NCBI GenBank assembly: GCA_963854735.1
Contig: OY978098.1
Span: forward strand, 1 to 64,000
DNA: 64,000 bases
Direction of reading: 5' to 3'
Origin: Marvania coccoides
Lineage: Eukaryota > Chlorophyta > Trebouxiophyceae > Chlorellales > Chlorellaceae
Position numbers and translations under genes: made by a program. This document shows, one piece after another, positions 1 to 64,000 of this stretch (the stretch's first letter is position 1; the number at the start of each line of letters is the position of its first letter). The notes under the pieces were generated by a model. That model had not been told where the DNA came from. It made no database searches and saw only the letters and a program-made list of their open reading frames with translations.

Positions 1-395
1 AACCCTAAACCCTAAACCCTAAACCCTAAACCCTAAACCCTAAACCCTAAACCCTAAACCCTAAACCCTAAACCCTAAACCCTAAACCCTAAACCCTAAA
101 CCCTAAACCCTAAACCCTAAACCCTAAACCCTAAACCCTAAAACCTAAACCCTAAACCCTAAACCCTAAACCCTAAACCCTAAACCCTAAAACCCTAAAC
201 CCTAAACCCTAAAACCTAAACCCTAAACCCTAAACCCTAAACCCTAAAACCCTAAACCCTAAAACCTAAACCTAAAAACTAAAACCTAAACCCTAAACCC
301 TAAACCCTAAAAACCTAAAAACTAAAACCTAAAAAAATAAAAACTAAACCCTAAAAACCTAAAAAACTAAATAAACCCATTAAAAAAGCCGTAGC
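1..395. repeat. Telomeric repeat tract, (CCCTAAA)n
   Basis: The tract is perfect CCCTAAA for the first ~140 bp, then increasingly degenerate (AAACCT, AAAACCCT, AAAAACT variants) until about position 360-395. The C-rich strand reads 5'->3' inward from position 1, so the G-strand repeat TTTAGGG points outward, as expected at a left chromosome end. TTTAGGG is the Arabidopsis-type repeat found in plants and many green algae. The decay from perfect to degenerate copies inward is the usual picture of a telomere grading into subtelomere. Confidence 0.98.
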
Positions 396-909
396 TGAAG
401 CTGGAGACTTTGCGTGCGGTTGTGCCCGTAATATAAATCATATGAAGTGAACCCTAATGTGAATCATTGCATGTCAACAACGCAAACACCCAATTAGGAA
501 TTCACTTTTCCGTATTTTAAATTTCTCTAGTACGTGCTTTTTGAGGCTGATAATTACAATGATACTTATGCCCATTCACATTTCTTGGGACGTCTGTATG
601 ATTCGTCCTTTTTTAAAATGCGCATGCAAGGGTGACGGTCAATTTTGACAATATAATTCACAAATGCAAGTTTGCATTTACCTTCCAAAATATCTTCACA
701 AGATAGCCAAGAATTCACAGACCTCAGATGTAGAACCGGAGGATTTATAAGATTCCTCTGTGCGGAGATGTAAAATAAATAAATATTTGAAAAGGGGCTT
801 GAAACATACAAATGTCTTAGCATATATAAATAAGACTACCGTTTTTGGTAGTCGTATTAAAACAAATAAGGTATGAAGTTGGTTAGAATCGAGATTCAAA
901 GAACTCGGC
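396..909. other. Subtelomeric AT-rich spacer
   Basis: AT-rich sequence between the telomere and the first gene's stop codon. No convincing coding, RNA or repeat signal is seen. Short open frames here lack any protein-like composition. Confidence 0.6.
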
Positions 910-3900
910 CTATTCATCGTCGTTGTCAACATCCGAGTCACTCTCATCATAGTAATCTCCCTCCTCCATATCATCTTCTCCCTCCTCGTCGCTCGCGTCT
1001 CCTCTTTGCCGGCGCACTTGATGCTCCTCTTCCACCTCCAACCACTTCCAGTCACCGCCATCTACATGTTGCGGTTCAACAACATGCACCATATGCGCTG
1101 CAGCGAACTGGCGAGCCCACCCCTTTGCCACTCGGAAAAGGTCCACCTCGATGTCCCTACGGGAAAAATGAGAAAGGGGAAAAAAATAATGACGAGAACG
1201 AGAAATTTTTCCTGTTTGACAAGTACAAGAGAACGAAGAGCCACAACCACACCGCAATTAAACTGCAAACTCACTGCACAATCGGGGACTGCGGACCGAG
1301 CCCGGGCATGCCGAGCTGCTCGACCAAGCGCTTTAAGAACCGGGCGTGTGAGTTTTTGTGCTCCGCGGCGGCATTTGCCATTGCCCCAGCTTCAATTTTC
1401 TTTAAGCCAACCACATGGAAACACTTCTCCGTATATGTTTTTTTGGAATAGAGAAAGGCGCAGTGTGAGCCAGTTTTATAAAGAAACTCAACAATCGCTG
1501 CTTCCATTGCGGCATACGCTCTGGCCTCCGCATTTCGCGCCCCCTCATACAGCGCCTGCACTTCCAAGAGAATTGTGCCCCACATGTACAGCCCGCTGGG
1601 CCTATCTTGGCCACCCACATTATGAATGCGGGTTGCCACATCATTGATCTGCAAAGAGGAAGAAAAAAAAATAGGGGGGAGAAAGAAGAAGAAGGGGAAA
1701 AGAAAAAAGGTCATATTCATGTAATAAATCCAATAACCGGGCATGAAATATATTTAAACGTGTAAATCTGCGAATAGTATAATATCCATGAAATGTATAT
1801 ATATTACTATTCGGCATTTGAAACAACACAAATAGTAATAACAATATAGAAGCAGAGGTTAGGAGCTTACCATCTGCCGCGGGAAACCGCGGGAAATCCC
1901 CATCGCCACTTCTGCCTCAACATCTCCGCAGCGGACGCCTCCCGGGCGTCGCTCAGCAAAAGTACGAATCTTAGCAGTGTTAGTGGGAGTCATGAACAAC
2001 TCAAGAGACCCCGTTGGGAGGCTGCCGCGCTCTGAAAATGCCAGGTGCAACTGTTGTTCTTCGCGACCCAATACAAACACCTCCACTTCAATATTCGACG
2101 CCTTGCCACGAAAGCTGGGACTCTTCGATGATTTCAAACGTATACCATGATGTGATGAAGAGCGGGCAATGGCATCAATGCGCATTGCAGGTTCCAAGAC
2201 AAGAAGAAGCTCGGCATATCGCATTGGCGAGACAATTTGGAATATAGAACTAGTCCACGCACGGATGCATTTTTCTCTGTGAGATGGCGGAGGGCCACTA
2301 TCGTTGGAATGTCTGATCAAGCTCGAGAGTGCACGCAATACGAAAAAAGGAATCACGCCAGGCTGCATCATGAGGTTCCCTACAGCTGATGCAACGTTCG
2401 TCGACGTGCCGACTGCAACAAAATGAAACGATGGCAAATGATAAGTGAATAATGCAACGCAATGCAATAAAGCAGAGTAATAAGCAAAACAGACGTACAT
2501 GATCCCAGCACCATGCCAATAGGAATGGTGGCTACCCCTTGGAGGCGCAGAGATAAAAATATGCTTTTGCCATACGGCCCCATCAGCGATTGTGTAAATT
2601 TTCGGTTTGGCATGTAACCCTCCATGGAATATGATATCAATCCAATTGATACCGCAAATCCATTCATCATTCCGGGGAGAACACAGCCATTCTGCTGGAA
2701 AGAATGTACGAGCTGGTTGCTGAAGATGTTCACCAAAAAAGAATATCGCCAAATTATGATTGGGTAACTAGCCTTGTGGCTGTACCCCAATAATTCACTG
2801 AAATCGAGGGCCAGCGCCAATTCAATGCGCTCAGTCATTTTCCCTTTAAAATGCTGGTGAAAAGATGGGCGCAGCGTTGTGGCCGGTGCACCACCCACGC
2901 CAGGCAAATGTTCGCGCGAAACAGAATGATACACGAGGAAATCTTGTTCAACACGCAAGCACACGCCGCCTTTCGAGGACCTGAGAAGGTCATGCTTCAA
3001 AGCGCCGGTCTGCGAAAAGCGTGGCAAAAAATAAATGGTAGCAAGCGAAATTAAGAATGCATATATAATACAGAATATATGAAGAAAAATAAGAAAAAAA
3101 ACGCTCACTCACCGTCAAACTTGCAATATTTTTGACTTCTTGCACCTTGGCCGGCCGACTGATCTGCGCGCCGCACACCTTGACAAATTTTCCGTAGAGG
3201 CTGCTCTGGCCCTTGCGCAACACACTAGTAGGTTCCTTCCCTCGCCAAGCCCCAGCTTCATATATTTGGGCACTCGGCGCAAAATCGCTGCCCCTCGGCT
3301 GCGATTGCCCTTCCAACAACGGCGCTATGCCATAGCTACGGTCAACGTGGTCTGAAAGCACCTCAGTGGCCGGGAGGCGCTGGCCAAGCACGTGAATGGA
3401 GCCCGGTCCATACTCGAGTCGCCCATTTCCCCTTCACAACGATAAAAAAACAAAAAAGGGGGATGGTGGGCACAACTTTTCAAGAAAAAAAAGGAAAACA
3501 CACACAAACTTAAAATATTTTAAATCGCGTCTCACCAGGTACCATAAGATTTGAACGTGTTGTCATCAACCCTCATTGCCTGCAAGCGCCCATCGTTTTC
3601 AGTCGCCGCGCACAGCGCAGATCTACGCAGATGAAGGCGAGCGAAATCATTTCCACCGGGACTCGTGGCAGATGCTGTAAAAGAATAAAAACACACTGAT
3701 AAATAAAACTGCATTTTAATGCACTTTCACAAAAAAATCTGCATTATACTAGTACATTTTTTAACCATTCCCGTTACATTAGTACTACGGGGTAAAATGC
3801 AGAAGCACGAAATTATAAACTCACGAATCACAAAATCTTCTAGCTTTATCCTCCCATGCTCCTCGACCACCTTGACCAGCGTGGCTTCAACACCGAGGGC

Positions 3901-5697
3901 CGGTACAACGAAATACTTGAAAGGGACTTGCACCTTGTCGGGGTTGACAATATGAGCCATATCAAGAGCCATGGAGTCTGCAGTAGCCTGGGGGGTTTTC
4001 AGCGTTGGTTTCGACGCCTGCAACCCCGCGTCTGTCATAGAATAGTAGGAGGCTTGGCCGTGGTCATCGAAGCGCACAAGGGTATCGCCCATGCCGATGC
4101 GCTTCTTTTGTATTGTAGAGAAATACCACGTGTGCCGCACCATTTCCACGAATATTTTCTTTAGCAAGGGGACATTAAGCGCAGCGTCTGATGGTGGGGG
4201 TAACGCTGCCCAGCGCTCTTCCTGCGCAAGGGAGCAGAAGGAAAAAAACGATAATAAGAACAACAGGACAAATAAGCAAGCGCATGTAGCGCATGTCATC
4301 GCGCAAGAAAAGAAAAAAATTACCAGACTGGGCTCGCAGTGCGCGAAGAAACTCTTCGCAGCGCTTTCATTGAAATACAAGTCTTGGTGCTCTTGAAGCT
4401 GCTCACGGCTGCAGCTGGCATACGATTGGCCACTGCGAACGTTATCTTTTGAATACGCTGCCCCGCCACCGGCTGCAAAACTTGCGGTGGAGCCGGCAAT
4501 TGTGGCGCCACCGTCCCACCGCCCGCCCTGGAGGCATTCGGCGTGCCAATCGAGGGTGAGCATAAATGAAAATTGGTGAAGCACGCTCCAATCGTCCGCA
4601 GCATCACCGTACGCCAATTGAAACAGAAATAAATCAGTCATTACGCGGCCGCTGACGTTACCAATCTTAACCTTGCGACCAAAGGCGCTGCGCTTCGCAT
4701 TGCGAAATGGATTTTTAAGATGGCGGTGAACAATACAAGGCACCGACCGAGGGTCATCTCGCCCCCACCTAGTTTGCATACCGCCACGTACGACTGCAAT
4801 TTTGCCTTTAACATCGTCGTATTGCTCTGCGTTAGCCGATGCAGAGTTTGGACAAAAACTCACGTCATGAAATACTTCAGCCCTGTTCGTGACAATGCTA
4901 AAAGTGTCATTATCATGCTGCAGCCGTAAATGCAACGTTGAGTCGGCTTGAAGATGCGGCAAGATTGAGGGAACGTCGAGGACAATAGGGGGGGGGTTGG
5001 CAGTTTTCAATGTTTTGTTCGTCGCATCCCCAACAAGAAGGGGGAGAATATCAGGATTATGGGCAATAACGTCTCTGGCTTTTTGAAAAATCAAGTTTTC
5101 TCCATCGGCATACTGCTCCGCCAGGTCATCGATGTGGTCTTGGGCGTAAGTGCTGGAAGAGGGAGGAGCATCAGCGGCCTCGGTGTAAAGGCCCACCGTG
5201 CTGGCCTGTACTTTCTACGTATTATCGGTTGCAGAGAAACCAAAAATCACCAATTAGAAGTTGAAAGAGAGTCTAAGATCAAAACCTTGCAAAAAAAAAA
5301 AAAACTAACCTCTACATATTTTTCAGGTGTCCATAGCTGCGGCGGTGTGCTCATAAAAGATTCGGAAGTAGGAGAAAAGTTACGATTGGGAAAGTAAAAA
5401 TGTCAGTTTTCTTCATGGACAAGTAAGGACGGGGAGACCATCCGGGTGCTGTCCTTAAAATACGTATTTAATTACATTCAATGTGTATGTACAATGCCTG
5501 GGTTTACAAAAAAGAAACGTCGGAAAAAAATCGGGGAGGTGCAACTATTTTTTTCCAGAGATAAGAAAATAAAACGAATAACAGGCTGTCGTTAAGAACC
5601 ACGGGGGGAAAGATTAGCCAATAATCATATAGTATCATTTAAAAGCACTTACGAATCCCAAAAGAAACGCGGAAAAAGCGGATTGCAGTTTCTTCAT
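910..5697 (-). CDS. Large multi-exon protein with N-terminal signal sequence, unknown function
   Basis: The start at 5697 gives MKKLQSAFSAFLLGF, a signal-peptide-like hydrophobic start that ends on a GTAAGT donor at 5652. A 27-nt exon (5310-5336, LWTPEKYVE) follows, then a long exon beginning near 5193. Further coding blocks can be followed at about 4140-4220, 3860-4140, 3540-3670, 3120-3410, 2520-3050, 1870-2415, 1275-1650 and 910-1156; a clean GTGAGT donor (1274) and GTAG acceptor (1157) join the last two. The protein is roughly 1,100 residues and ends in an Asp/Glu-rich tail. A short stretch (KGKIAVVRGG) resembles the core of a protease-associated (PA) domain, but the rest of that fold is not evident. 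I do not recognise the family. It is the most telomere-proximal gene and diverges from the next gene across only ~107 bp. Confidence 0.55.
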
Positions 5698-5804
5698 GGC
5701 ACAACTTTAGGATTTAATGGGATTGAAAGCGGTGGGTTTCGACGATGTATCATTAATATATACGATATTCATTTGCACCATTTTATCGAATGGGCTTTTA
5801 AAAA
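5698..5804. promoter_or_regulatory. Short divergent intergenic region (candidate bidirectional promoter)
   Basis: This AT-rich 107-bp gap separates the inferred start codons of two divergent genes (minus-strand start at 5697, plus-strand start at 5805). It must contain both promoters if the gene models are right. No specific element is recognised. Confidence 0.35.
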
Positions 5805-8800
5805 ATGGGATCCAAAAAAGGTTTAAAAAAAAAATATATAGGCGTGTGTTCAGGGTGCGGACAAGAAAAAGCTCTTAAATACAATACTGATTCGGGAAAA
5901 GAATGCGGCGCATGCAACATTAAGAAAAAGAGAGGAGGTGGGAAACGGTTCTAGGTATATTCGATGTATACTCCACGACCAGCGACCACAGCTGAATTGC
6001 CACCGGAAAGTTTCTAAAATCAACGGATTTCCACCCTCTACTTGCAGCAAAAGCACAGCAGCCAAAGTCAAACGAGCCCAGGCCTGCCAGTGATGGTATC
6101 GGTGAGGGGCGATCACCATCATGATTACTTACCTCAAATTTCTCAACGCATCAAAATTTATTGCGTTTATGCATCTGCATCGAAATTTTTAAATACTGTA
6201 TGATATAATTCTATTGACCCCCCCCCCCCCCCCCCCCAGTTGACGAGTTGTTGGAGGCGCAGCCGCAGACGTCGCCTCTGCCTGTAGCGGGGGAGGCAGC
6301 AGAGGAGCAGCATGGAGCGACAGCCATGGAGGGCGAGGAAGATATGGATCAAACCCTCGCAGACCTACAGCCTCAAGGTGGCGGGCAGTCAGCGTGGGGG
6401 GAGGGGCACCAGCTGCCGACGCCATCTCGACCGGGTGCTGTCGCAGCGGAGGCACAGCTGCAGCGGGAGGTGGACGCAGCAGCCACGGACCTGGAGGACG
6501 GGATGACCAACCTGATCCCCAGCCTCGTAGATGATAACATGGTCAGCCTCGAGGATGAGCAAGACGGAGAGCCAACGCCTCCGTCTCACGCAGCGCTCCC
6601 CGCAGCGGAAGCAGCGTCCAAGAAGGAGGGGGTTGAGGAAACCCCCGAGCCTGCTGCCCCGCCCGAGGAGGCTCGGCCCGCGGCTGACGGTGAGATTTTA
6701 TAATACTCGCCCAAAAATATGTGGAGAAAACCACCATTTAAATTAAATTCACAGCACAGAGCACCTCACCACCATGCATTTCTTCATTTCATGTAGGCCT
6801 GCAGCCTCCAACTGACGGGCTGGCGATGCGAGGAGAGGGCCATCGGCTGCCGCCACCGCGTGCAGCAGGGGCACCATCGCAGCAGCCTGGGGGAGCAACC
6901 ACAAAGGAAGCATTAGGGCATGTGAAGCCCCGCGATGGTGGTGGATCAGGCAGCGAAAACTCGCGCTTGATGGCAAGTCTGAAAATCGGGGGTGAGAAAA
7001 AACTTACTAGATTTTCCTTCTCTTGATAGAGGACGCATTCGAATAGAGTCAACGTCTAGCATCGTACGTGCCACCTCATTTTTCTACCTCTCACTGTGTT
7101 CTCTGACATCCACTTTTGCAGATTGCCAGCATCGTGAGGTGGCAGATGATGCGATGCGTAAAACAATAACTGTCAAACGCACGCACTCTGTGCAAGCAAG
7201 CCCCGTCACCGCGCTGAAAGGGCCGAGCCCAAGCAGCCGTCCCCCGCCTGCAAAGAAGCCTGCTGTGCAAGAACCATCTCCTGCGGCAGCTTCGGAAGCG
7301 GGAGCGGCACCGCGGGTAGCAAACCAAGCGGCCCCCAAGCCCAGCATCGCTTCGTTACACAACTTCACGAGATTAGGATTTGGTGGTACGTTTTTTCAGC
7401 ACGGGCGCGGCTTCCTCCCCGGACCTGCAGCCTTTCACCGCAGCGTTCCGGCGCCAACTGCGAGGCCTATTGACAACCAAACACGCCTACCATCCCCTGC
7501 GAGCTCTGCATTGGCAGTCGATTCCATGCAGCAGCGGTCAGCTTCCCGCAGGCTGGATTTTCCAGAAAGTCAGAGGCCAATAGCTCACGCGGCACCAGTG
7601 GTGGCAGCAGCCGAAGATAGCCGGGCAGCGGATGCAACGGTGGGGCAGGTGCCTGGATCAGCACAAGCAGGGGGGGCATTGCGGCGGCCCACCGACCACA
7701 GGACGTCGGCGGAGGCAGAAAGGGAGGTGCAGCCGGTTGGCGAGGCACTTAAGGCTCCGCCGCTGCCCATGAGCATGTCCCTGGCCCGCGGCGATGGGGT
7801 TGGTGACGGTGCCGTGGCAGCAAGTGGTGTGGAGCCCCGACTAGGCGTCGAGGTTGGTTATAAAAAATTAATAAAAACATGCGGCTTTGTGTATGTTCTT
7901 ACAGAAAACAATAAAATCGAGAGCTTTCTCTGCTTTGGGGTCAGGCCCGGCTGCAGGCATGCGCAGCAGCAACAGCACCGACCAGAGAGGAGGCGGCATG
8001 GCAACCTTCTGGCCACGACGGAGAGTTAGAGAAGAGGGATGAGGCCATTGAAGCAGACGAAGGTGAGAATCAAACTAGCTCAAGTTCAAACCTGATTTTT
8101 TCTGTTATGTTCAATAAAATACCACAGAAATATATTAAAATCTTTACAGAACGTATTTAAGCAATTGTTAATATTACCATATTATATAATATATGTTCAA
8201 CATATGACATACATATTAACATAGGTATACATACGTTACAGGGTTGAAATGATATATATATATATATATATATATTAACATTGCAACTTTTGCAAATGCA
8301 GGGCCAGGGCCGTCATCCGTCGGCGTGGAGAACCATGTGGTTCACCCAGAAGAGTTCGACATGCCAATGGGATACGATGATTATGGGATGGGACACGAGG
8401 AATACAGTGATGGCCTGATCGAGGAGGTGGACTTGGAATACTCATCGAGTGACGAAGTGCCACCTACGGCGGAGGATCCTCCAGCGGACTACGGCCCTGA
8501 CAACGATGGCATGCTGGCCACCATGGAGGAGGTAGAGGAGCCAGCAGAGGTGGAAGTAGAAGAAGAGGAAGGCATCGATAAGGAGTCAGAAGAGGACGAG
8601 AGAGGCGCAGACGGAGAGGCAGTTGAGAAGGGTGAGTACTCTTCTGACAATTACTGATATCAACTAGTCGATTAGTACTTTTTTTTTGGACTCGAGATAT
8701 ATATATATATATATATATGGCTCCCTCATTGTAAATAACACACTCTGACAGAAATTTGCATTGCTTTTTAAATTTGCTTTCTTCGCAGTAGAGGATGAGG

Positions 8801-10368
8801 CGGACGACGAAGAGCGTGCGCCATCACAAGGAGGAGCAGCCCATCAGTCCGACGGCGGCGCCATGCAGGTTGATGACAACAAGGCCACTGCTTCCATTGG
8901 GGACGGTGCAGGAGGAAGCGCTGAAATGACTCTGGTTGAAGCGCGCGCGCTCCTGGAGGAGAGGGGCGTCGGGCCCGACCATCGCTTTCTCCGGCAACGG
9001 AGGAGCAACGCAGCGGTGATCAAGTTGGCAACCGGCCTTAGGGATGGGACGGTGGATGTAGCTGCCCCGGCGCCACGGCCACTCGACATTTCCGACGACT
9101 ACGCCGTGGAGGAGGAAACTGGGGTGCCGCGATGGGTGTCGGTGCCGACGAGACCAAGAGGTCGCCGGAGTGCTGCCCCTCGAGCAGCAACCCTCGCAGC
9201 TCTAATGCGTCCAGGGCCGCTACAAGACGCATGTCATCCTGGAACCGAGGAGGCCGTCTTGCGCATGCTGGGGGAAAGCGCAGCAGCAGAAGACACTGCC
9301 GCTGCAGCCGCCGCCGCCGCTGTTGCCGCAATGGAAGAAGACGGGCATGGCGACGGGGATGACGAGTCCATGGCGGGGGGCACGGCATTAGAGAGCGGTG
9401 GAGAGGAGGGGCAGCGACGCCAGCGAAACACCGCGCACGAGGATGGGATGCTGGAATTGGTGAGCAAGCAACTCGAGGCGTTGGGTGTAGCGACCAGATC
9501 CCTTAAATGGGGGTTGGAGGTGGACGTCGACGGCAATGCAGTCTACCACGGCGGTGCTCCTGGAGGAAGGCCAGAGTTGGCGTCCTCCATGCCCAGCGTC
9601 AACCGCTATAAGGCGCGGGCATCGGTGGTCGCAGCCTTTTCGCGCCCAGGCAGCATTCAGCCTGCAGGCATGCCTGCAATTACTGCCGGCTTCGCAGGAA
9701 TAGAGGACGAAGAAGCCCCCCGTGCAAAAAAAATAATAGTACATGATCCCTTTTTTGGAGTGGAGAAAGCTGGGGGCACGGGCTTTTGGGGGGCTGGCAC
9801 GACATGGTATATTGCGGCGACCTTTCAAAAGCTGGGGAAGGTTACTTACACGAGCCATGGGGTGGAGATGATAAAGTTGGTGAATGCATTTCCTGTGGAC
9901 AATAGGCCGTATTCCAGCAAGCCAGCTGCGTGCAAAGCACTTGCGTGCGTGCTCCTGCAGAGGAAGGCATTTGCACATGCCATTTGTCCCGAAGAGCAGC
10001 ATTCGCGCAAAAATTTTTCCATGGCTAACATGAGCGGGGCATTTGTTAACCACGGCCACTTGGGGGAAAGTGACCTTGCGGTGATATGGAATGATATCAT
10101 ATTTGACTTTGAGCACCCGGGGACTTGGATGCGTGTGTGCGATAAGGTGGAGTGGCTGGGAGGCTCACACCCCAAATGGATGAGGGGGGGTGAAGGGTTT
10201 TCTGCGTACACAAAGCAGTTCATGTCTTTACAGTCCATAGCACAGTTTGCAGAGCAATTCCGGATAGAGATATTGGAAAATATGCCTGCCTTCAAAAGGT
10301 ACGTCATCGATCCATGCACAGATAAACCATGGACGAAGATGAAGGGCAGAGGTGCTCATAAAACCTGA
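5805..10368 (+). CDS. Multi-exon acidic protein with N-terminal GATA-like zinc ribbon, unknown function
   Basis: Exon 1 (5805-5937) encodes a basic leader and a Cys-x2-Cys-x15-Cys-x2-Cys ribbon (CSGCG ... CGACN) followed by KKKR, which recalls a shortened GATA-type finger. It leaves one base that joins in phase to an exon at 6240, after a poly-C tract and AG. Later exons are 6240-6689, 6797-6991, ~7130-7856, ~7957-8062, ~8302-8631 and ~8789-10368. Almost all junctions are phase 1 with G|GTGAGN donors, which supports the chain. The middle is Pro/Ala/Glu-rich and disordered, with acidic runs around 8520-8620. A helix pair near 8925-9050 weakly resembles a SAP motif. The last ~300 residues (9440-10368) are balanced in composition and probably folded, but I do not recognise them. 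A nuclear role is inference. If exon 1 is not joined, it would be a stand-alone 49-aa ORF ending at 5954. Confidence 0.5.
6218..6237. repeat. Poly-C tract (20 C) at a 3' splice site
   Basis: Twenty consecutive C residues directly precede the AG at 6238-6239 that is used as acceptor in the gene model, so the tract would serve as the polypyrimidine tract. The length is likely polymorphic or prone to sequencing error. Confidence 0.85.
8252..8275. repeat. (TA)n microsatellite in an intron
   Basis: About 12 TA units lie just upstream of the acceptor region for the exon starting near 8302. Confidence 0.9.
8697..8718. repeat. (TA)n microsatellite in an intron
   Basis: About 11 AT/TA units lie in the intron between the acidic exon ending near 8631 and the last exon starting near 8789. 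Confidence 0.9.
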
Positions 10369-10768
10369 GCGCGATGAAAAGTCAATCCCAATGTAATAAA
10401 TATGCAAATTGCGAATCCAAGGCTGAAAAAGTTTAACAATGAAAAAATATATGCCCAGAATGTTTAGTGGATTCATATGCCCAATATAATTCTAGTATAA
10501 TTAAGCTCCTCTTATTTCCAATCGGAAAAAAATAGTTAAGAGGTCCCAGGGGGGAGGACGCCTGTAATAATGTAGTATAGTAGTAAGTTGATAAATGAGG
10601 TCCTTGCATTAGTAGACAGCACAAAGTTTTATCATTAACCGATATTATTTCGTCAATGAGATGTATACTGAATTAAGTTTTAAAAATGTAGATGCTGTAA
10701 AAGATAGGCTATGCGGTATTTTATTTGATTTGAGAGCTGCAGAATTACTTGTAAGCTTTTAACCTAAA
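10369..10768. other. AT-rich spacer before the satellite array
   Basis: Sequence between the stop of the acidic-protein gene and the first 306-bp satellite unit. No gene or structured element is seen. Confidence 0.55.
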
Positions 10769-12626
10769 GCCTCAAAAAATAATAAACTGGGTGCGGAGCT
10801 GGGGGGGTGGAAAGGAAGACATCCTTTCTTCCACCCACCCACCACTTTCTTTTCGCTCCAGCCTGCGCCCGCCGCGCCCTCGGCCTCGTCCTCGGCATGC
10901 CAATGGTGCCTTCGCTTGGGGGTGGTTCCCCATACCCAGGCCGCCACCTCAGTACACACATTTGGGGGCACGCACAAAATGCAATGTGTGTACTCCTCTG
11001 CGCGCCAGGCAACCACGCTTTTGCCGGCGGAAATTCGACCAGCGGACTGGCGCAGCCCACCCGGAGGGCGCCGGCCTCAAAAAATAATGCAACTGGGTGC
11101 GGAGCTGGGGGGGTGGAAAGGAAGACATCCTTTCTTCCACCCACCCACCACTTTCTTTTCGCTCCAGCCTGCGCCCGCCGCGCCCTCGGCCTCGTCCTCG
11201 GCATGCCAATGGTGCCTTCGCGTGGGGGTGGTTCCCCATACCCAGGCCGCCACCTCAGTACACACATTTGGGGGCACGCACAAAATGCAATGTGTGTACT
11301 CCTCTGCGCGCCAGGCAACCACGCTTTTGCCGGCGGAAATTCGACCAGCGGACTGGCGCAGCCCACCCGGAGGGCGCCGGCCTCAAAAAATAATGCAACT
11401 GGGTGCGGAGCTGGGGGGGTGGAAAGGAAGACATCCTTTCTTCCACCCACCCACCACTTTCTTTTCGCTCCAGCCTGCGCCCGCCGCGCCCTCGGCCTCG
11501 TCCTCGGCATGCCAATGGTGCCTTCGCGTGGGGGTGGTTCCCCATACCCAGGCCGCCACCTCAGTACACACATTTGGGGGCACGCACAAAATGCAATGTG
11601 TGTACTCCTCTGCGCGCCAGGCAACCACGCTTTTGCCGGCGGAAATTCGACCAGCGGACTGGCGCAGCCCACCCGGAGGGCGACGGCCTCAAAAAATAAT
11701 GCAACTGGGTGCGGAGCTGGGGGGGTGGAAAGGAAGACATCCTTTCTTCCACCCACCCACCACTTTCTTTTCGCTCCAGCCTGCGCCCGCCGCGCCCTCG
11801 GCCTCGTCCTCGGCATGCCAATGGTGCCTTCGCGTGGGGGTGGTTCCCCATACCCAGGCCGCCACCTCAGTACACACATTTGGGGGCACGCACAAAATGC
11901 AATGTGTGTACTCCTCTGCGCGCCAGGCAACCACGCTTTTGCCGGCGGAAATTCGACCAGCGGACTGGCGCAGCCCACCCGGAGGGCGCCGGCCTCAAAA
12001 AATAATGCAACTGGGTGCGGAGCTGGGGGGGTGGAAAGGAAGACATCCTTTCTTCCACCCACCCACCACTTTCTTTTCGCTCCAGCCTGCGCCCGCCGCG
12101 CCCTCGGCCTCGTCCTCGGCATGCCAATGGTGCCTTCGCTTGGGGGTGGTTCCCCATACCCAGGCCGCCACCTCAGTACACACATTTGGGGGCACGCACA
12201 AAATGCAATGTGTGTACTCCTCTGCGCGCCAGGCAACCACGCTTTTGCCGGCGGAAATTCGACCAGCGGACTGGCGCAGCCCACCCGGAGGGCGCCGGCC
12301 TCAAAAAATAATGCAACTGGGTGCGGAGCTGGGGGGGTGGAAAGGAAGACATCCTTTCTTCCACCCACCCACCACTTTCTTTTCGCTCCAGCCTGCGCCC
12401 GCCGCGCCCTCGGCCTCGTCCTCGGCATGCCAATGGTGCCTTCGCTTGGGGGTGGTTCCCCATACCCAGGCCGCCACCTCAGTACACACATTTGGGGGCA
12501 CGCACAAAATGCAATGTGTGTACTCCTCTGCGCGCCAGGCAACCACGCTTTTGCCGGCGAAAATTCGACCAGCGGACTGGCGCAGCCCACCCGGAGGGCG
12601 CCGGCCTCAAAAAATAATGCAACTGG
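10769..12626. repeat. Subtelomeric satellite: six tandem ~306-bp units plus a partial unit
   Basis: Units start with GCCTCAAAAAATAAT at about 10769, 11074, 11380, 11686, 11992 and 12298, with a truncated seventh start at 12604. They are almost identical. Visible differences are CGCTTGGG (units 1, 5, 6) versus CGCGTGGG (units 2-4), a C-to-A change at the end of unit 3, one G-to-A change in unit 6, and a one-base difference in the first unit. Units are GC-rich. Because 306 is a multiple of three, several frames on both strands stay open through the array (up to 682 codons). These are repeat artefacts rather than genes, since both strands and several frames are open at once with no start or codon-bias preference. 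Confidence 0.97.
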
Positions 12627-13503
12627 GGCGGAATGTGCGTAGAAGAAAGTGACATTTTCTTTCTTCCAACTCCCCACCACTTTCTTTTTACACCCAACTG
12701 AGGCTCTCAAATGCTGTATTTTCGTATGCAGATTATGAATATCATATTTACATAGATTCATTCTTCTTAACAATGAATTTATTGTTTGGAAACTAGAAAT
12801 ACTGCCTTTCATTCAGGATTTGACCCTGGTGAACTTCTCTGTTGTTCCTGGTGAGGATACCATTGGATGCGTCTTGTGTTGACGGTTCCAAATACATGTT
12901 TATTAGTGTCTGGGGCGCAAAAAATGTAAACCTTAAATGACCCTAAACGATTCCCGGTGGGTAGGTAAAACACCCCTAGTTCCCCATACCCAGGCCGCCA
13001 CCTCAGTACACACATTTGGGGGCACGCACAAAATGCAATGTGTGTACTCCTCTGCGCGCCAGGCAACCACGCTTTTGCCGGCGGAAATTCGACCAGCGGA
13101 CTGGCGCAGCCCACCCGGAGGGCGCCGGCCTCAAAAAATAATGCAACTGGGGCGGAATGTGCGTAGAAGAAAGTGATATTTTCTTTCTTCCAACTCCCTA
13201 CCACTTTCTTTTTACACCCAACTGAGGCTGTCACATGCTGTATTTTCGTATGTAGATTATGAATATCATATTTACATAGATTCATTCTTCTTAACAATGA
13301 ATTTATTGTTTGGAAACTAGAAATACTGCCTTTCATTCAGGATTTGACCCTGGTGAACTTCTCTGTTGTTCCTGGTGAGGATACCATTGGATGCGTCTTG
13401 TGTTGACGGTTCCAAATACATGTTTATTAGCGTCTGGGGCGCAAAAAATGTAAACCTTAAATGACCCTAAACGATTCCCAGTGGGTAGGTAAAACACCCC
13501 TAG
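12456..13503. repeat. Tandem duplication of a 524-bp segment overlapping the end of the satellite
   Basis: The segment 12456-12979 is repeated at 12980-13503 with an exact 524-bp offset. Each copy contains part of a 306-bp satellite unit (the CCCCATACCCAGG to CCGGCCTC portion) followed by an AT-rich stretch that includes CTGCCTTTCATTCAGG. The copies differ at only a few sites (for example GACATTTTC versus GATATTTTC, and GTGTCTGG versus GCGTCTGG). The duplication therefore arose after the satellite and used its edge. Confidence 0.93.
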
Positions 13504-13953
13504 CTGGGACGGCTGCACACAATCACTGTGGCCACGCAAGTCCTTGATTTCTTGCCGGTGCATACACATGCCATTCTTGCAGCAAATTACAGCTACGGCT
13601 AGCGCAAAATCGTTGGTGTGATCACTCAATTCATGAATATTATTATATTCAATATATATTTCTACCCTAAAGATCTAGTAAGCCGGGATCCAAAAACGCT
13701 GCAACAAAAAAGTAATGACACTTCTACGTATATGTGTCACACGGCCAAAATTGCCAAAAATTTGAAACCAAAAAAGTTTAATTTGTGAAAGCGCGTTGGT
13801 CCTCGAGCTAATTGTGATTCATTTGCAGCTCATTCCTATAATATTCGTTGCTAGAGCCGTGTGTTATAGAAGCCCTGCACACGTTTTTGTATCAAGTAAT
13901 TCAACGCCAAAAACAAGTCGATCAACAAAAAGCCAACGCGTGGCCATACGTTT
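13504..13953. other. Spacer between subtelomeric repeats and the first conserved gene
   Basis: AT-rich region with no recognisable gene. It includes the promoter and 5' leader of the VWA gene that starts at 13954. Confidence 0.5.
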
Positions 13954-14784
13954 ATGGGGTGCGCCGACAGCAAACATCTGACTCAAGAATACCACCATCG
14001 CAACAGCTACCCCGCCAATGGGGGAGGAGCAGGCCTGGCCATGGGGGCGCCCGTTTACCCGCCGCCCGCTGTGTTCCCTTCGTCCTCTGGCAGCTTCCCC
14101 CAGCCGTCTGCGCCGGCAGGGCAGCAGCACGCGCATGCGCACCACACCAAGTTCTACGAGGCTGGCGTCCACGACATCCACCTGCTAATTGACGACAGCT
14201 CGTCCATGCGACCCGCCTGGGGCGAGGCCAAGGAGGGCGTGGAGGCGCTGCTGATGGAGGCCTGCAAACACGACGAGGACGGCGTCAACGTGTCATTTCT
14301 CAACCACCACGAGACCTACCTGGTGAGGACTGTTGACGAGGTGGTCAGGGTTTTCAACGCTGTCATGCCGGTGGGGACCACGCCAACGGCCGAGGCGCTG
14401 CGCCGCATCACAGACCCTTACTGGGCCGACTTTAACCCCAAGGCGCCGAAGAAGCCGATGAGCGTGGTGGTGGTCACAGACGGGGCTCCCAACGACCCCC
14501 TCGCCGTGGAGGGCGTCATCGTGGACAGCGCACGCAGACTGATGCACATGGGGGCGCCCAAGGGGCAGCTGGGATTTACGTTTGTGGGCATTGGCATTCA
14601 CCGCGGCAGCAAGGCGTACCAGCACCTCATGGACCTCGATCAGTCGCTGCCGGCGCGGTACCAGGTTCCCGACATCGCCGACTGCGCCTCCCTGGACGAA
14701 GACGACGGCAGCCCGCTCAAGTACCGCCTGCTCAAGTGCCTGTTTGGTGGCGTGGATTCGCATCTGGACGCCATGCACGAGTAA
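13954..14784 (+). CDS. VWA-domain protein with N-terminal acylation signal
   Basis: Single-exon gene of 276 residues. The N-terminus MGCADS fits N-myristoylation at Gly2 with a palmitoylatable Cys3, which would place it at a membrane. After a ~60-residue Gly/Pro/Ala linker comes a von Willebrand factor A domain. The metal-ion-dependent adhesion site is complete: DDSSS near residue 78, a Thr in GTTPTAEAL, and Asp in VVVVTDGAP. VWA domains of this kind bind partners through a divalent cation; copines and related plant proteins also pair acylation or membrane binding with a VWA. There are no C2 or RING domains, so it is not a copine proper. The start at 13954 is chosen because it yields the acylation motif. 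It is the first well-conserved gene after the subtelomeric repeats. Confidence 0.85.
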   Translation: MGCADSKHLTQEYHHRNSYPANGGGAGLAMGAPVYPPPAVFPSSSGSFPQPSAPAGQQHAHAHHTKFYEAGVHDIHLLIDDSSSMRPAWGEAKEGVEALLMEACKHDEDGVNVSFLNHHETYLVRTVDEVVRVFNAVMPVGTTPTAEALRRITDPYWADFNPKAPKKPMSVVVVTDGAPNDPLAVEGVIVDSARRLMHMGAPKGQLGFTFVGIGIHRGSKAYQHLMDLDQSLPARYQVPDIADCASLDEDDGSPLKYRLLKCLFGGVDSHLDAMHE

Positions 14785-15688
14785 ATTTATACCATGCATG
14801 CAGCTACTAGCTAGCTCTATAGATTCATAAGAAAGTGCCGCGTTCTTATGCTATGCGAGATAAAACGAAATGATTACAGAGTTTTTTCATGAATTACTTT
14901 CGTTTTGCTTGCTAAATTCATGTTCTCCAGTACAGTATGTGTCCTTCACCTTCTCCCATTTTCGTATTCCCTTCCCGTCCTTTCCCCAGCTATAATCCTT
15001 GTGGCTCAAAGTATGTCTTGTATATGTCTCAAAGAAACGCCAACGGCTCCTCTCTGTGTCGTAACTTCTTATTGGCTTATTGGGACAATCTTGTATGTTC
15101 AAATATGCTCATCCCTTTTGAAAACAAAATACCGATTACACCCTGGGGGAAAAGTAGGGTCACAGAAGCAGCAGTCTGTTGCACGAAACAGCTTCCCAGC
15201 AGTATAACAGCAATTTCATTGCCTCTCATCTTGTAGCGCTTGGTTTCAAACAACCCTCCAGAAGCCATTATATCACAGCACAGCAAGAACATGTCTCGAG
15301 CTGCTGCAATCACAGGGCTCCACCACGCCAGCAAGTTGAATTTCTATTCTTCCATAGGAAGACTCACAAACAAACAAATTCCCTGCACACCTTCCTGGGA
15401 ACAAACCCTAAAACCTGCCTCCGTTCCATCTTCACCAGACTTTCGTTCTTATATATAACAATAAAACAAACAACTTGCCCGCTCGTGAATTCTTCTTTTC
15501 TTCCCAAGTCTGTCCATCACCGCTGCGCCTCGTGTTTGCTTGGTGTCTTCAATGGGAAGGGGTAGGGCGACCCCACCAGCATGCATCCAGCCTAGGGGAA
15601 TTGCTGTTTCCCCTAGGCAGAACAGAAGAAGAACTCGTGTGTCAACTGGCACAGCAATCATTATTTCCTTCCAATCATAAGTGTTTAT
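14785..15688. other. Convergent intergenic region, about 0.9 kb
   Basis: Lies between the 3' ends of the VWA gene (+) and CNOT11 (-). It presumably holds both 3' UTRs. Open frames here (for example 15179-15565) lack starts in context and protein-like composition. A telobox-like AAACCCTAAAA occurs near 15410 as an isolated copy. Nothing else is recognised. Confidence 0.5.
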
Positions 15689-17182
15689 TTATCTCAGGGC
15701 AGCCAGCTTTGAGTAAAGGTCCACAATGATTTGCTGGGAGAAAAACTGCAGCGGAATCATCCACAAAATATTTAGAAAACTGGAAATAACTGTAAAAACA
15801 GGGCAAGCCAGTTTATCATAAAAATTAGCAAAATACCTGGGTGCAAAAGCTCTCGATTTCATCCAGCACAGCGAGCACTGCCGAAATGTTGGTGTCCATC
15901 ACGCGCATCATAAAGTGGCCAAGCATCCGGGCGGTGCGGTTTCGGGGCGTCGTGTCCTGCATGGTGTTTCATTCGCAGAGCTTATAAAAAACGTGACACC
16001 TGATGGGAGCATTCTTCCTTTGCCTGAATTTATTACCTCCATGCAGATGACCGTGTCCATGCCGGCCATGATGAAGGCTGACAAGACTGCCGGGTCCACC
16101 GCCATGCGCTCGTTCACAGAGGCCATGCAGGACATCAGGTTGAGGGTGCTGGGGGCCTGAGACAGGGCATCCAGGCACCGCCCCGTCCACAGCCTGGCCT
16201 GGTGAAAATTTGACCTTTCCGCCAAGCACAGTGCCTGAGAGAGAATGACACATGCGTCAATATGGTGTCAACCCCAAAATCAAACAAGGAATCAAGCGTG
16301 CCCATCAAGAAGTTGATCCAGGACAGATAGGTATTATCCTATACATTTCGAGTCCCTGTTTCGCCTCGGGCTTGGCAACACCTTCGCCATCAAAAAATGA
16401 AGAAGAAAAAATACCCCCACCTCACCTCCGCAGCCACCGCGGGATTGTACCCCGCAGCCGACACCAATGCTGCCTCCGTTGCAGCCCGTGCAAGGTTTGG
16501 GGCGCACTCCAACGCTCGCAGGGCTGCCCCCGCTGCCTTTGGCAGCAGCGGCCCTGCAGCAGCAGCGCCGAGGGCTGCCTCTGCCGACACAAAATAGCCG
16601 TCTCCATCAGCAGGGTCCACCTCCGCGATGCCCAGGCTGTCCAGCGTCTCCTCCCTCGCGAGCGCTGCTGTTGCGCCAGGTGCCGCTGCTGCTGCCAGGC
16701 CGCTGCCACCAGGCATGCCATCTTCCACACATGCACACTGCTGTTGAACCAGAAACTGGTCAGGGGTGAGCGACTTGACGGCAGCGAAGCGGCCTGACGT
16801 CAGCGTTGACGCCAGCTGTCGGACAGCTGCCGGCTCGGCAGTTTGGGCAGCCAAAGCCTGCAAAAGGGGCGTGGAGCGGCCTGGATCGGACTGGTACAGC
16901 AGCGACACCGCCTGCAGCTTGTGGGCGGTGCTGAAGAGGAAGTCTTTCTGGAAGAAGAAAAAAAGCTGCGTCGGCGACAGGTGCGGTGGTTGGCTAGAGC
17001 GATTAAATAGGGAACGCCCACAAATTGCAACTTGCCTGCAGTAGACTCGTCAGAGTCGCAATGGCGCTGTCCAATTCCCTCTCATAGAGCACTGAGAGGC
17101 CCACAAATGCGTTTTCAAATGAGGCCCCACTGGTACACACCGACAGCAGCGCTCCCACGCGATCGCCAATGTCCGTTGCCAT
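15689..17182 (-). CDS. CNOT11: CCR4-NOT complex subunit 11 (CNOT11/C2orf29 family)
   Basis: Five exons (17036-17182, 16426-16947, 16037-16234, 15837-15956, 15689-15745) join in phase 0 to give 347 residues. The N-terminal part has the helical block found in CNOT11 (YERELDSAIATLTSLLQ, then KLQAVSLLYQ, then SLTPDQFLVQQ). The C-terminal part aligns with the family's last helices (NRTARMLGHFMMRV, then IESFCTQFFSQQIIVDLYSK). CNOT11 docks with CNOT10 on the NOT1 scaffold of the cytoplasmic deadenylase complex. The middle is Ala-rich and less conserved. Intron 1 appears to be GC-AG, with donor CTGCAG|GCAAGT. The start at 17182 is the only ATG giving the conserved N-terminal block. The gene diverges from the SIP aquaporin across 145 bp. 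Confidence 0.8.
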
Positions 17183-17327
17183 TTTATTTTCATTTTTTTA
17201 ATTTGATTTTGACACCCGCGCGAGGTGTTCATCCAAATATTTTGGAGCCCAAATTCCGAGCAGCCTTGACGTACGTAGACATCAAATAAATTAAGTTTTG
17301 CACTTCCACACCCGCAATACATTCAAA
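17183..17327. promoter_or_regulatory. Divergent promoter region, CNOT11/SIP
   Basis: 145 bp between divergent start codons, holding both promoters and 5' leaders. No defined element is identified. Confidence 0.4.
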
Positions 17328-18380
17328 ATGGCCACACGGAAGCCTAAGCGGTCGTCTAAGCAACGGAGGCCTTCATTTTTCCAAACACTGATTTCCGATG
17401 CTTTGGCAACAGCGCTGCTCTCCGTCCTCACTGTGGTATGCTTCCATGTGAGTTGCGACGTTGAGCCCTCAACGATCTGCATGCCGGCCCTCCGGCGTGG
17501 TCGCTACACTCGCCATTTTGCCAAACCTTTCTGTCTCACCACCGCCGCCTCACCACCCATGCATCATCATCATTACAGGCTGCCTTTGGCAAAGGTGCTG
17601 TCCCCGAAGCGCTGGCAGGTTTCTCGCCCATGACACCATTGGCGACGTTCATCGCCCTCATTCTGGCCATGCTGCTGATCCTGTTCAAGGTCTCGGAGGT
17701 TCTTGGCGGGGCAATGTTCAATCCATGCGACGCCGCACAGGTGAGCAGCAACAGCACGCGTATACGCTAAGCGCAGCACTTGCACACCAACCAGTAAACC
17801 CTGCAGTAGCAACTGGGAGTTCTTGATTGCTTTCCACACCAGCACCAACCACAAGCACTAACACAACTCCATTGTACGTGGGCAGGCATGGGCGGTCGGC
17901 AGCTCCTCCCTTTGGCGCGCCCTGCTGCGCAGCGCCGCGCAGTTTGGCGGTGCCCTGCTGGGGGCGGTTCTGGTTCAGAGGAGCTTCCCGGCAGAGTGGT
18001 CTCAGCATGGGCCGTCCCTGGTGGCCAAGACCGAGCTGGACGTCCTTGGGGGCGCTGCTGCAGAGTTTCTGATCACCTACTTCTTGACGGTGATCGCGCT
18101 GGTGTCCAGCAGGATGGATGTTCCGCTGCTGCCGACGACCGCCCTGCCGCTGGCTGCCACTGCGGGCGCGCTGCTCGTGGGCTCCCGCTGGACTGGGCCC
18201 GTGCTCAACCCCGCCGCCGCCTTCTCCTGGACCTACCTCCACTGGGACCCCAAGAGCGCGGACCTGCTGCGCCACGTGCTCATCTTCGGGGCTGCCCCCG
18301 TTGTTGCTGCCATCATGGCCAAGTGGACCGATTTGGGGATGCAGCATGCTGTCCAGCAACAGAAGAAGAAGAACGACTGA
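17328..18380 (+). CDS. Small basic intrinsic protein (SIP)-type aquaporin
   Basis: Three exons (17328-17447, 17579-17740, 17886-18380) give 258 residues. It is a major intrinsic protein with several membrane helices. The first pore motif is NPC (GGAMFNPCDA) instead of NPA, and the second is canonical NPA (GPVLNPAAAF). An altered first motif and a basic N-terminus (KPKRSSKQRR) are hallmarks of plant SIPs, which reside in the ER and pass water or small solutes. The C-terminus ends KKKND, whose last four residues fit a KKXX retrieval signal and agree with ER residence. Introns carry normal GT-AG borders. Confidence 0.85.
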
Positions 18381-18740
18381 TGCTGGGGTGGTTCACAATC
18401 CTTGTTTCTTCCCGGCATGACTCTCTCTAACAAACCTTTTTTTTTTCCTTGTTCATTGTGTGACCGTCACCCCCCCCCCCCCCCCCCCCCCAAAAAAAAC
18501 CTTCCCTACAACAACACACTCTAATAAATATGACTAATAGCGCGATATTGGTTTACAAATTAATTTTTCGAAGAAGAAAGATAAACAGAAACGAAAAAAA
18601 AACAGAGAATGAATGTGAATGATGCTATGTAGCTCTACGTTGGTTGGTCAGATTCAGTGCACCCCAGTCACAGCGAAGAACAAATGAAGGCGAGCTGTAC
18701 TACTACTAACATCCGGGCTGTCGCTACCCACCCCTCCTCT
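18381..18740. other. Convergent 3' region with poly-C tract
   Basis: Between SIP (+) and the Rab gene (-). It contains a 22-C homopolymer at 18470-18491 followed by an A run, and otherwise AT-rich 3' UTR-like sequence. Confidence 0.6.
18470..18491. repeat. Poly-C tract (22 C)
   Basis: Homopolymer of 22 C in the 3' region downstream of the SIP gene. It is the longest homopolymer I noticed in the window. Confidence 0.9.
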
Positions 18741-19746
<1,006 letters not shown>

Positions 19747-19978
19747 GGTGCTCGCTGACAAAAATCACAGAGGGATCACAGAAAAATTGAGCGTTAAAAT
19801 TATTGAGATGTGTAGAGCTGTGAGCGGTGGGACCAGGCGCAGGGGGGATGCCTGTCAACAATGAAATTGTGTCTATAAAATAGGGAGTGAATTTTTAAAG
19901 CACAGCCCCCCAATTGTTTTTCGTTCGCGACCGTGAATGTTTTTTTTGGCGGTTTCCATCCGGAGTGGAGAAGCTTGT
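19747..19978. other. Short same-strand spacer between FAD synthase 3' end and Rab 5' end
   Basis: 232 bp holding the Rab promoter region and the 3' end of the FAD synthase transcript. No distinct element is seen. Confidence 0.4.
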
Positions 19979-21909
19979 TTATTTTGCGTGTTCAGCCCCT
20001 ACCCCCACCGTGGGGGCACCCTCCGGGCTGTCGAGCGCATGATCAGCGTCTCTGTGCTCGCTTGACACCTCAATACTTGGGGGCAAGAGTTGCAGCAACC
20101 GCGCCCTCGCTGCCTCCAGCTGCGCCTCGTCTTTGCTCTCCAGTGTCAACACCAGCTCGCACCCATCGCTCTGGCCGCTCACCGGGTAGGACCCCACCGC
20201 CACGCCCTCCCCGAACGCAGCGTTCACGTCCTCCAGGGCCGCCGCCACAGCAGTCTCGTCAGACGCCCGCAGCCGCAGCAGCACCGAGTGAAATGGCGTG
20301 GGCGCAATTTTACACCGCTCCGCCAGGTCTGCCTCCACCGCCCTCCACTTTTGCTGCACCAGCGAGGGCACCCCCGGCAGCACATACACGTTGCGACACC
20401 GCACCAGAGGGAAGGGGGAGGGGGAGTCGTCGGCCAGGTGGTAGTCTATCAGCACCACCTCAGACCCGCACGGGGCGTCCGCCATCTTGACGTGCGCGTC
20501 CGTCACGTTGGCCCCAAACAGCACTCGGATGCGGCGCTCAAGCTCGGGGTGCCGCGCCACCTGCTGCCCCAAGGCTTCAGCGATGCCCTGCATGGTGACG
20601 TCGTCTGGGGTGGGGCCCAGCCCCCCCGCGGTGATCACCGCATCGAACGCGTCCGACAGCTCCCTCACCGCTGCAGCAATGGCCTGAACGTCGTCCCTCA
20701 CAAACAGGGCACGCTGCACGCACCACCCAGCGGAACGCAGCTGGGCGCACAAAAACCGCATGTTGACGTCGTCCACTTTGGCAGACAGGATCTCGTCCCC
20801 AATGATGAGCAGCCCCGCCGTGCCAGTGCTCCCGTCGCACCCTCCTCGGAAAGAAGACCTGGAGCGGTCCAACACGCGCCCCCCAGACGATGTGCGCCCC
20901 GCGCGCTCCAGCCGCGCGTCCGGCAGCATGTGCGCTGGCGCAAAGGTGCCGTCTTCCCGTGCCAGCGCATCATTCCTTTGGGTGTTGGCCACCGACCCCA
21001 GGCTGGTGTACCCCTGGTCGTACAGGCAGCAGTACGGCAGCGAGGCACACCGCAGGAACGCCCACACATCGTGGTAGGTCCAGTCCAGGATGGGGTTGAC
21101 GCGCATGAAGGGCGGCCACCCTGCCGACGACGGACAGAAAGTCTCCTGGCCTGGCGCGTTGGGGTCCCCCCTCCGCGTGCCCAGCAGGATGGCCCTCACC
21201 TCGGTGCGCTGCAGCAGACTCTCCAGCCCCGTCTTGAAGTCCCCGTGCAGCACCTCCATTCTGAGGTCGTACTGTGCGTTGGTGGCGTGGGTAAAGCCGG
21301 TGACGTCGTCGAAATCGGCGTCATTGTGGAAGAAAAATGTGTGGACACCTCCCAGGCCTGCAGTGTTTGTGGCAATGGTTCGATCTAATAATTGTCTAGG
21401 GAAGAGGGAGCAAACAATGCCAATTCCTAAAAGAAAAGAAACCATGCACAAAAATAGTAAAGATGGGCGTTGGTGCCTTTTTTGTTGAGTTTCTTTCCGG
21501 GCTGCTCTCGCCGCCAGGCTAGCGTGATCGAACATGTTCCCAACCAACCGTCTTCTCTGAAGACTACGTCGCCGGTTGGGTTTTGCTTCCAAAAACACTC
21601 ACCCACGTCCGCTTGGCCAGGGCCCAGGTCGGTGCGTTGGACTAGGGCGATGCGAATGAGGTGCAGCAGCACCGTGGAGTCCTTGCCACCGTTGAAGCTG
21701 AAGGCAACGCCTGGCAAGCTGCAAAAGAGCGGTGGCGACGAGACAACAGAGGATAGGTTTTTATTCAGCAGGGTTCAGAAAAAAATACCCATCATGATGA
21801 ACACGCACCTGTACAGGTCCAGCGTTCGTTGAATGGCGACCAGAGCATTTTCAACTTTTTGGATTAAATGAGCATCTTTGGAGTCACCCACGGCCTGCCA
21901 GACCTCCAT
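19979..21909 (-). CDS. FAD synthase: PAPS-reductase-like domain followed by molybdopterin-binding-like domain
   Basis: Exon 1 (21909 down to ~21811) is joined by a TTTTGCAG acceptor to SLPGVAFSFNGGKDSTVL, the ATP-binding P-loop of the PAPS reductase/FAD synthase family. The third exon carries HNDADFDDV, LLGTRRGDPNA, NPILDWTYHDVWAFLR and YDQGYTSLGS...NTQRND, the flavin and ATP-site motifs that make FAD from FMN and ATP. The C-terminal half (about 20,000-20,860) is a MoCF/CinA-like domain with GDEILSAKVDD and TAGGLGPTPDDVT. The order synthase then MoCF is as in plants and reversed relative to the animal FLAD1 protein. Total length is about 570 residues. No clear transit peptide is visible, so cytosolic location is likely. 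Confidence 0.87.
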
Positions 21910-22103
21910 CTTTCTATCCGAGCACCTTCAATTACCCACAATACATAAATTCGAGTGGCAAGCTCGCCAATTGACTTTTAGTTTTTCAGAAGGAGGGGGG
22001 GGGGATTCGAGTGTGTTCTTCCTGCCGTTGCCATTATTCTCGCATATTTAATTTTGGGCTGAACAGAAACAGTCTGGCCCTGCTCTCCGTGCATTGGGCA
22101 GCC
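21910..22103. promoter_or_regulatory. Divergent promoter region, FAD synthase/glucosidase II beta
   Basis: 194 bp between divergent start codons, including a G-rich run near 21995-22005. No specific element is recognised. Confidence 0.4.
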
Positions 22104-24175
22104 ATGGCGCACAGCTGCGGGCTGTTGGTGATCGGAATTGTTTTTTTCATAACACTTGCAGCTGCCTCTCCCGCCCTGCGCGGCATCGATCCAGAGCTCC
22201 GATCACGCTACAATACACCAAATGGAAACTTTGCTTGCCTGGATGGGGCAAAGACCATCGCCGCTGTGCAAGTGAACGATGGCTATTGCGACTGCTTTGA
22301 TGGCTCAGACGAGCCAGGTGCGTCGTTGATTTTGGATGCAAATACCTCAGCGTAACCACCTTCCAGCGGTCAACCCCCACATATGCGTGCGTTCTTTATT
22401 GTTTGCAGGTACCGCTGCCTGCCCCAACGGCCGCTTTTTCTGTCGCAACCTGGGGTCTGAGCCCAAGGTCCTCAACGCCTCGTTCGTGGACGATGGAGTG
22501 TGTGGTAGGTCTTCAACGCATGCAAAATATGCATTGCATTTCCGTTGGGACGTTGAACTTGATTCAAAATTAATTTTGATCGCTCTCTGCAGACTGCTGC
22601 GACGGCAGTGACGAGGCCCCAGGGGCGTGCCCCAAGAATTGCCACGTCGAGGGCGAGGCCGCTCTGGCTTCCCTGCGCGCTGAGCTATCCGAGGCGGAGT
22701 CTGCTCTGCGCAAGCGGGCCAATTACATCAAGTGCGTTGAGGATGGGGGGAGCGATTGTGATGATGCTGCTAACAACAAGAACAACATCACCACCAATGC
22801 CCACCATGTGGAGCTTTTGTGGCGCGCGGGTGGGATGCTGTTGGCCTCTGGCGCGTCAATGATCGTCTTCTTTCTTTTCGCAGACGTGCGTCGGGCCTTC
22901 GCCGTGATTGGGAGTCGAGGCTGGCGGAAATTAAGGCGACGGAGGGGGCAGCGGACGCCAAGGCACAGGCAGCAGCTGCCAAGCGCGATCGTCTGAGCGG
23001 CCAGCTGACCAAGCTCGAGGCCAGGATGCGTGCCCTGGAGGAGGCGATCAGGCCGCCAGAGCCTGCGCCAGAGCCTGCGCCGGAGCAGGTAGAAAAGGGG
23101 GGGGGGGGGCCTTGCTGCAGGCGCTGAGGATGGTGCTGCGGAGGTCTCTTCTTCCCCCCCTTACGACGATGCCCTGCCGTACGACGATGAGGACGGCCAC
23201 CGCCTTGAAGACTACGCAGCAGCAGGAGGTGCCGATGCCGCACCTGCCGAAGATGAGGCAGCTGAAGAGGAGCCGCAGCAAGAGGAGGAGAAGGGGGAGA
23301 CCCCTGAGGAGCTTGCGCGCCGTGTGGCCTCCCAGTGGATCCCTGGAACGGCAGAGCCAAAGCGCACCGAGGAGCAGCAGCAAGATCAAGAGGAGGATGA
23401 AGGTCAAGATGATGGCGTGGAGGAGGTGTCTGCAGATGCGTATACCCCGGAAGAAGATGAAGAGGAGGAGGAGGCGCACGAGCTCACGCCGCCTGATGCC
23501 GGCACCACTGACGAGCTCGCCGCGCCCGCAGAGCCTGAGATGGGGCTGGGAGACGCAGAGCTTGGCTTTGTGGGCACGGTGAAGGCCTGGGCGACTGGGG
23601 TGGTGGCTCGTGTGATGCGCAGGGCGCCCGACGCGCGCGAGCTGGAGCAGCTACGCGTGGCGGTGGCTGCGCTGCGGAAGCGCACAGACGCGGCGCGCGA
23701 CACGGCCTCCTCTGCCCAGACCACCGCCAACAATCTGCGCTCTGAAAAGTCCACCCTTGAGGAAAAGGTTGGGCGCACGTACGGGCCAGAGGACGCGTAC
23801 GCCCAGCTGGCAGACCGCTGTGTGGAGACCAAGGTGGACAAGTACACCTACAAGGTGTGTCCCTTCAGCAAGGCCGAGCAGGTGGAGGGCGCCATCCCCG
23901 TGGGTCTGGGCACCTGGAGTGGGTTTGACGCCGCGGGGGACCACATGAAGTTTGAAAACGGGATGGGGTGCTGGAACGGACCCTCCAGGTCCATGACGGT
24001 GCGGGTGCGGTGCGGCAACGCGGAGACGCTGTCCCGCGTGGCCGAGCCCTCCCGGTGCGAGTACGCGGCAGAGATGACGACGCCCGCTGCGTGCACAGAG
24101 GCGCAGGTACAGGCGCTGCGAGACGCCTTGGCGGCCAAGCACGCGTTTGTGCACGGCATCAGAGACGAGCTTTGA
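22104..24175 (+). CDS. PRKCSH: Glucosidase II beta subunit (PRKCSH family), ER lumen
   Basis: The start at 22104 gives a signal peptide (MAHSCGLLVIGIVFFITLAAA). Two LDL-receptor class A-like repeats follow (DGYCDCFDGSDEPGTAAC and DDGVCDCCDGSDE), then a charged coiled coil with acidic Glu-rich segments. A mannose-6-phosphate receptor homology (MRH) domain contains CPF, GTWSGF, GMGCWNG and RVRCG. The last residues are RDEL, an ER retrieval signal close to HDEL/KDEL. The beta subunit retains the catalytic alpha subunit in the ER and recognises N-glycans during trimming and calnexin-cycle quality control. At 23097-23109 a run of 13 G breaks the frame: either a ~40-nt intron (23089-23128) removes it or the run is one base too long in this assembly. 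Confidence 0.9.
23097..23109. repeat. Poly-G run (13 G) interrupting the glucosidase II beta reading frame
   Basis: Upstream coding continues in one frame to the run and the downstream coding block is open in the next frame. With 12 G the two frames would be continuous. The alternative is a very short intron from GTAGAA at 23089 to an AG at 23127-23128. Confidence 0.7.
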
Positions 24176-24277
24176 TAAAAATTATAGTATTCGACATGCA
24201 TTCTTTCTTCGTGACGACATGAATATGGAATATTTGTTTATGGTTTGTTTTAAAGTTCCATTTACGTTAGTATAAAG

Positions 24278-24582
24278 TCACGAAGGAGGGGCGAAGTTGG
24301 GCATGTCGCACGCTGGTCTGCAGGCTATCTCGGCTGAAGGAGGGGGGTGCGCAAACGGGCTCTCCCCCAGGTTGACCCTCACGCTTGCTGGCTCTGCCTG
24401 GGTGGGATGGGTGTACAGCGACACGGTGGGGTAATAGGTGCCCTCCAGCACGCCATCAAATGCCCGCCCCTGCGACACCCCGTTGACGAAGAACTCCACG
24501 TGGCCGCCCTCCAGTGGGCGGGGCTCTGGCGGCACCTCGTCAGCAGTGAAGTACAGCTGCCCCTTGTACTTGACGACGTCTG

Positions 24583-24639
<57 letters not shown>

Positions 24640-25425
24640 GCATGCACACGATGTTTTCAAACACAGTGTTTCCATGCAAAGAGGGAAGGCTAACGTGAAT
24701 GCATGCGGTTTTCGAGCCCACCATCAGCCGTCTTTTCCAGCGGCCGCCCCCCTGGCGGCAGGTGCAGCAGGCACCCCACCACGTCACCCTCCCTAAACGC
24801 CGCCCCATACTCCTCCCGCACCCCCCTGTGCACCTTTGCGCCGTGGATGGAACGGTAGCCGTACCCAGCAGTGTCAGCGCCCACGGGAGCCTGAAGCTCT
24901 GCAGCCCGCGTGGACCACCCCACGCGGGCTGCCCCTGTCTCTCCTAGCGTTTCTGCCACCGCTTCGAAGAACCAGGTGCCCTGGAACGCGCCGTGGGTGG
25001 AGCGCACGCTGCTGTAGCCACGGCTGCTGCTGGCGCACAGCTGGGAGTCGTCCAGTGATATCTGGGGGGCTTTCTCTTCGGCAGACAACCGCGCAGGCCG
25101 CTTTGATCGCTGCAGGCGCTCGCTGCCCCTCTCCACGGGCTCCCCCAGACGTATCATTTGTTCTGGCGCGACAGGAGCGTTGTTGCCGCGTCGGTCTGCA
25201 CCAGTGCCGCCCTTGCGCTTCTTGCTGCGGCCAGGAGGGGCTGGCTCAAACGCGAGTGGCGCTTCGGTTCCTGTGTTGTCCGAATAGAGAAACAGCCAGG
25301 GACCGTCGAGAAAGGAACCAAAAATGTAAATTAGTTTTCGCTCCGCATTCATACGCTATCAACGCACCGGGTGCCGGGTGCGGCTTTTCATCAGAAGGGC
25401 CAGCCCCTGCGGCTTCGCTCGTCAT
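24278..25425 (-). CDS. ASH2: ASH2-type SPRY-domain subunit of the Set1/COMPASS histone H3K4 methyltransferase
   Basis: Three exons are inferred. The first starts at 25425 (MTSEAAGAG) and is joined by a GTGCGT donor to an exon from ~25275 to ~24730. The last exon runs from ~24580 to 24278. The SPRY domain aligns well with ASH2/ASH2L: ISLDDSQLCASSSRGYSSVR, HGAFQGTWFFEAVAE, ARVGWSTRAAELQAPVG, YGAAFREGDVVGCLLHLPPG, VEFFVNGVSQGRAFDG and GTYYPTVSLY. A Lys/Arg-rich stretch (GRSKKRKGG) precedes it. There is no PHD/winged-helix part as in human ASH2L, so this is a short form like yeast Bre2 or plant ASH2R. ASH2 binds RBBP5 and activates SET-domain methyltransferases in the nucleus. About 300 residues. 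Confidence 0.86.
24589..24637. repeat. (AG)n microsatellite in an ASH2 intron
   Basis: About 24 AG units. On the coding (minus) strand it reads (CT)n and ends close to the CTGTGTGCAG acceptor, so it sits where the polypyrimidine tract is expected. Confidence 0.95.
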
Positions 25426-25628
25426 TTCGCTGTTGAAAAACTTTGTGTAATTTTTAAATTTAATCAAGACGTTTTTTGAAAAATTGTAGACCAGCGAGGC
25501 TGTGCGCTGTGTTCTATTCTACGATCTATAAAATTTGAACCAAAATTGATAAATAACGTCAACAGGGGTCGGGGGGGGGGGATTCTCTCCTTCAAGGCTT
25601 GCTTCACCTCTCTCCTCTACTCCCCTCT

Positions 25629-26627
25629 TTACACGAAAACGTTGCTGCCTTTATAATCCAGCCTCACAGGCAGCGCCCCTTTATACACCACCCTCGCCCC
25701 CTCGTGGTCCAGCTCGCACGCCACCGCCAAAATTTTCACGCCCGCTGCCGCTGCCGCAGCCACCAGCTCAAAGTACGCAGAGTCTTTTGTAAAACAGGGG
25801 GCAAACGCGACGCAGTCCCCGCGCTGCACCAGAAACACCATCGCTGCCTCCCCTCCCTTTTCAACAATTTGCGTGAGCTCCCGAACGTGGCGTTGCGCCC
25901 TCACGCTGACAGTGTCGGGAAACAGCGCGATGCGCTCGCCGCCCCCAGCAGCAATGTCTTCCGCCAGTGTGACGCTCTTCACCTCCACGTAGCAGCTCGT
26001 TCCCTCCGCCCGCTCCAACAAGAAGTCTATCCTTGACTTTTCGGCGCCGTACTTCACCTCCGGCTTGATGGAGTCAATGGGCAGAAGCTCGGGAAGAGCC
26101 TTGGCATCGAGTAGCGCCCGCACCATGGCGTTGGCCTTGGCGCTGTGCGTCCCGATCCATGCAGCGTCGCGTCCGGGCGAGGGTTGGATCCACTCCAGTG
26201 TGTGGGCGTACTTGCGGGCAGCGTTGGAGGAGACTGACAGCATGACTGGAGACGGCAGGGAGTCTAGAAGGCCTGCAAAAGAAGAACACCAAGTGCGGGA
26301 ACAAGGGGTTGGACGAGGGCTGTTCAATAAACGAGGGCTGTTCAATGCATCAGCAAGACACGTTCCTGTCATCGGCCCTGTGTTTGGAACATGAATGGTG
26401 GTGGCAGCTGCACCGCTGTCAAATTCAACGTCCCCCAAGAAGCGCTTGTAGCGCTGCTGCAGGGAAGCTGGCACCAGGGCGTCGTATGTCAACAGCACCA
26501 AGCCTTCGCCTTCATTTCCGCAGGCAGCTGCAGCACCGCCTCGCAGGCGTTTGGTGGAGGGTGGCAGCTGCGCCGTGCACCCTCGCTTCAAGGACATGCT
26601 TTGCCTCAACAGCGCGCAGCGCAGCAT
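25629..26627 (-). CDS. SfsA-family protein (sugar fermentation stimulation homologue)
   Basis: The conserved SfsA motifs occur in order: RYKRFLGDVEF, IHVPNTGPMTG, ARKYAHTLEW, WIGTHSAKANAMVRALL, KSRIDFLLE, CYVEVKSVTLAED, IALFPDTVSVRAQRHVREL and VFLVQRGDCVAFAPC. The Asp/Glu/Lys set (SRIDFLL and EVKSV) matches a PD-(D/E)XK nuclease-like core. SfsA is common in bacteria; its biochemical role is unclear, with DNA binding or nuclease action proposed. The N-terminus (MLRCALLRQSMSLKRG) could be an organelle-targeting extension; the second Met at 26597 is the alternative start. A stretch at ~26277-26365 is open in frame but breaks the alignment and is probably an intron with a weak GTCTTG donor. About 300-330 residues. 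Confidence 0.75.
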   Translation of the reverse strand: MLRCALLRQSMSLKRGCTAQLPPSTKRLRGGAAAACGNEGEGLVLLTYDALVPASLQQRYKRFLGDVEFDSGAAATTIHVPNTGPMTGTCLADALNSPRLLNSPRPTPCSRTWCSSFAGLLDSLPSPVMLSVSSNAARKYAHTLEWIQPSPGRDAAWIGTHSAKANAMVRALLDAKALPELLPIDSIKPEVKYGAEKSRIDFLLERAEGTSCYVEVKSVTLAEDIAAGGGERIALFPDTVSVRAQRHVRELTQIVEKGGEAAMVFLVQRGDCVAFAPCFTKDSAYFELVAAAAAAGVKILAVACELDHEGARVVYKGALPVRLDYKGSNVFV

Positions 26628-26843
26628 AAATTGGCTGGGATAAATAATTATTATTGATAAACACAAAAATTGAAAATAAAGCAGGAGCTTCTCATAGTTT
26701 ACTCTCCTCCTTCGTTTTTGAAGATATAACCGAATCCATGCCATATGAAATTTGTAGCTAAACGACCTTCACCTCAAGCTCTCTAACTGCAATTCCATAC
26801 CAGAATTATTCTGAGAATAAATAAAACCAGAGATCGAACAATA
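26628..26843. promoter_or_regulatory. Divergent promoter region, SfsA-like/VOC protein
   Basis: 216 AT-rich bp between divergent starts. No specific element is recognised. Confidence 0.4.
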
Positions 26844-27446
26844 ATGACGTCCACCAGCGGTCTTCCGCCCTTCCATCTGGCCTTCCCAGTCCACGATATA
26901 GAAGAAGCTCGGCAATTCTACATTGGGTGTGCTCAATTGCTCTGTCCTCACTTTTTTTGCTCTCTGTCGACACGTTGGCGTCACCACCGCCCCTTGCTGC
27001 TGCTCTCGCAGAGTTCTCGGCTGCACCGAAGGCCGGTCGGCAAAGACGTGGGTGGATTTCAACCTGTTTGGTCACCAGATTGTGGCCCACCTGGTGGCCG
27101 GCTACCACGCCTCCAGGTCGTCGAGTGTGGTGGATGGGGACCCTGTCCCCGTTCCCCACTTTGGTGCAGCTCTGAGCTTGGAAGCATTTCATGCGCTGTC
27201 TAAGCGACTAACAGAGAAGGGCGTGCAGTTTGTGATCGAGCCACACCTGCGCTTCAAAGGCGAGATCGGGTCATTTTTTGCCGGGCTTTCATCTCAACTT
27301 TATCAACAGGATTTCCGCTTGAGGTGCGCGCAGGAATGCCTGGCGAGCAGTGGACCATGTTCTTCTACGATCAGAGCGGCAATGCGCTGGAGTTTAAGGC
27401 CATGTCGATGCCCAAAAATCTATTTGCCAAGTACACCGTGGGGTAG
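26844..27446 (+). CDS. VOC (glyoxalase/extradiol dioxygenase fold) family protein
   Basis: Three exons are inferred. Exon 1 (26844-~26929) encodes PPFHLAFPVHDIEEARQFYIG, the first VOC strand-helix with a metal-ligand His. Exon 2 carries TEGRSAKTWVDFNLFGHQIV and VPHFGAALSLEAFHALSKRL. Exon 3 carries FPLEVRAGMPGEQWTMFFYD and GNALEFKAMS with a terminal-strand Glu. The pattern resembles bacterial dioxygenase-like VOC proteins of about 140-150 residues. The substrate is unknown. The second intron has a GC donor (TTCAAAG|GCGAGA at 27260) and restores the conserved RFKG-FPLEVRAGMPG sequence in frame, which is good evidence that it is spliced. It is transcribed away from the SfsA-like gene. Confidence 0.8.
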
Positions 27447-27813
27447 AACTTGGAATTTACAACCTTGTTCTTTCCTTCTTCAATATTGCTAAAACAGCCT
27501 GATTGCGAAAAATAATGAGCTCTCAGGAAGGTCGACGTGGAGGTGAAAAGGGGAATGTTGCATGCCGCTGTAGTTTCGGCGGAAGCTGAGAAGCTGAGGG
27601 TGGGGTACTGCTGTACGTTCTTTCAAATAAGTCGAAGAAATTCAAAGCGCCAGCCGGCAGCAACTCGAATGGCATTGGAAAGCAAGAAAATGCTTGGTGG
27701 GGTCACACATCGACTCCAAAGGGGAAAGAGACTGATCAAGCGATTAAATCTCGGCCCACTTGCACAAACACCGCAGATTACTAAGATCCCTGGCCCCCGC
27801 GTCGATTAATTTT
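27447..27813. other. Spacer between VOC gene and UMP-CMP kinase
   Basis: 367 bp. A 90-codon frame at 27537-27809 has no recognisable protein features. It probably contains the VOC 3' UTR and the kinase promoter. Confidence 0.45.
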
Positions 27814-28864
27814 ATGACTTTGCGACGAAAAGCGTTTCAATCTGTTGCAGCTCTTTTGAAATCTGCAGCAAACAAGCCGGCAAGCAGCGTCGTTGCAGCC
27901 AGACAACCCACTTTTTCTGCGGCATCTGAGGTAGCACCGCTCCCTCAGTTTAACAAAGTAAGTTTTTGAAATTAATCAAGTCAAGAAACGTGGGTTGCAA
28001 ATGTGCGCCTTCTCGCCAATCCAGCTCACTTCCAACTCTTCACGTATATACGCAAATTGCAGTTCACCGGCAGCAGCTCTAGGATTGCGCTTGCGTTCGG
28101 AGCAGCAGCCCTCATGACCGTAGCAGAGCCACCCACCGCCATGGCCCAGCCAAAGGTGAGGCGCAGAGGCTGGTTTCAGGTCGCTACGTGATACAATATT
28201 TTTTGGCTCACCCCCCTGCTCAATTCCCCCGAAACGACCACAGGTCGTGTCTGCGCCCAACGGCTCCGCCGCAGACGGGACCGCCCCCGCAGAGTCCAAG
28301 CAGCAGTACAAGGTGGCCTTCGTGCTGGGAGGACCCGGGTCTGGCAAGGGCACCCAGAGCGCCCGCCTTGTGGATGAGTTTGGCGTTGTGCACCTGTCTG
28401 CTGGCGACCTCCTGCGCGCGCACATGAAGAGCGGCACCCCAGACGGCCAAATGGTGGCGGAGATGATTGCAAACGGGCAGATCGTGCCGTCCTCGGTCAC
28501 CGTGGGCCTGCTGCAGTCCGCCATGGACGCCAGCGGCAACACCAAGTTTCTGATCGACGGCTTCCCTCGCAACGAGGAGAACCGAGCAGCGTTTGAGGTG
28601 CAGACAGGCATCCAGCCCTCGTTCGTGCTGTTCTTCGACTGCCCAGAGGAGGTGATGGAGGCGCGGCTGCTGGGGCGCAACGAGGGGCGCACCGACGACA
28701 ACATCGAGACCATTCGCAAGCGTTTCAAGGTGTTTGTGGGGCAGAGCGTGCCGGTGGTGGAGCACTACGAAAAGCAGAGCAAGGTGGCACGCATCAGGGC
28801 GGACAGGCCGCCAGAGGAGGTGTACAAGGAGGTGCGCAGGGCGTACGTGGAGTTCATGGTCTGA
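27814..28864 (+). CDS. UMP-CMP kinase with organelle-type N-terminal extension
   Basis: Exons 27814-27957, 28063-28155 and 28244-28864 give 285 residues. The kinase part (the last ~195 residues) has the Walker A loop [71 protein letters not shown] and a C-terminal helix ending AYVEFMV. This matches eukaryotic UMP/CMP kinases, which phosphorylate UMP and CMP with ATP. The ~85-residue extension starts [16 protein letters not shown], a typical basic amphipathic targeting sequence. A hydrophobic Ala-rich stretch ([17 protein letters not shown]) encoded by the separate second exon follows. The two-part extension suggests sub-organellar targeting; this is inference. Adenylate kinase is the nearest alternative, but the FPRN/RTDDN details favour UMP-CMP kinase. 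Confidence 0.9.
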
Positions 28865-29011
28865 GACAGGGCATGGCATTGCGGGTATAGGCATATATGC
28901 CGCTGCCCGTTTAAAAATTGTGATCGTCGCATCTTTAAATATTTAATAAAAAATGGTGTGATGTGACGTGATTTATTTTTTAATCGTTCGAGAACGCTCG
29001 GTTCCCAAAAA

Positions 29012-29854
29012 ATGAAACCAGTTTCTGAACAAGGCAATCTGAAAGCCATCCTGATCACTGGTTTCCTCGCTGCCAGTTATGTTGCGCTGTGCGGCGCCAT
29101 TGGCAAGAGGAGACTGCTCCCCAAACGGCTTTCTCGAAAATTGATGCACATGGGCACGTTTTCTCATCTTATCTCCTTCCCCTCCATCTGCTTGTCCCGC
29201 CTCTCAAAACAAAGCTCCTTGATTGTGCACGCAGGTGCGGGTCCCCTCTTTGTACTGTGCTGGCCGCTGTTTTCTACCAGCCCCTGGAGCCCAGCACTGG
29301 CGGCGTGCTGCCCCTTTCTGGCTTCCGTGTTGTTTGCGCTCACCGGCACGGGCAGCGTGCCCGACGTTCTGGGGCTGGTGCCTGGCGCCACGCGCACAGG
29401 GCAGCGCCGAGAGCTGCTGCGAGGACCCTTATTCTACGGCCTCGTGCACGCGGCTGCGGCGGTGCTGGGTTGGTGCAGTCCCGGCGCAGTCCTGGCTGTG
29501 GCCGTGCTGTGCTTTGGCGACGGGCTCGCTGAGGTTGTGGGCGCTAGCGTGGCGTCCCCCAAGCTGCCATGGAACCGAGAAAAATCAACGGCAGGGTCGG
29601 CCGCCTGCTGGGCTGGCGGAACAGCGTGCGGGGTGGTGCTCCTCATGAAGCTGGAGAGGCACAGCGCGCTCAGCCCACAGCTGGCAGCAGGAGCGGCGGA
29701 AGCAACGCCAGCTGCGAGCGTGTTACCAGCCGTGGCCTTCTGCGCGTTGGTTGGCACCATCGTGGAGTCGCTTCCGCTCCGGTACGACGGCATAGACAAC
29801 ATAACGGTGCCGGTGGCAGTCATGCTCGCTTCGCGGCTCGTCTTGGGAGGGTAA
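29012..29854 (+). CDS. Phytol/dolichol kinase-like membrane protein (VTE5/VTE6/FOLK family)
   Basis: The start at 29012 gives an N-terminal hydrophobic helix. RLSRKLMHMG, the family's signature near the first loop, follows. A GC-AG intron (29154-29234, donor ATGG|GCACGT) would join it to AGPLFVLCWPLFS as in plant phytol kinases. The 81-nt intron is also open in frame, so read-through is possible. Later motifs include CFGDGLAEVVG, WNREKSTAGSAA (the CTP-binding GDG and K-S segments) and a terminal VESLPLRYDGIDNITVPV. The protein has several membrane segments and about 253 residues. In plants VTE5 and VTE6 recycle chlorophyll-derived phytol into tocopherol precursors, and FOLK phosphorylates farnesol. 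The exact substrate cannot be told here. It lies 147 bp downstream of the UMP-CMP kinase on the same strand. Confidence 0.82.
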   Translation: MKPVSEQGNLKAILITGFLAASYVALCGAIGKRRLLPKRLSRKLMHMGTFSHLISFPSICLSRLSKQSSLIVHAGAGPLFVLCWPLFSTSPWSPALAACCPFLASVLFALTGTGSVPDVLGLVPGATRTGQRRELLRGPLFYGLVHAAAAVLGWCSPGAVLAVAVLCFGDGLAEVVGASVASPKLPWNREKSTAGSAACWAGGTACGVVLLMKLERHSALSPQLAAGAAEATPAASVLPAVAFCALVGTIVESLPLRYDGIDNITVPVAVMLASRLVLGG

Positions 29855-30015
29855 CCCAATCTCTAGGAATGCAATGGCATATATACATGGCTGATTCCTT
29901 TTTTATTTGAATTCTAGTTGCTAAACAATACAAAATCTGACAAAGCAATACCCCCGATGCGTGTTTGGTAACTAAGAAACAAACCCAAACAATCTGTGCC
30001 TGCCCATCATCATCA

Positions 30016-31885
30016 TCATCGCGCGAGAATGCCGCCCCTGGCCATGCTCAGCAGCTTCTCGAACAGCGCCGCCCCGTTCTCCCTGATGCCGTCGTGCAGC
30101 CACTCGTTGGACACCAGGCGCCGCAGCCCGCCGATGCCGCCGCCCGTCTCCTCTGCCAACTCAAAGTCGACAAACATGTCCTCAAAGTACGACACGGCAG
30201 CCACGGGCACCGGGTTGCTGGCCAGCTGTCGCGTGTCGTACAGCCCCGGCCAGGCCTCTTCCGCAGCCACCAGCTCCGCCGCCTGCTTCACCCGCTTCAG
30301 CTCCCTGAACTCGTCAAACATCCAGGGAAACACCATCTCGCCAGTGAACATCACGCGCCGGCCCTCGGTGACCGCCGCCACCGCGTCAAACTGCGACGCG
30401 TACGCCCCCTCGCCCCTCACCCTCTCCGCCGCCCACCGCGACGCTGCGCCCTGGCAGTAGATGGCCTCGTGCAGCAGCGCGTACAGCGGGTTGGTGTCCC
30501 ACGCCATCGTCGAGTCAAAGTCCTTTATGAAGCGCTGCGACAGCGTGCCAGTGGCCGGGTCGATTGCCGACTCCAACGTGTAGTACAGGCGCTCAAAGCC
30601 GTGGGAGAACCCGAGGGTCTGAAGGCCCAGCAGCTGGAAGGAGCGCGGCGAGAGGAGGTTGCCCGAGGGGGTGGTGATCCCTCCCCCCGGCTGAGCCGCC
30701 AGGTGCGCCACCACCGCCCTGGCGCGGCCCTCCGCCTCTGGGAAGCGCGAGTAGAACTTGTCGTTCTGCTGCAGCACGCGGCGGAAGGTGCGGCGGTAAA
30801 CGTCGTCGGCAGAGCAGGGGGAGGTGATGCCGGGGGGCAGGCCGCCGGCGATCAGCACCTCTGCGAGGGCTGTGCAATGACAAGAAAAAATGGCAAAATT
30901 AAAAATTTGGTACTATTCTTTGGCTTCAGCTAAAAGAAAGAATGAAAGAAAGGTGCTGACGCGAGATTGCCTGGACTTTGTACTGCATTTCGCATGCCTT
31001 GATTGAAACAGAACAAAGAAAGATATAAAAACCTGGCAACTCACACTCTGGGGCCATGCTGAGGTAGGACACGCAGCAAAAGCCTCCGAAGCTCTGGCCC
31101 AGCAGCGACCACCGGGTGTCTCGGCTGCCAGGCGGCAGCAGCGCAGCACGGATGGCCTCAGCATCGCGCACAATGCTGTCCGCGCGGAAGCACTTTAGGT
31201 ACTGCGCTTGCGCCTCTGGGGTGCCTTGCCTTTCCAGCCCAGCTGCTGTGATACCAGTCGACAGGCCAGTGCCGCGTTGGTCCTAAAGCAACGGTGGAAA
31301 ATAAAGAGTCTTACAAAAGAAAGGGTGGTAGAAAACACGAAATGATGCATTTGCAATTCGCGCACCATGAGGACCACTCTGAAGTAATTGACAGCTGACT
31401 TGAGCCACCCGCTGCAATCCATTGGGCGGGGTGCCTCAAACCCTGGGCCACCTGCGCAAAACAAATTCACCACAGCCGCCAGTCAGGAGAGCGATAGCGA
31501 AGGCAGCGCAGGTGCTGCTCAAGCCGAAATATACACACTGTACGCTTTACCTTGCAGGTAGAGGAGGTATGGTAGGCTTTTGTCGCCCAGCTTGTTTCGG
31601 TGGACGACCACCCGGTAAAAAACCTCGATGGAACCCTCCAGCTGGCCTGGAACGAGGAGGAGGAAAGTTGTGAGATTGTCCACGAGCCACTGCACTGCAC
31701 CTGCGACAACCACAGGCTGCAAAAAGCACCAGCGCACCAGAGTAATCGAGGGGCACTCTAATCTTGTTGTCATTGAGCATGAGACCCGGCACGGCGTAGC
31801 CCGCTTCCGACATTTCAGCAGACGAACCATAGCCAGATAGGCTCTGAGCCCCTACCCTGGGCTTTTTCTTAGCACCAGACGCCAT
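30016..31885 (-). CDS. Proline iminopeptidase-like alpha/beta hydrolase (peptidase family S33)
   Basis: Several exons starting at 31885 (MASGAKKKPRVGAQS). They encode QLEGSIEVFYRVVVHRNK (typical of S33 N-termini), LLYLQGGPGFEAPRP (oxyanion loop), DQRGTG, the nucleophile elbow LLGQSFGGFC with Ser in GQSFGG, and a large cap domain. In the last exon the catalytic Asp and His regions are FPWMFDEF...ASNPVPVAAVSYFEDMFVDF and NEWLHDGI. The enzyme removes N-terminal proline or neighbouring residues from peptides. The length of roughly 480 residues is longer than bacterial Pip (~310) and fits the larger fungal/plant type. Introns are GT-AG with phases that preserve these motifs. No signal peptide is seen, so it is probably cytosolic. 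Confidence 0.85.
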
Positions 31886-32561
31886 TATTCTGAAAATTAA
31901 AATTGATCTATGTGAGAAAACAGTGTGATGCGCCTTGCAGATTGATTGAATGGGCCGTGTGCTGGTTACCGCCAGCATATTTAATTTAAACCTTTAAACT
32001 CGGGGGTTTAGCGTCAGGCGAGGCAAAAATAGCATTGGTGAAAAGTAAAGCAGCTGCTGCCAAAGCATGCGATCAGTGGTCATTTAGATTTCATTTGATA
32101 CCCAGGACCGCAAAGGACTGCAAGGTAAGGGATTTGGTGGACAATGGCGGAAATTCATATTTGAAAAAAAAACATGGATCACAAGCACCAGTCCGCACAA
32201 CCTGCTCGTCCGCCCGTTTCCAGGTGAACGTGGCTACCCAATGCGCTTAAAAATAGTCTGATGCGGATAATTGTGTGAAGGGATCGCTTATTGTCCATCA
32301 GACTAGCTGTGGGATCGAGGGTGCTTGTTTGCTACTCATGCAATACTATGGCGGGCTTGCAGGCTGGCCGGAGAGTTTTCCGCTACATTTCGCAAATGCA
32401 CAATGACGTGGTGGTACCGCAATTCCTTCTCAACCAAGCACCAACGTACGAAAGAAAGAATTGGGTGCAAGCAACTCTAACCCTGCACTCACAACTCAAA
32501 GCGCGTTGCCCCCCTTTCACCCTCCAATCATTGATTCTTTATCACATACGCCAAATCCATC
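31886..32561. other. Divergent intergenic region upstream of FAS1 gene
   Basis: 676 bp between the starts of the iminopeptidase (-) and the FAS1 gene (+). A plus-strand frame at 32347-32602 overlaps the FAS1 start in another frame and looks non-coding. Nothing else is recognised. Confidence 0.45.
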
Positions 32562-34105
32562 ATGATGAAGGCATTCACTCTGGCCCTGGTGCTCGTTGGT
32601 AAGTAGGCTTTTTGTTGGAGGATTGCAATTCCAGAAGTTGCAGGCATCGTTTTTTGCTGTTTGCCGCCGAATACGAGTCTGTTCGGCGCTGTCCACACCC
32701 AATTACACCCGATGCGGCGCAATGTGTGATTGATCGCTGACCATCGGGCCCCTAACCTTTGTTCATCTTGTTTTGCATCTTGCAGCCGGCTTCGCTGCCC
32801 AGGCGAACGCTGTGACCGTCGGCGACGCCGTGGCGTCCCTGTGCCCTGATATCCAGGCCCGCCTCGCCCAGAACACCGTGCTTGGCGCCGCCGTGAACGT
32901 CCTCAAGGATGCTGATATTGGTGGGTGGTTGTCAGAGCTGCACACAAAAAATCCATTATTAATTTCATTCATTACTCAATACAAACTCAAGCATGTCATT
33001 ACCTAACACCAGCTATGCCACTGTCTCCATCCCCCTTGCAGGCGACCTGCCCCCCAACGTCGTGGTTGTCGCCCCCTCTGACGCCGCTTTTGTTGCCACC
33101 ATCGAGGCCCTGGGCACCACCGCCGAGGCTCTCCTGGCCGACACCGAGCTCCTGGCTGCCGTCCTGACTCTGCACCTGGGTGGCGCTGCCGCCACTGATG
33201 CGGCCGAGCTGGGCACCATTGCCGGCCCCCCCATGACCCTGACTGCTGACGGCGAGACCATTGCCCTGGCCGATGCTGCTGAAGCCACCGAGGTGACCGT
33301 GGGTGACTCCACCGTGGGCGTTGAGGAGGTCATTTCCTGCCCCGGCCAGACCGTCCTCTTTGCTGATGCCGTGCTGCTGCCTACCCCCGAGGCCGCAGGC
33401 CCCACCCCTGCTCCCACCCCTGCTCCCACCCCTGCCCCTGGCCCCGCCACCCAGACCCTGACTGTCGGTGACGTTGTCGCGAGCCTGTGCCCCGCCATCA
33501 CCGATGTCCTGAAGACCAGTGACTTCTCCATCCTGCTCGGCCTCCTCACCAACCCCGCCACCCTCAAGGTCGAGATCACCCTGCCCACCGACAAGGAGCT
33601 GGTCATCGCCGCGCCCACCAACGCTGCTTTCGAAGCCCTGCTCGCCAAGGTCGACCCCGCCACCGCTGCCAACACCACCATCATCTTTGAGCTGCTGGCC
33701 AACCACATCGGCCTGGCCGACTCCACCACCTCCGAGGACGCCATGACCCTCTACCCCGGCGGCATGCTCAAGTTCTGGGTTGATGCCGAACCCGCCACCC
33801 TCGAGGACCTGGCCGCCGCTGATGCGGGCACCGGTGCCATCCAGGACGCTGATGCCACCGAGATTGCTGCTGTGGCCGCCGCTGTGGCCTGCGCTGACGA
33901 GCGCCAGTACGCCTTTGCCGTGGACACCGTCCTCGTGCCCAAGGTCTACCAGAATGCCATTGCCCCCACCCCCGCCCCCACCCCCGCCCCCACCCCCACC
34001 CCAGTGTCTCCGACCCCCGCACCCACCCCCACCCCCGCCCCCTCCAGCGCTGTTGCCACCACCTTTGGCCTGGCTGCCGCTGTGGTCATGGCCGTGATGG
34101 CGTAA
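32562..34105 (+). CDS. Fasciclin-like protein with two FAS1 domains and a GPI-type tail
   Basis: Exons 32562-32598, 32786-32920 and 33042-34105 give 411 residues. The signal peptide MMKAFTLALVLVA is split by intron 1. FAS1 domain 1 lies at about residues 25-165 (NVVVVAPSDAAFVATIEAL, VLTLHLGG, TVLFADAVLLP). A hydroxyproline-type linker of TPAP repeats follows. FAS1 domain 2 lies at about residues 198-355 (ELVIAAPTNAAFEALLAKV, LLANHIGL, FAVDTVLVPKVYQ). A second TPAP-rich linker and a C-terminal hydrophobic stretch (TTFGLAAAVVMAVMA) end the protein, which fits GPI-anchor addition. FAS1 domains mediate adhesion. Its two domains and even an intron are nearly identical to the ectodomain of the kinase gene at 46183-49245. 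Confidence 0.92.
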
Positions 34106-34452
34106 ATAGCCTTCCACGACCCACCGGAACACCTTTGTCATTGTCGTGACTTTTCTTTTTTGGAACACCCTCTGATGAATCTACCCTGCTCTTCATTCGT
34201 GATGGTGATGTTGAACGCACCCGTCCAGCATTTATTCAAATAACACAACCTTGCCCCTGATTTTTATTTTTCTGCCTAAATTATTGCCAATGTGTTTATA
34301 ACGTCTTTTCATCGCCCCTCCCCATTTTTTACTTGGTCTCTAGCTATACATGCGCCAGAGGTCCAGGCTTGTCGTTCATCCTGAAATTTCATTTATTTAA
34401 CAAAATAGTGTAGTGAAAACAACAAAACAAAATCGTCAGCAAGTATGTGAAA
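34106..34452. other. Convergent 3' region between FAS1 gene and DMAC1-like gene
   Basis: 347 AT-rich bp at the meeting of two 3' ends. No gene or structured element is seen. Confidence 0.5.
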
Positions 34453-34677
34453 TTATTGGATCAACGCGCGCGCGATGCCAAGAGCAGCAAAGCCACCGGC
34501 GAAAGCCAGGGCAAACACACGCTGGCCTGGTGATTTAGGGGGTCTTGCGTAGGTGTCTGCCGTCAGGTAAGCGCTAAGCCCCAGGCACATGACGGTTCCA
34601 GTGATGCGGCAGCTCAGGCAGTCTTTCTTGGGCGGCGCCGCTTCCCCTGAAGATCCCCCAGCCCTTGCACCGCTCAT
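34453..34677 (-). CDS. DMAC1/TMEM261-like small membrane protein
   Basis: Single 74-residue frame. After a short Gly/Ala/Pro leader comes KKDCLSCRITGTVMCLGLSAY, the CxxC plus Gly-rich membrane segment of the DUF4536 family to which DMAC1 belongs. A second hydrophobic segment (VFALAFAGGFAALGIARAL) follows. DMAC1 helps assemble the distal membrane arm of mitochondrial complex I in animals; related short proteins occur in plants and algae. The start ATG (34677-34675) overlaps the stop TGA of the upstream TMA7 gene in the sequence ATGA on the same strand, so the two are probably on one transcript. Confidence 0.7.
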   Translation of the reverse strand: MSGARAGGSSGEAAPPKKDCLSCRITGTVMCLGLSAYLTADTYARPPKSPGQRVFALAFAGGFAALGIARALIQ

Positions 34678-35107
34678 TTCTTCTTGCCCTTTGTGATGGC
34701 CTCACGAGCCTTCTTCAGAGCGGCCTCCTCTTCCTGCAGCAAGTGAGCGGGGCGGGGGAAAAGTCAGCCTCGGTAATTCAGAGAGGAGAGGAGAGCAAAA
34801 AGGCACAAAAGCGCTCGCCTTTTTCTTTTTCAGGAACTCCTTGTCGTCCTCGTCGTATTCCTTGACCTTTTTGGGAGCCTGCAGTGTTGGGATTCATAGA
34901 ACAACATAATAGCATTCAGAGATGAGTTGATGGGTTTGTGGGGGAAAAACAGCCGTGCGGCATTTGACTGGAAACAAACATACCTTGAGAGGCTTGGCCT
35001 TGCCACCTTCCTTTCCTGCAGAAATCAGAGGGGTTGGCAAGTGAGAAGAGTGTTGATTTCAGAATTAAAAAAGCAAAGCTTATTTTTGCAGCCGGCGCAC
35101 CTGGCAT
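34674..35107 (-). CDS. TMA7: TMA7 (translation machinery-associated protein 7/CCDC72)
   Basis: Four tiny exons (35101-35107, 34984-35015, 34819-34878, 34674-34733) join in phase to a 52-residue protein. It begins MPGKEGGKAKPLKAPKK, closely matching the family start (M-S-G-R-E-G-G-K-x-K-P-L-K-x-P-K-K). It continues with YDEDDKEFLKKKKEEEA and ends KGKKK, as in TMA7. Yeast Tma7 co-purifies with ribosomes. Intron 3 uses a GC donor (AAAAAG|GCGAGC). The exons are too short to appear as open frames by themselves. The last codon and stop (AAATGA) overlap the ATG of the DMAC1-like gene by three bases. The gene diverges from the next FAS1 gene across ~284 bp. Confidence 0.87.
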
Positions 35108-35391
35108 CTCAATAAATATATAACAACGCAAATGAACAGGTTATTTATAGGAAATGAAAATGTCGGGGCGGCTCCAGCGCGCCGTCCTCGAACCCGCGCT
35201 CATTTATTTTCAAAATTTAAATATTCTCATGGATGGCTTTTTGAGCTCCGCCGACCCCCTGTGTATGTAAATTGTTTATATTTAAGATCGTACGATCATT
35301 ACGTGGCCGTTGCCTCCTTCCCCACTCCCCGACGCGTTTTCAAAATTAAACGAGCTATTACTACTTTTAGCCCCCCAAAACATCGCTGACG
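35108..35391. promoter_or_regulatory. Divergent promoter region, TMA7 / single-FAS1 gene
   Basis: 284 bp between divergent start codons, mostly AT-rich. No defined element is identified. Confidence 0.4.
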
Positions 35392-36348
35392 ATGGGCAGC
35401 CTTTGCTTTTTTCACGTTCTAGCAGGCGAGTAATACCCATTTTACGTGTTGCGCCTCCGTCTGCCCGATTCTCCTTGCCATTTGTGTCCTCAAAATCTTG
35501 GTATTCTGTCGTTCTTGCTCGCAGCCATCGCAGCTCTTCAGTGCACCACGGTCCTCGCCCAGGGCCCCACCGCAGCACCAGGCCTGGCGCCAGGGCTTGC
35601 GCCGGGCCCTGCCCCCGCCCCGGTCCCTCCGGCCACCATCGGCGCTCTGCTTGGCGTAACGTGCCCGACCATCAAGCAGGCCTTGGCCACCCCCGACTAC
35701 TCCGTCCTGGCTACCGCGCTGGCTGACCCCGCCGTGCTTGCTGCCCCCATCACCCTTCCCCCTGCTGGCCAGATCGTGCTGGTGGTGCCCAACAACGCCG
35801 CATTCGACGCTGCCATCGCTGCTGGCGTGCCGCTCAACGAATCCGCGGTGTTGATTGCCGTGCTGAAGCAGCACATTGCGGTGACCTCCAGCATCGAGTC
35901 CATCTCCGCCAACACCACCAACAACGACGTCATCAGTTTCTGGTACAAAGAGCTTGCTGCCTCGGTCATCAACCTGGTGGACAACGCCGACACAGGAGAC
36001 TGCTACATCACAGACAAGGACGAGGTGGAGAAGGCGGTGGTGAGCGGGGCCATCATGTGCCCAGCAGAGAAGCAGTATGCGTTCACGGTGGACAGCGTGC
36101 TCATTCCAGCCAAATACCAGCCTAAAACGCCGCCGCCGCCGCCTCCCAGCCCCGTGCTGCCCCCTGCCCCGGCCCCGGCCCCTATCCCCGCTCCCATCCC
36201 AGCCCCGGAGCCCTCGCCGCCTGCATCGCAGTCCCCCGCAGTCCCTCTCGCGACCCCTCCAAGCCCGCCTCCCCCTGCCAGCGCTGCTTGCTCTGCCGCG
36301 CTGACCTTGGCTGCTGCTGTTTTGATGGCAGTTGTGGTGGTGGCGTAA
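35392..36348 (+). CDS. Fasciclin-like protein with one FAS1 domain and a GPI-type tail
   Basis: Exon 1 (35392-35425) ends at GCAG|GCGAGT, a GC donor, and joins in phase to exon 2 (35525-36348), making 285 residues. Together they form a clean signal peptide, MGSLCFFHVLAAIAALQCTT, whereas the unspliced frame has no ATG. A short Ala/Pro linker follows, then one FAS1 domain (QIVLVVPNNAAFDAAI, AVLKQHIAVTSS, YAFTVDSVLIPAKYQ). A Pro-rich arabinogalactan-like linker with PPPPPP and PAPAPI stretches and a hydrophobic end (LTLAAAVLMAVVVVA) suit GPI anchoring. The domain is clearly diverged from the two nearly identical FAS1 pairs nearby. Likely cell-surface or wall-associated. Confidence 0.88.
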
Positions 36349-36606
36349 AATCAATTTACTGCACCTTCTGTGCTGCTGAGACTGAGGAAGGAAACCTTGG
36401 ACAGGGAAAAGAAACAATAATAGTAATAGAATAGACCTTTGTGCTGTGCTGTGGGCTGCCATTTTGTAAAACGAAAGTAAAACCTCAAGACACATTGTCG
36501 TGCTCTTTCTCGTGTTCACTTTTTTCCCTCGATTTTTTTTACTCTGGTATTGTTTTTGTTCTCTCTTGATATGCTTGTAATCGAATCACAATGACACCCC
36601 AATAAA

Positions 36607-38193
36607 ATGAGCAGCAAGCGGGGTGTGGTGGCTGCGGTGAACCTTGCGATGGTTCTTGAGCGCGGGAGTGAACAAGTCTTGCCCGCAGTGTACGCCTACG
36701 TCGCGAGGAGCTTTCAGTCATCTCTTCCCATGCTGGGAATGCTCACGCTTGCAAGAAGCCTCTGCCAGGCTTTGGGCTCGCCCCTGGCAGGTCTAGCAGG
36801 CAAGTGCAATACAACAATAAAATCGCCGTCTCCAAACAAGCATCAAAACTCGATTTCTGTATTTTAAAGTGCAGGCTCACATGGCCACCGAGGGTTGCTC
36901 ATTGGAATAGGTGCTAGCTTGTGGGCACTTTGCGCTGCCGTTTTTGCGAGCGCCTCCTCTTTGGCTGTGGCTTTCCCAGCGTGGTCGGTGGCTGGTTTCG
37001 GTCTGTCGCTCATCGTGCCCAACGCACAGTCCCTGGCTGCGGACCTCCACTCCCCCCACCAGCGGGGCCGAGCATTTGGCATGCTCCACCTGTCCTCTTC
37101 CCTCGGCGGTGTCATCGGAGGGCTGGTTGCCACCAACGTGGCTGCCGTGAGCTCTTGGAGGCTGGCTTTCTTCGCCGCCGCTGCCGTAGCTGTGCTCGTG
37201 GGTGCCCTCAGCGTCACCGTCGTGATAGAGCCGACACACACTGAGCAAGAGTGCGATGAAGAACCAGCGGCAGTCACACTTAAATCAGAAGCAGCTTCCC
37301 TGCTTCGCACTCCCACGTTTCTGATTATTGTCGCACAGGGCGCATTTGGCAACATGCCCTGGGTGGCCCTCGGCTACCTCACGCTTTATTTCCAGCTCTT
37401 GGGGCTGACTGCGCTTGCGGCTTCCTCGCTGGTGGCTATCTTCCAGGGTGGCGTCGCGCTGGGCGGGCTCCTAGGAGGGGTCATAGGAGATGCCGCAGCC
37501 ACGCGGTGGCCCATGCACGGGCGCATAGTCGTCGCCCAAACCAGCGTAGCTGCGGGCATTCCGTTTGCCCTCATTTTGTTTGTGGGGATGCATGGAGGCC
37601 CCAGTTTCGTGGGATATGCAGCTGTGATGTCGTTGTTTTCGGTGATCAAGGCATGGCCTGCGCCTGCCTGCAACAACCCAGTGTTTGCTGAGATTGTGCC
37701 GCCACAGCGCAGACCGCTCATTTACGCATTCGATCGCTGCTTTGAGACAGCGCTGGCCTCCGCCACGGCTCCGCTGGTGGGTTTCCTTGCGCAGCGTGGG
37801 TTTGGATTCGTGGGACCAGCAGCGCCGACGGGGGATCCTGCGGTGGACCTCACAAACGCTGCGGCCCTGGCAAAATCGCTGCTTCTGCTCACGTCCGTGC
37901 CGTGGGGCATCGTCTTGCTGCTGTACACCGGCCTGCATTGGAGCTACAGGAAGGATTTGAGGCGTGGGGCGTTGCCATCCGATGATCCTGGTGCAGAGCA
38001 AATGAGAGTGCCCTCGGGGGAGAGCCCTTGGGAGACCGTGCGGCGGCAGGTCGGGTCTAGGAATTTACAAGATTCTGAGGGAGAAGAAGAGGTGCTGCTC
38101 GTGTCCAGCAGCCCCAGGACGACGCTCCAGTGGGGCGGCCCCGCTGGCAGCTCAGCCAACCAGGCAACAGGATTATCTGTCGAAGTTTTATAG
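36607..38193 (+). CDS. Major facilitator superfamily transporter
   Basis: Exon 1 (36607-36799) and exon 2 (36875-38193) are joined across a GC-AG intron (CTAGCAG|GCAAGT), restoring SPLAGLAGSHGHRGLLIGIG between two helices. The 503-residue protein has about 12 membrane segments. The cytoplasmic-loop features are DLHSPHQRGRAFGMLHLSSS, the family-type RG loop after TM4, with GGVIGG and GGLLGGVIGD repeats. The C-terminal tail is long, hydrophilic and acidic. The general arrangement resembles Spinster-like or sugar-phosphate MFS carriers of plants, but the substrate is unknown. Its stop lies only 72 bp before the next gene on the same strand. Confidence 0.85.
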
Positions 38194-38265
38194 CGGTGCA
38201 TATATTTTCTTCACCGCCGCCAATACTGGGTTCTTTTTTCCAGGGTTTTTTTAGATTTAAATAAT

Positions 38266-39918
38266 ATGAGCACTCTGGAGCAGCAGGTTGCCCAGCTTTT
38301 ACAGCCTCCCTCAACTGCGTCACAAGCAGCAGCATTCTTTGCAAAGGCAAGATTTATTTTTTCGATTTTTTAATTTGACATCGTGCGGCTGCAAGCCGCC
38401 ATCTTAACTTCATACACTCTGCTGTGTTCAACATAGTACAATAATTGCAATAATGCCGAATGTCTATTTTTACAGGCCACAAACGGGCTGGGGCTGGAGG
38501 TCCGCTCCGCTGACAACAAAGGCAAGGGGCTGTTTGCCACGAAAACGTTTTCTGAAGGCGAGCTGGTGTTTGAAGAGCCACCCCTGGTGGCCATTCAGCA
38601 CGAGGCTTGGTCCACGGCAGAGACCGACAACACAGTCTGCCAGGCGCTGGCCTGCTCGAGGTGCTTCCGCCTGGTGGGCAGCGTCGAAGAACAAATAAAA
38701 CACGCTGTGTCTCAACTGCCTGCAGTGCCCCAACCCATGCCTTCAACCCCTCTCCCTCTCTCAGAGAATTACCCGCTGCCTACGGTCCATGCCTGCAAAG
38801 GGGGCTGCAAAGAGGCCGTGTACTGCAGCGATGAATGCCGGGACGCAGCCTGGGGTGCGCATCACTCCTTGCTGTGCACTGGGCGCCGCATTGACCCCCA
38901 CTTTGCAGAGTTTCTGCGGCATGCCGAGGCAACCAACGACGTGTTTCGTTTGGCAGCGCAGGCCGTGGCCGCCATTCTGCTGGCAGCGCAGAGGGAGGTG
39001 GAGAAGGAGGGCAGCAGCGGCATCAGTAGCGGCAGCTCTCTTGAGGGCGCACCCGACATAGCGCTGTGGGGTGCGCTGCAGCGGGCATGGCTGCCATTCA
39101 GCATGGGCCACAAGGCGCTGTGGTGGGAGGCGGTGGCGTTACCGGCGGACGTCCCAGAGGCGCAGGAGGATGATTTCAGAGCAGGTGAGAGAAATTGATT
39201 TTCAGTCCCATAAACCAAAGAAATAATTGAGATGAAATTTTCGTTGCAGACCTGAAGGAGCTGGCTGGCGACTCTCTGGAGATCCTCACCGATGCGCTCG
39301 AAAGCAGAGCACCAGCCCTGTGCACCGCCTTCCCTGCTGCGCTGTCCCTGGAGGTTTGGGGCTCCCTGATTGGCATGTTTGAGCTCAACAACCTGGCAAT
39401 GTGGGTGGCCAGCCCGGTGCCGCTGTGGGCCCAAGACGTGGAGGAAATGTTTGAGCAAGGGAAAATAGATGGAAACCAGATGGAGGAGCTCGAGATGGCC
39501 TGGCGGTTGGACGCTTTTGCTGGCGTGAGCAACATGGCATTATTTGGCGACGAAAAGTGGGGGTGCGAGGGCAACGCCTTCTACTCGCTGCAGGCCTGCA
39601 TCAATCACAGCTGCACGCCCAATGCGCACGCTTTCAAGCGCGAGCAGGACAAAAATGGCAATGGTGAGGGCATCAGCAAGCAAGCAGCTGTTTCGTTTTT
39701 TTTCCCACTCACTCCATTTCCCCCTTTTTATTTCTTCTGCAGCTGTCATTCTTGCCTTGGGTGACATTGCCCCTGGAGAGGAGATCACCATATCGTACAT
39801 CGACAGCGGCGCTCCATTAGCGCAGCGCACAGAGGACCTGCGTGACTACGGCTTCACTTGCAGCTGCGACAAGTGCGAGGCAGAACGACTGGCCGAAGAT
39901 CTGGCAGGAGCTTTGTAG
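38266..39918 (+). CDS. SET and MYND domain protein (SMYD-type lysine methyltransferase)
   Basis: Four exons (38266-38346, 38476-39184, 39250-39663, 39743-39918) give 459 residues. The split SET domain starts with EVRSADNKGKGLFATKTF. A MYND zinc finger interrupts it (CSRC, then CKGGCKEAVYCSDECRDAAW, then HHSLLC). SET resumes with ACINHSCTPNAHAF (the catalytic NHSC core) and GEEITISYIDSG, followed by the post-SET cysteines CSCDKC. Such enzymes methylate histones or other proteins. Intron 1 uses a GC donor (GCAAAG|GCAAGA). The start gives a short N-terminal helix, and only 72 bp separate it from the MFS gene upstream. Confidence 0.88.
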
Positions 39919-40161
39919 TAGTATTACGAAAATTTAGTGTACAGACAAAAACAATGTAAAAAAGTAGAACTAATAATAGGGAAGACATGTGCATTCGGTG
40001 ACGACGTATACGGGGTATGCGTACCATCATGTTGTTATCTATAACAAGCAAGAAAAGACGACACAAAGCTGCCCGTATGCGATTCATTCACGGCAGTACT
40101 TTACTTTAGCAGCGTTAACCATGCACGATATTTCTAAACATTAAAAAGGTCGTAGTACGCA
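39919..40161. other. Convergent 3' region, SMYD/transaldolase
   Basis: 243 bp holding the two 3' ends. Nothing else is seen. Confidence 0.45.
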
Positions 40162-41511
40162 TCATTTTTCCAGGACCCTTGCCAGCATGGCCTCCAGCTT
40201 GACGATGGCAGCGCTGAACCCGTCGATGCCCTCCCCCAGCTTGTCCACCGCCATGGGATCGGCGCCGTGCAGCTGCTCAAAGATACGCTGCGCCCCTGCC
40301 CCCACCTGAAGGCGCTCGCCAGAGGAGCCGCCCATTCCAGGCCACAGCGCGTATTTCAGCGTGTCGGTGTTGGCTTCCAGCTCCTTGAGCAGCGCCGGCG
40401 CGATGGTTATGGCGTCGCAGCCAGCCAGCGCCTGGATCTCGCCCACGTTTCTGAACGACGCAGCCATGATGGTGGTTCCGTAGTTGTAGTGCTTGAAGTA
40501 GGCGTAGATGGTCTTCACTGAAAGCACCCCTGGGTCCTCCTCAGCCGAGTACTCCCTCTGGTTCTTCTTCTTGTACCAGTCCATGATGCGGCCGACAAAG
40601 GGAGAGATCAGCGCAGCGCCGGCCTCGGCACAAGCGGCCGCCTGGGCGAAGCTGAACAGCAGGGTCATGTTGCAATCGATGCCCTGTTTCTGCAGCTGCT
40701 CGCACGCGCGAATGCCCTCCCAGGTGGACGCAATCTAAAAAGAAAGCGGTGGGAAGAACCATGAGAGGAGAGTTAGCGTAATGCATAATTTTTTATATCG
40801 GCATCATGCCCAACTGTCTCACCTTGATGTAGATGCGCGAGGGGTCGTGGCCTGCCTGAGCATATCGGTCCACAATGCCCAACGCCTTGTCGATGGTTGC
40901 CTGGGTGTTGTACGACAGCCGTGCGTCCACCTCAGTGCTGACGCGACCGGGCACCAGACGCAGGACTTCACAGCCGATGGCAACCGAAAGGCGGTCTCCG
41001 ATGGCAGCCAGGGAAGCGCCAGGGCCCTCTGCGGCAACGGAATCCTGGATGAAGTGACTGTACGCAGGGAGTTGCACTGCCTTGAGCACCAGAGATGGGT
41101 TGGTGGTGGCGTCCTGGGGTTTGTATTTCGCGATCTCGTCGAGTTCGCCAGTGTCGGCAACGACCTTTGACATCTGCCGCAGCGCCTCGAGTTGGTTTGC
41201 AGCCTGCGTTGATTGAAAACGCGGGGTCGCAAATTATTCTTGAGATTACCATTTGTAAGGAAATTCGACTGGTGTCCGACTCAAAAGTCGCGCTGGAGGC
41301 CACCTGGCCTCCATTTACCATTTCTCATCGAGAGATCAAGCCAAGGAACACTTGCCTTGGGAGGGGCTGGCCGGGCGCCTGCCATTGAGCGTTCCTCCAG
41401 GTATGATCGCACTTTGAAGGTGGCACAACGGCTCGGCCGCTGCTGCGAGGAGGAACAAGGCAAGGAGCGAACTCGCAACTGTGCTGAACTATGTAGCAGC
41501 ATTGTGGGCAT
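40162..41511 (-). CDS. TAL: Transaldolase with predicted plastid transit peptide
   Basis: Exons 41356-41511, 40823-41203 and 40162-40734 give 369 residues. The catalytic part has [30 protein letters not shown], the Schiff-base lysine in [45 protein letters not shown], and [18 protein letters not shown]. This is the class I transaldolase of the pentose phosphate pathway, which transfers a dihydroxyacetone unit between sugar phosphates. The separate first exon encodes [20 protein letters not shown], rich in Ser, Arg and Ala, a plausible chloroplast transit peptide. It is joined through a GC-AG intron (CCCAAG|GCAAGT). Confidence 0.93.
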
Positions 41512-41716
41512 CGTGGGGAGCTCCGACTTTATAATCTTGCAAATGAAGACAAAGGTTTACCGCAGCGAACAGTGAAAGCCCCTGCAAGAAGCTTTTTTTT
41601 AAGGTGGACCTCGTTTTGGACTCTGACTCAGCATCAACTTTGACCAGCCTCAGACTGACGTAACTGGTCACCCAATGCAAAATAACCAACACTTAATTTA
41701 CACTTGCGAACGCATG

Positions 41717-43003
41717 TCAAGGACTGTAGTCGGCGCTGTCGGAGGCAATGTCACTGAGCACCAGCACCGCGTCCCTCCAGATGTCCTCCAGCCTCATTAA
41801 CGTTGCCGCGCTGCTATCCTGGTACTGCGGCCCATGCATCTCCGTCTGCAGCGCCTTCACGCAGTCCATGAACGCCCCAGGGCGCACCAAGCCTACCGCA
41901 CTGCCGAGCGACGCAGTGTCGCCGCGAAAAGCGGCCTCCAGCAGCGCTCTTCTCCTCTCAGAGGACCCCACTCCCATCAGCTCCTTTGCAAATGACACCT
42001 CCCGCGCGGGCACGCTGCGAAGCGCTGTGTAAGGCGATGCGCTGCTGCCGGCATTATTGTTGCCCTCATCTTCTTCTTCCTCCACCTCCACATCCATTAT
42101 TTCGGGCACCACCACCCCACCGCTGTCTATGCCTGCCCCTCTGCGCATGCCCCTGCTCGGGGGCCCCATTTCTGCTTCGTCTGCCAGCTGCCGCGCCTCC
42201 TCACGCAAGAGGCAAAGCACAGCAAGAAGCCGCCTGTCAGCCACCTCATTGGCACCAGCCTCACCCTCGAGATCTTCCACCATGCGGGACGCCGTGAGTG
42301 CGACGGAAGCTGGGTCGCAGCGGGGTTCTGCGGCTCCACGCGTGTGCTCGCGGAGCACCGCCAAACGCTCGTCGCTGCATAAAAAATCGAAGTAAACCAC
42401 GGTTGAGTTTTTTTAAAGTTTCGCGCGTTGACGATAATCTGCACGCAACACCGTATTTCCCAGAATTAAGCAAGCCACTCACGCTCCAGAGGCCTGCAGC
42501 GCTTTTTCTATAACTCGCAGCTCGGGCGGCAGGTGGGCTGCCAGCTGGGACAGCACTTCAGCCTTGATGGCCTGCAGCACGCCCGCCACATCTCCGTCCG
42601 CCTGCGCCGCCGGGTCTGCCTCCTGTGCCGCCCCAATGAAAGAATTGAGGACACCCAGAAAAGTGTCGTTCAGGGTTGGCAGGCGCTGGGACACCGCGGA
42701 GCGGATGGAGGCGTGCAGAGCCTCTGTGCGTGCGGCCTCCCCGGTGACATAGGCGGTGGCAGAGTCCACAAAGAGCTGCTTGGTCACTTCTCTGACAATT
42801 TCATCGACAGCCGCCGCGCTGGCCTCAGCATTCCGCTGAAGCTCGGCATCGGTGGAGTGGGCGTGCAGGCGCATGCTGCGATTTTTTTCGATATTTTTGC
42901 GCTGTAGGCAGGGCATTGAGGGGCGGGGGTTCGGACTGCGTGCACCATTGCAACATTTTCTAAGAGGCCCAGCGGCCAACGGCCTGGCAGCTCCCAGCCT
43001 CAT
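41717..43003 (-). CDS. Conserved-looking protein of unknown function, possible organelle target
   Basis: Two exons (43003 down to 42482, then ~42378 to 41717) joined by a GTGAGT donor in phase, about 395 residues. The N-terminus (MRLGAARPLAAGPLRKC) is rich in Ala and Arg and could target an organelle; an internal Met at ~42875 (MRLHAHSTD) is an alternative start. The body is mostly helical (ELQRNAEASAAAVDEIVREV, LGVLNSFIGAAQE, LRVIEKALQASGADERLAVL), with an acidic loop (VEVEEEEDEG) and a helical C-terminus. I do not recognise the family. Confidence 0.6.
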
Positions 43004-43418
43004 TTTGAGGAAAAAGTTTAGAGAATGCTGTGTTTGTGATGATCATCAATTGATTTGCTCGCATCTGCAGTGAAACAACTGGAGCGGCGCGCCAAATTAA
43101 TTTTTGAATTCCAAATGACTCCAGTTCACACTTGAAAGCTAGTTTCAACCATTGAATAGCTACACAGTGTGGTCCATATACAGTGTAGCGCAGTTAATGG
43201 GCCGGGCAGTACGATGAGCAGCCCCAGAGCCAAAACAACACCGTTGGGCCCTCCGTGCTCGTGCGGGCTGCCGACTGTCCTACGCGAATTAAACGGAAGG
43301 TGAGCAAATAATTGAAGCATTCATTGAACAGAACGCGCTCGCACGCGCTATCGTTGGTGAACAAGTGATCAAGGAGTGGAATTTCAACAAAGACTCCAAA
43401 GAAGCTGACACCTCGGCC
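43004..43418. other. Intergenic region
   Basis: 415 bp between divergent genes. No gene is seen; it should contain both promoters. Confidence 0.4.
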
Positions 43419-44063
43419 ATGCCCCACAGGAACGTGTTTGTGTGCGCACAGTACCCGCGCCATCACTGCCGCGCCTGCTGCCCAGCTGACATCATGCTCT
43501 TCGGTGACAGCGTTCCCTCACAACAGCAGCAGCAGGCAACCGCAGAGACCACCCCTTCCCCTCCCGCCACCTCCCGCGTGGAATCCCCGCCACCACAGCA
43601 GCAGCAACCGCAGCAGCAGCAGCCTGACAACAATGACGCTGTCAACGATACCACCCCAAGTGGCCGCACCCTCTCTGCCCCCGTGTGCCCCCCCTCTGCC
43701 CCCTCAAAATCCACCAGCGTCACCTCCAGGGCCTCCAGGTCGTCGCACAACTCTGGCGCGGTGCGCAGCCTCACCCCAGTCTTCAACGGGTTTGCCGCCG
43801 CTGCTGCCAGGGCGAGCCAGCTGGGTGGGCACTACGCTGTGCTGCGCCCCCACGTCGCGTCCATCGCCAAGATGCAGCGGAAAATGTCGGGGTATGCGGA
43901 GGCGGCGACGCCGGGGGAGCAGCCAGACTCCACACGCAAACGTCGCCACCGCTCTCCTGGCGTGGCTGCTGCTGCTGCTGCGCCCTCGGTGCAGACGGTC
44001 TCCCGCGGCAGGGAGCCCAGGGTCACAACCTGGATTCGCAGCCCAGACGCCGCAAAGCAGTAG
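43419..44063 (+). CDS. Gln/Pro/Ser-rich protein of unknown function
   Basis: Open frame of 215 residues starting at MPHRNVFVCAQ; the frame extends upstream but without an ATG. It begins with a Cys/His-rich stretch (CAQYPRHHCRACCPADIMLF) that hints at metal binding. Poly-Gln segments, Ser/Pro-rich linkers and basic patches (RKRRHRSPG) follow. Between these is a short alanine-rich block (FNGFAAAAARASQLGG). Composition is GC-rich and codon-like relative to the flanks, so it is probably expressed, but no family is recognised. A nuclear localisation is suggested only by the basic patch. Confidence 0.5.
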   Translation: MPHRNVFVCAQYPRHHCRACCPADIMLFGDSVPSQQQQQATAETTPSPPATSRVESPPPQQQQPQQQQPDNNDAVNDTTPSGRTLSAPVCPPSAPSKSTSVTSRASRSSHNSGAVRSLTPVFNGFAAAAARASQLGGHYAVLRPHVASIAKMQRKMSGYAEAATPGEQPDSTRKRRHRSPGVAAAAAAPSVQTVSRGREPRVTTWIRSPDAAKQ

Positions 44064-44785
44064 GCAAACGCGGCATACGTGTAGCAATATTAATACTGCA
44101 GCAGGGTTCAGCATTTCTTCTTCTTTTCTTTCGGGAATCCATTTCTTTCCACTTCCTAATTTACTCACGTTTAAAGCTTATTCTTCACCGCTTTTTGATT
44201 GACGATTGTGTTTATTTTGTATTGACCAATTTGCGGCAGCATGGAACCACGCCATTTTACTGTTGCCTCTGCCAAAATAGCACTGCTGTGTTTGTATTGG
44301 CTTTGTGTCCTTGGGCCTGGACTGCATCGACGCCTCTGTCGATCTATTTCTAGGAGAGGCATTCTATAGTTAAATAACAGGCTGACTAAAAGTGCCGTTC
44401 GTTTTGACTTGTCCATACGCATGAATCTTAATCATACATAATACTCCTTTGAGAAATAAGACTGAGCTTAACTATCCTCGGTGCTTATTGGGCATATGAA
44501 TAATACTCCGCAGCTTTACACGCAACAACAGACAGGACTGGATATTGAAATGTTATGGTGGTTTTTGTGTTTGTTTTTAACCGAGACGCATTTCGCAGCA
44601 GGCAGACATCTCTACAGTCTTAATAATTAAAATATCTGGAAACGACCAAGGGGTTCTTTTCTCATCCATAATGTGTACTACAGGCGAACGTCTCCACGAG
44701 AAAATCAAAAAAGCAAAAGCAAGCAAATAGCAAGCACGGGTATGTCGATCAGTCATTAGAATTCTTCAGCACGCCTCATTTCCCA
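44064..44785. other. Convergent intergenic region, about 0.7 kb
   Basis: AT-rich sequence between the Gln-rich gene and the OSB gene. No coding or RNA feature is recognised. Confidence 0.45.
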
Positions 44786-45751
44786 TTAAAACGGCGGCAC
44801 TCCTCCGTTCATCTTGTCCAGCTTCTCCAGCTCCTGCTTCACCCACGCGGGCGTGGAGCGGCTTTCGATCCACAGCGCCGGCGCCTCCCTGCCGCCCTCC
44901 TTGCGCTTGAAGTCTGGCGAGTTTTCCTTGAGCTTGCGCTGCCTGTTGTCGTACCATCCAGAGGTGTCCTCGAAGAAATTCATCCAAAGCTCCTCGGTGG
45001 TGGCCACGGCACCGCCGCCAGCTGCAGCTGCGGGGGCCTGCGTGGCGGCTGCCGCTCCCTGGGCAGCAGAGGGGGCGCTGTTGGTGTTGCTACTGTAGGA
45101 AGAAGGAGCGGCAGGCTGCTGCGACTGCCAGGAAGAGCCACCACCAGACGGGGAGGGTGGTCTGTCTGAGCGCACCCTGTTGATGGTGTTGGCCACCAGC
45201 TTGAGCTTGGTGCGCTGCTGCCCCGTGACCGCGTCGTTCCAGGCGTCGACCTTCAGGTACCCCTCCACAGCAACGCGCTGCCCCTTGCTCAGCTCCACCG
45301 CCGCAGAGTCGGCCAGACCCCCCCAGGCCTCGACATCAAACCACTGGGTGGCAGCGTTCTTGCCGGGCGTGAAGGCCAGGCTCCAATTGGTCACCTTGTT
45401 GCCGCTCTCAAGGTACCGAATCTCGGGCTTCTGGCCCACGTTGCCGATCAGGGAGATCGAGTTGGCAACCTTGGGGGAGAAATCCACGTCGGCAATGGGC
45501 GGGGAGTCGGCGGCAGCCTCGTACTGCTGCTGCTGGTATGCGCTCGTGGCGGTGCAGCGGCGAAAATGCTGGGGGGCGAAGGCGGAGGAGGCGCGAGCGG
45601 CGCTGGGTGCGCCGAAAATAGAGTTCAAGGCATGCGGGTGGGTGGTATGTGAGGTGGGGGCCACGCCTGCGCTTGCGTTCGCTCCGATGCGAATGCTGGA
45701 AGCGCCGGACGACACCCTAGTTGCGAACCGCATGACCAGGCCGCGGATCAT
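44786..45751 (-). CDS. OSB: Organellar single-stranded DNA-binding protein, OSB type
   Basis: Single exon, 321 residues. The N-terminus (MIRGLVMRFATRVSSGASSI) looks like a mitochondrial or plastid presequence. An SSB-like OB fold follows (ANSISLIGNVGQKPEIRYL, WFDVEAWGGLADSAAVELSKG, RVAVEGYLKVDAWND). After a Ser/Ala/Gln-rich linker comes the plant-specific PDF motif: LWMNFFEDTSGWYDNR, then NSPDFKRKEGG, then LWIESRSTPAWVKQELEKL. OSB proteins bind single-stranded organelle DNA; in Arabidopsis, OSB1 limits mitochondrial recombination. The PDF motif is a plant-lineage marker and supports a green-lineage host. Confidence 0.92.
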   Translation of the reverse strand: MIRGLVMRFATRVSSGASSIRIGANASAGVAPTSHTTHPHALNSIFGAPSAARASSAFAPQHFRRCTATSAYQQQQYEAAADSPPIADVDFSPKVANSISLIGNVGQKPEIRYLESGNKVTNWSLAFTPGKNAATQWFDVEAWGGLADSAAVELSKGQRVAVEGYLKVDAWNDAVTGQQRTKLKLVANTINRVRSDRPPSPSGGGSSWQSQQPAAPSSYSSNTNSAPSAAQGAAAATQAPAAAAGGGAVATTEELWMNFFEDTSGWYDNRQRKLKENSPDFKRKEGGREAPALWIESRSTPAWVKQELEKLDKMNGGVPPF

Positions 45752-46182
45752 TCGGCGATTTATGAGGTTTATTTTTTATTTTGACGCCCTGTTGCTGGGC
45801 TTCGCCAAAAAAAAATGCGAGTGCGCCAAAAAAATCTCGAAAATTTTGCGCCAAGACGACTCTGTGACCAAGCGAGCTGCAGCAGACTCATTCGCTATCA
45901 AGACGACATCTAGACGGCATAGAGAAGGTGACAGCTGCGTGTTTCCTCGATCTCGAGTTGGAGAGAGGCAATTTTCATGCTTCCTTCCAGTCCACCGCCC
46001 GCCGCACTTAATTTGTTTCCACACAGCTTCAAGTTGTTTTGAAACCCAACACCTAATACGCAGTTAACAATTTCCATGCCTGTTGAAATAAAGTGGTGGG
46101 CAATATCTGACTTCCTGTAATCCAGATTAATTTATTCGTTTACTACGCAGTCTCATTGAAACTACTCGAAACCCCACCTCAC
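45752..46182. other. Intergenic region downstream of the receptor kinase
   Basis: 431 bp between the OSB start and the kinase stop, both on the minus strand. A run of open plus-strand codons here is a fortuitous extension of OSB antisense. No feature is recognised. Confidence 0.4.
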
Positions 46183-49100
46183 TCAGGTCATCCTGCGCAG
46201 CTCGGCCGCAATCTCTCCAAAGCTGGGCCGATCCTGCGGGTCCTGGGCCCAGCACCGGCGCATCAGCGCAATGTAAGCCTCCAAAGATGCCATCGGCATT
46301 TCAGGGCCGAAGCCAGGGAGCTCAGGAAGGGGAGGCAGCTGCAGGCGCTCGCCTCCCACTACCTTCACAGGGATTGTAAATGGGTTAACGTCCTCCCACG
46401 GCAGCCTCCATGTGAGCAGCTCCCACATACAAACGCCAAACGAGAAGACGTCGGATTCTGCGATGGCTCTGTCTCCTTTGATCACTTCAGGCGCTATCCA
46501 ACGCGGGTTTGAGGCACCACCGACAGTTGCGATGGAATTACGGGTCGCCTCGCTTGCAATCTTGCTTAGCCCCATGTCCGCTGAAGAAAAAAGAAAAAAA
46601 TTGCGGTGACTGGGTTAGAAAACCCCCACAACAAATAGCAATAAAGTTTCTTCTACTCACCAACTTTGATCGCCCACGACGGGTCAACCAGTAGGTTGGG
46701 CGTCTTTAAGTCGCGGTGGATGATCTGAGGCTGGCGTGTGTGAAGATGGAGCATGCCGGAGGCAGCGTCGGCTGCCATCAAGAGACGGCGCTGCCAAGTC
46801 AGCTCAGAAGCGGCCTGGGCGTCCTCCCTTCCCTTTTTCAGAACGTCAAACAAAGATCCCTTTGAGCAATATTCGATTGCAATTGCTGGCGGATCCTGCA
46901 AAGAATCATGTGTTCATTCTTGAGAAATGCATATTACGAAGAAAATGCTGCATTCTAAAAATTCAACCTTACCATGCAAAATCCGACGAGCAGAGCCACA
47001 TTGGGGTGTCTCAGGCTGGCCATCACGCTGACTTCAGCAACCAAATCATCTCGGGAGGCCATGGCCACGCTCTGAGCACTGTTGAGAGCCCCTGTGGCAG
47101 ATGCCTCGTTCAAAGCCCTGGCATCAACCAGAAGCTTCAGCGCCACCGGCGTGTGGTGCACTTCCCCTAAAAACACCTTGCCGAAAGACCCCAGCCCCAG
47201 AGGCTTCAGCACGCGAACGGTGTCGGATCCAGAAGCCCAGGTGAACTCCAGTGATTTGATGTGGTCAGGCACTTGCTTATCTTCAGCGCTGACTGTTCTG
47301 CGCAGGGAAAGCGCGGGCGGGCGGCTGGAAATCCACTCCAGCACAGGATCGGTTGAGTGGCGCATGGTGGACAACGATGAAAGCAGCATGGAACCCTCTG
47401 GGAGGGTGGGGGGGAGGGCACGCAGTCCAGGATCTCCAGAGGGACCAGAGCCCTTTGAAATTGCCGCTGACTCGTTAGGAAAAGCTGTCGGGACCACCAT
47501 TACGCGAGATTCAGCTATCTCGAGATCCGCTGGTGGCTCTTGCAGGCTTGCATCGCCATTTCTGCGGTGCTTCTTCTTCCGCTGCCACACTATGGCGCCC
47601 ACAACGGCACCAGCAACGACCACTCCAGCCACAACCCCGCCGACAATTGCCCCAATGGGGGCAGAAGATGACGATGTCGTTTCCAGCGGAGGCGGGGGGG
47701 CAACCGAATCGGCAATGACAGCAGGCGATGCAGGGGGTGACGGAGACTTTGGCGCTGGACTTGGGGTTGCATTAGGGCCATTGATGGGAGTGGGAGAGGG
47801 GGCAATGGCATTCTGGTAGACCTTGGGCACGAGGACGGTGTCCACCGCGAAGGCGTACTGGCGCACGTCAGCGCAGGCCACAGCGGCGGCCACAACGGCG
47901 GTCTCGGTGGCGTCAGCGTCCTGTATGGCACCGGTGCCCTCAGCGGCGGCGGCCAGGCCCGCGAGGGTGGCGGGATTGGCACCAACCCAGAACTTGAGCA
48001 TGCCGCCGGGGTAGAGGGTCATGGCGTCCTCGGAGGTGGTGGAGTCGGCCAGGCCGATGTGGTTGGCTAGCAGCTCAAAGATGATGGTGGTGTTGGCAGC
48101 GGTGGCGGGGTCGACCTTGGCGAGCAGGGCTTCGAAAGCAGCGTTGGTGGGCGCGGCGATGACCAGCTCCTTGTCGGTGGGCAGGATGATCTCGACCTTG
48201 AGGGTGGGAGGGTTGGTGAGGAGGCCGAGCAGGATGGAGAAGTCACTGGTCTTCAGGACATCGGTGATGGCAGGGCACAGGCTCGCGACAACGTCACCGA
48301 CAGTCAGGGTCTGGGTCTGGGTGGCGGGGCCAGGGACAGGGGTAGGAGCAGGGGTGGGAGCAGGGGTGGGTCCTGCAGCCTCGGGGGTAGGCAGCAGCAC
48401 GGCATCAGCAAAGATGGCGGTCTGGCCGGGGCAGGAGACGATGACCTCTTCAACGCCCACGGTGGAACCACCTACCGTCACCTCGGTGGCTTCGGCAGCA
48501 TCGGCCAGGGCAATGGTCTTGCCGTCAGCAGTCAGGGTCATGGCGGGGCCGGCAATGGTGCCCAGCTCGGTCGCATCAGTGGCGGCAGCGCCACCCAGAT
48601 GCAGAGTCAGGACGGCAGCCAGGAGCTCGGGGTCGGACAGGAAAGCCTCGGCGGTGGTGCCCAGGGCCTCGATGGTGGCAACAAAAGCGGCGTCAGAGGG
48701 GGCGACAACCACGACGTTGGCGGGCAGGTCGCCTGCAACGGGATGGAGACAGTGGCATAGTTCGCGTTAGGTAATGAAATGATTGAGTTTGTATTGATTA
48801 ATGAATGAATTGATATTGGATTTTTTGTGTGCAGCTCTGACAACCACCCACCAATATCAGCATCCTTGAGGACGTTCACGACGGCGCCAAGCACGGTGTT
48901 CTGGGCGAGGCGGGCCTGGATATCAGGGCACAGGGACGCCACAGCGTTGCCGACGGTCACAGCAAAAGCATGGCGGGCTGTAATCGCTGCATGCGCACAC
49001 AAAGGAACAATTCGTGATCGTGGATGTATTTGGAAATACGTGTGCCAGGGGGTAGAGCATATTGTGTTTATGAGTTGAAGGATCGCATTGTACACGTGTG

Positions 49101-49245
49101 GCAATTGAAGTGAGCCTCGCCGCACATACACGTATCAACATTTCAACCATGCCCAATGGCGATCCCATGCCCCATCCTGCAGCGAACGAAAAATAGCTAG
49201 CTTACCTATGAAAAGGAGAAAAACACGAGCGCTGGACGTCATCAT
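46183..49245 (-). CDS. Receptor-like protein kinase with two extracellular FAS1 domains
   Basis: The start at 49245 gives a signal peptide (MMTSSARVFLLFIA) split by an intron as in the FAS1 gene at 32562. Two FAS1 domains follow (about residues 20-350; PSDAAFVATIEAL and PTNAAFEALLAKV), with a TPAP linker. A Pro/Ser-rich stalk comes next, then one membrane helix (IGAIVGGVVAGVVVAGAVVG) with a stop-transfer KKKHRR. The cytoplasmic part has a ~130-residue linker and a complete protein kinase: GLGSFGKVFLG, VALKLL, VAEVSVMASLRHPN, IIHRDLKTPNLLV, ADMGLSKI (DMG instead of DFG), WIAPEVI, SDVFSFGVCMWELLTWRLPW and CWAQDPQDRPSF. The fold is TKL-like. Later exons start at about 46898 and 46577. Total length is about 860 residues. 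All frames connect in phase. Confidence 0.88.
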
Positions 49246-49529
49246 GTTATCATCCACCGCAGAAGCGTTATCCTCGGCTTAATAATAATTCCGTGAAGAA
49301 TTTAAGAATGGAATGTATCGATTTATAGCATTAGCTGGGCATTAGCATGTCCTTGTCTTTCTGCGAAAATGTTACGACTTTTATTTTTGACCATATTTTT
49401 GGTCTTAACTACAATTGCTAAATTCCAGAGCCCGATAGAGTCTTCTAAAAGGTGGCGCTGGAGCCCGAGAAGCTTCCTTCCAGAGATACATCTTTTTTCA
49501 AATCAAACAATTTAGCTTGCACTCGGTCG
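49246..49529. promoter_or_regulatory. Divergent promoter region, FAS1 kinase/SLC10-like transporter
   Basis: 284 AT-rich bp between divergent start codons. No specific element is recognised. Confidence 0.4.
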
Positions 49530-51115
49530 ATGACTGCGGATTCCACCTCAGCGCCACCGGGAAACGTGCAAAATGATTCGGCAACACCGTTGAGTAGCTC
49601 CGCCGTGCCCACGCCTAGGGAAGATGCGCTGCAGAGGGAGCCAACCACCGACATTACCGCCGCCGCTGCTGAAGCAAACACAACGCAAAAATGCAGCCGC
49701 CTCCGCGCCCGGCTGCCTTCCTGGAAGACCACCAAGGCATTTTTGCTAAAGCACTTTTTGGTCATCGGCCTGGTCACCGCCGTGGTGTTCTCTCTGGCGT
49801 GCCCGTGGCCTGGAGCTGCCGTTGACTCTGTTGAAGTGGGATCATACAGCGTGTTCGCCACCATCAACATCATCACCATCTTCATCATCTCCGGCCTCAC
49901 TCTGCGCACCCAAGAGATCAAGGATGCAGCTCGACAGTGGTACGCTGGTCTGGTGGGCGTCGTGTCCATCATGCTGCTCACACCCAGCGTGGGATTCGCG
50001 CTGGTGGAGCTGCCCTTCACCCCTCCCGCCTACAGCTACGGCCTGACAATCTTCGCGCTGTGCCCCACCACCATCGCCTCTGGCATCACGCTTGTGAGGG
50101 CGGCAAGGGGCAACGACGCCCTGGCGCTGATGCTCACGGTGGTCACAAACGTGCTGTCGGTGTTTGTGCTGCCGTTCACGGTGCCTCTGGTCATCTCGCA
50201 GGCGGGGGACGTGAGCCTGGACCCCGTGAGTCTGTTGGTGAAGCTGGTGATCACAATTTTGGTGCCGCTGGCAGTGGGCAAGCTGTTGCAAGAGCTAATC
50301 CCGTGGGTGCGCAAACAGGTGGCCGCCCACAAGACCGCACTGTCTCTCATGTGAGCTGCCACTATTTGGCTGGTTCTCACACTAGTTTTTCTTTTCCCCC
50401 ATTAATAGTATTTACTTTACTATTGTATTTGTCATGCAGAAACAATGGGTCCCTCATTTGCATTGTGTGGCAGACGCTGAGCGCGGCGCAGGGAGAAGTG
50501 GTGAACACCGCCTTTGGCACGCTGTGCCTCATTGCGGTCGCGGCAGTCCTGCTGCACGTCCTCTTCTTGGTGGTGAACTTTGCCATCGTCAAGTGAGAAT
50601 GGAGTATATTATTATAAGAGTACTCCCTCTAATCAGTTCTTCTGCCAACTATTCCGACATTATTTCCCCCCCTTCCCAGGCTCCTGCGGCTCCCCCATCG
50701 CGAAAGCGCGGCAGTGCTGATCATGGGGGCAGAGAAAACTCTGCCCATGGCCGTCAGCGTAATTGCAGCGCTGCCTTCAGGTTTGGGCACTGCGGGGCAG
50801 CTGACCGTGCCCTGCGTGCTTGCGCACATTAGCCAAGTGTTGATAGACGCGTTTATGGCTGAGCGCATCGGCAAAAGGAGCAAAGCCAGAGAGGCGGCTG
50901 CAGCAGCAAAGGAGGCGCTGCCAGTGACAAATGGCGATGTTGCTGCAGCTGAAGAATCAACAAATGGAGGCTTAAGGCAGTGTGGCTTCCAAAAGAAGGC
51001 TTCTTCTGCCAAGCTTGACTCTGATTCATCCATTTCAGTGCCGCCAAATGAGGAGGAGGGCACCACGGAAGGACATCCACAACCAATCACGGCATTGCCC
51101 AAGATTTATTATTAA
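49530..51115 (+). CDS. SLC10A7-like (bile acid:sodium symporter superfamily) membrane protein
   Basis: Three exons starting at 49530 (MTADSTSAPPGN). Junctions are at ~50351 (CTCAT|GTGAGC) and ~50594, both in phase. A ~70-residue polar leader precedes ten predicted membrane segments: FLVIGLVTAVVFSLACPWPG, FATINIITIFIISGLTLR, LVGVVSIMLLTPSVGFALVE, LTIFALCPTTIASGITLVRA, LALMLTVVTNVLSVFVLPF, LVKLVITILVPLAVGK, IVWQTLSAAQ, LIAVAAVLLHVLFLVV and TLPMAVSVIAALPSG. The order and the CPTT-SG core match SLC10A7 and plant relatives (BASS-like). The animal protein affects Golgi calcium and glycosylation; the substrate here is unknown. The polar C-terminal tail is Ala/Glu-rich. Confidence 0.85.
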
Positions 51116-51335
51116 TTGAAAACCAGCTTTTATTTTTTATACAATTGCTCCTAAATTGCCTTTTCAGCAGGTTATCCATTTGCTGCATGATTTTTTTCCT
51201 TTTATGCATGGATGGATTTTTTTCTTCTCCCATTTTTTTTCTTTACCTTCATTCATCGATTAAAAAGCATAAATAATTAAATAACCATTTCCAATTAGTA
51301 TGTTTGACTTGTCTAAAAGTACATTTTGCTTTTAA
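51116..51335. other. Convergent 3' region
   Basis: 220 T-rich bp between the transporter and the amine oxidase 3' ends. No feature is recognised. Confidence 0.45.
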
Positions 51336-53106
51336 TTATCTTGTTACGTCTTCAGGCTCGAGCAGCGGCGCCTCTTCGTCTATTGGCACGTCGACATCTC
51401 CGCTGCTGTAGCACTCTGCCGTGCACTCGCCTTCTGGTTCATCAACGGGAAACAGTGTGGCCCCCGCTATCCGCGCCGCCTGCGCCACCCCAGTTTGAAA
51501 CGCCCCTTGCAGCGACGATGGATGTTCAGTGCTGGTGGCCTCGCCCGCAAACAGCAGCGTGCTGCCCACTGGCTCAGCCAACGTGGCGCGGTGTGCAGGC
51601 GTGCCTCCCGCTGCGTGGTAGCTGTGGGTGCCTCGTGAGTAGGGGTTGAGCCCCCACCGCGTGACCAAATAATCCACTGGCTCCGGAACGCTGGTGTACT
51701 TCAGTCGCAGCGCGCTCACAGCTGCAGCCACCACCTCCGCGTCCGTCTGATTCTCCATTACTGATGACGCGCTGATGCCAGGCAGCGCCACCAGCAGCGC
51801 GTCGCCAGTGAAAGTGTACATGGACACGAAATCAACCCAGCCGCCGACCGGAGACTTTGCCACCCGGATGACCTCGTCCCGCTCGCTCCAAAAGGGGGCG
51901 CTAAACAAGAGGTGCACTGGGTTGAGGGTGCCCACGCCCAGCCTGCTCATGGCTTCCAGAGTGACGTCAGGCAGCGGTGGGTCAAACGCCACCGCCCCCT
52001 CGTGGAGCACCCCCAGAGGCAGGGTGCAGATCACAAACTGGGAGCGGTAGGCCTCCCCAGTTTCCAGCTCCACCGTGGCGTTGAATTCTGAGATGGCGAT
52101 GGCGGACACGCGGGAGTCCACCTGGACGCGGGCGCTGTTGGCCGTGGAGTTGACCAACCCAAACAGCCCAGCGGTGACACGCGACAGGTTCCCCAGGGAA
52201 ATGGCGGGCAGCCCAGTGTAGTTAAAGGGCTCCTCGGTGAAGGCATCCGAAATGAAGGAGGCAGGGGCGGCGCTCGCTACGGCGGTTTGAAACACCAGAG
52301 GGGAAGACAGCGTGCGCGCTTGCGCTGCGGCTCCGCCGTCGCTGCCGCTGCCCAAGTAAATTTCTTCAACTCCATTGGTGCCTCCTTCTTGAGGATCTGC
52401 ATCACCCGCCTCTTCTCGCCATTCTGCTGTTTCTGCTTCAGCGTCCAGAGAGCGGTCGAAAGCCGATCCAAACGTCGCGCGCGGAGAATAAAACTGGTCT
52501 GCCAGCGCCGAAATGGGGTTACTGTCTGCACCCGTCCACCATTGCGCCCCCACCTCCACGCTGCCGTAACCAAACGGCACGCTCAAAATACGGCCGCCAG
52601 CCTCAGCCTACACAAATTGGAAATTCTTTTAGCAATTATTGCAACATAGATTGCGCATACAAATAGTGCACACGAACCCGTGCTTCCAGCACCAGGATGC
52701 TGAGCGTGGTGTTTTGCAGCAGGGCCACCGCTGCCGCCAGCCCCGATAGCCCAGCACCCACAATGATAACGTCGAAGTCGGTCTCAATCCCAAGCTCTTC
52801 CAACTCGCTAGGATACAGGTAGGGGTGCAAATTGCCGTAGTAAATGGGGTCGTAGGTGCTGCGCGTGACTGTTTTTGTGTTGGATTTCTTCCATGAAATC
52901 ACACCGGTGGCAAGAAGAGCAATCACAGTGGCCAGACCAGCCACGATCAGGCCGAGTATTATATAAATTACCAGCCGCGTGGTACAAACTCGTCGTCGTT
53001 GCGGATAATTCTTCCCGGAGGGGGGCTCTTCATAGACATAGGCTGGGTTGACTGTGGAGTGGCTCGGGCCGGCACGGTGTTGGTCAAAGCCATCGTAGGA
53101 CGACAT
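51336..53106 (-). CDS. Membrane-anchored flavin amine oxidase (polyamine oxidase-like)
   Basis: Two exons, starting at 53106 (MSSYDGFDQHRAG). A ~45-residue cytoplasmic leader is followed by one membrane helix (LVIYIILGLIVAGLATVIAL), which predicts a type II orientation. The FAD-binding Rossmann motif is DVIIVGAGLSGLAAAVAL, with VLEAR|AEAGGRI across the intron. The amine oxidase fold continues with VEVGAQWW, VICTLPLGVLHEGAV, LGVGTLNPVHLLFSAPFW and the C-terminal FAD motif LLFAGEATSTEHPSSLQGAF. About 560 residues. Polyamine oxidases and LSD1-type demethylases share this fold; without SWIRM or tower domains this is most like a polyamine oxidase. Several NxS/T sites suit a lumenal or extracellular catalytic domain. 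Confidence 0.87.
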
Positions 53107-53260
53107 GATGTCGAATGTTGAAAGCGAACGAGTGTTTAAAGTATTGCACTGCAATCCTCAATCAGAACTTTTGATTGTGGAAGAGGCCGCCATCTCGAAC
53201 AGTCAACTGACAGCTTTGACTTCCCTGGCGCTGGATTTGAAATCTCTCTCTCTTACATTT
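53107..53260. other. Short same-strand spacer
   Basis: 154 bp between the poly(A) polymerase stop and the amine oxidase start, containing the 3' end of one transcript and the promoter of the next. No element is recognised. Confidence 0.4.
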
Positions 53261-55131
53261 TCACCTGTTTTTTTTCGAGCGTTTCGGCGAGTGGTGGGTG
53301 TTTTCTTCATCCCGCTCCCTCTTCCCGCCGTGCCGCTGCTTGCCCCCTCTCTTTCCGCTGCCCCGCCGCCCCTCGCCCCTACTGGCGCTCAGGCTCCTCC
53401 TGAAGTGCGCCCCGCGCTCCCCTCCTCTGCGTCCACCCTCACCATCTTCTCCGTCCGACAAACTCCGCTCCCTACGCCGCTTCTTCTTCTTCCTTCCGCC
53501 GGCGCCCCCGCGGCCACCACTGCCCTCCTTCGCTTCTCTCTCCCGCTGCTCCCCCTCCTCGGCTTCCTCACTGCGCTGCCCCTCCTTTGCGCCCTTCTTC
53601 TTTTTCTTCTTCTCAGGCTTTGCCTCTCCTTCTTCTTCTTCTTCGGTGTTGTCTCCAGGCATGGGGACGGGCTCCCTCAGGAACAGCGTTGGGTCCATGC
53701 GGATGATGCGCTGCAGCAGGGACTCGGTGGGCAGGGAGGGACCCGTCAGGCAGCTGCAGGCGTGGTCAAACGCCGCCCGCACCCTGGATGCGTTGTAGCT
53801 GTTCATTCCGAGGTCGTTTGTGGGGTCGTTGGGGTCCTCAACGCTCAGCAAGTAGGCGCGGTCCTCTTGGAAAAACCCTCGAGACTTCTTGGCGAAAAAT
53901 CCACCGCCGCGGCGGCAGCTCACTCCCACGTACGTGTTGGACAGTGCGCGGCCGTACAGCCTGAAGAAATCCACCAGCAGCGTGCCCAGGTTGGTCTCCA
54001 GCGACCCTGCCATGCTCCCTTTTCCATTCTTCTTCCCGCCCCGCTGCTGCGGCTGCTGCGGTCGCCTGCGGGAAGGGTGGGTCAACAGAAACGCGGCCAC
54101 CATGACCAGCAGCGCGTACGACCCGATTCCCCCCATGTACACCTCGTTGAGCTCCCTCTGCTGCAGAAAAACCTTGATGACCGTGACGAGGGGGCGCATG
54201 GGAGGCAGCTGCTCCATCAACGACCGCACGTTGGCCGCGGCATCAGGGCCGTTGGCAACGTCGAACGACACGTCAAACGCAAACCCCCCTTCCGTCTCCT
54301 CAAACTTGACGATGGGCACGCGTGCCTTGGCAATGACCTGCATTTTGCTGGCGATCTTGCGGCGGGTCAGCGCGTTGGCCAGCGCCTTCAGCCCGCTGGT
54401 GATGTCGGTGCACCCGCTGTTGAGGATGACCGCGTCAATGTCCGAGGTGGGGAGAAAGAGGCCGGTGGCAAATGAGCCAAACACCTCCAGGGTGGCGTCG
54501 GGCCAAATGCTCTGCACCGTGGCCTGAATGCGGTCAACGGCGGCCTGGCGGGAGGCCACCTCAGCTGCGGTGGGCAGCACAAACCGCCCGAACTCGACGA
54601 TTTCTTGGTGGAGGCGCAGCAGCGGGCTGGAGATGCCCCTCACCGCCGGCAGCCAAGGGGCGTGAGGGAGCTCGGGGGGCGGCGCTGCTGCGGTGTTTGC
54701 GGGTGCAGCAGCTCCATCACCGGCGTCGAGAATGCCCAGGGACACGTAGTCGTCCAGCAGCGCAGCAGAGTCGCGGGCGGTGGCAGCCGCAGAGTCGGTG
54801 GGCGCCGCCTGAAAGGGAGTTTGAAGCTTGTAAACGATCAGAAAAAAATCGATTTATATATTTTTTGTGAAACATTGGCGAAAACCGGCCACCTAGTCCC
54901 TAGAATTCGCACCTCGTTGATGTCATCGAATCCTAAAAAGTCTGGGGCTGCATCGCTGTCTTCTCGACCGCCAGCCCCGCCGCTGCGATCCCCGTATTTT
55001 TCTGCATCGATTATGGCGGGTGCAGTGGCCGGGGCGGTTCGACCCAGCACGAAAGGAACAACTTCGTAGCTAAATTGAATTCCGCCGTCTTCCTGGTGCA
55101 CAGGCACCAAGCCACTCCTTCTCTCCATCAT
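53261..55131 (-). CDS. TRF4: TRF4/5-type non-canonical poly(A) polymerase (PAPD5/TENT4 family)
   Basis: Exon 1 (55131 to ~54914) and exon 2 (~54808 to 53261) are joined by a GTGCGA donor. Conserved elements are LPHAPWLPAVRG, LHQEIVEFGRFVLPTAAEV (helix before the catalytic domain), and the nucleotidyltransferase motif VFGSFATGLFLPTSDIDAVI with the DxD metal aspartates. Also present are ARVPIVKFEE with the third Asp in FDVSFDVANG, RPLVTVIKVFLQQRELNEVY, GGIGSYALLVMVAAFLL, NLGTLLVDFFRLYG, and DPNDPTNDLGMNSYNASRVR. TRF4 enzymes add short poly(A) tails to aberrant nuclear RNAs within TRAMP, or stabilise mRNAs in animals. The last ~130 residues are Lys/Arg/Glu/Gly-rich and likely RNA-binding and nuclear-targeting (for example RKKKKRRRERS). 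About 590 residues. Confidence 0.92.
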
Positions 55132-55363
55132 TTAAATTTTTAAAATAAATTCCATGTATGTGCTGCTGTGAAACATTTTATTTATTTATTTTAGAGAACG
55201 GAACTTTTTACTTTTCTTGGCTTGAAACTGCATTGTATAGATATAAAAAAGAGTACGAAGTCGCAACATCAATACAGCGTTATATACACACGGTTTAAAT
55301 TACATTACCCAAGCAAATCTATTTTTTTTTGTGATCAGTTTTGAAATACCAAATATAACAAAA
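55132..55363. promoter_or_regulatory. Divergent promoter region, TRF4/FNTB
   Basis: 232 AT-rich bp between divergent start codons. No defined element is identified. Confidence 0.4.
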
Positions 55364-57053
55364 ATGTGGGACGACGGCATCCAAACCATCACATCTAAAG
55401 ACCAGAGAGATTTGGAGCGTCGCGTGCGGGCGCTGTACGCCTCATTCGTCGAGGACGGGGTTCACGCCGACGGTGACGATGAGCGGCTGGCGCTGCTGCG
55501 CTCCAAACACGCAGACTACTTGCGAGCTGGGCTGGGCGAGCTGCCATCAGGCGCGTCAGTGAAATCTGCATACGCCTTGCTTCTTAGCTGCCCAGCCTCA
55601 CACTTCATTACATGCACTCACGCCCGCAGGCTTTTCATCGCTGGACGCCAGTCGGCCATGGATCTGCTACTGGATTCTTCACTCCCTGGCGCTGCTGGAC
55701 AACCCTCTCCCGCTCACCCCGTCTACCGACTCCGTCGTCGCCTTTCTGGCCGCCTGCCAGCACCCCAGCGGCGGATTCGGAGGGGGACCCTACCAGCTGG
55801 CCCACCTGGCCACCACCTACGCCGCCGTGTCTGCGCTGGTCACCATCGGCAGCGCTGAAGCTCTTGAAGTCGTCCACCGGTCTGCCCTGTTTGACTTTTT
55901 CCTGCGCATGTGCGTGCCTGCGGCAGCTGGCGGCGGCATGACGATGCACGAGGGCGGAGAGGTGGACATTCGGGGGTGCTACTGCGCTCTGGCAGCGTGC
56001 CACATGCTGGGAATGGATACCGCCAAGCTGGCGGAGGCGTGCAGCCTTGAGCGCTACGTCGCCGCCTGCCAGAGCATGGAGGGGGGCATTGGCGGGGAGC
56101 CGTGGAACGAGGCACACGGCGGGTACACGTTCTGCGGCTTTGCCGCGTTGGTGCTGTCTGGCCAAGAGGGCGCGGTTGACGTTGCCCGGTTGGCTGGGTG
56201 GGCGTCGCGGATGCAGGGCCAGGTCGAGGGAGGGTTCATGGGGAGGACGTGCAAGCTGGTGGATGGGTGCTACTCCCTGTGGCAGGGAGGGCTGTTTCCG
56301 CTGCTGCGGGATGCTTTGGGCAGCAAGGCAGCCCGCGCTGGCATCGATTTGGGTGGAGTGTTTGCTTTTGAGAGGAGTAGCAGCAGTGGTGGAGCAGCCC
56401 AAAGGGAGTGGTCCACGCCAGAATTTGCAGCTGCCGTGGATGCTGCTTTGGAAGAAGCTGTCGGCATTGACGGCGAGCTTGAGGCGCTGCGTGGCCTTGC
56501 AGCAACGCAATCACCAGCGGTTGTTGCTGCCCGCATAGTCGCCGATGCCCAGACGAAGCTGGACGCCGCCATTGAGAACTCGCTGCAGGCGGAGGAAGAG
56601 TACAAAGCCGCGGTATCGCAGCGCAACGAGTCTGCAGAGACGCTGAAGCGCAGCGCCCTGGCGACGCTGCAGCAGGCTGCGGATGCGCAAGAGGCACTGC
56701 AGAGGGCGCAGGAGGACGCAGATTCGGTGGCATGCAGCGCAATAGAGCTGGTGAACGACGCATGTTCTGAAAATGACGAGCGGGCTCTTCTTTTGTACGA
56801 CCCTCTGGCGCTGCAGCTGTGGCTGCTGGCGTGCTGCCAGGTGCCGCTCAAGGGCGGGCTGCGGGACAAACCAGGCAAAACCTCTGATTTTTACCACACC
56901 TGCTACTGTTTGAGCGGGCTGGCTTCGGCGCAGCAGGCAAGCGGCGCTGTGCTGGGCGGTGAGAGAAACCGCCTCCCACAGACCGACCCTCTGTGCAATG
57001 TTATTGCCGACAAGCTGCTGGCTGCCAGGCAGCATTTTGGCGCGGTTGTTTGA
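55364..57053 (+). CDS. FNTB: Protein farnesyltransferase beta subunit
   Basis: Exons 55364-55550 and 55630-57053 give 536 residues, joined through a GC-AG intron (CATCAG|GCGCGT) that restores GFSSLDASRPWICYWILHSL. The alpha-alpha barrel motifs are present: CQHPSGGFGGGPYQLAHLAT, MHEGGEVDIRGCYCALA, GGIGGEPWNEAHGGYTFCGF, and QVEGGFMGRTCKLVDGCYSL with the zinc ligands Asp and Cys. GGLRDKPGKTSDFYHTCYCL carries the zinc-ligand His. The DKPGK...DFYHTCY block is specific to farnesyl- rather than geranylgeranyltransferase I. It transfers farnesyl to CaaX cysteines with an alpha subunit not in this window. About 145 residues (roughly 300-445), including an Ala/Glu-rich coiled coil, are inserted compared with human FNTB (437 residues). 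Confidence 0.93.
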
Positions 57054-57305
57054 AGATGAGTGGAGTGGCGTGGAGTGGTGTTGTGTTACATGAGGCTGAT
57101 TGTTGGGGGAAAATGGGTTTAGAAACGATATCAGAACGAAATACTGTCAAGTCTTAGCAAAGAGAGAGAAAGAAAGCGTACTTGCAAACAGAATAAACGT
57201 GATGCGGGTGATTGATGGTAGGAACATGGGTGAGGAAAAAAATGGGAGAGAAAGATGGTTTTGGGAAAATTGGAGTTATTAGTTTAGTGACAAGCGGTGC
57301 TGCGT
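57054..57305. other. Convergent 3' region
   Basis: 252 bp between FNTB and the EXS gene. No feature is recognised. Confidence 0.45.
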
Positions 57306-59294
57306 TTAGGAAAAAGAAGGAGGTCTGAGCTGCCCGTGCGGGGGAGGAGGGAGGTCAAGCTCGTCCCCCTCCCCGCCCATGTCAAATTCCCCCTTGTCCA
57401 TCTCGCTCTCCACCATGGCCACTTGTGCCCCAGCCGGCGGAATTGCCGGCACCAGCTGCCCCAGCTCAGGCTTTGCGGCCTGGATCTTCCTCAGCTCTAC
57501 CTCCACCCTGACGAATATCCACTGGAACCGCCGCACCGCCTCCGCCAGCACGATGATGAGGACGGTGGAGTGGTTGCGCCGCAGGTGGGGTGAAAGCTTG
57601 TAGGTCCAGGACAGGCGCAGCACCAGGTTGGACACCATGAGGTAGAAGTAGAACACACGGGGGTACTGCAGGTTGGTGGGAAGCACCGGCTTTGGGAACA
57701 GCGTCCTCTGGGCGCCTGCGTTTTCTTACGGAAAAAAATATTCACAGTAAATAAACAACAGTACAAAGAACAATAGATAATTTTGCAGATATGCTGTTGC
57801 ACGGGCCAAAGAGAAGCAAATTCGCCAATTAACTCACGCATCTGCGAGAAGAACGACACCTCCCAGTCTCGCTCAAAGTCCCAAAAGCACGAAAACGTAG
57901 AGTTGAGCAACGCAGCAGCCAGCCACAGCGGCTTGAAGAAGCCCCGCCACGCCTCCTGGCTGACGTGGTACTTGATGGCCGACAGCGCGATGACGGGAAA
58001 GGCTGTGAAGTACTTCATGGCGTTCCATAGCTGCGGCTTGGCGCCGGTGTCGGCATGCACCCGCAGGCACTGCGCCAGCCGCCACATGTAGGGCAGCGCC
58101 AGCCCCGCAGGGATGACCCAGGACGCGTCCCCGCACACGTTTGCAGCTGGCTCCATGACAGGTCCTGACGCCATGACGCACACAGCGCGCTCAACGTCGG
58201 AGATGGCCTTGGCCAGCGACGTGAGGATATCTGCCAGCAGGAAGTCGGCCCAGGACACCCCTCTGATGGGGGTGACGACGCGCCATGCAGTGGTGGCAAA
58301 GAAGCGGCGGGTTTCCTGGAAAGAGGGAGAGAAAGAACCACGATTGCGATTGTATCGTAATGCTACAAAAATCAGGTGGAAATGGGCGTTGGTATACTCT
58401 AAATAACGAAAATACGTATGCCGCTTGCCTGGTAAAAGACAGCCGCTGGGAAGAGGAGGATGGCCAGCATGGCAGCGTAGATGAGGGGCGGCTGGATGGC
58501 TGCAGTCTCGGTGACGCCTTGGACGCAGTAGAACAGAAAAGCGGACGCAGAGGTCATCACCACCACGCTCAACATGTTGGCGATCTGCGAGAGTAAAATT
58601 TAACAAATAAACAGGTAAGAGGGACGGGATAAAAAAAGCAAAGTAAAAAATCCCGGAACTCACGTAGAATATCGAGGAGCTGGGCAAGAGGTAGCGCTGG
58701 TCTTCCGCGCTGAAGCAAATGTCGTAGCGCACCCCCAGCTGTTCAAAGTACCTCACGTTGAGGCCCCACAGCCACAGCATCACGAGGAATGGCGCAAAGG
58801 GCTGGTAGTAGAGGTAAAACAGCTCCACGTGCTTGGTGGCGGTCACCATCAGCAGGCGGTGCAGCAGCAGCGCCAGCAAGACGTTGACCACGGCCAGAAC
58901 GGTGTGTCGGATGGACCATTGGGGCCCGAGAGCGACAGAGGCGACATGGGCTAGGGAGTGGGAAAAGGACTGGGAGTGGGGGAGGTGGACGCTGCTGTGC
59001 TTTGAGTGGTGGCCACGGCCACTGCTGCAAGGCAGGCAAGCAGAAAAAACATGAGAACATGTGGTTAAAGAGCGGTGAGAGGGCGGTGACGGAACGGCAG
59101 AGCTGAGTATTAAGTCGCCCTCCTCCTACCTTGAGTCCGTCATTCCCGACGATGTGCGTTCTAAGCTGCTCCCTCCAAAGTCTGGTAAGGCATGGGGGTG
59201 CTGCCGGCTGCGTGCTGCTGGGTGGACGGGGCTGCGAACTAAAATCTGCGTGGTCGCCGAATCCGCTTCGACCCTGCAGTGGTTGGACAACCAT
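57306..59294 (-). CDS. EXS-domain multi-pass membrane protein (Erd1/XPR1-PHO1 superfamily)
   Basis: Five or six exons. Membrane segments include VVNVLLALLLHRLLM and FLVMLWLWGLNVRYF. The EXS signature follows: FFATTAWRVVTPIRGVSWAD, FLLADILTSLAKAISDVERA, LPYMWRLAQCLRVHADTG, LWNAMKYFTAFPVIALSAIK, FYFYLMVSNLVLRLSWTYKL and LAEAVRRFQWIFVRVEVE. These match EXS of XPR1/PHO1 (phosphate export) and yeast Erd1 (Golgi protein retention). No N-terminal SPX domain is seen, so the Erd1-like type is favoured. The start at 59294 (MVVQPLQGRSGF) is uncertain; an in-frame ATG at 59384 is possible. The C-terminal tail is polar and Pro-rich. Confidence 0.75.
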
Positions 59295-59841
59295 GTTGGT
59301 TGATCTGTGTGACTGACGCCAAAAATGGGCTATATTCAACAGTGAACACAGCCAAGGCCCAAAGATTGCACCTTTTATTGTCAATGTGAGCGTGGTGCTT
59401 GCTGCGGCTCATTTGGGGCACACTCCAAACTCCTGGCCGCGTGTGCGCGAGAAAAGTGTGCGCCTCCAGGGTTGACTACGAACTTTTTTGAACAAATGAA
59501 GATCACGCATTAAAAAGTCTTAACCACCCTCGGACGTGCACCCTGGCGCCTCTCGACAATGTTGCGCGGATCAGATGCACATCGCGCCGATAAATTTACT
59601 GCTAATTGCACGTGTCCTATTTTAAAAATAAAAAAAAGCGGGAAGAGGCGAGTTTTTGCTGCTTTCCCTTCGCCGCGTGCTACTCTCGTGGTTATTGTCC
59701 ACGCTATTTCAGCTGTTGTTGTAAAGCCCATCCAGATCTCGGACCAAGGCCAGTGGAGACCTTTCATAGATAAATTCAATGTTGCAGTTTAAAACAAAAC
59801 TATTTTTTTGAAGCAATATATTCCGAGTGGTACACCGCACC
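59295..59841. other. Divergent intergenic region, about 0.55 kb
   Basis: Holds the promoters of the EXS gene and the tomosyn-like gene. Open frames (for example 59559-59792) show no protein-like features. Confidence 0.45.
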
Positions 59842-62800
59842 ATGTCCGCCAAAGAATCCAGGTTCTTCGCCGGCACGCGGCTGGCGCGGAAGCTCACGCA
59901 CTCCGTGTCCCGTGTCAGACCCGATTCCCCATCTTTCCCCCAAGACGTCCTCTCTCAGAGCGGCCTGGACCTGCAGTTCCTGCAGCACATTGGGTTTCCA
60001 GAGTCGGCCGATGGCGTCGCTTACGAGCCGGTGCAGAAGCTCCTGGCGGTGAGCACAGGGCTTGTTTTCATTCACTTTTGTCACCACCGCCCCCCTCTCT
60101 GCTGATATCTCTGTTCAAACGCAAACCCCGCAGGTGTCGACGTCTGATGGCAGGGTGAAGCTCATTGGAAAGCACGGCGTGGAGGCCACCCTCCTGAGCG
60201 ACTCTGCATCCCCCACAAAGTACCTGGGGTTCCTCCGCCACAGGGGCGCCATCCTGAGGGTCACAGAGGCGAGTGCGCTTGTTTTTTTAAAGATATTGGG
60301 TCTGATTTTGATCTGTCGACGCCATCAACTAATTCGCGAATTTTCCTTCGCTCGCTTGCCTGCAGAACGGCACTGTGCAGCTGTTCAGCGTTCCCGGACG
60401 CCGCCTGCTCTCCAGCGTACGCCTGGACGACGGCGACTCTGTGAACGATGTGGCCGTGGTTCCTGGCGTTCCCTACGTCATTTTGGGCTGCCAGAGTGGC
60501 AACTGCAGGGTTGTGTTGGTGTCCAGTAGGACTGGAACGTCTGGTGGGGGCATCGATGGAGGGGTGGACCCGGCAGCAGGGCTGGCCATACAACCCTACC
60601 AGAGTGCGTTTATAACGGCATATTGTAGTATTTACGTTTCAAGCCAATCACTGCAACTGAAGGCACTGTTGAATCATCTGCTGACCAATTTTCGCTCTAC
60701 GCTACAGTTCTGGGCGAGGACCTGGATGCCTCTGGTGGCGTGGTGGCCGTTACTGTCACCCGCAACGGCGACCGCCCCCTGGCCCTGGTGGTGCACCTCA
60801 ACTCTGGGGCAGCTGTGTGGGACATACGGTGAGTGATCGGTTTAATTATACACAAGTTTAGTAGCAATTGTTGCATTTCTTATGAAGGGTATCACCCGCC
60901 CACCACATATTTACCACCTTTCTATCCTCATCTTTCTATTTAATTTATCATCGTCGCAGCGCTGAGCGCGTCGTCTCCTCCGCACCCGACGCTGAGGACG
61001 ACCCGTCCAAGCCGACGTGCGCGTGCTGGGTGGGTGACCGCTCCAACTGCTTCGCCGTGGGGTACGACGACGGCTCTGTGCTGGTGTTTGGCGTCCCAGC
61101 CACAGCCCTCAAAGCCAACCTCGCCAAAGTCACGGCCTCGCAGGACGCGGTGCTGGTCATGTCGCTGAGAGTGGCGCCCGAGGGGACCGCTGCTGCCCCC
61201 GTGCGCAGCCTGACCTTCCTTCAGGGCGGCCCTGGCACCCCTGGGGGCGAGGACTGCCTGATGGTGTGCGGTGGCCAGGCCGAGGCAGATCCCGACATGC
61301 TGACCATGCTGCCGCTGGACCCAGAAGAGGGCATTGCCCCGCGCACGCTGCCTTGGTTCGGCACGCTCAAGGCGCACGCGCTGATGCCCCGCGTGTGTGG
61401 CGCAGAGGGCGCAGAGGGCGGTGGAGACGAGCTGGACGCGCTGATGACGCTGACGGAAGGAGGACAACTGGTGGTGCACGACCTTCGGGAGTGGCACCCC
61501 TACCCGCTGACCCTCCCCCTGCAAGAGCTCCCTCCGGTGACCGCCTGCAAGTTTGTTCCAGCGCTCAGCGAGAAGCAGGCGGAGGCGCTGACGGCGGAGC
61601 ACGCAGGCGGGGTGCAGCACGCGCTCACCCTGAAGGCACTGTGCGAGGTGGCGGTGGCGGCCAAGGCCGGTCGCGGTGGCAGCGGTGGCGGCATTGGTTC
61701 TGGCGAGTGGCCCTTCTGTGGTGGGCAGCCAGCTGCGTGCGACCCTGAATCCGTGGGCGCTGGGTGCCACCCGAGCGCCCTGCTGCTGACGGGTCACAGA
61801 GACGGCCGTGTGCGCGTGTGGAACGTTGTTGCTCAGGTCCCCGTCCTGTTGGCCACGCTGCCAGCGTCAAAGGCGGTGGGGCGGGAAAGGCTGCGCGCGG
61901 TGACGACGCTGGACGCCTGCCCCGCCTCTGGCCTGTTGGCGGTGGGCCACGCTGGCGGCGACGTTCGCGTGTTTCAATTTTCCAACAAAGCGATGTCGGT
62001 ACGGCTGGCGTCCCTGGATGAGTCGCTGGTGCCCTACGACGCGGAGCTGCCGCAGCCAGCGGGTTTCCAGTACGTGCTCAAATACAGCACCCACAGCGCA
62101 GACGTCACGTCGCTGTGCCTGGCGTCTCGTCTGCGGCTGCTGGCGGTGGGCGATGCTGCTGGGGGTGCCTCTGCGGTGGACCTCACCGCGCCCCAGCGTC
62201 TGTTCCAGGGAGTGCCGGTGGCGGGGCAGGCGGTTGCCAAGCTGGCGGTGGGACCGTGCGCCACGGCCGCGCAGGGGGAGCCTTCCAGCGAGCCCCAGAT
62301 CGGCATGCGCGACGAGTGAGTACAGAACACTTTTCTTTCTTTCTTTCTTTTTCTCCATTGATGTTACAATAATTACAAAATAGACATTTTATTCGCAACA
62401 CCACGTGCCATTCCCACCTGTGCAGCATCTACCTGTTTGTTGCCTCTGAGAACTCTGTGTTGACCATGGTGGCGCTGGCAACGGGGCAGCCAGTGGCACG
62501 CAGCCTGCACCCCAAAAACGCCTCACGCCCCCTGGATCTGGCGCTTCTGGACGGCCACGGCGTGCCGCTTCTGTCCCCCATGGGCTCGGTGGTGCTGCCT
62601 TGGGCTGACAACAATGCCGCCACCGCTGCTCAGCGCAGGAAGGCCTGGATGACCACCGCGCGCTCAGAAACCTCGGGCAGGAGGCTGGCCAGCGCTGTGC
62701 CCGACCACCTGTCGCAAGGCCCAGCGATGTCGCAGTCCACCGCTGACAGTCCTGAGCCGACGCCAGGAGCAGCGGTGGTGGAGGTCCGGTCGCTGCCCTC

Positions 62801-64000
62801 CGACGAGGACGAAGACCTGGACGCTGAGCTGCAAGCTGCTGCCGCAGAGGTGGAGGCGCAGGACGGCGACAAGCCCTCCAGAGCGTCTCGCTTTGGGTCT
62901 CTGTTCAAGCGGCGCAACAGCCCAGGGGTGGACGCAAAGGCGGCAAGGCAGCAGGGGGGCGCTACCACCAGCCGCGCCGGGTCCTTTACAGCCGCTGCTG
63001 GCCCCAGCGGCTCCTTCACTGGGCCATCGACGTCGCAGATGGGAGCAGCAGGGCAGCTGCCCGACACGCCAGCCAGCAGCGTGTTCTCCACCTCTCCCTC
63101 GCCCGTACCCAGAAATTACATCGCTGCGGATGCGCCTCCCAGGGGCTACGACGACACCGCTCTGACTGCCTCTGCACAGCTCGGACTCACTCCTGGTGGC
63201 GATGCCGAAGAGGACGATGTTGATTTCATGGCGGAAGATTGTGAGACAGAGACGATGCGGCCGAACGACGATGCCGCCGGGAGGTCTAAAGATGACTTTG
63301 GCGTGGACACGGCTGCAGACCTGTGGGGCCCCCAGCGGCTGGCGGCCACGCCAGAGGTGACAGGATTTTTGGCGCAGGCGCAGGAGGCCGACTGCGACTA
63401 CCCCTTTGTGGACTGTGGCCTGAGCGGCGACGCGCCCCCCGCCGCGGAGTACGTCCTGATGGCCACCGCAGACTACCTGCGCGTTTACAGTGCTGAGAGC
63501 GTGCGCCTGGGCGACCGCTCTACAGACCGCAAGGCAAAGCTGGACCCGCCTGCTGCGTTTGCCGGAGTTTTTCTGTCGGAGGCAGGGCCAGGGGTGGCGT
63601 GCGTGTCTCGCGGCGCAGACAGCGTGCTCACCGTGCACAGCGTGCCCAACCTGGCGCCCCTCATGAGGACCGGCTTTTCCTGCGACCTGGGCTTCCCTTG
63701 GAGCATAGCTGCCGATGCAGATGAAGGCAGCAGCAGCAATGCGCCTCCCCCCGCTGCAGCGTGCTCCTACGACGGCCAGCTGCTGCTAACTGCGCCTGGC
63801 AACGAGCTTGTGAGGGTGGGGCTGGTCAAGGACGCAATGTGCCCACCTGGAGCTGCCTCCACCTTTGATTGGGGGCTCGCCAAAGCAGCGAGGGCTGCTT
63901 CTGTCAAGGCACCGCTGCCTGAGACAGCAGGGGCAGCTGCCAGATTGGCGGGGGTGGCAGAAGAGCCGGCGGTGGCCTCTCCTGACGTGGCCTCCCCCTC
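59842..64000 (+). CDS. Tomosyn/lethal giant larvae (Lgl)-family WD40 protein, partial (runs off window)
   Basis: The start at 59842 gives a basic leader (MSAKESRFFAGTRLARKLTH) and then FLQHIGFPESADGVAYEPVQ, which matches the N-terminus of tomosyn/Sro7/Lgl (a GIP.. then LAYDP-like stretch). WD40-type beta-propeller repeats follow (LLAVSTSDGRVKLIGKHG, ILRVTENGTVQLFSVPGRRL, LLTGHRDGRVRVWNVVAQVP, GLLAVGHAGGDVRVFQF, LLAVGDAAGGASAVDL, YLFVASENSVLTMVALATGQ). A long acidic and Ser-rich insertion lies near 62800-63250. Six or more exons; intron 2 uses a GC donor (CACAGAG|GCGAGT at 60269). Still open at the window end, so the SNARE-like tail of tomosyns cannot be checked. Family members regulate SNARE-dependent exocytosis. 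Confidence 0.82.

Follow-up and report, generated by a model that had tools for sequence, protein, structure and literature searches.

The window, a 64,000-nucleotide stretch at the start of contig OY978098.1 of the green alga Marvania coccoides, carries on its minus strand (49245–46183) a gene of five GT-AG exons that encodes a single chain of 855 aa. By gene model and Pfam, this chain consists, in order, of a signal peptide, two FAS1 domains, a Pro-rich stalk, one membrane helix and a kinase domain with intact catalytic residues. An earlier, sequence-only reading had proposed that these parts form one phase-consistent gene, and the five-exon model confirms this proposal. Exon 1 (49206–49245) encodes the signal peptide and is unlike exon 1 of the kinase-less twin gene described below; when the 282 bp of the 5′ end (49245–48964) were used in a DNA search of the alga’s own genome, they matched only themselves. 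FAS1 domain 1 (residues about 23–171; 48395–48960) runs across intron 2 and is followed by FAS1 domain 2 (residues about 202–368; 47804–48304), a Pro/Ser/Ala/Thr-rich stalk that forms the joint (residues 372–416; 47660–47794), the membrane helix (residues about 417–439; 47591–47659) and a Raf/CTR1-like TKL kinase domain (residues 565–851; 46195–47215), which is split by introns at 46972–46896 and 46660–46581; all of these features lie on the minus strand.

For the whole receptor, Pfam reports a single FAS1 stretch, located in the first domain, at 25.1 bits against a cut-off of 22, and when the two FAS1 pieces are scored singly they reach 17.9 and 14.1 bits, both under the Pfam cut-off. The identity of the second domain is supported by a relative and by a predicted fold, and the FAS1 fold was found for the receptor ectodomain. 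Judged from hydropathy, the chain would have the topology of a receptor-like kinase. Its kinase reads DMG in place of DFG. Because the gene model is itself predicted from sequence, the FAS1 and kinase parts could in principle be separate genes that were misjoined, but this is extremely improbable given that one 603-aa open frame holds most of FAS1 domain 1, all of FAS1 domain 2, the stalk, the membrane helix and the kinase N-lobe, and given that paralogues of the receptor keep the same order of ectodomain, stalk, helix and kinase.

Other frames in the neighborhood, identified by Pfam, encode an SSB protein (44786–45775, minus strand), an SBF-like transporter (49449–50354, plus strand), an amine oxidase (51336–52607, minus strand) and an MFS transporter (36868–38193, plus strand). 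GC content in the window varies from 45 to 64% in 4-kb blocks, compared with 45% for Nannochloris desiccata, and a tandem array at 10769–12632 contains 6.1 copies of a 306-bp unit with a 99% match.

A kinase-less twin and the copied tract

A protein search of the alga’s own genome with the receptor located an 89%-identical ectodomain at 33038–34042, in the same window and on the opposite strand. It belongs to a gene of three exons (32562–32598, 32786–32920 and 33042–34105, plus strand; 32562–34105 overall) that encodes a kinase-less twin of 411 aa, with a signal peptide, two FAS1 domains, a Pro-rich stalk and a hydrophobic C-terminal tail that, by eye, resembles a GPI signal. With its FAS1 match at 31.2 bits, Pro-rich stalk and hydrophobic tail, the twin is a candidate FLA protein, whose GPI anchor and glycosylation are putative. 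Beside the twin lies a third, distant FAS1-like open frame (35434–36348, plus strand; 39–40% identity), for which Pfam gives no match at E 0.05.

At the DNA level, BLASTN aligns receptor positions 48963–47785 with twin positions 32809–33980 at 94.07% identity over 1,181 columns. This tract includes intron 2, in which 109 of 119 aligned bases are alike (91.6%), and it was the only match when 44500–51000 was searched by BLASTN against the window at E 1e-5. Blocks of 60 columns make its edges evident: across the 5′ edge, identity climbs from 0.43 to 0.90, and across the 3′ edge it drops in steps from 0.95 through 0.80 and 0.60 to 0.41; the flanking blocks, at 0.35–0.62, are unmatched. The 5′ edge, near the mature N-terminus, coincides with the site at which the signal peptide is likely cleaved (AVTVG, judged by eye), and the 3′ edge falls at the Pro-rich stalk. 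The two copies are 13.8 kb apart and the two genes 12 kb. Across 348 codons, dS is 0.080 and dN 0.035, and the resulting dN/dS of about 0.44 shows no strong constraint. The architecture and kinase type given by the sequence-only reading stand, but its picture of a stand-alone gene does not: the ectodomain was recently copied, at 94% identity, from a kinase-less gene, and the receptor gene belongs to a group whose ectodomains differ and have in part been exchanged.

Relatives in other algae establish the direction of transfer. A search with the twin against 5.8 billion proteins, with candidates limited to about 226–719 aa, returned 13 matches of 327–716 aa, none of which (0/13) contains a kinase Pfam domain. 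The best of these relatives, P0121 from Nannochloris ‘desiccata’ (44%), has a signal peptide that scores 57 against that of the twin versus 21 against that of the receptor; the signal peptides of receptor and twin score 18 against each other. Moreover, the C-terminal tails of P0121, P0122, P0123, P0125, P0127 and P0129 resemble that of the twin. The exon-3 part offers 23 residues at which receptor and twin differ. Nine relatives, with P0130 omitted and several of the nine being close copies of one another, favor the twin state at 12 of these, the receptor state at 5 and neither at 6. Derivation of the kinase-less gene from the receptor via kinase loss would yield the same identity between the two genes, but it is scarcely credible when relatives of 327–716 aa share the twin’s tail and, in P0121, its signal peptide. 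The signal peptide and tail that relatives share with the twin, together with residue states that favor the twin more often, mark the kinase-less gene as the older form and the receptor as the derived one.

A kinase group with exchanged ectodomains

The closest relative of the receptor’s kinase in the top 60 of 2423 matches to solved structures is CTR1 (PDB 3ppz; 1.4e-49, 172 bits), followed by an EGFR-labelled chain (164 bits) and MAP3K12 (125 bits). None of these 60 is labelled RLK or IRAK, although 5xd6 (99 bits), labelled ‘Protein kinase superfamily protein’, is possibly an RLCK from a plant. Land-plant proteins named EDR1, SIS8 and MAPKKK are found among the best 120 of 1671 kinase matches. 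The domain is a Raf-like TKL kinase, and the initial assignment as TKL-like was right, with Raf-like CTR1 as its closest solved structure. CTR1 itself is not known to have a receptor ectodomain.

Among matches from named organisms, the closest to the receptor’s kinase region is P0006, an RCC1-repeat protein of Nannochloris ‘desiccata’ (63% identical over 302 aa), and P0001 reaches 64%. None of the best 120 of 1671 kinase matches exceeds 75% identity to the own-genome loci L001–L052, and P0006 together with the twin’s relative P0121 makes an affinity of the alga to the Nannochloris clade likely. In a midpoint-rooted tree of 42 rows, comprising the window gene, 19 of 26 other own-genome kinase loci and 22 of 120 protein matches, the receptor falls into a 22-row group (support 97/95) whose inner branching does not fix its position. 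Twelve of the 22 rows come from the alga’s own genome, and their ectodomains are diverse: RCC1 in five (by Pfam in one), LysM, GH9, two Cys-rich kinds, an unnamed kind and FAS1, the twelfth member being C6:773k. Pfam identifies the LysM ectodomain at 5.4e-16 and that of GH9 at 7.7e-40. Two further assignments, DUF3455 for the ectodomain at C13:921k (a guess) and an F5/8-like ectodomain at C1:892k, were rejected for want of Pfam support. The DMG motif recurs in 8 of the 11 other own-genome members, and the rest read DVG, DFG or ERG. RCC1-type domains are present in 11 of the best 120 of 1671 kinase matches, among which neither PF01476 nor PF00759 occurs.

Another member of this group has exchanged its ectodomain. 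Two genes near two chromosome ends, C12:985k (L020) and C13:921k (L025), are 90% identical from stalk to kinase over 1,306 columns and match at 0.89–0.96 in the 5′ end, versus 0.31–0.58 in the intervening ectodomain. The neighboring RCC1 receptor kinases C3:7k and C3:14k (L022 and L024; C3:5455-16960) are 99.5% identical over 1,520 columns that cover the kinase and the 3′ flank. Their ectodomains have diverged, with block identities of about 0.63–0.84, and the pattern looks like recent gene conversion. Elsewhere on C3, an interstitial TTTAGGG telomere array begins at 1935723 and may mark an old chromosome fusion or an assembly join.

Kinase-less twins are also not confined to FAS1. When seven ectodomain kinds were searched against the alga’s own genome, with GPI-like tails judged by eye, four (FAS1, LysM, the C13:921k kind and GH9) had a near twin that lacks a kinase and has a Pro-rich stalk and a GPI-like tail. 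For example, the LysM receptor (C11:529000-534664; L052+L043) combines at least two LysM domains by Pfam with a Pro-rich stalk, a membrane helix and a Raf-like kinase, and its kinase-less twin (C11:496602-497153; 97% aa identity) is about 34 kb away; their DNA is 91.6% identical over a 1,434-column stretch that starts 172 bp upstream of the twin’s ATG and ends at the stalk, with dS of 0.079 and dN of 0.017 over 184 codons. The ectodomain at C13:921k, which has no Pfam match, has a twin at C1:3194k (87–91% aa). A GH9 cellulase-like ectodomain, followed by stalk, membrane helix and kinase, is encoded at C7:394300-400009 (L049+L033), and its kinase-less twin at C1:31257-32041 is 70–75% identical in amino acids. 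In the three twin loci examined for it (3.0–3.3 kb; LysM, C13:921k kind and GH9), no kinase match was detected. For the remaining kinds, Cys A has no twin, and its weak matches (34–47%) fall within about 2 kb of kinase matches; Cys B has no near twin, only a 35–38% neighbor; and the sole RCC1 relative examined, C13:146k (71%), is kinase-less within 3.7 kb and has no GPI-like end in its frame, with other RCC1 relatives at C1:3130k and C1:3.7k. A few related kinases appear to have acquired their sensing parts in much the same way.

Chromosome ends are overrepresented among these loci. The FAS1 receptor gene is 46 kb from a telomere, and 6 of the 12 own-genome members lie less than 50 kb from a contig end versus 0.8 expected; with tandem pairs counted once, 4 of 10 do so (binomial 0.003, a rough value as the members are related). 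All four ends concerned (C2 left, C3 left, C12 right and C13 right) bear telomere repeats. Telomere proximity is not needed, however, since the LysM and GH9 receptors and the two Cys-rich ones lie far from any end.

Origin of the receptor and comparison with known systems

We consider it most likely, with a probability of roughly 0.6, that the gene encodes a young chimeric receptor kinase, in which an older receptor received the double-FAS1 ectodomain of the twin, and that it most likely acts at the plasma membrane. In this model, a surface receptor that already had its own signal peptide, Pro-rich stalk, membrane helix and Raf/CTR1-like kinase would have taken the mature double-FAS1 ectodomain from a nearby gene for a kinase-less, probably GPI-anchored surface protein through a transfer of DNA, for example by ectopic gene conversion or by copying of a segment. 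The FAS1 pair would then read a ligand of FAS1 proteins, be it a wall glycan, the matrix or another FAS1 protein, with output through the Raf-like kinase. The twin would bind the same ligand without a kinase and could serve as a co-receptor or a competitor. A wall or matrix ligand is our first guess, based on the presence of FAS1 pairs in adhesion proteins and on the FLA4–FEI pathway (PMC6032426); wall adhesion would in this way be linked to kinase signaling, as the sequence-only reading had supposed.

A somewhat unlikely alternative is that the FAS1 domains have long been part of the receptor and were refreshed by recent gene conversion from the kinase-less neighbor, making the fusion older and leaving its present function the same. 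Both genes begin with MM, carry a phase-1 intron after 12–13 codons and have 23 nt from there to the tract, which could reflect common descent, and the C3 pair illustrates conversion-like sharing in the kinase group. By contrast, comparison of the two signal peptides gives a low score, and a global alignment of intron 1 shows 48% identity. Searches for FAS1 kinases elsewhere bear on the same question. With receptor residues 1–450 as the query against proteins of 470–1496 aa, 7994 candidates were scored and none reached E <= 0.001, and PF02469 is found in none of the best 120 of 1671 kinase-search matches. The ectodomain search scored only the candidates sharing most words, however, probably including many low-complexity Pro/Ala words, and it missed P0131 (716 aa) and P0132 (491 aa), weak FAS1 relatives that were found via the twin, so its silence is weak evidence against an older FAS1 receptor kinase elsewhere. 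In the alga’s own genome, 17 FAS1 loci with 1.5-kb flanks gave no kinase match, and FAS1 profiles (E 0.01) run over the own-genome loci collected here matched only loci among those 17, the twin and the window gene.

A reading of the chimera as a short-lived by-product of subtelomeric recombination, poorly expressed or functionless, is unlikely. The youth of the gene (dS 0.08), its distance from the telomere and its dN/dS would be compatible with such a fate, but 855 codons are open, splice sites and catalytic residues are in place and similar fusions recur. Quite improbably, the FAS1 pair might bind pigment or lipid, as in the microalgal AstaP carotenoproteins, and the receptor might sense light or oxidative stress; with TGFBIp scoring within 1 Z (11.2), however, the fold is uninformative about the ligand.

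The earlier statement that no well-studied plant receptor kinase with FAS1 domains is known agrees with the literature searched, largely open papers, in which no FAS1 receptor kinase is described; novelty is accordingly provisional. PMC5266747 treats chimeric AGPs with kinase domains, and none of the 12 places covered, out of 46 relevant ones, pairs FAS1 with a kinase; the portions consulted of PMC6032426, PMC7289718, PMC12712428, PMC4678213, PMC10316313, PMC10203261 and PMC12636532 likewise describe no FAS1 receptor kinase.

More broadly, the young chimera and its paralogues are best read as products of a modular chassis for receptors, able to take up ectodomains from surface proteins; their functions are predicted. 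We tentatively extend this reading, at less than even odds, to a general receptor-making system in which the Raf-like chassis repeatedly captures ectodomains of GPI-anchored proteins (FAS1, LysM, GH9 cellulase-like and unnamed) at the Pro-rich stalk and keeps the kinase-less twin, generating matched pairs of receptor and decoy or co-receptor, with recombination, partly near telomeres, feeding the process. If so, the alga would have evolved an independent parallel to the RLKs of plants, one in which SRK/SLG-like pairs are the rule and not the exception. The way in which receptors acquire new sensing parts is usually inferred from old fusions; here, receptor and ectodomain source lie in one window at about 8% synonymous divergence, which makes the step datable and testable. 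Chlorophyte kinases are thereby seen to bear two FAS1 domains in the window gene and LysM or GH9 cellulase-like domains in its paralogues, which suggests that this receptor family arose apart from plant RLKs. The gene may also offer a simple system for FAS1 signaling, a task that Arabidopsis divides between FLA4 and the FEI receptor kinases.

GPI-anchored partners of plant receptor kinases, as in CEBiP/CERK1 and LORELEI/FERONIA, offer parallels to the proposed pairing. The nearest known arrangement would be SRK/SLG, in which the SRK kinase is a plant RLK kinase. At the Brassica S locus, according to PMC10316313, whose reference list names a gene conversion paper, a receptor kinase is linked to a kinase-less protein with a highly similar ectodomain. 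The receptor described here likewise has a linked kinase-less gene with a near-identical ectodomain, whereas SRK/SLG has an S-domain ectodomain and a role in self-incompatibility; the ectodomain here is FAS1, on a Raf-like kinase. Algal-CAM and FLAs are not known to contain a kinase. PMC6032426 describes Algal-CAM of Volvox as a green-alga surface protein with a double FAS1, and places the FAS1 wall protein FLA4/SOS5 of Arabidopsis in one genetic pathway with the receptor kinases FEI1/FEI2; those are separate proteins with LRR ectodomains on the kinases, whereas here FAS1 and kinase form one chain. Finally, the RCC1-repeat receptor kinases of the Nannochloris clade, such as P0006, show by eye the same order of ectodomain, hydrophobic helix and kinase, but with an RCC1 ectodomain in place of FAS1.
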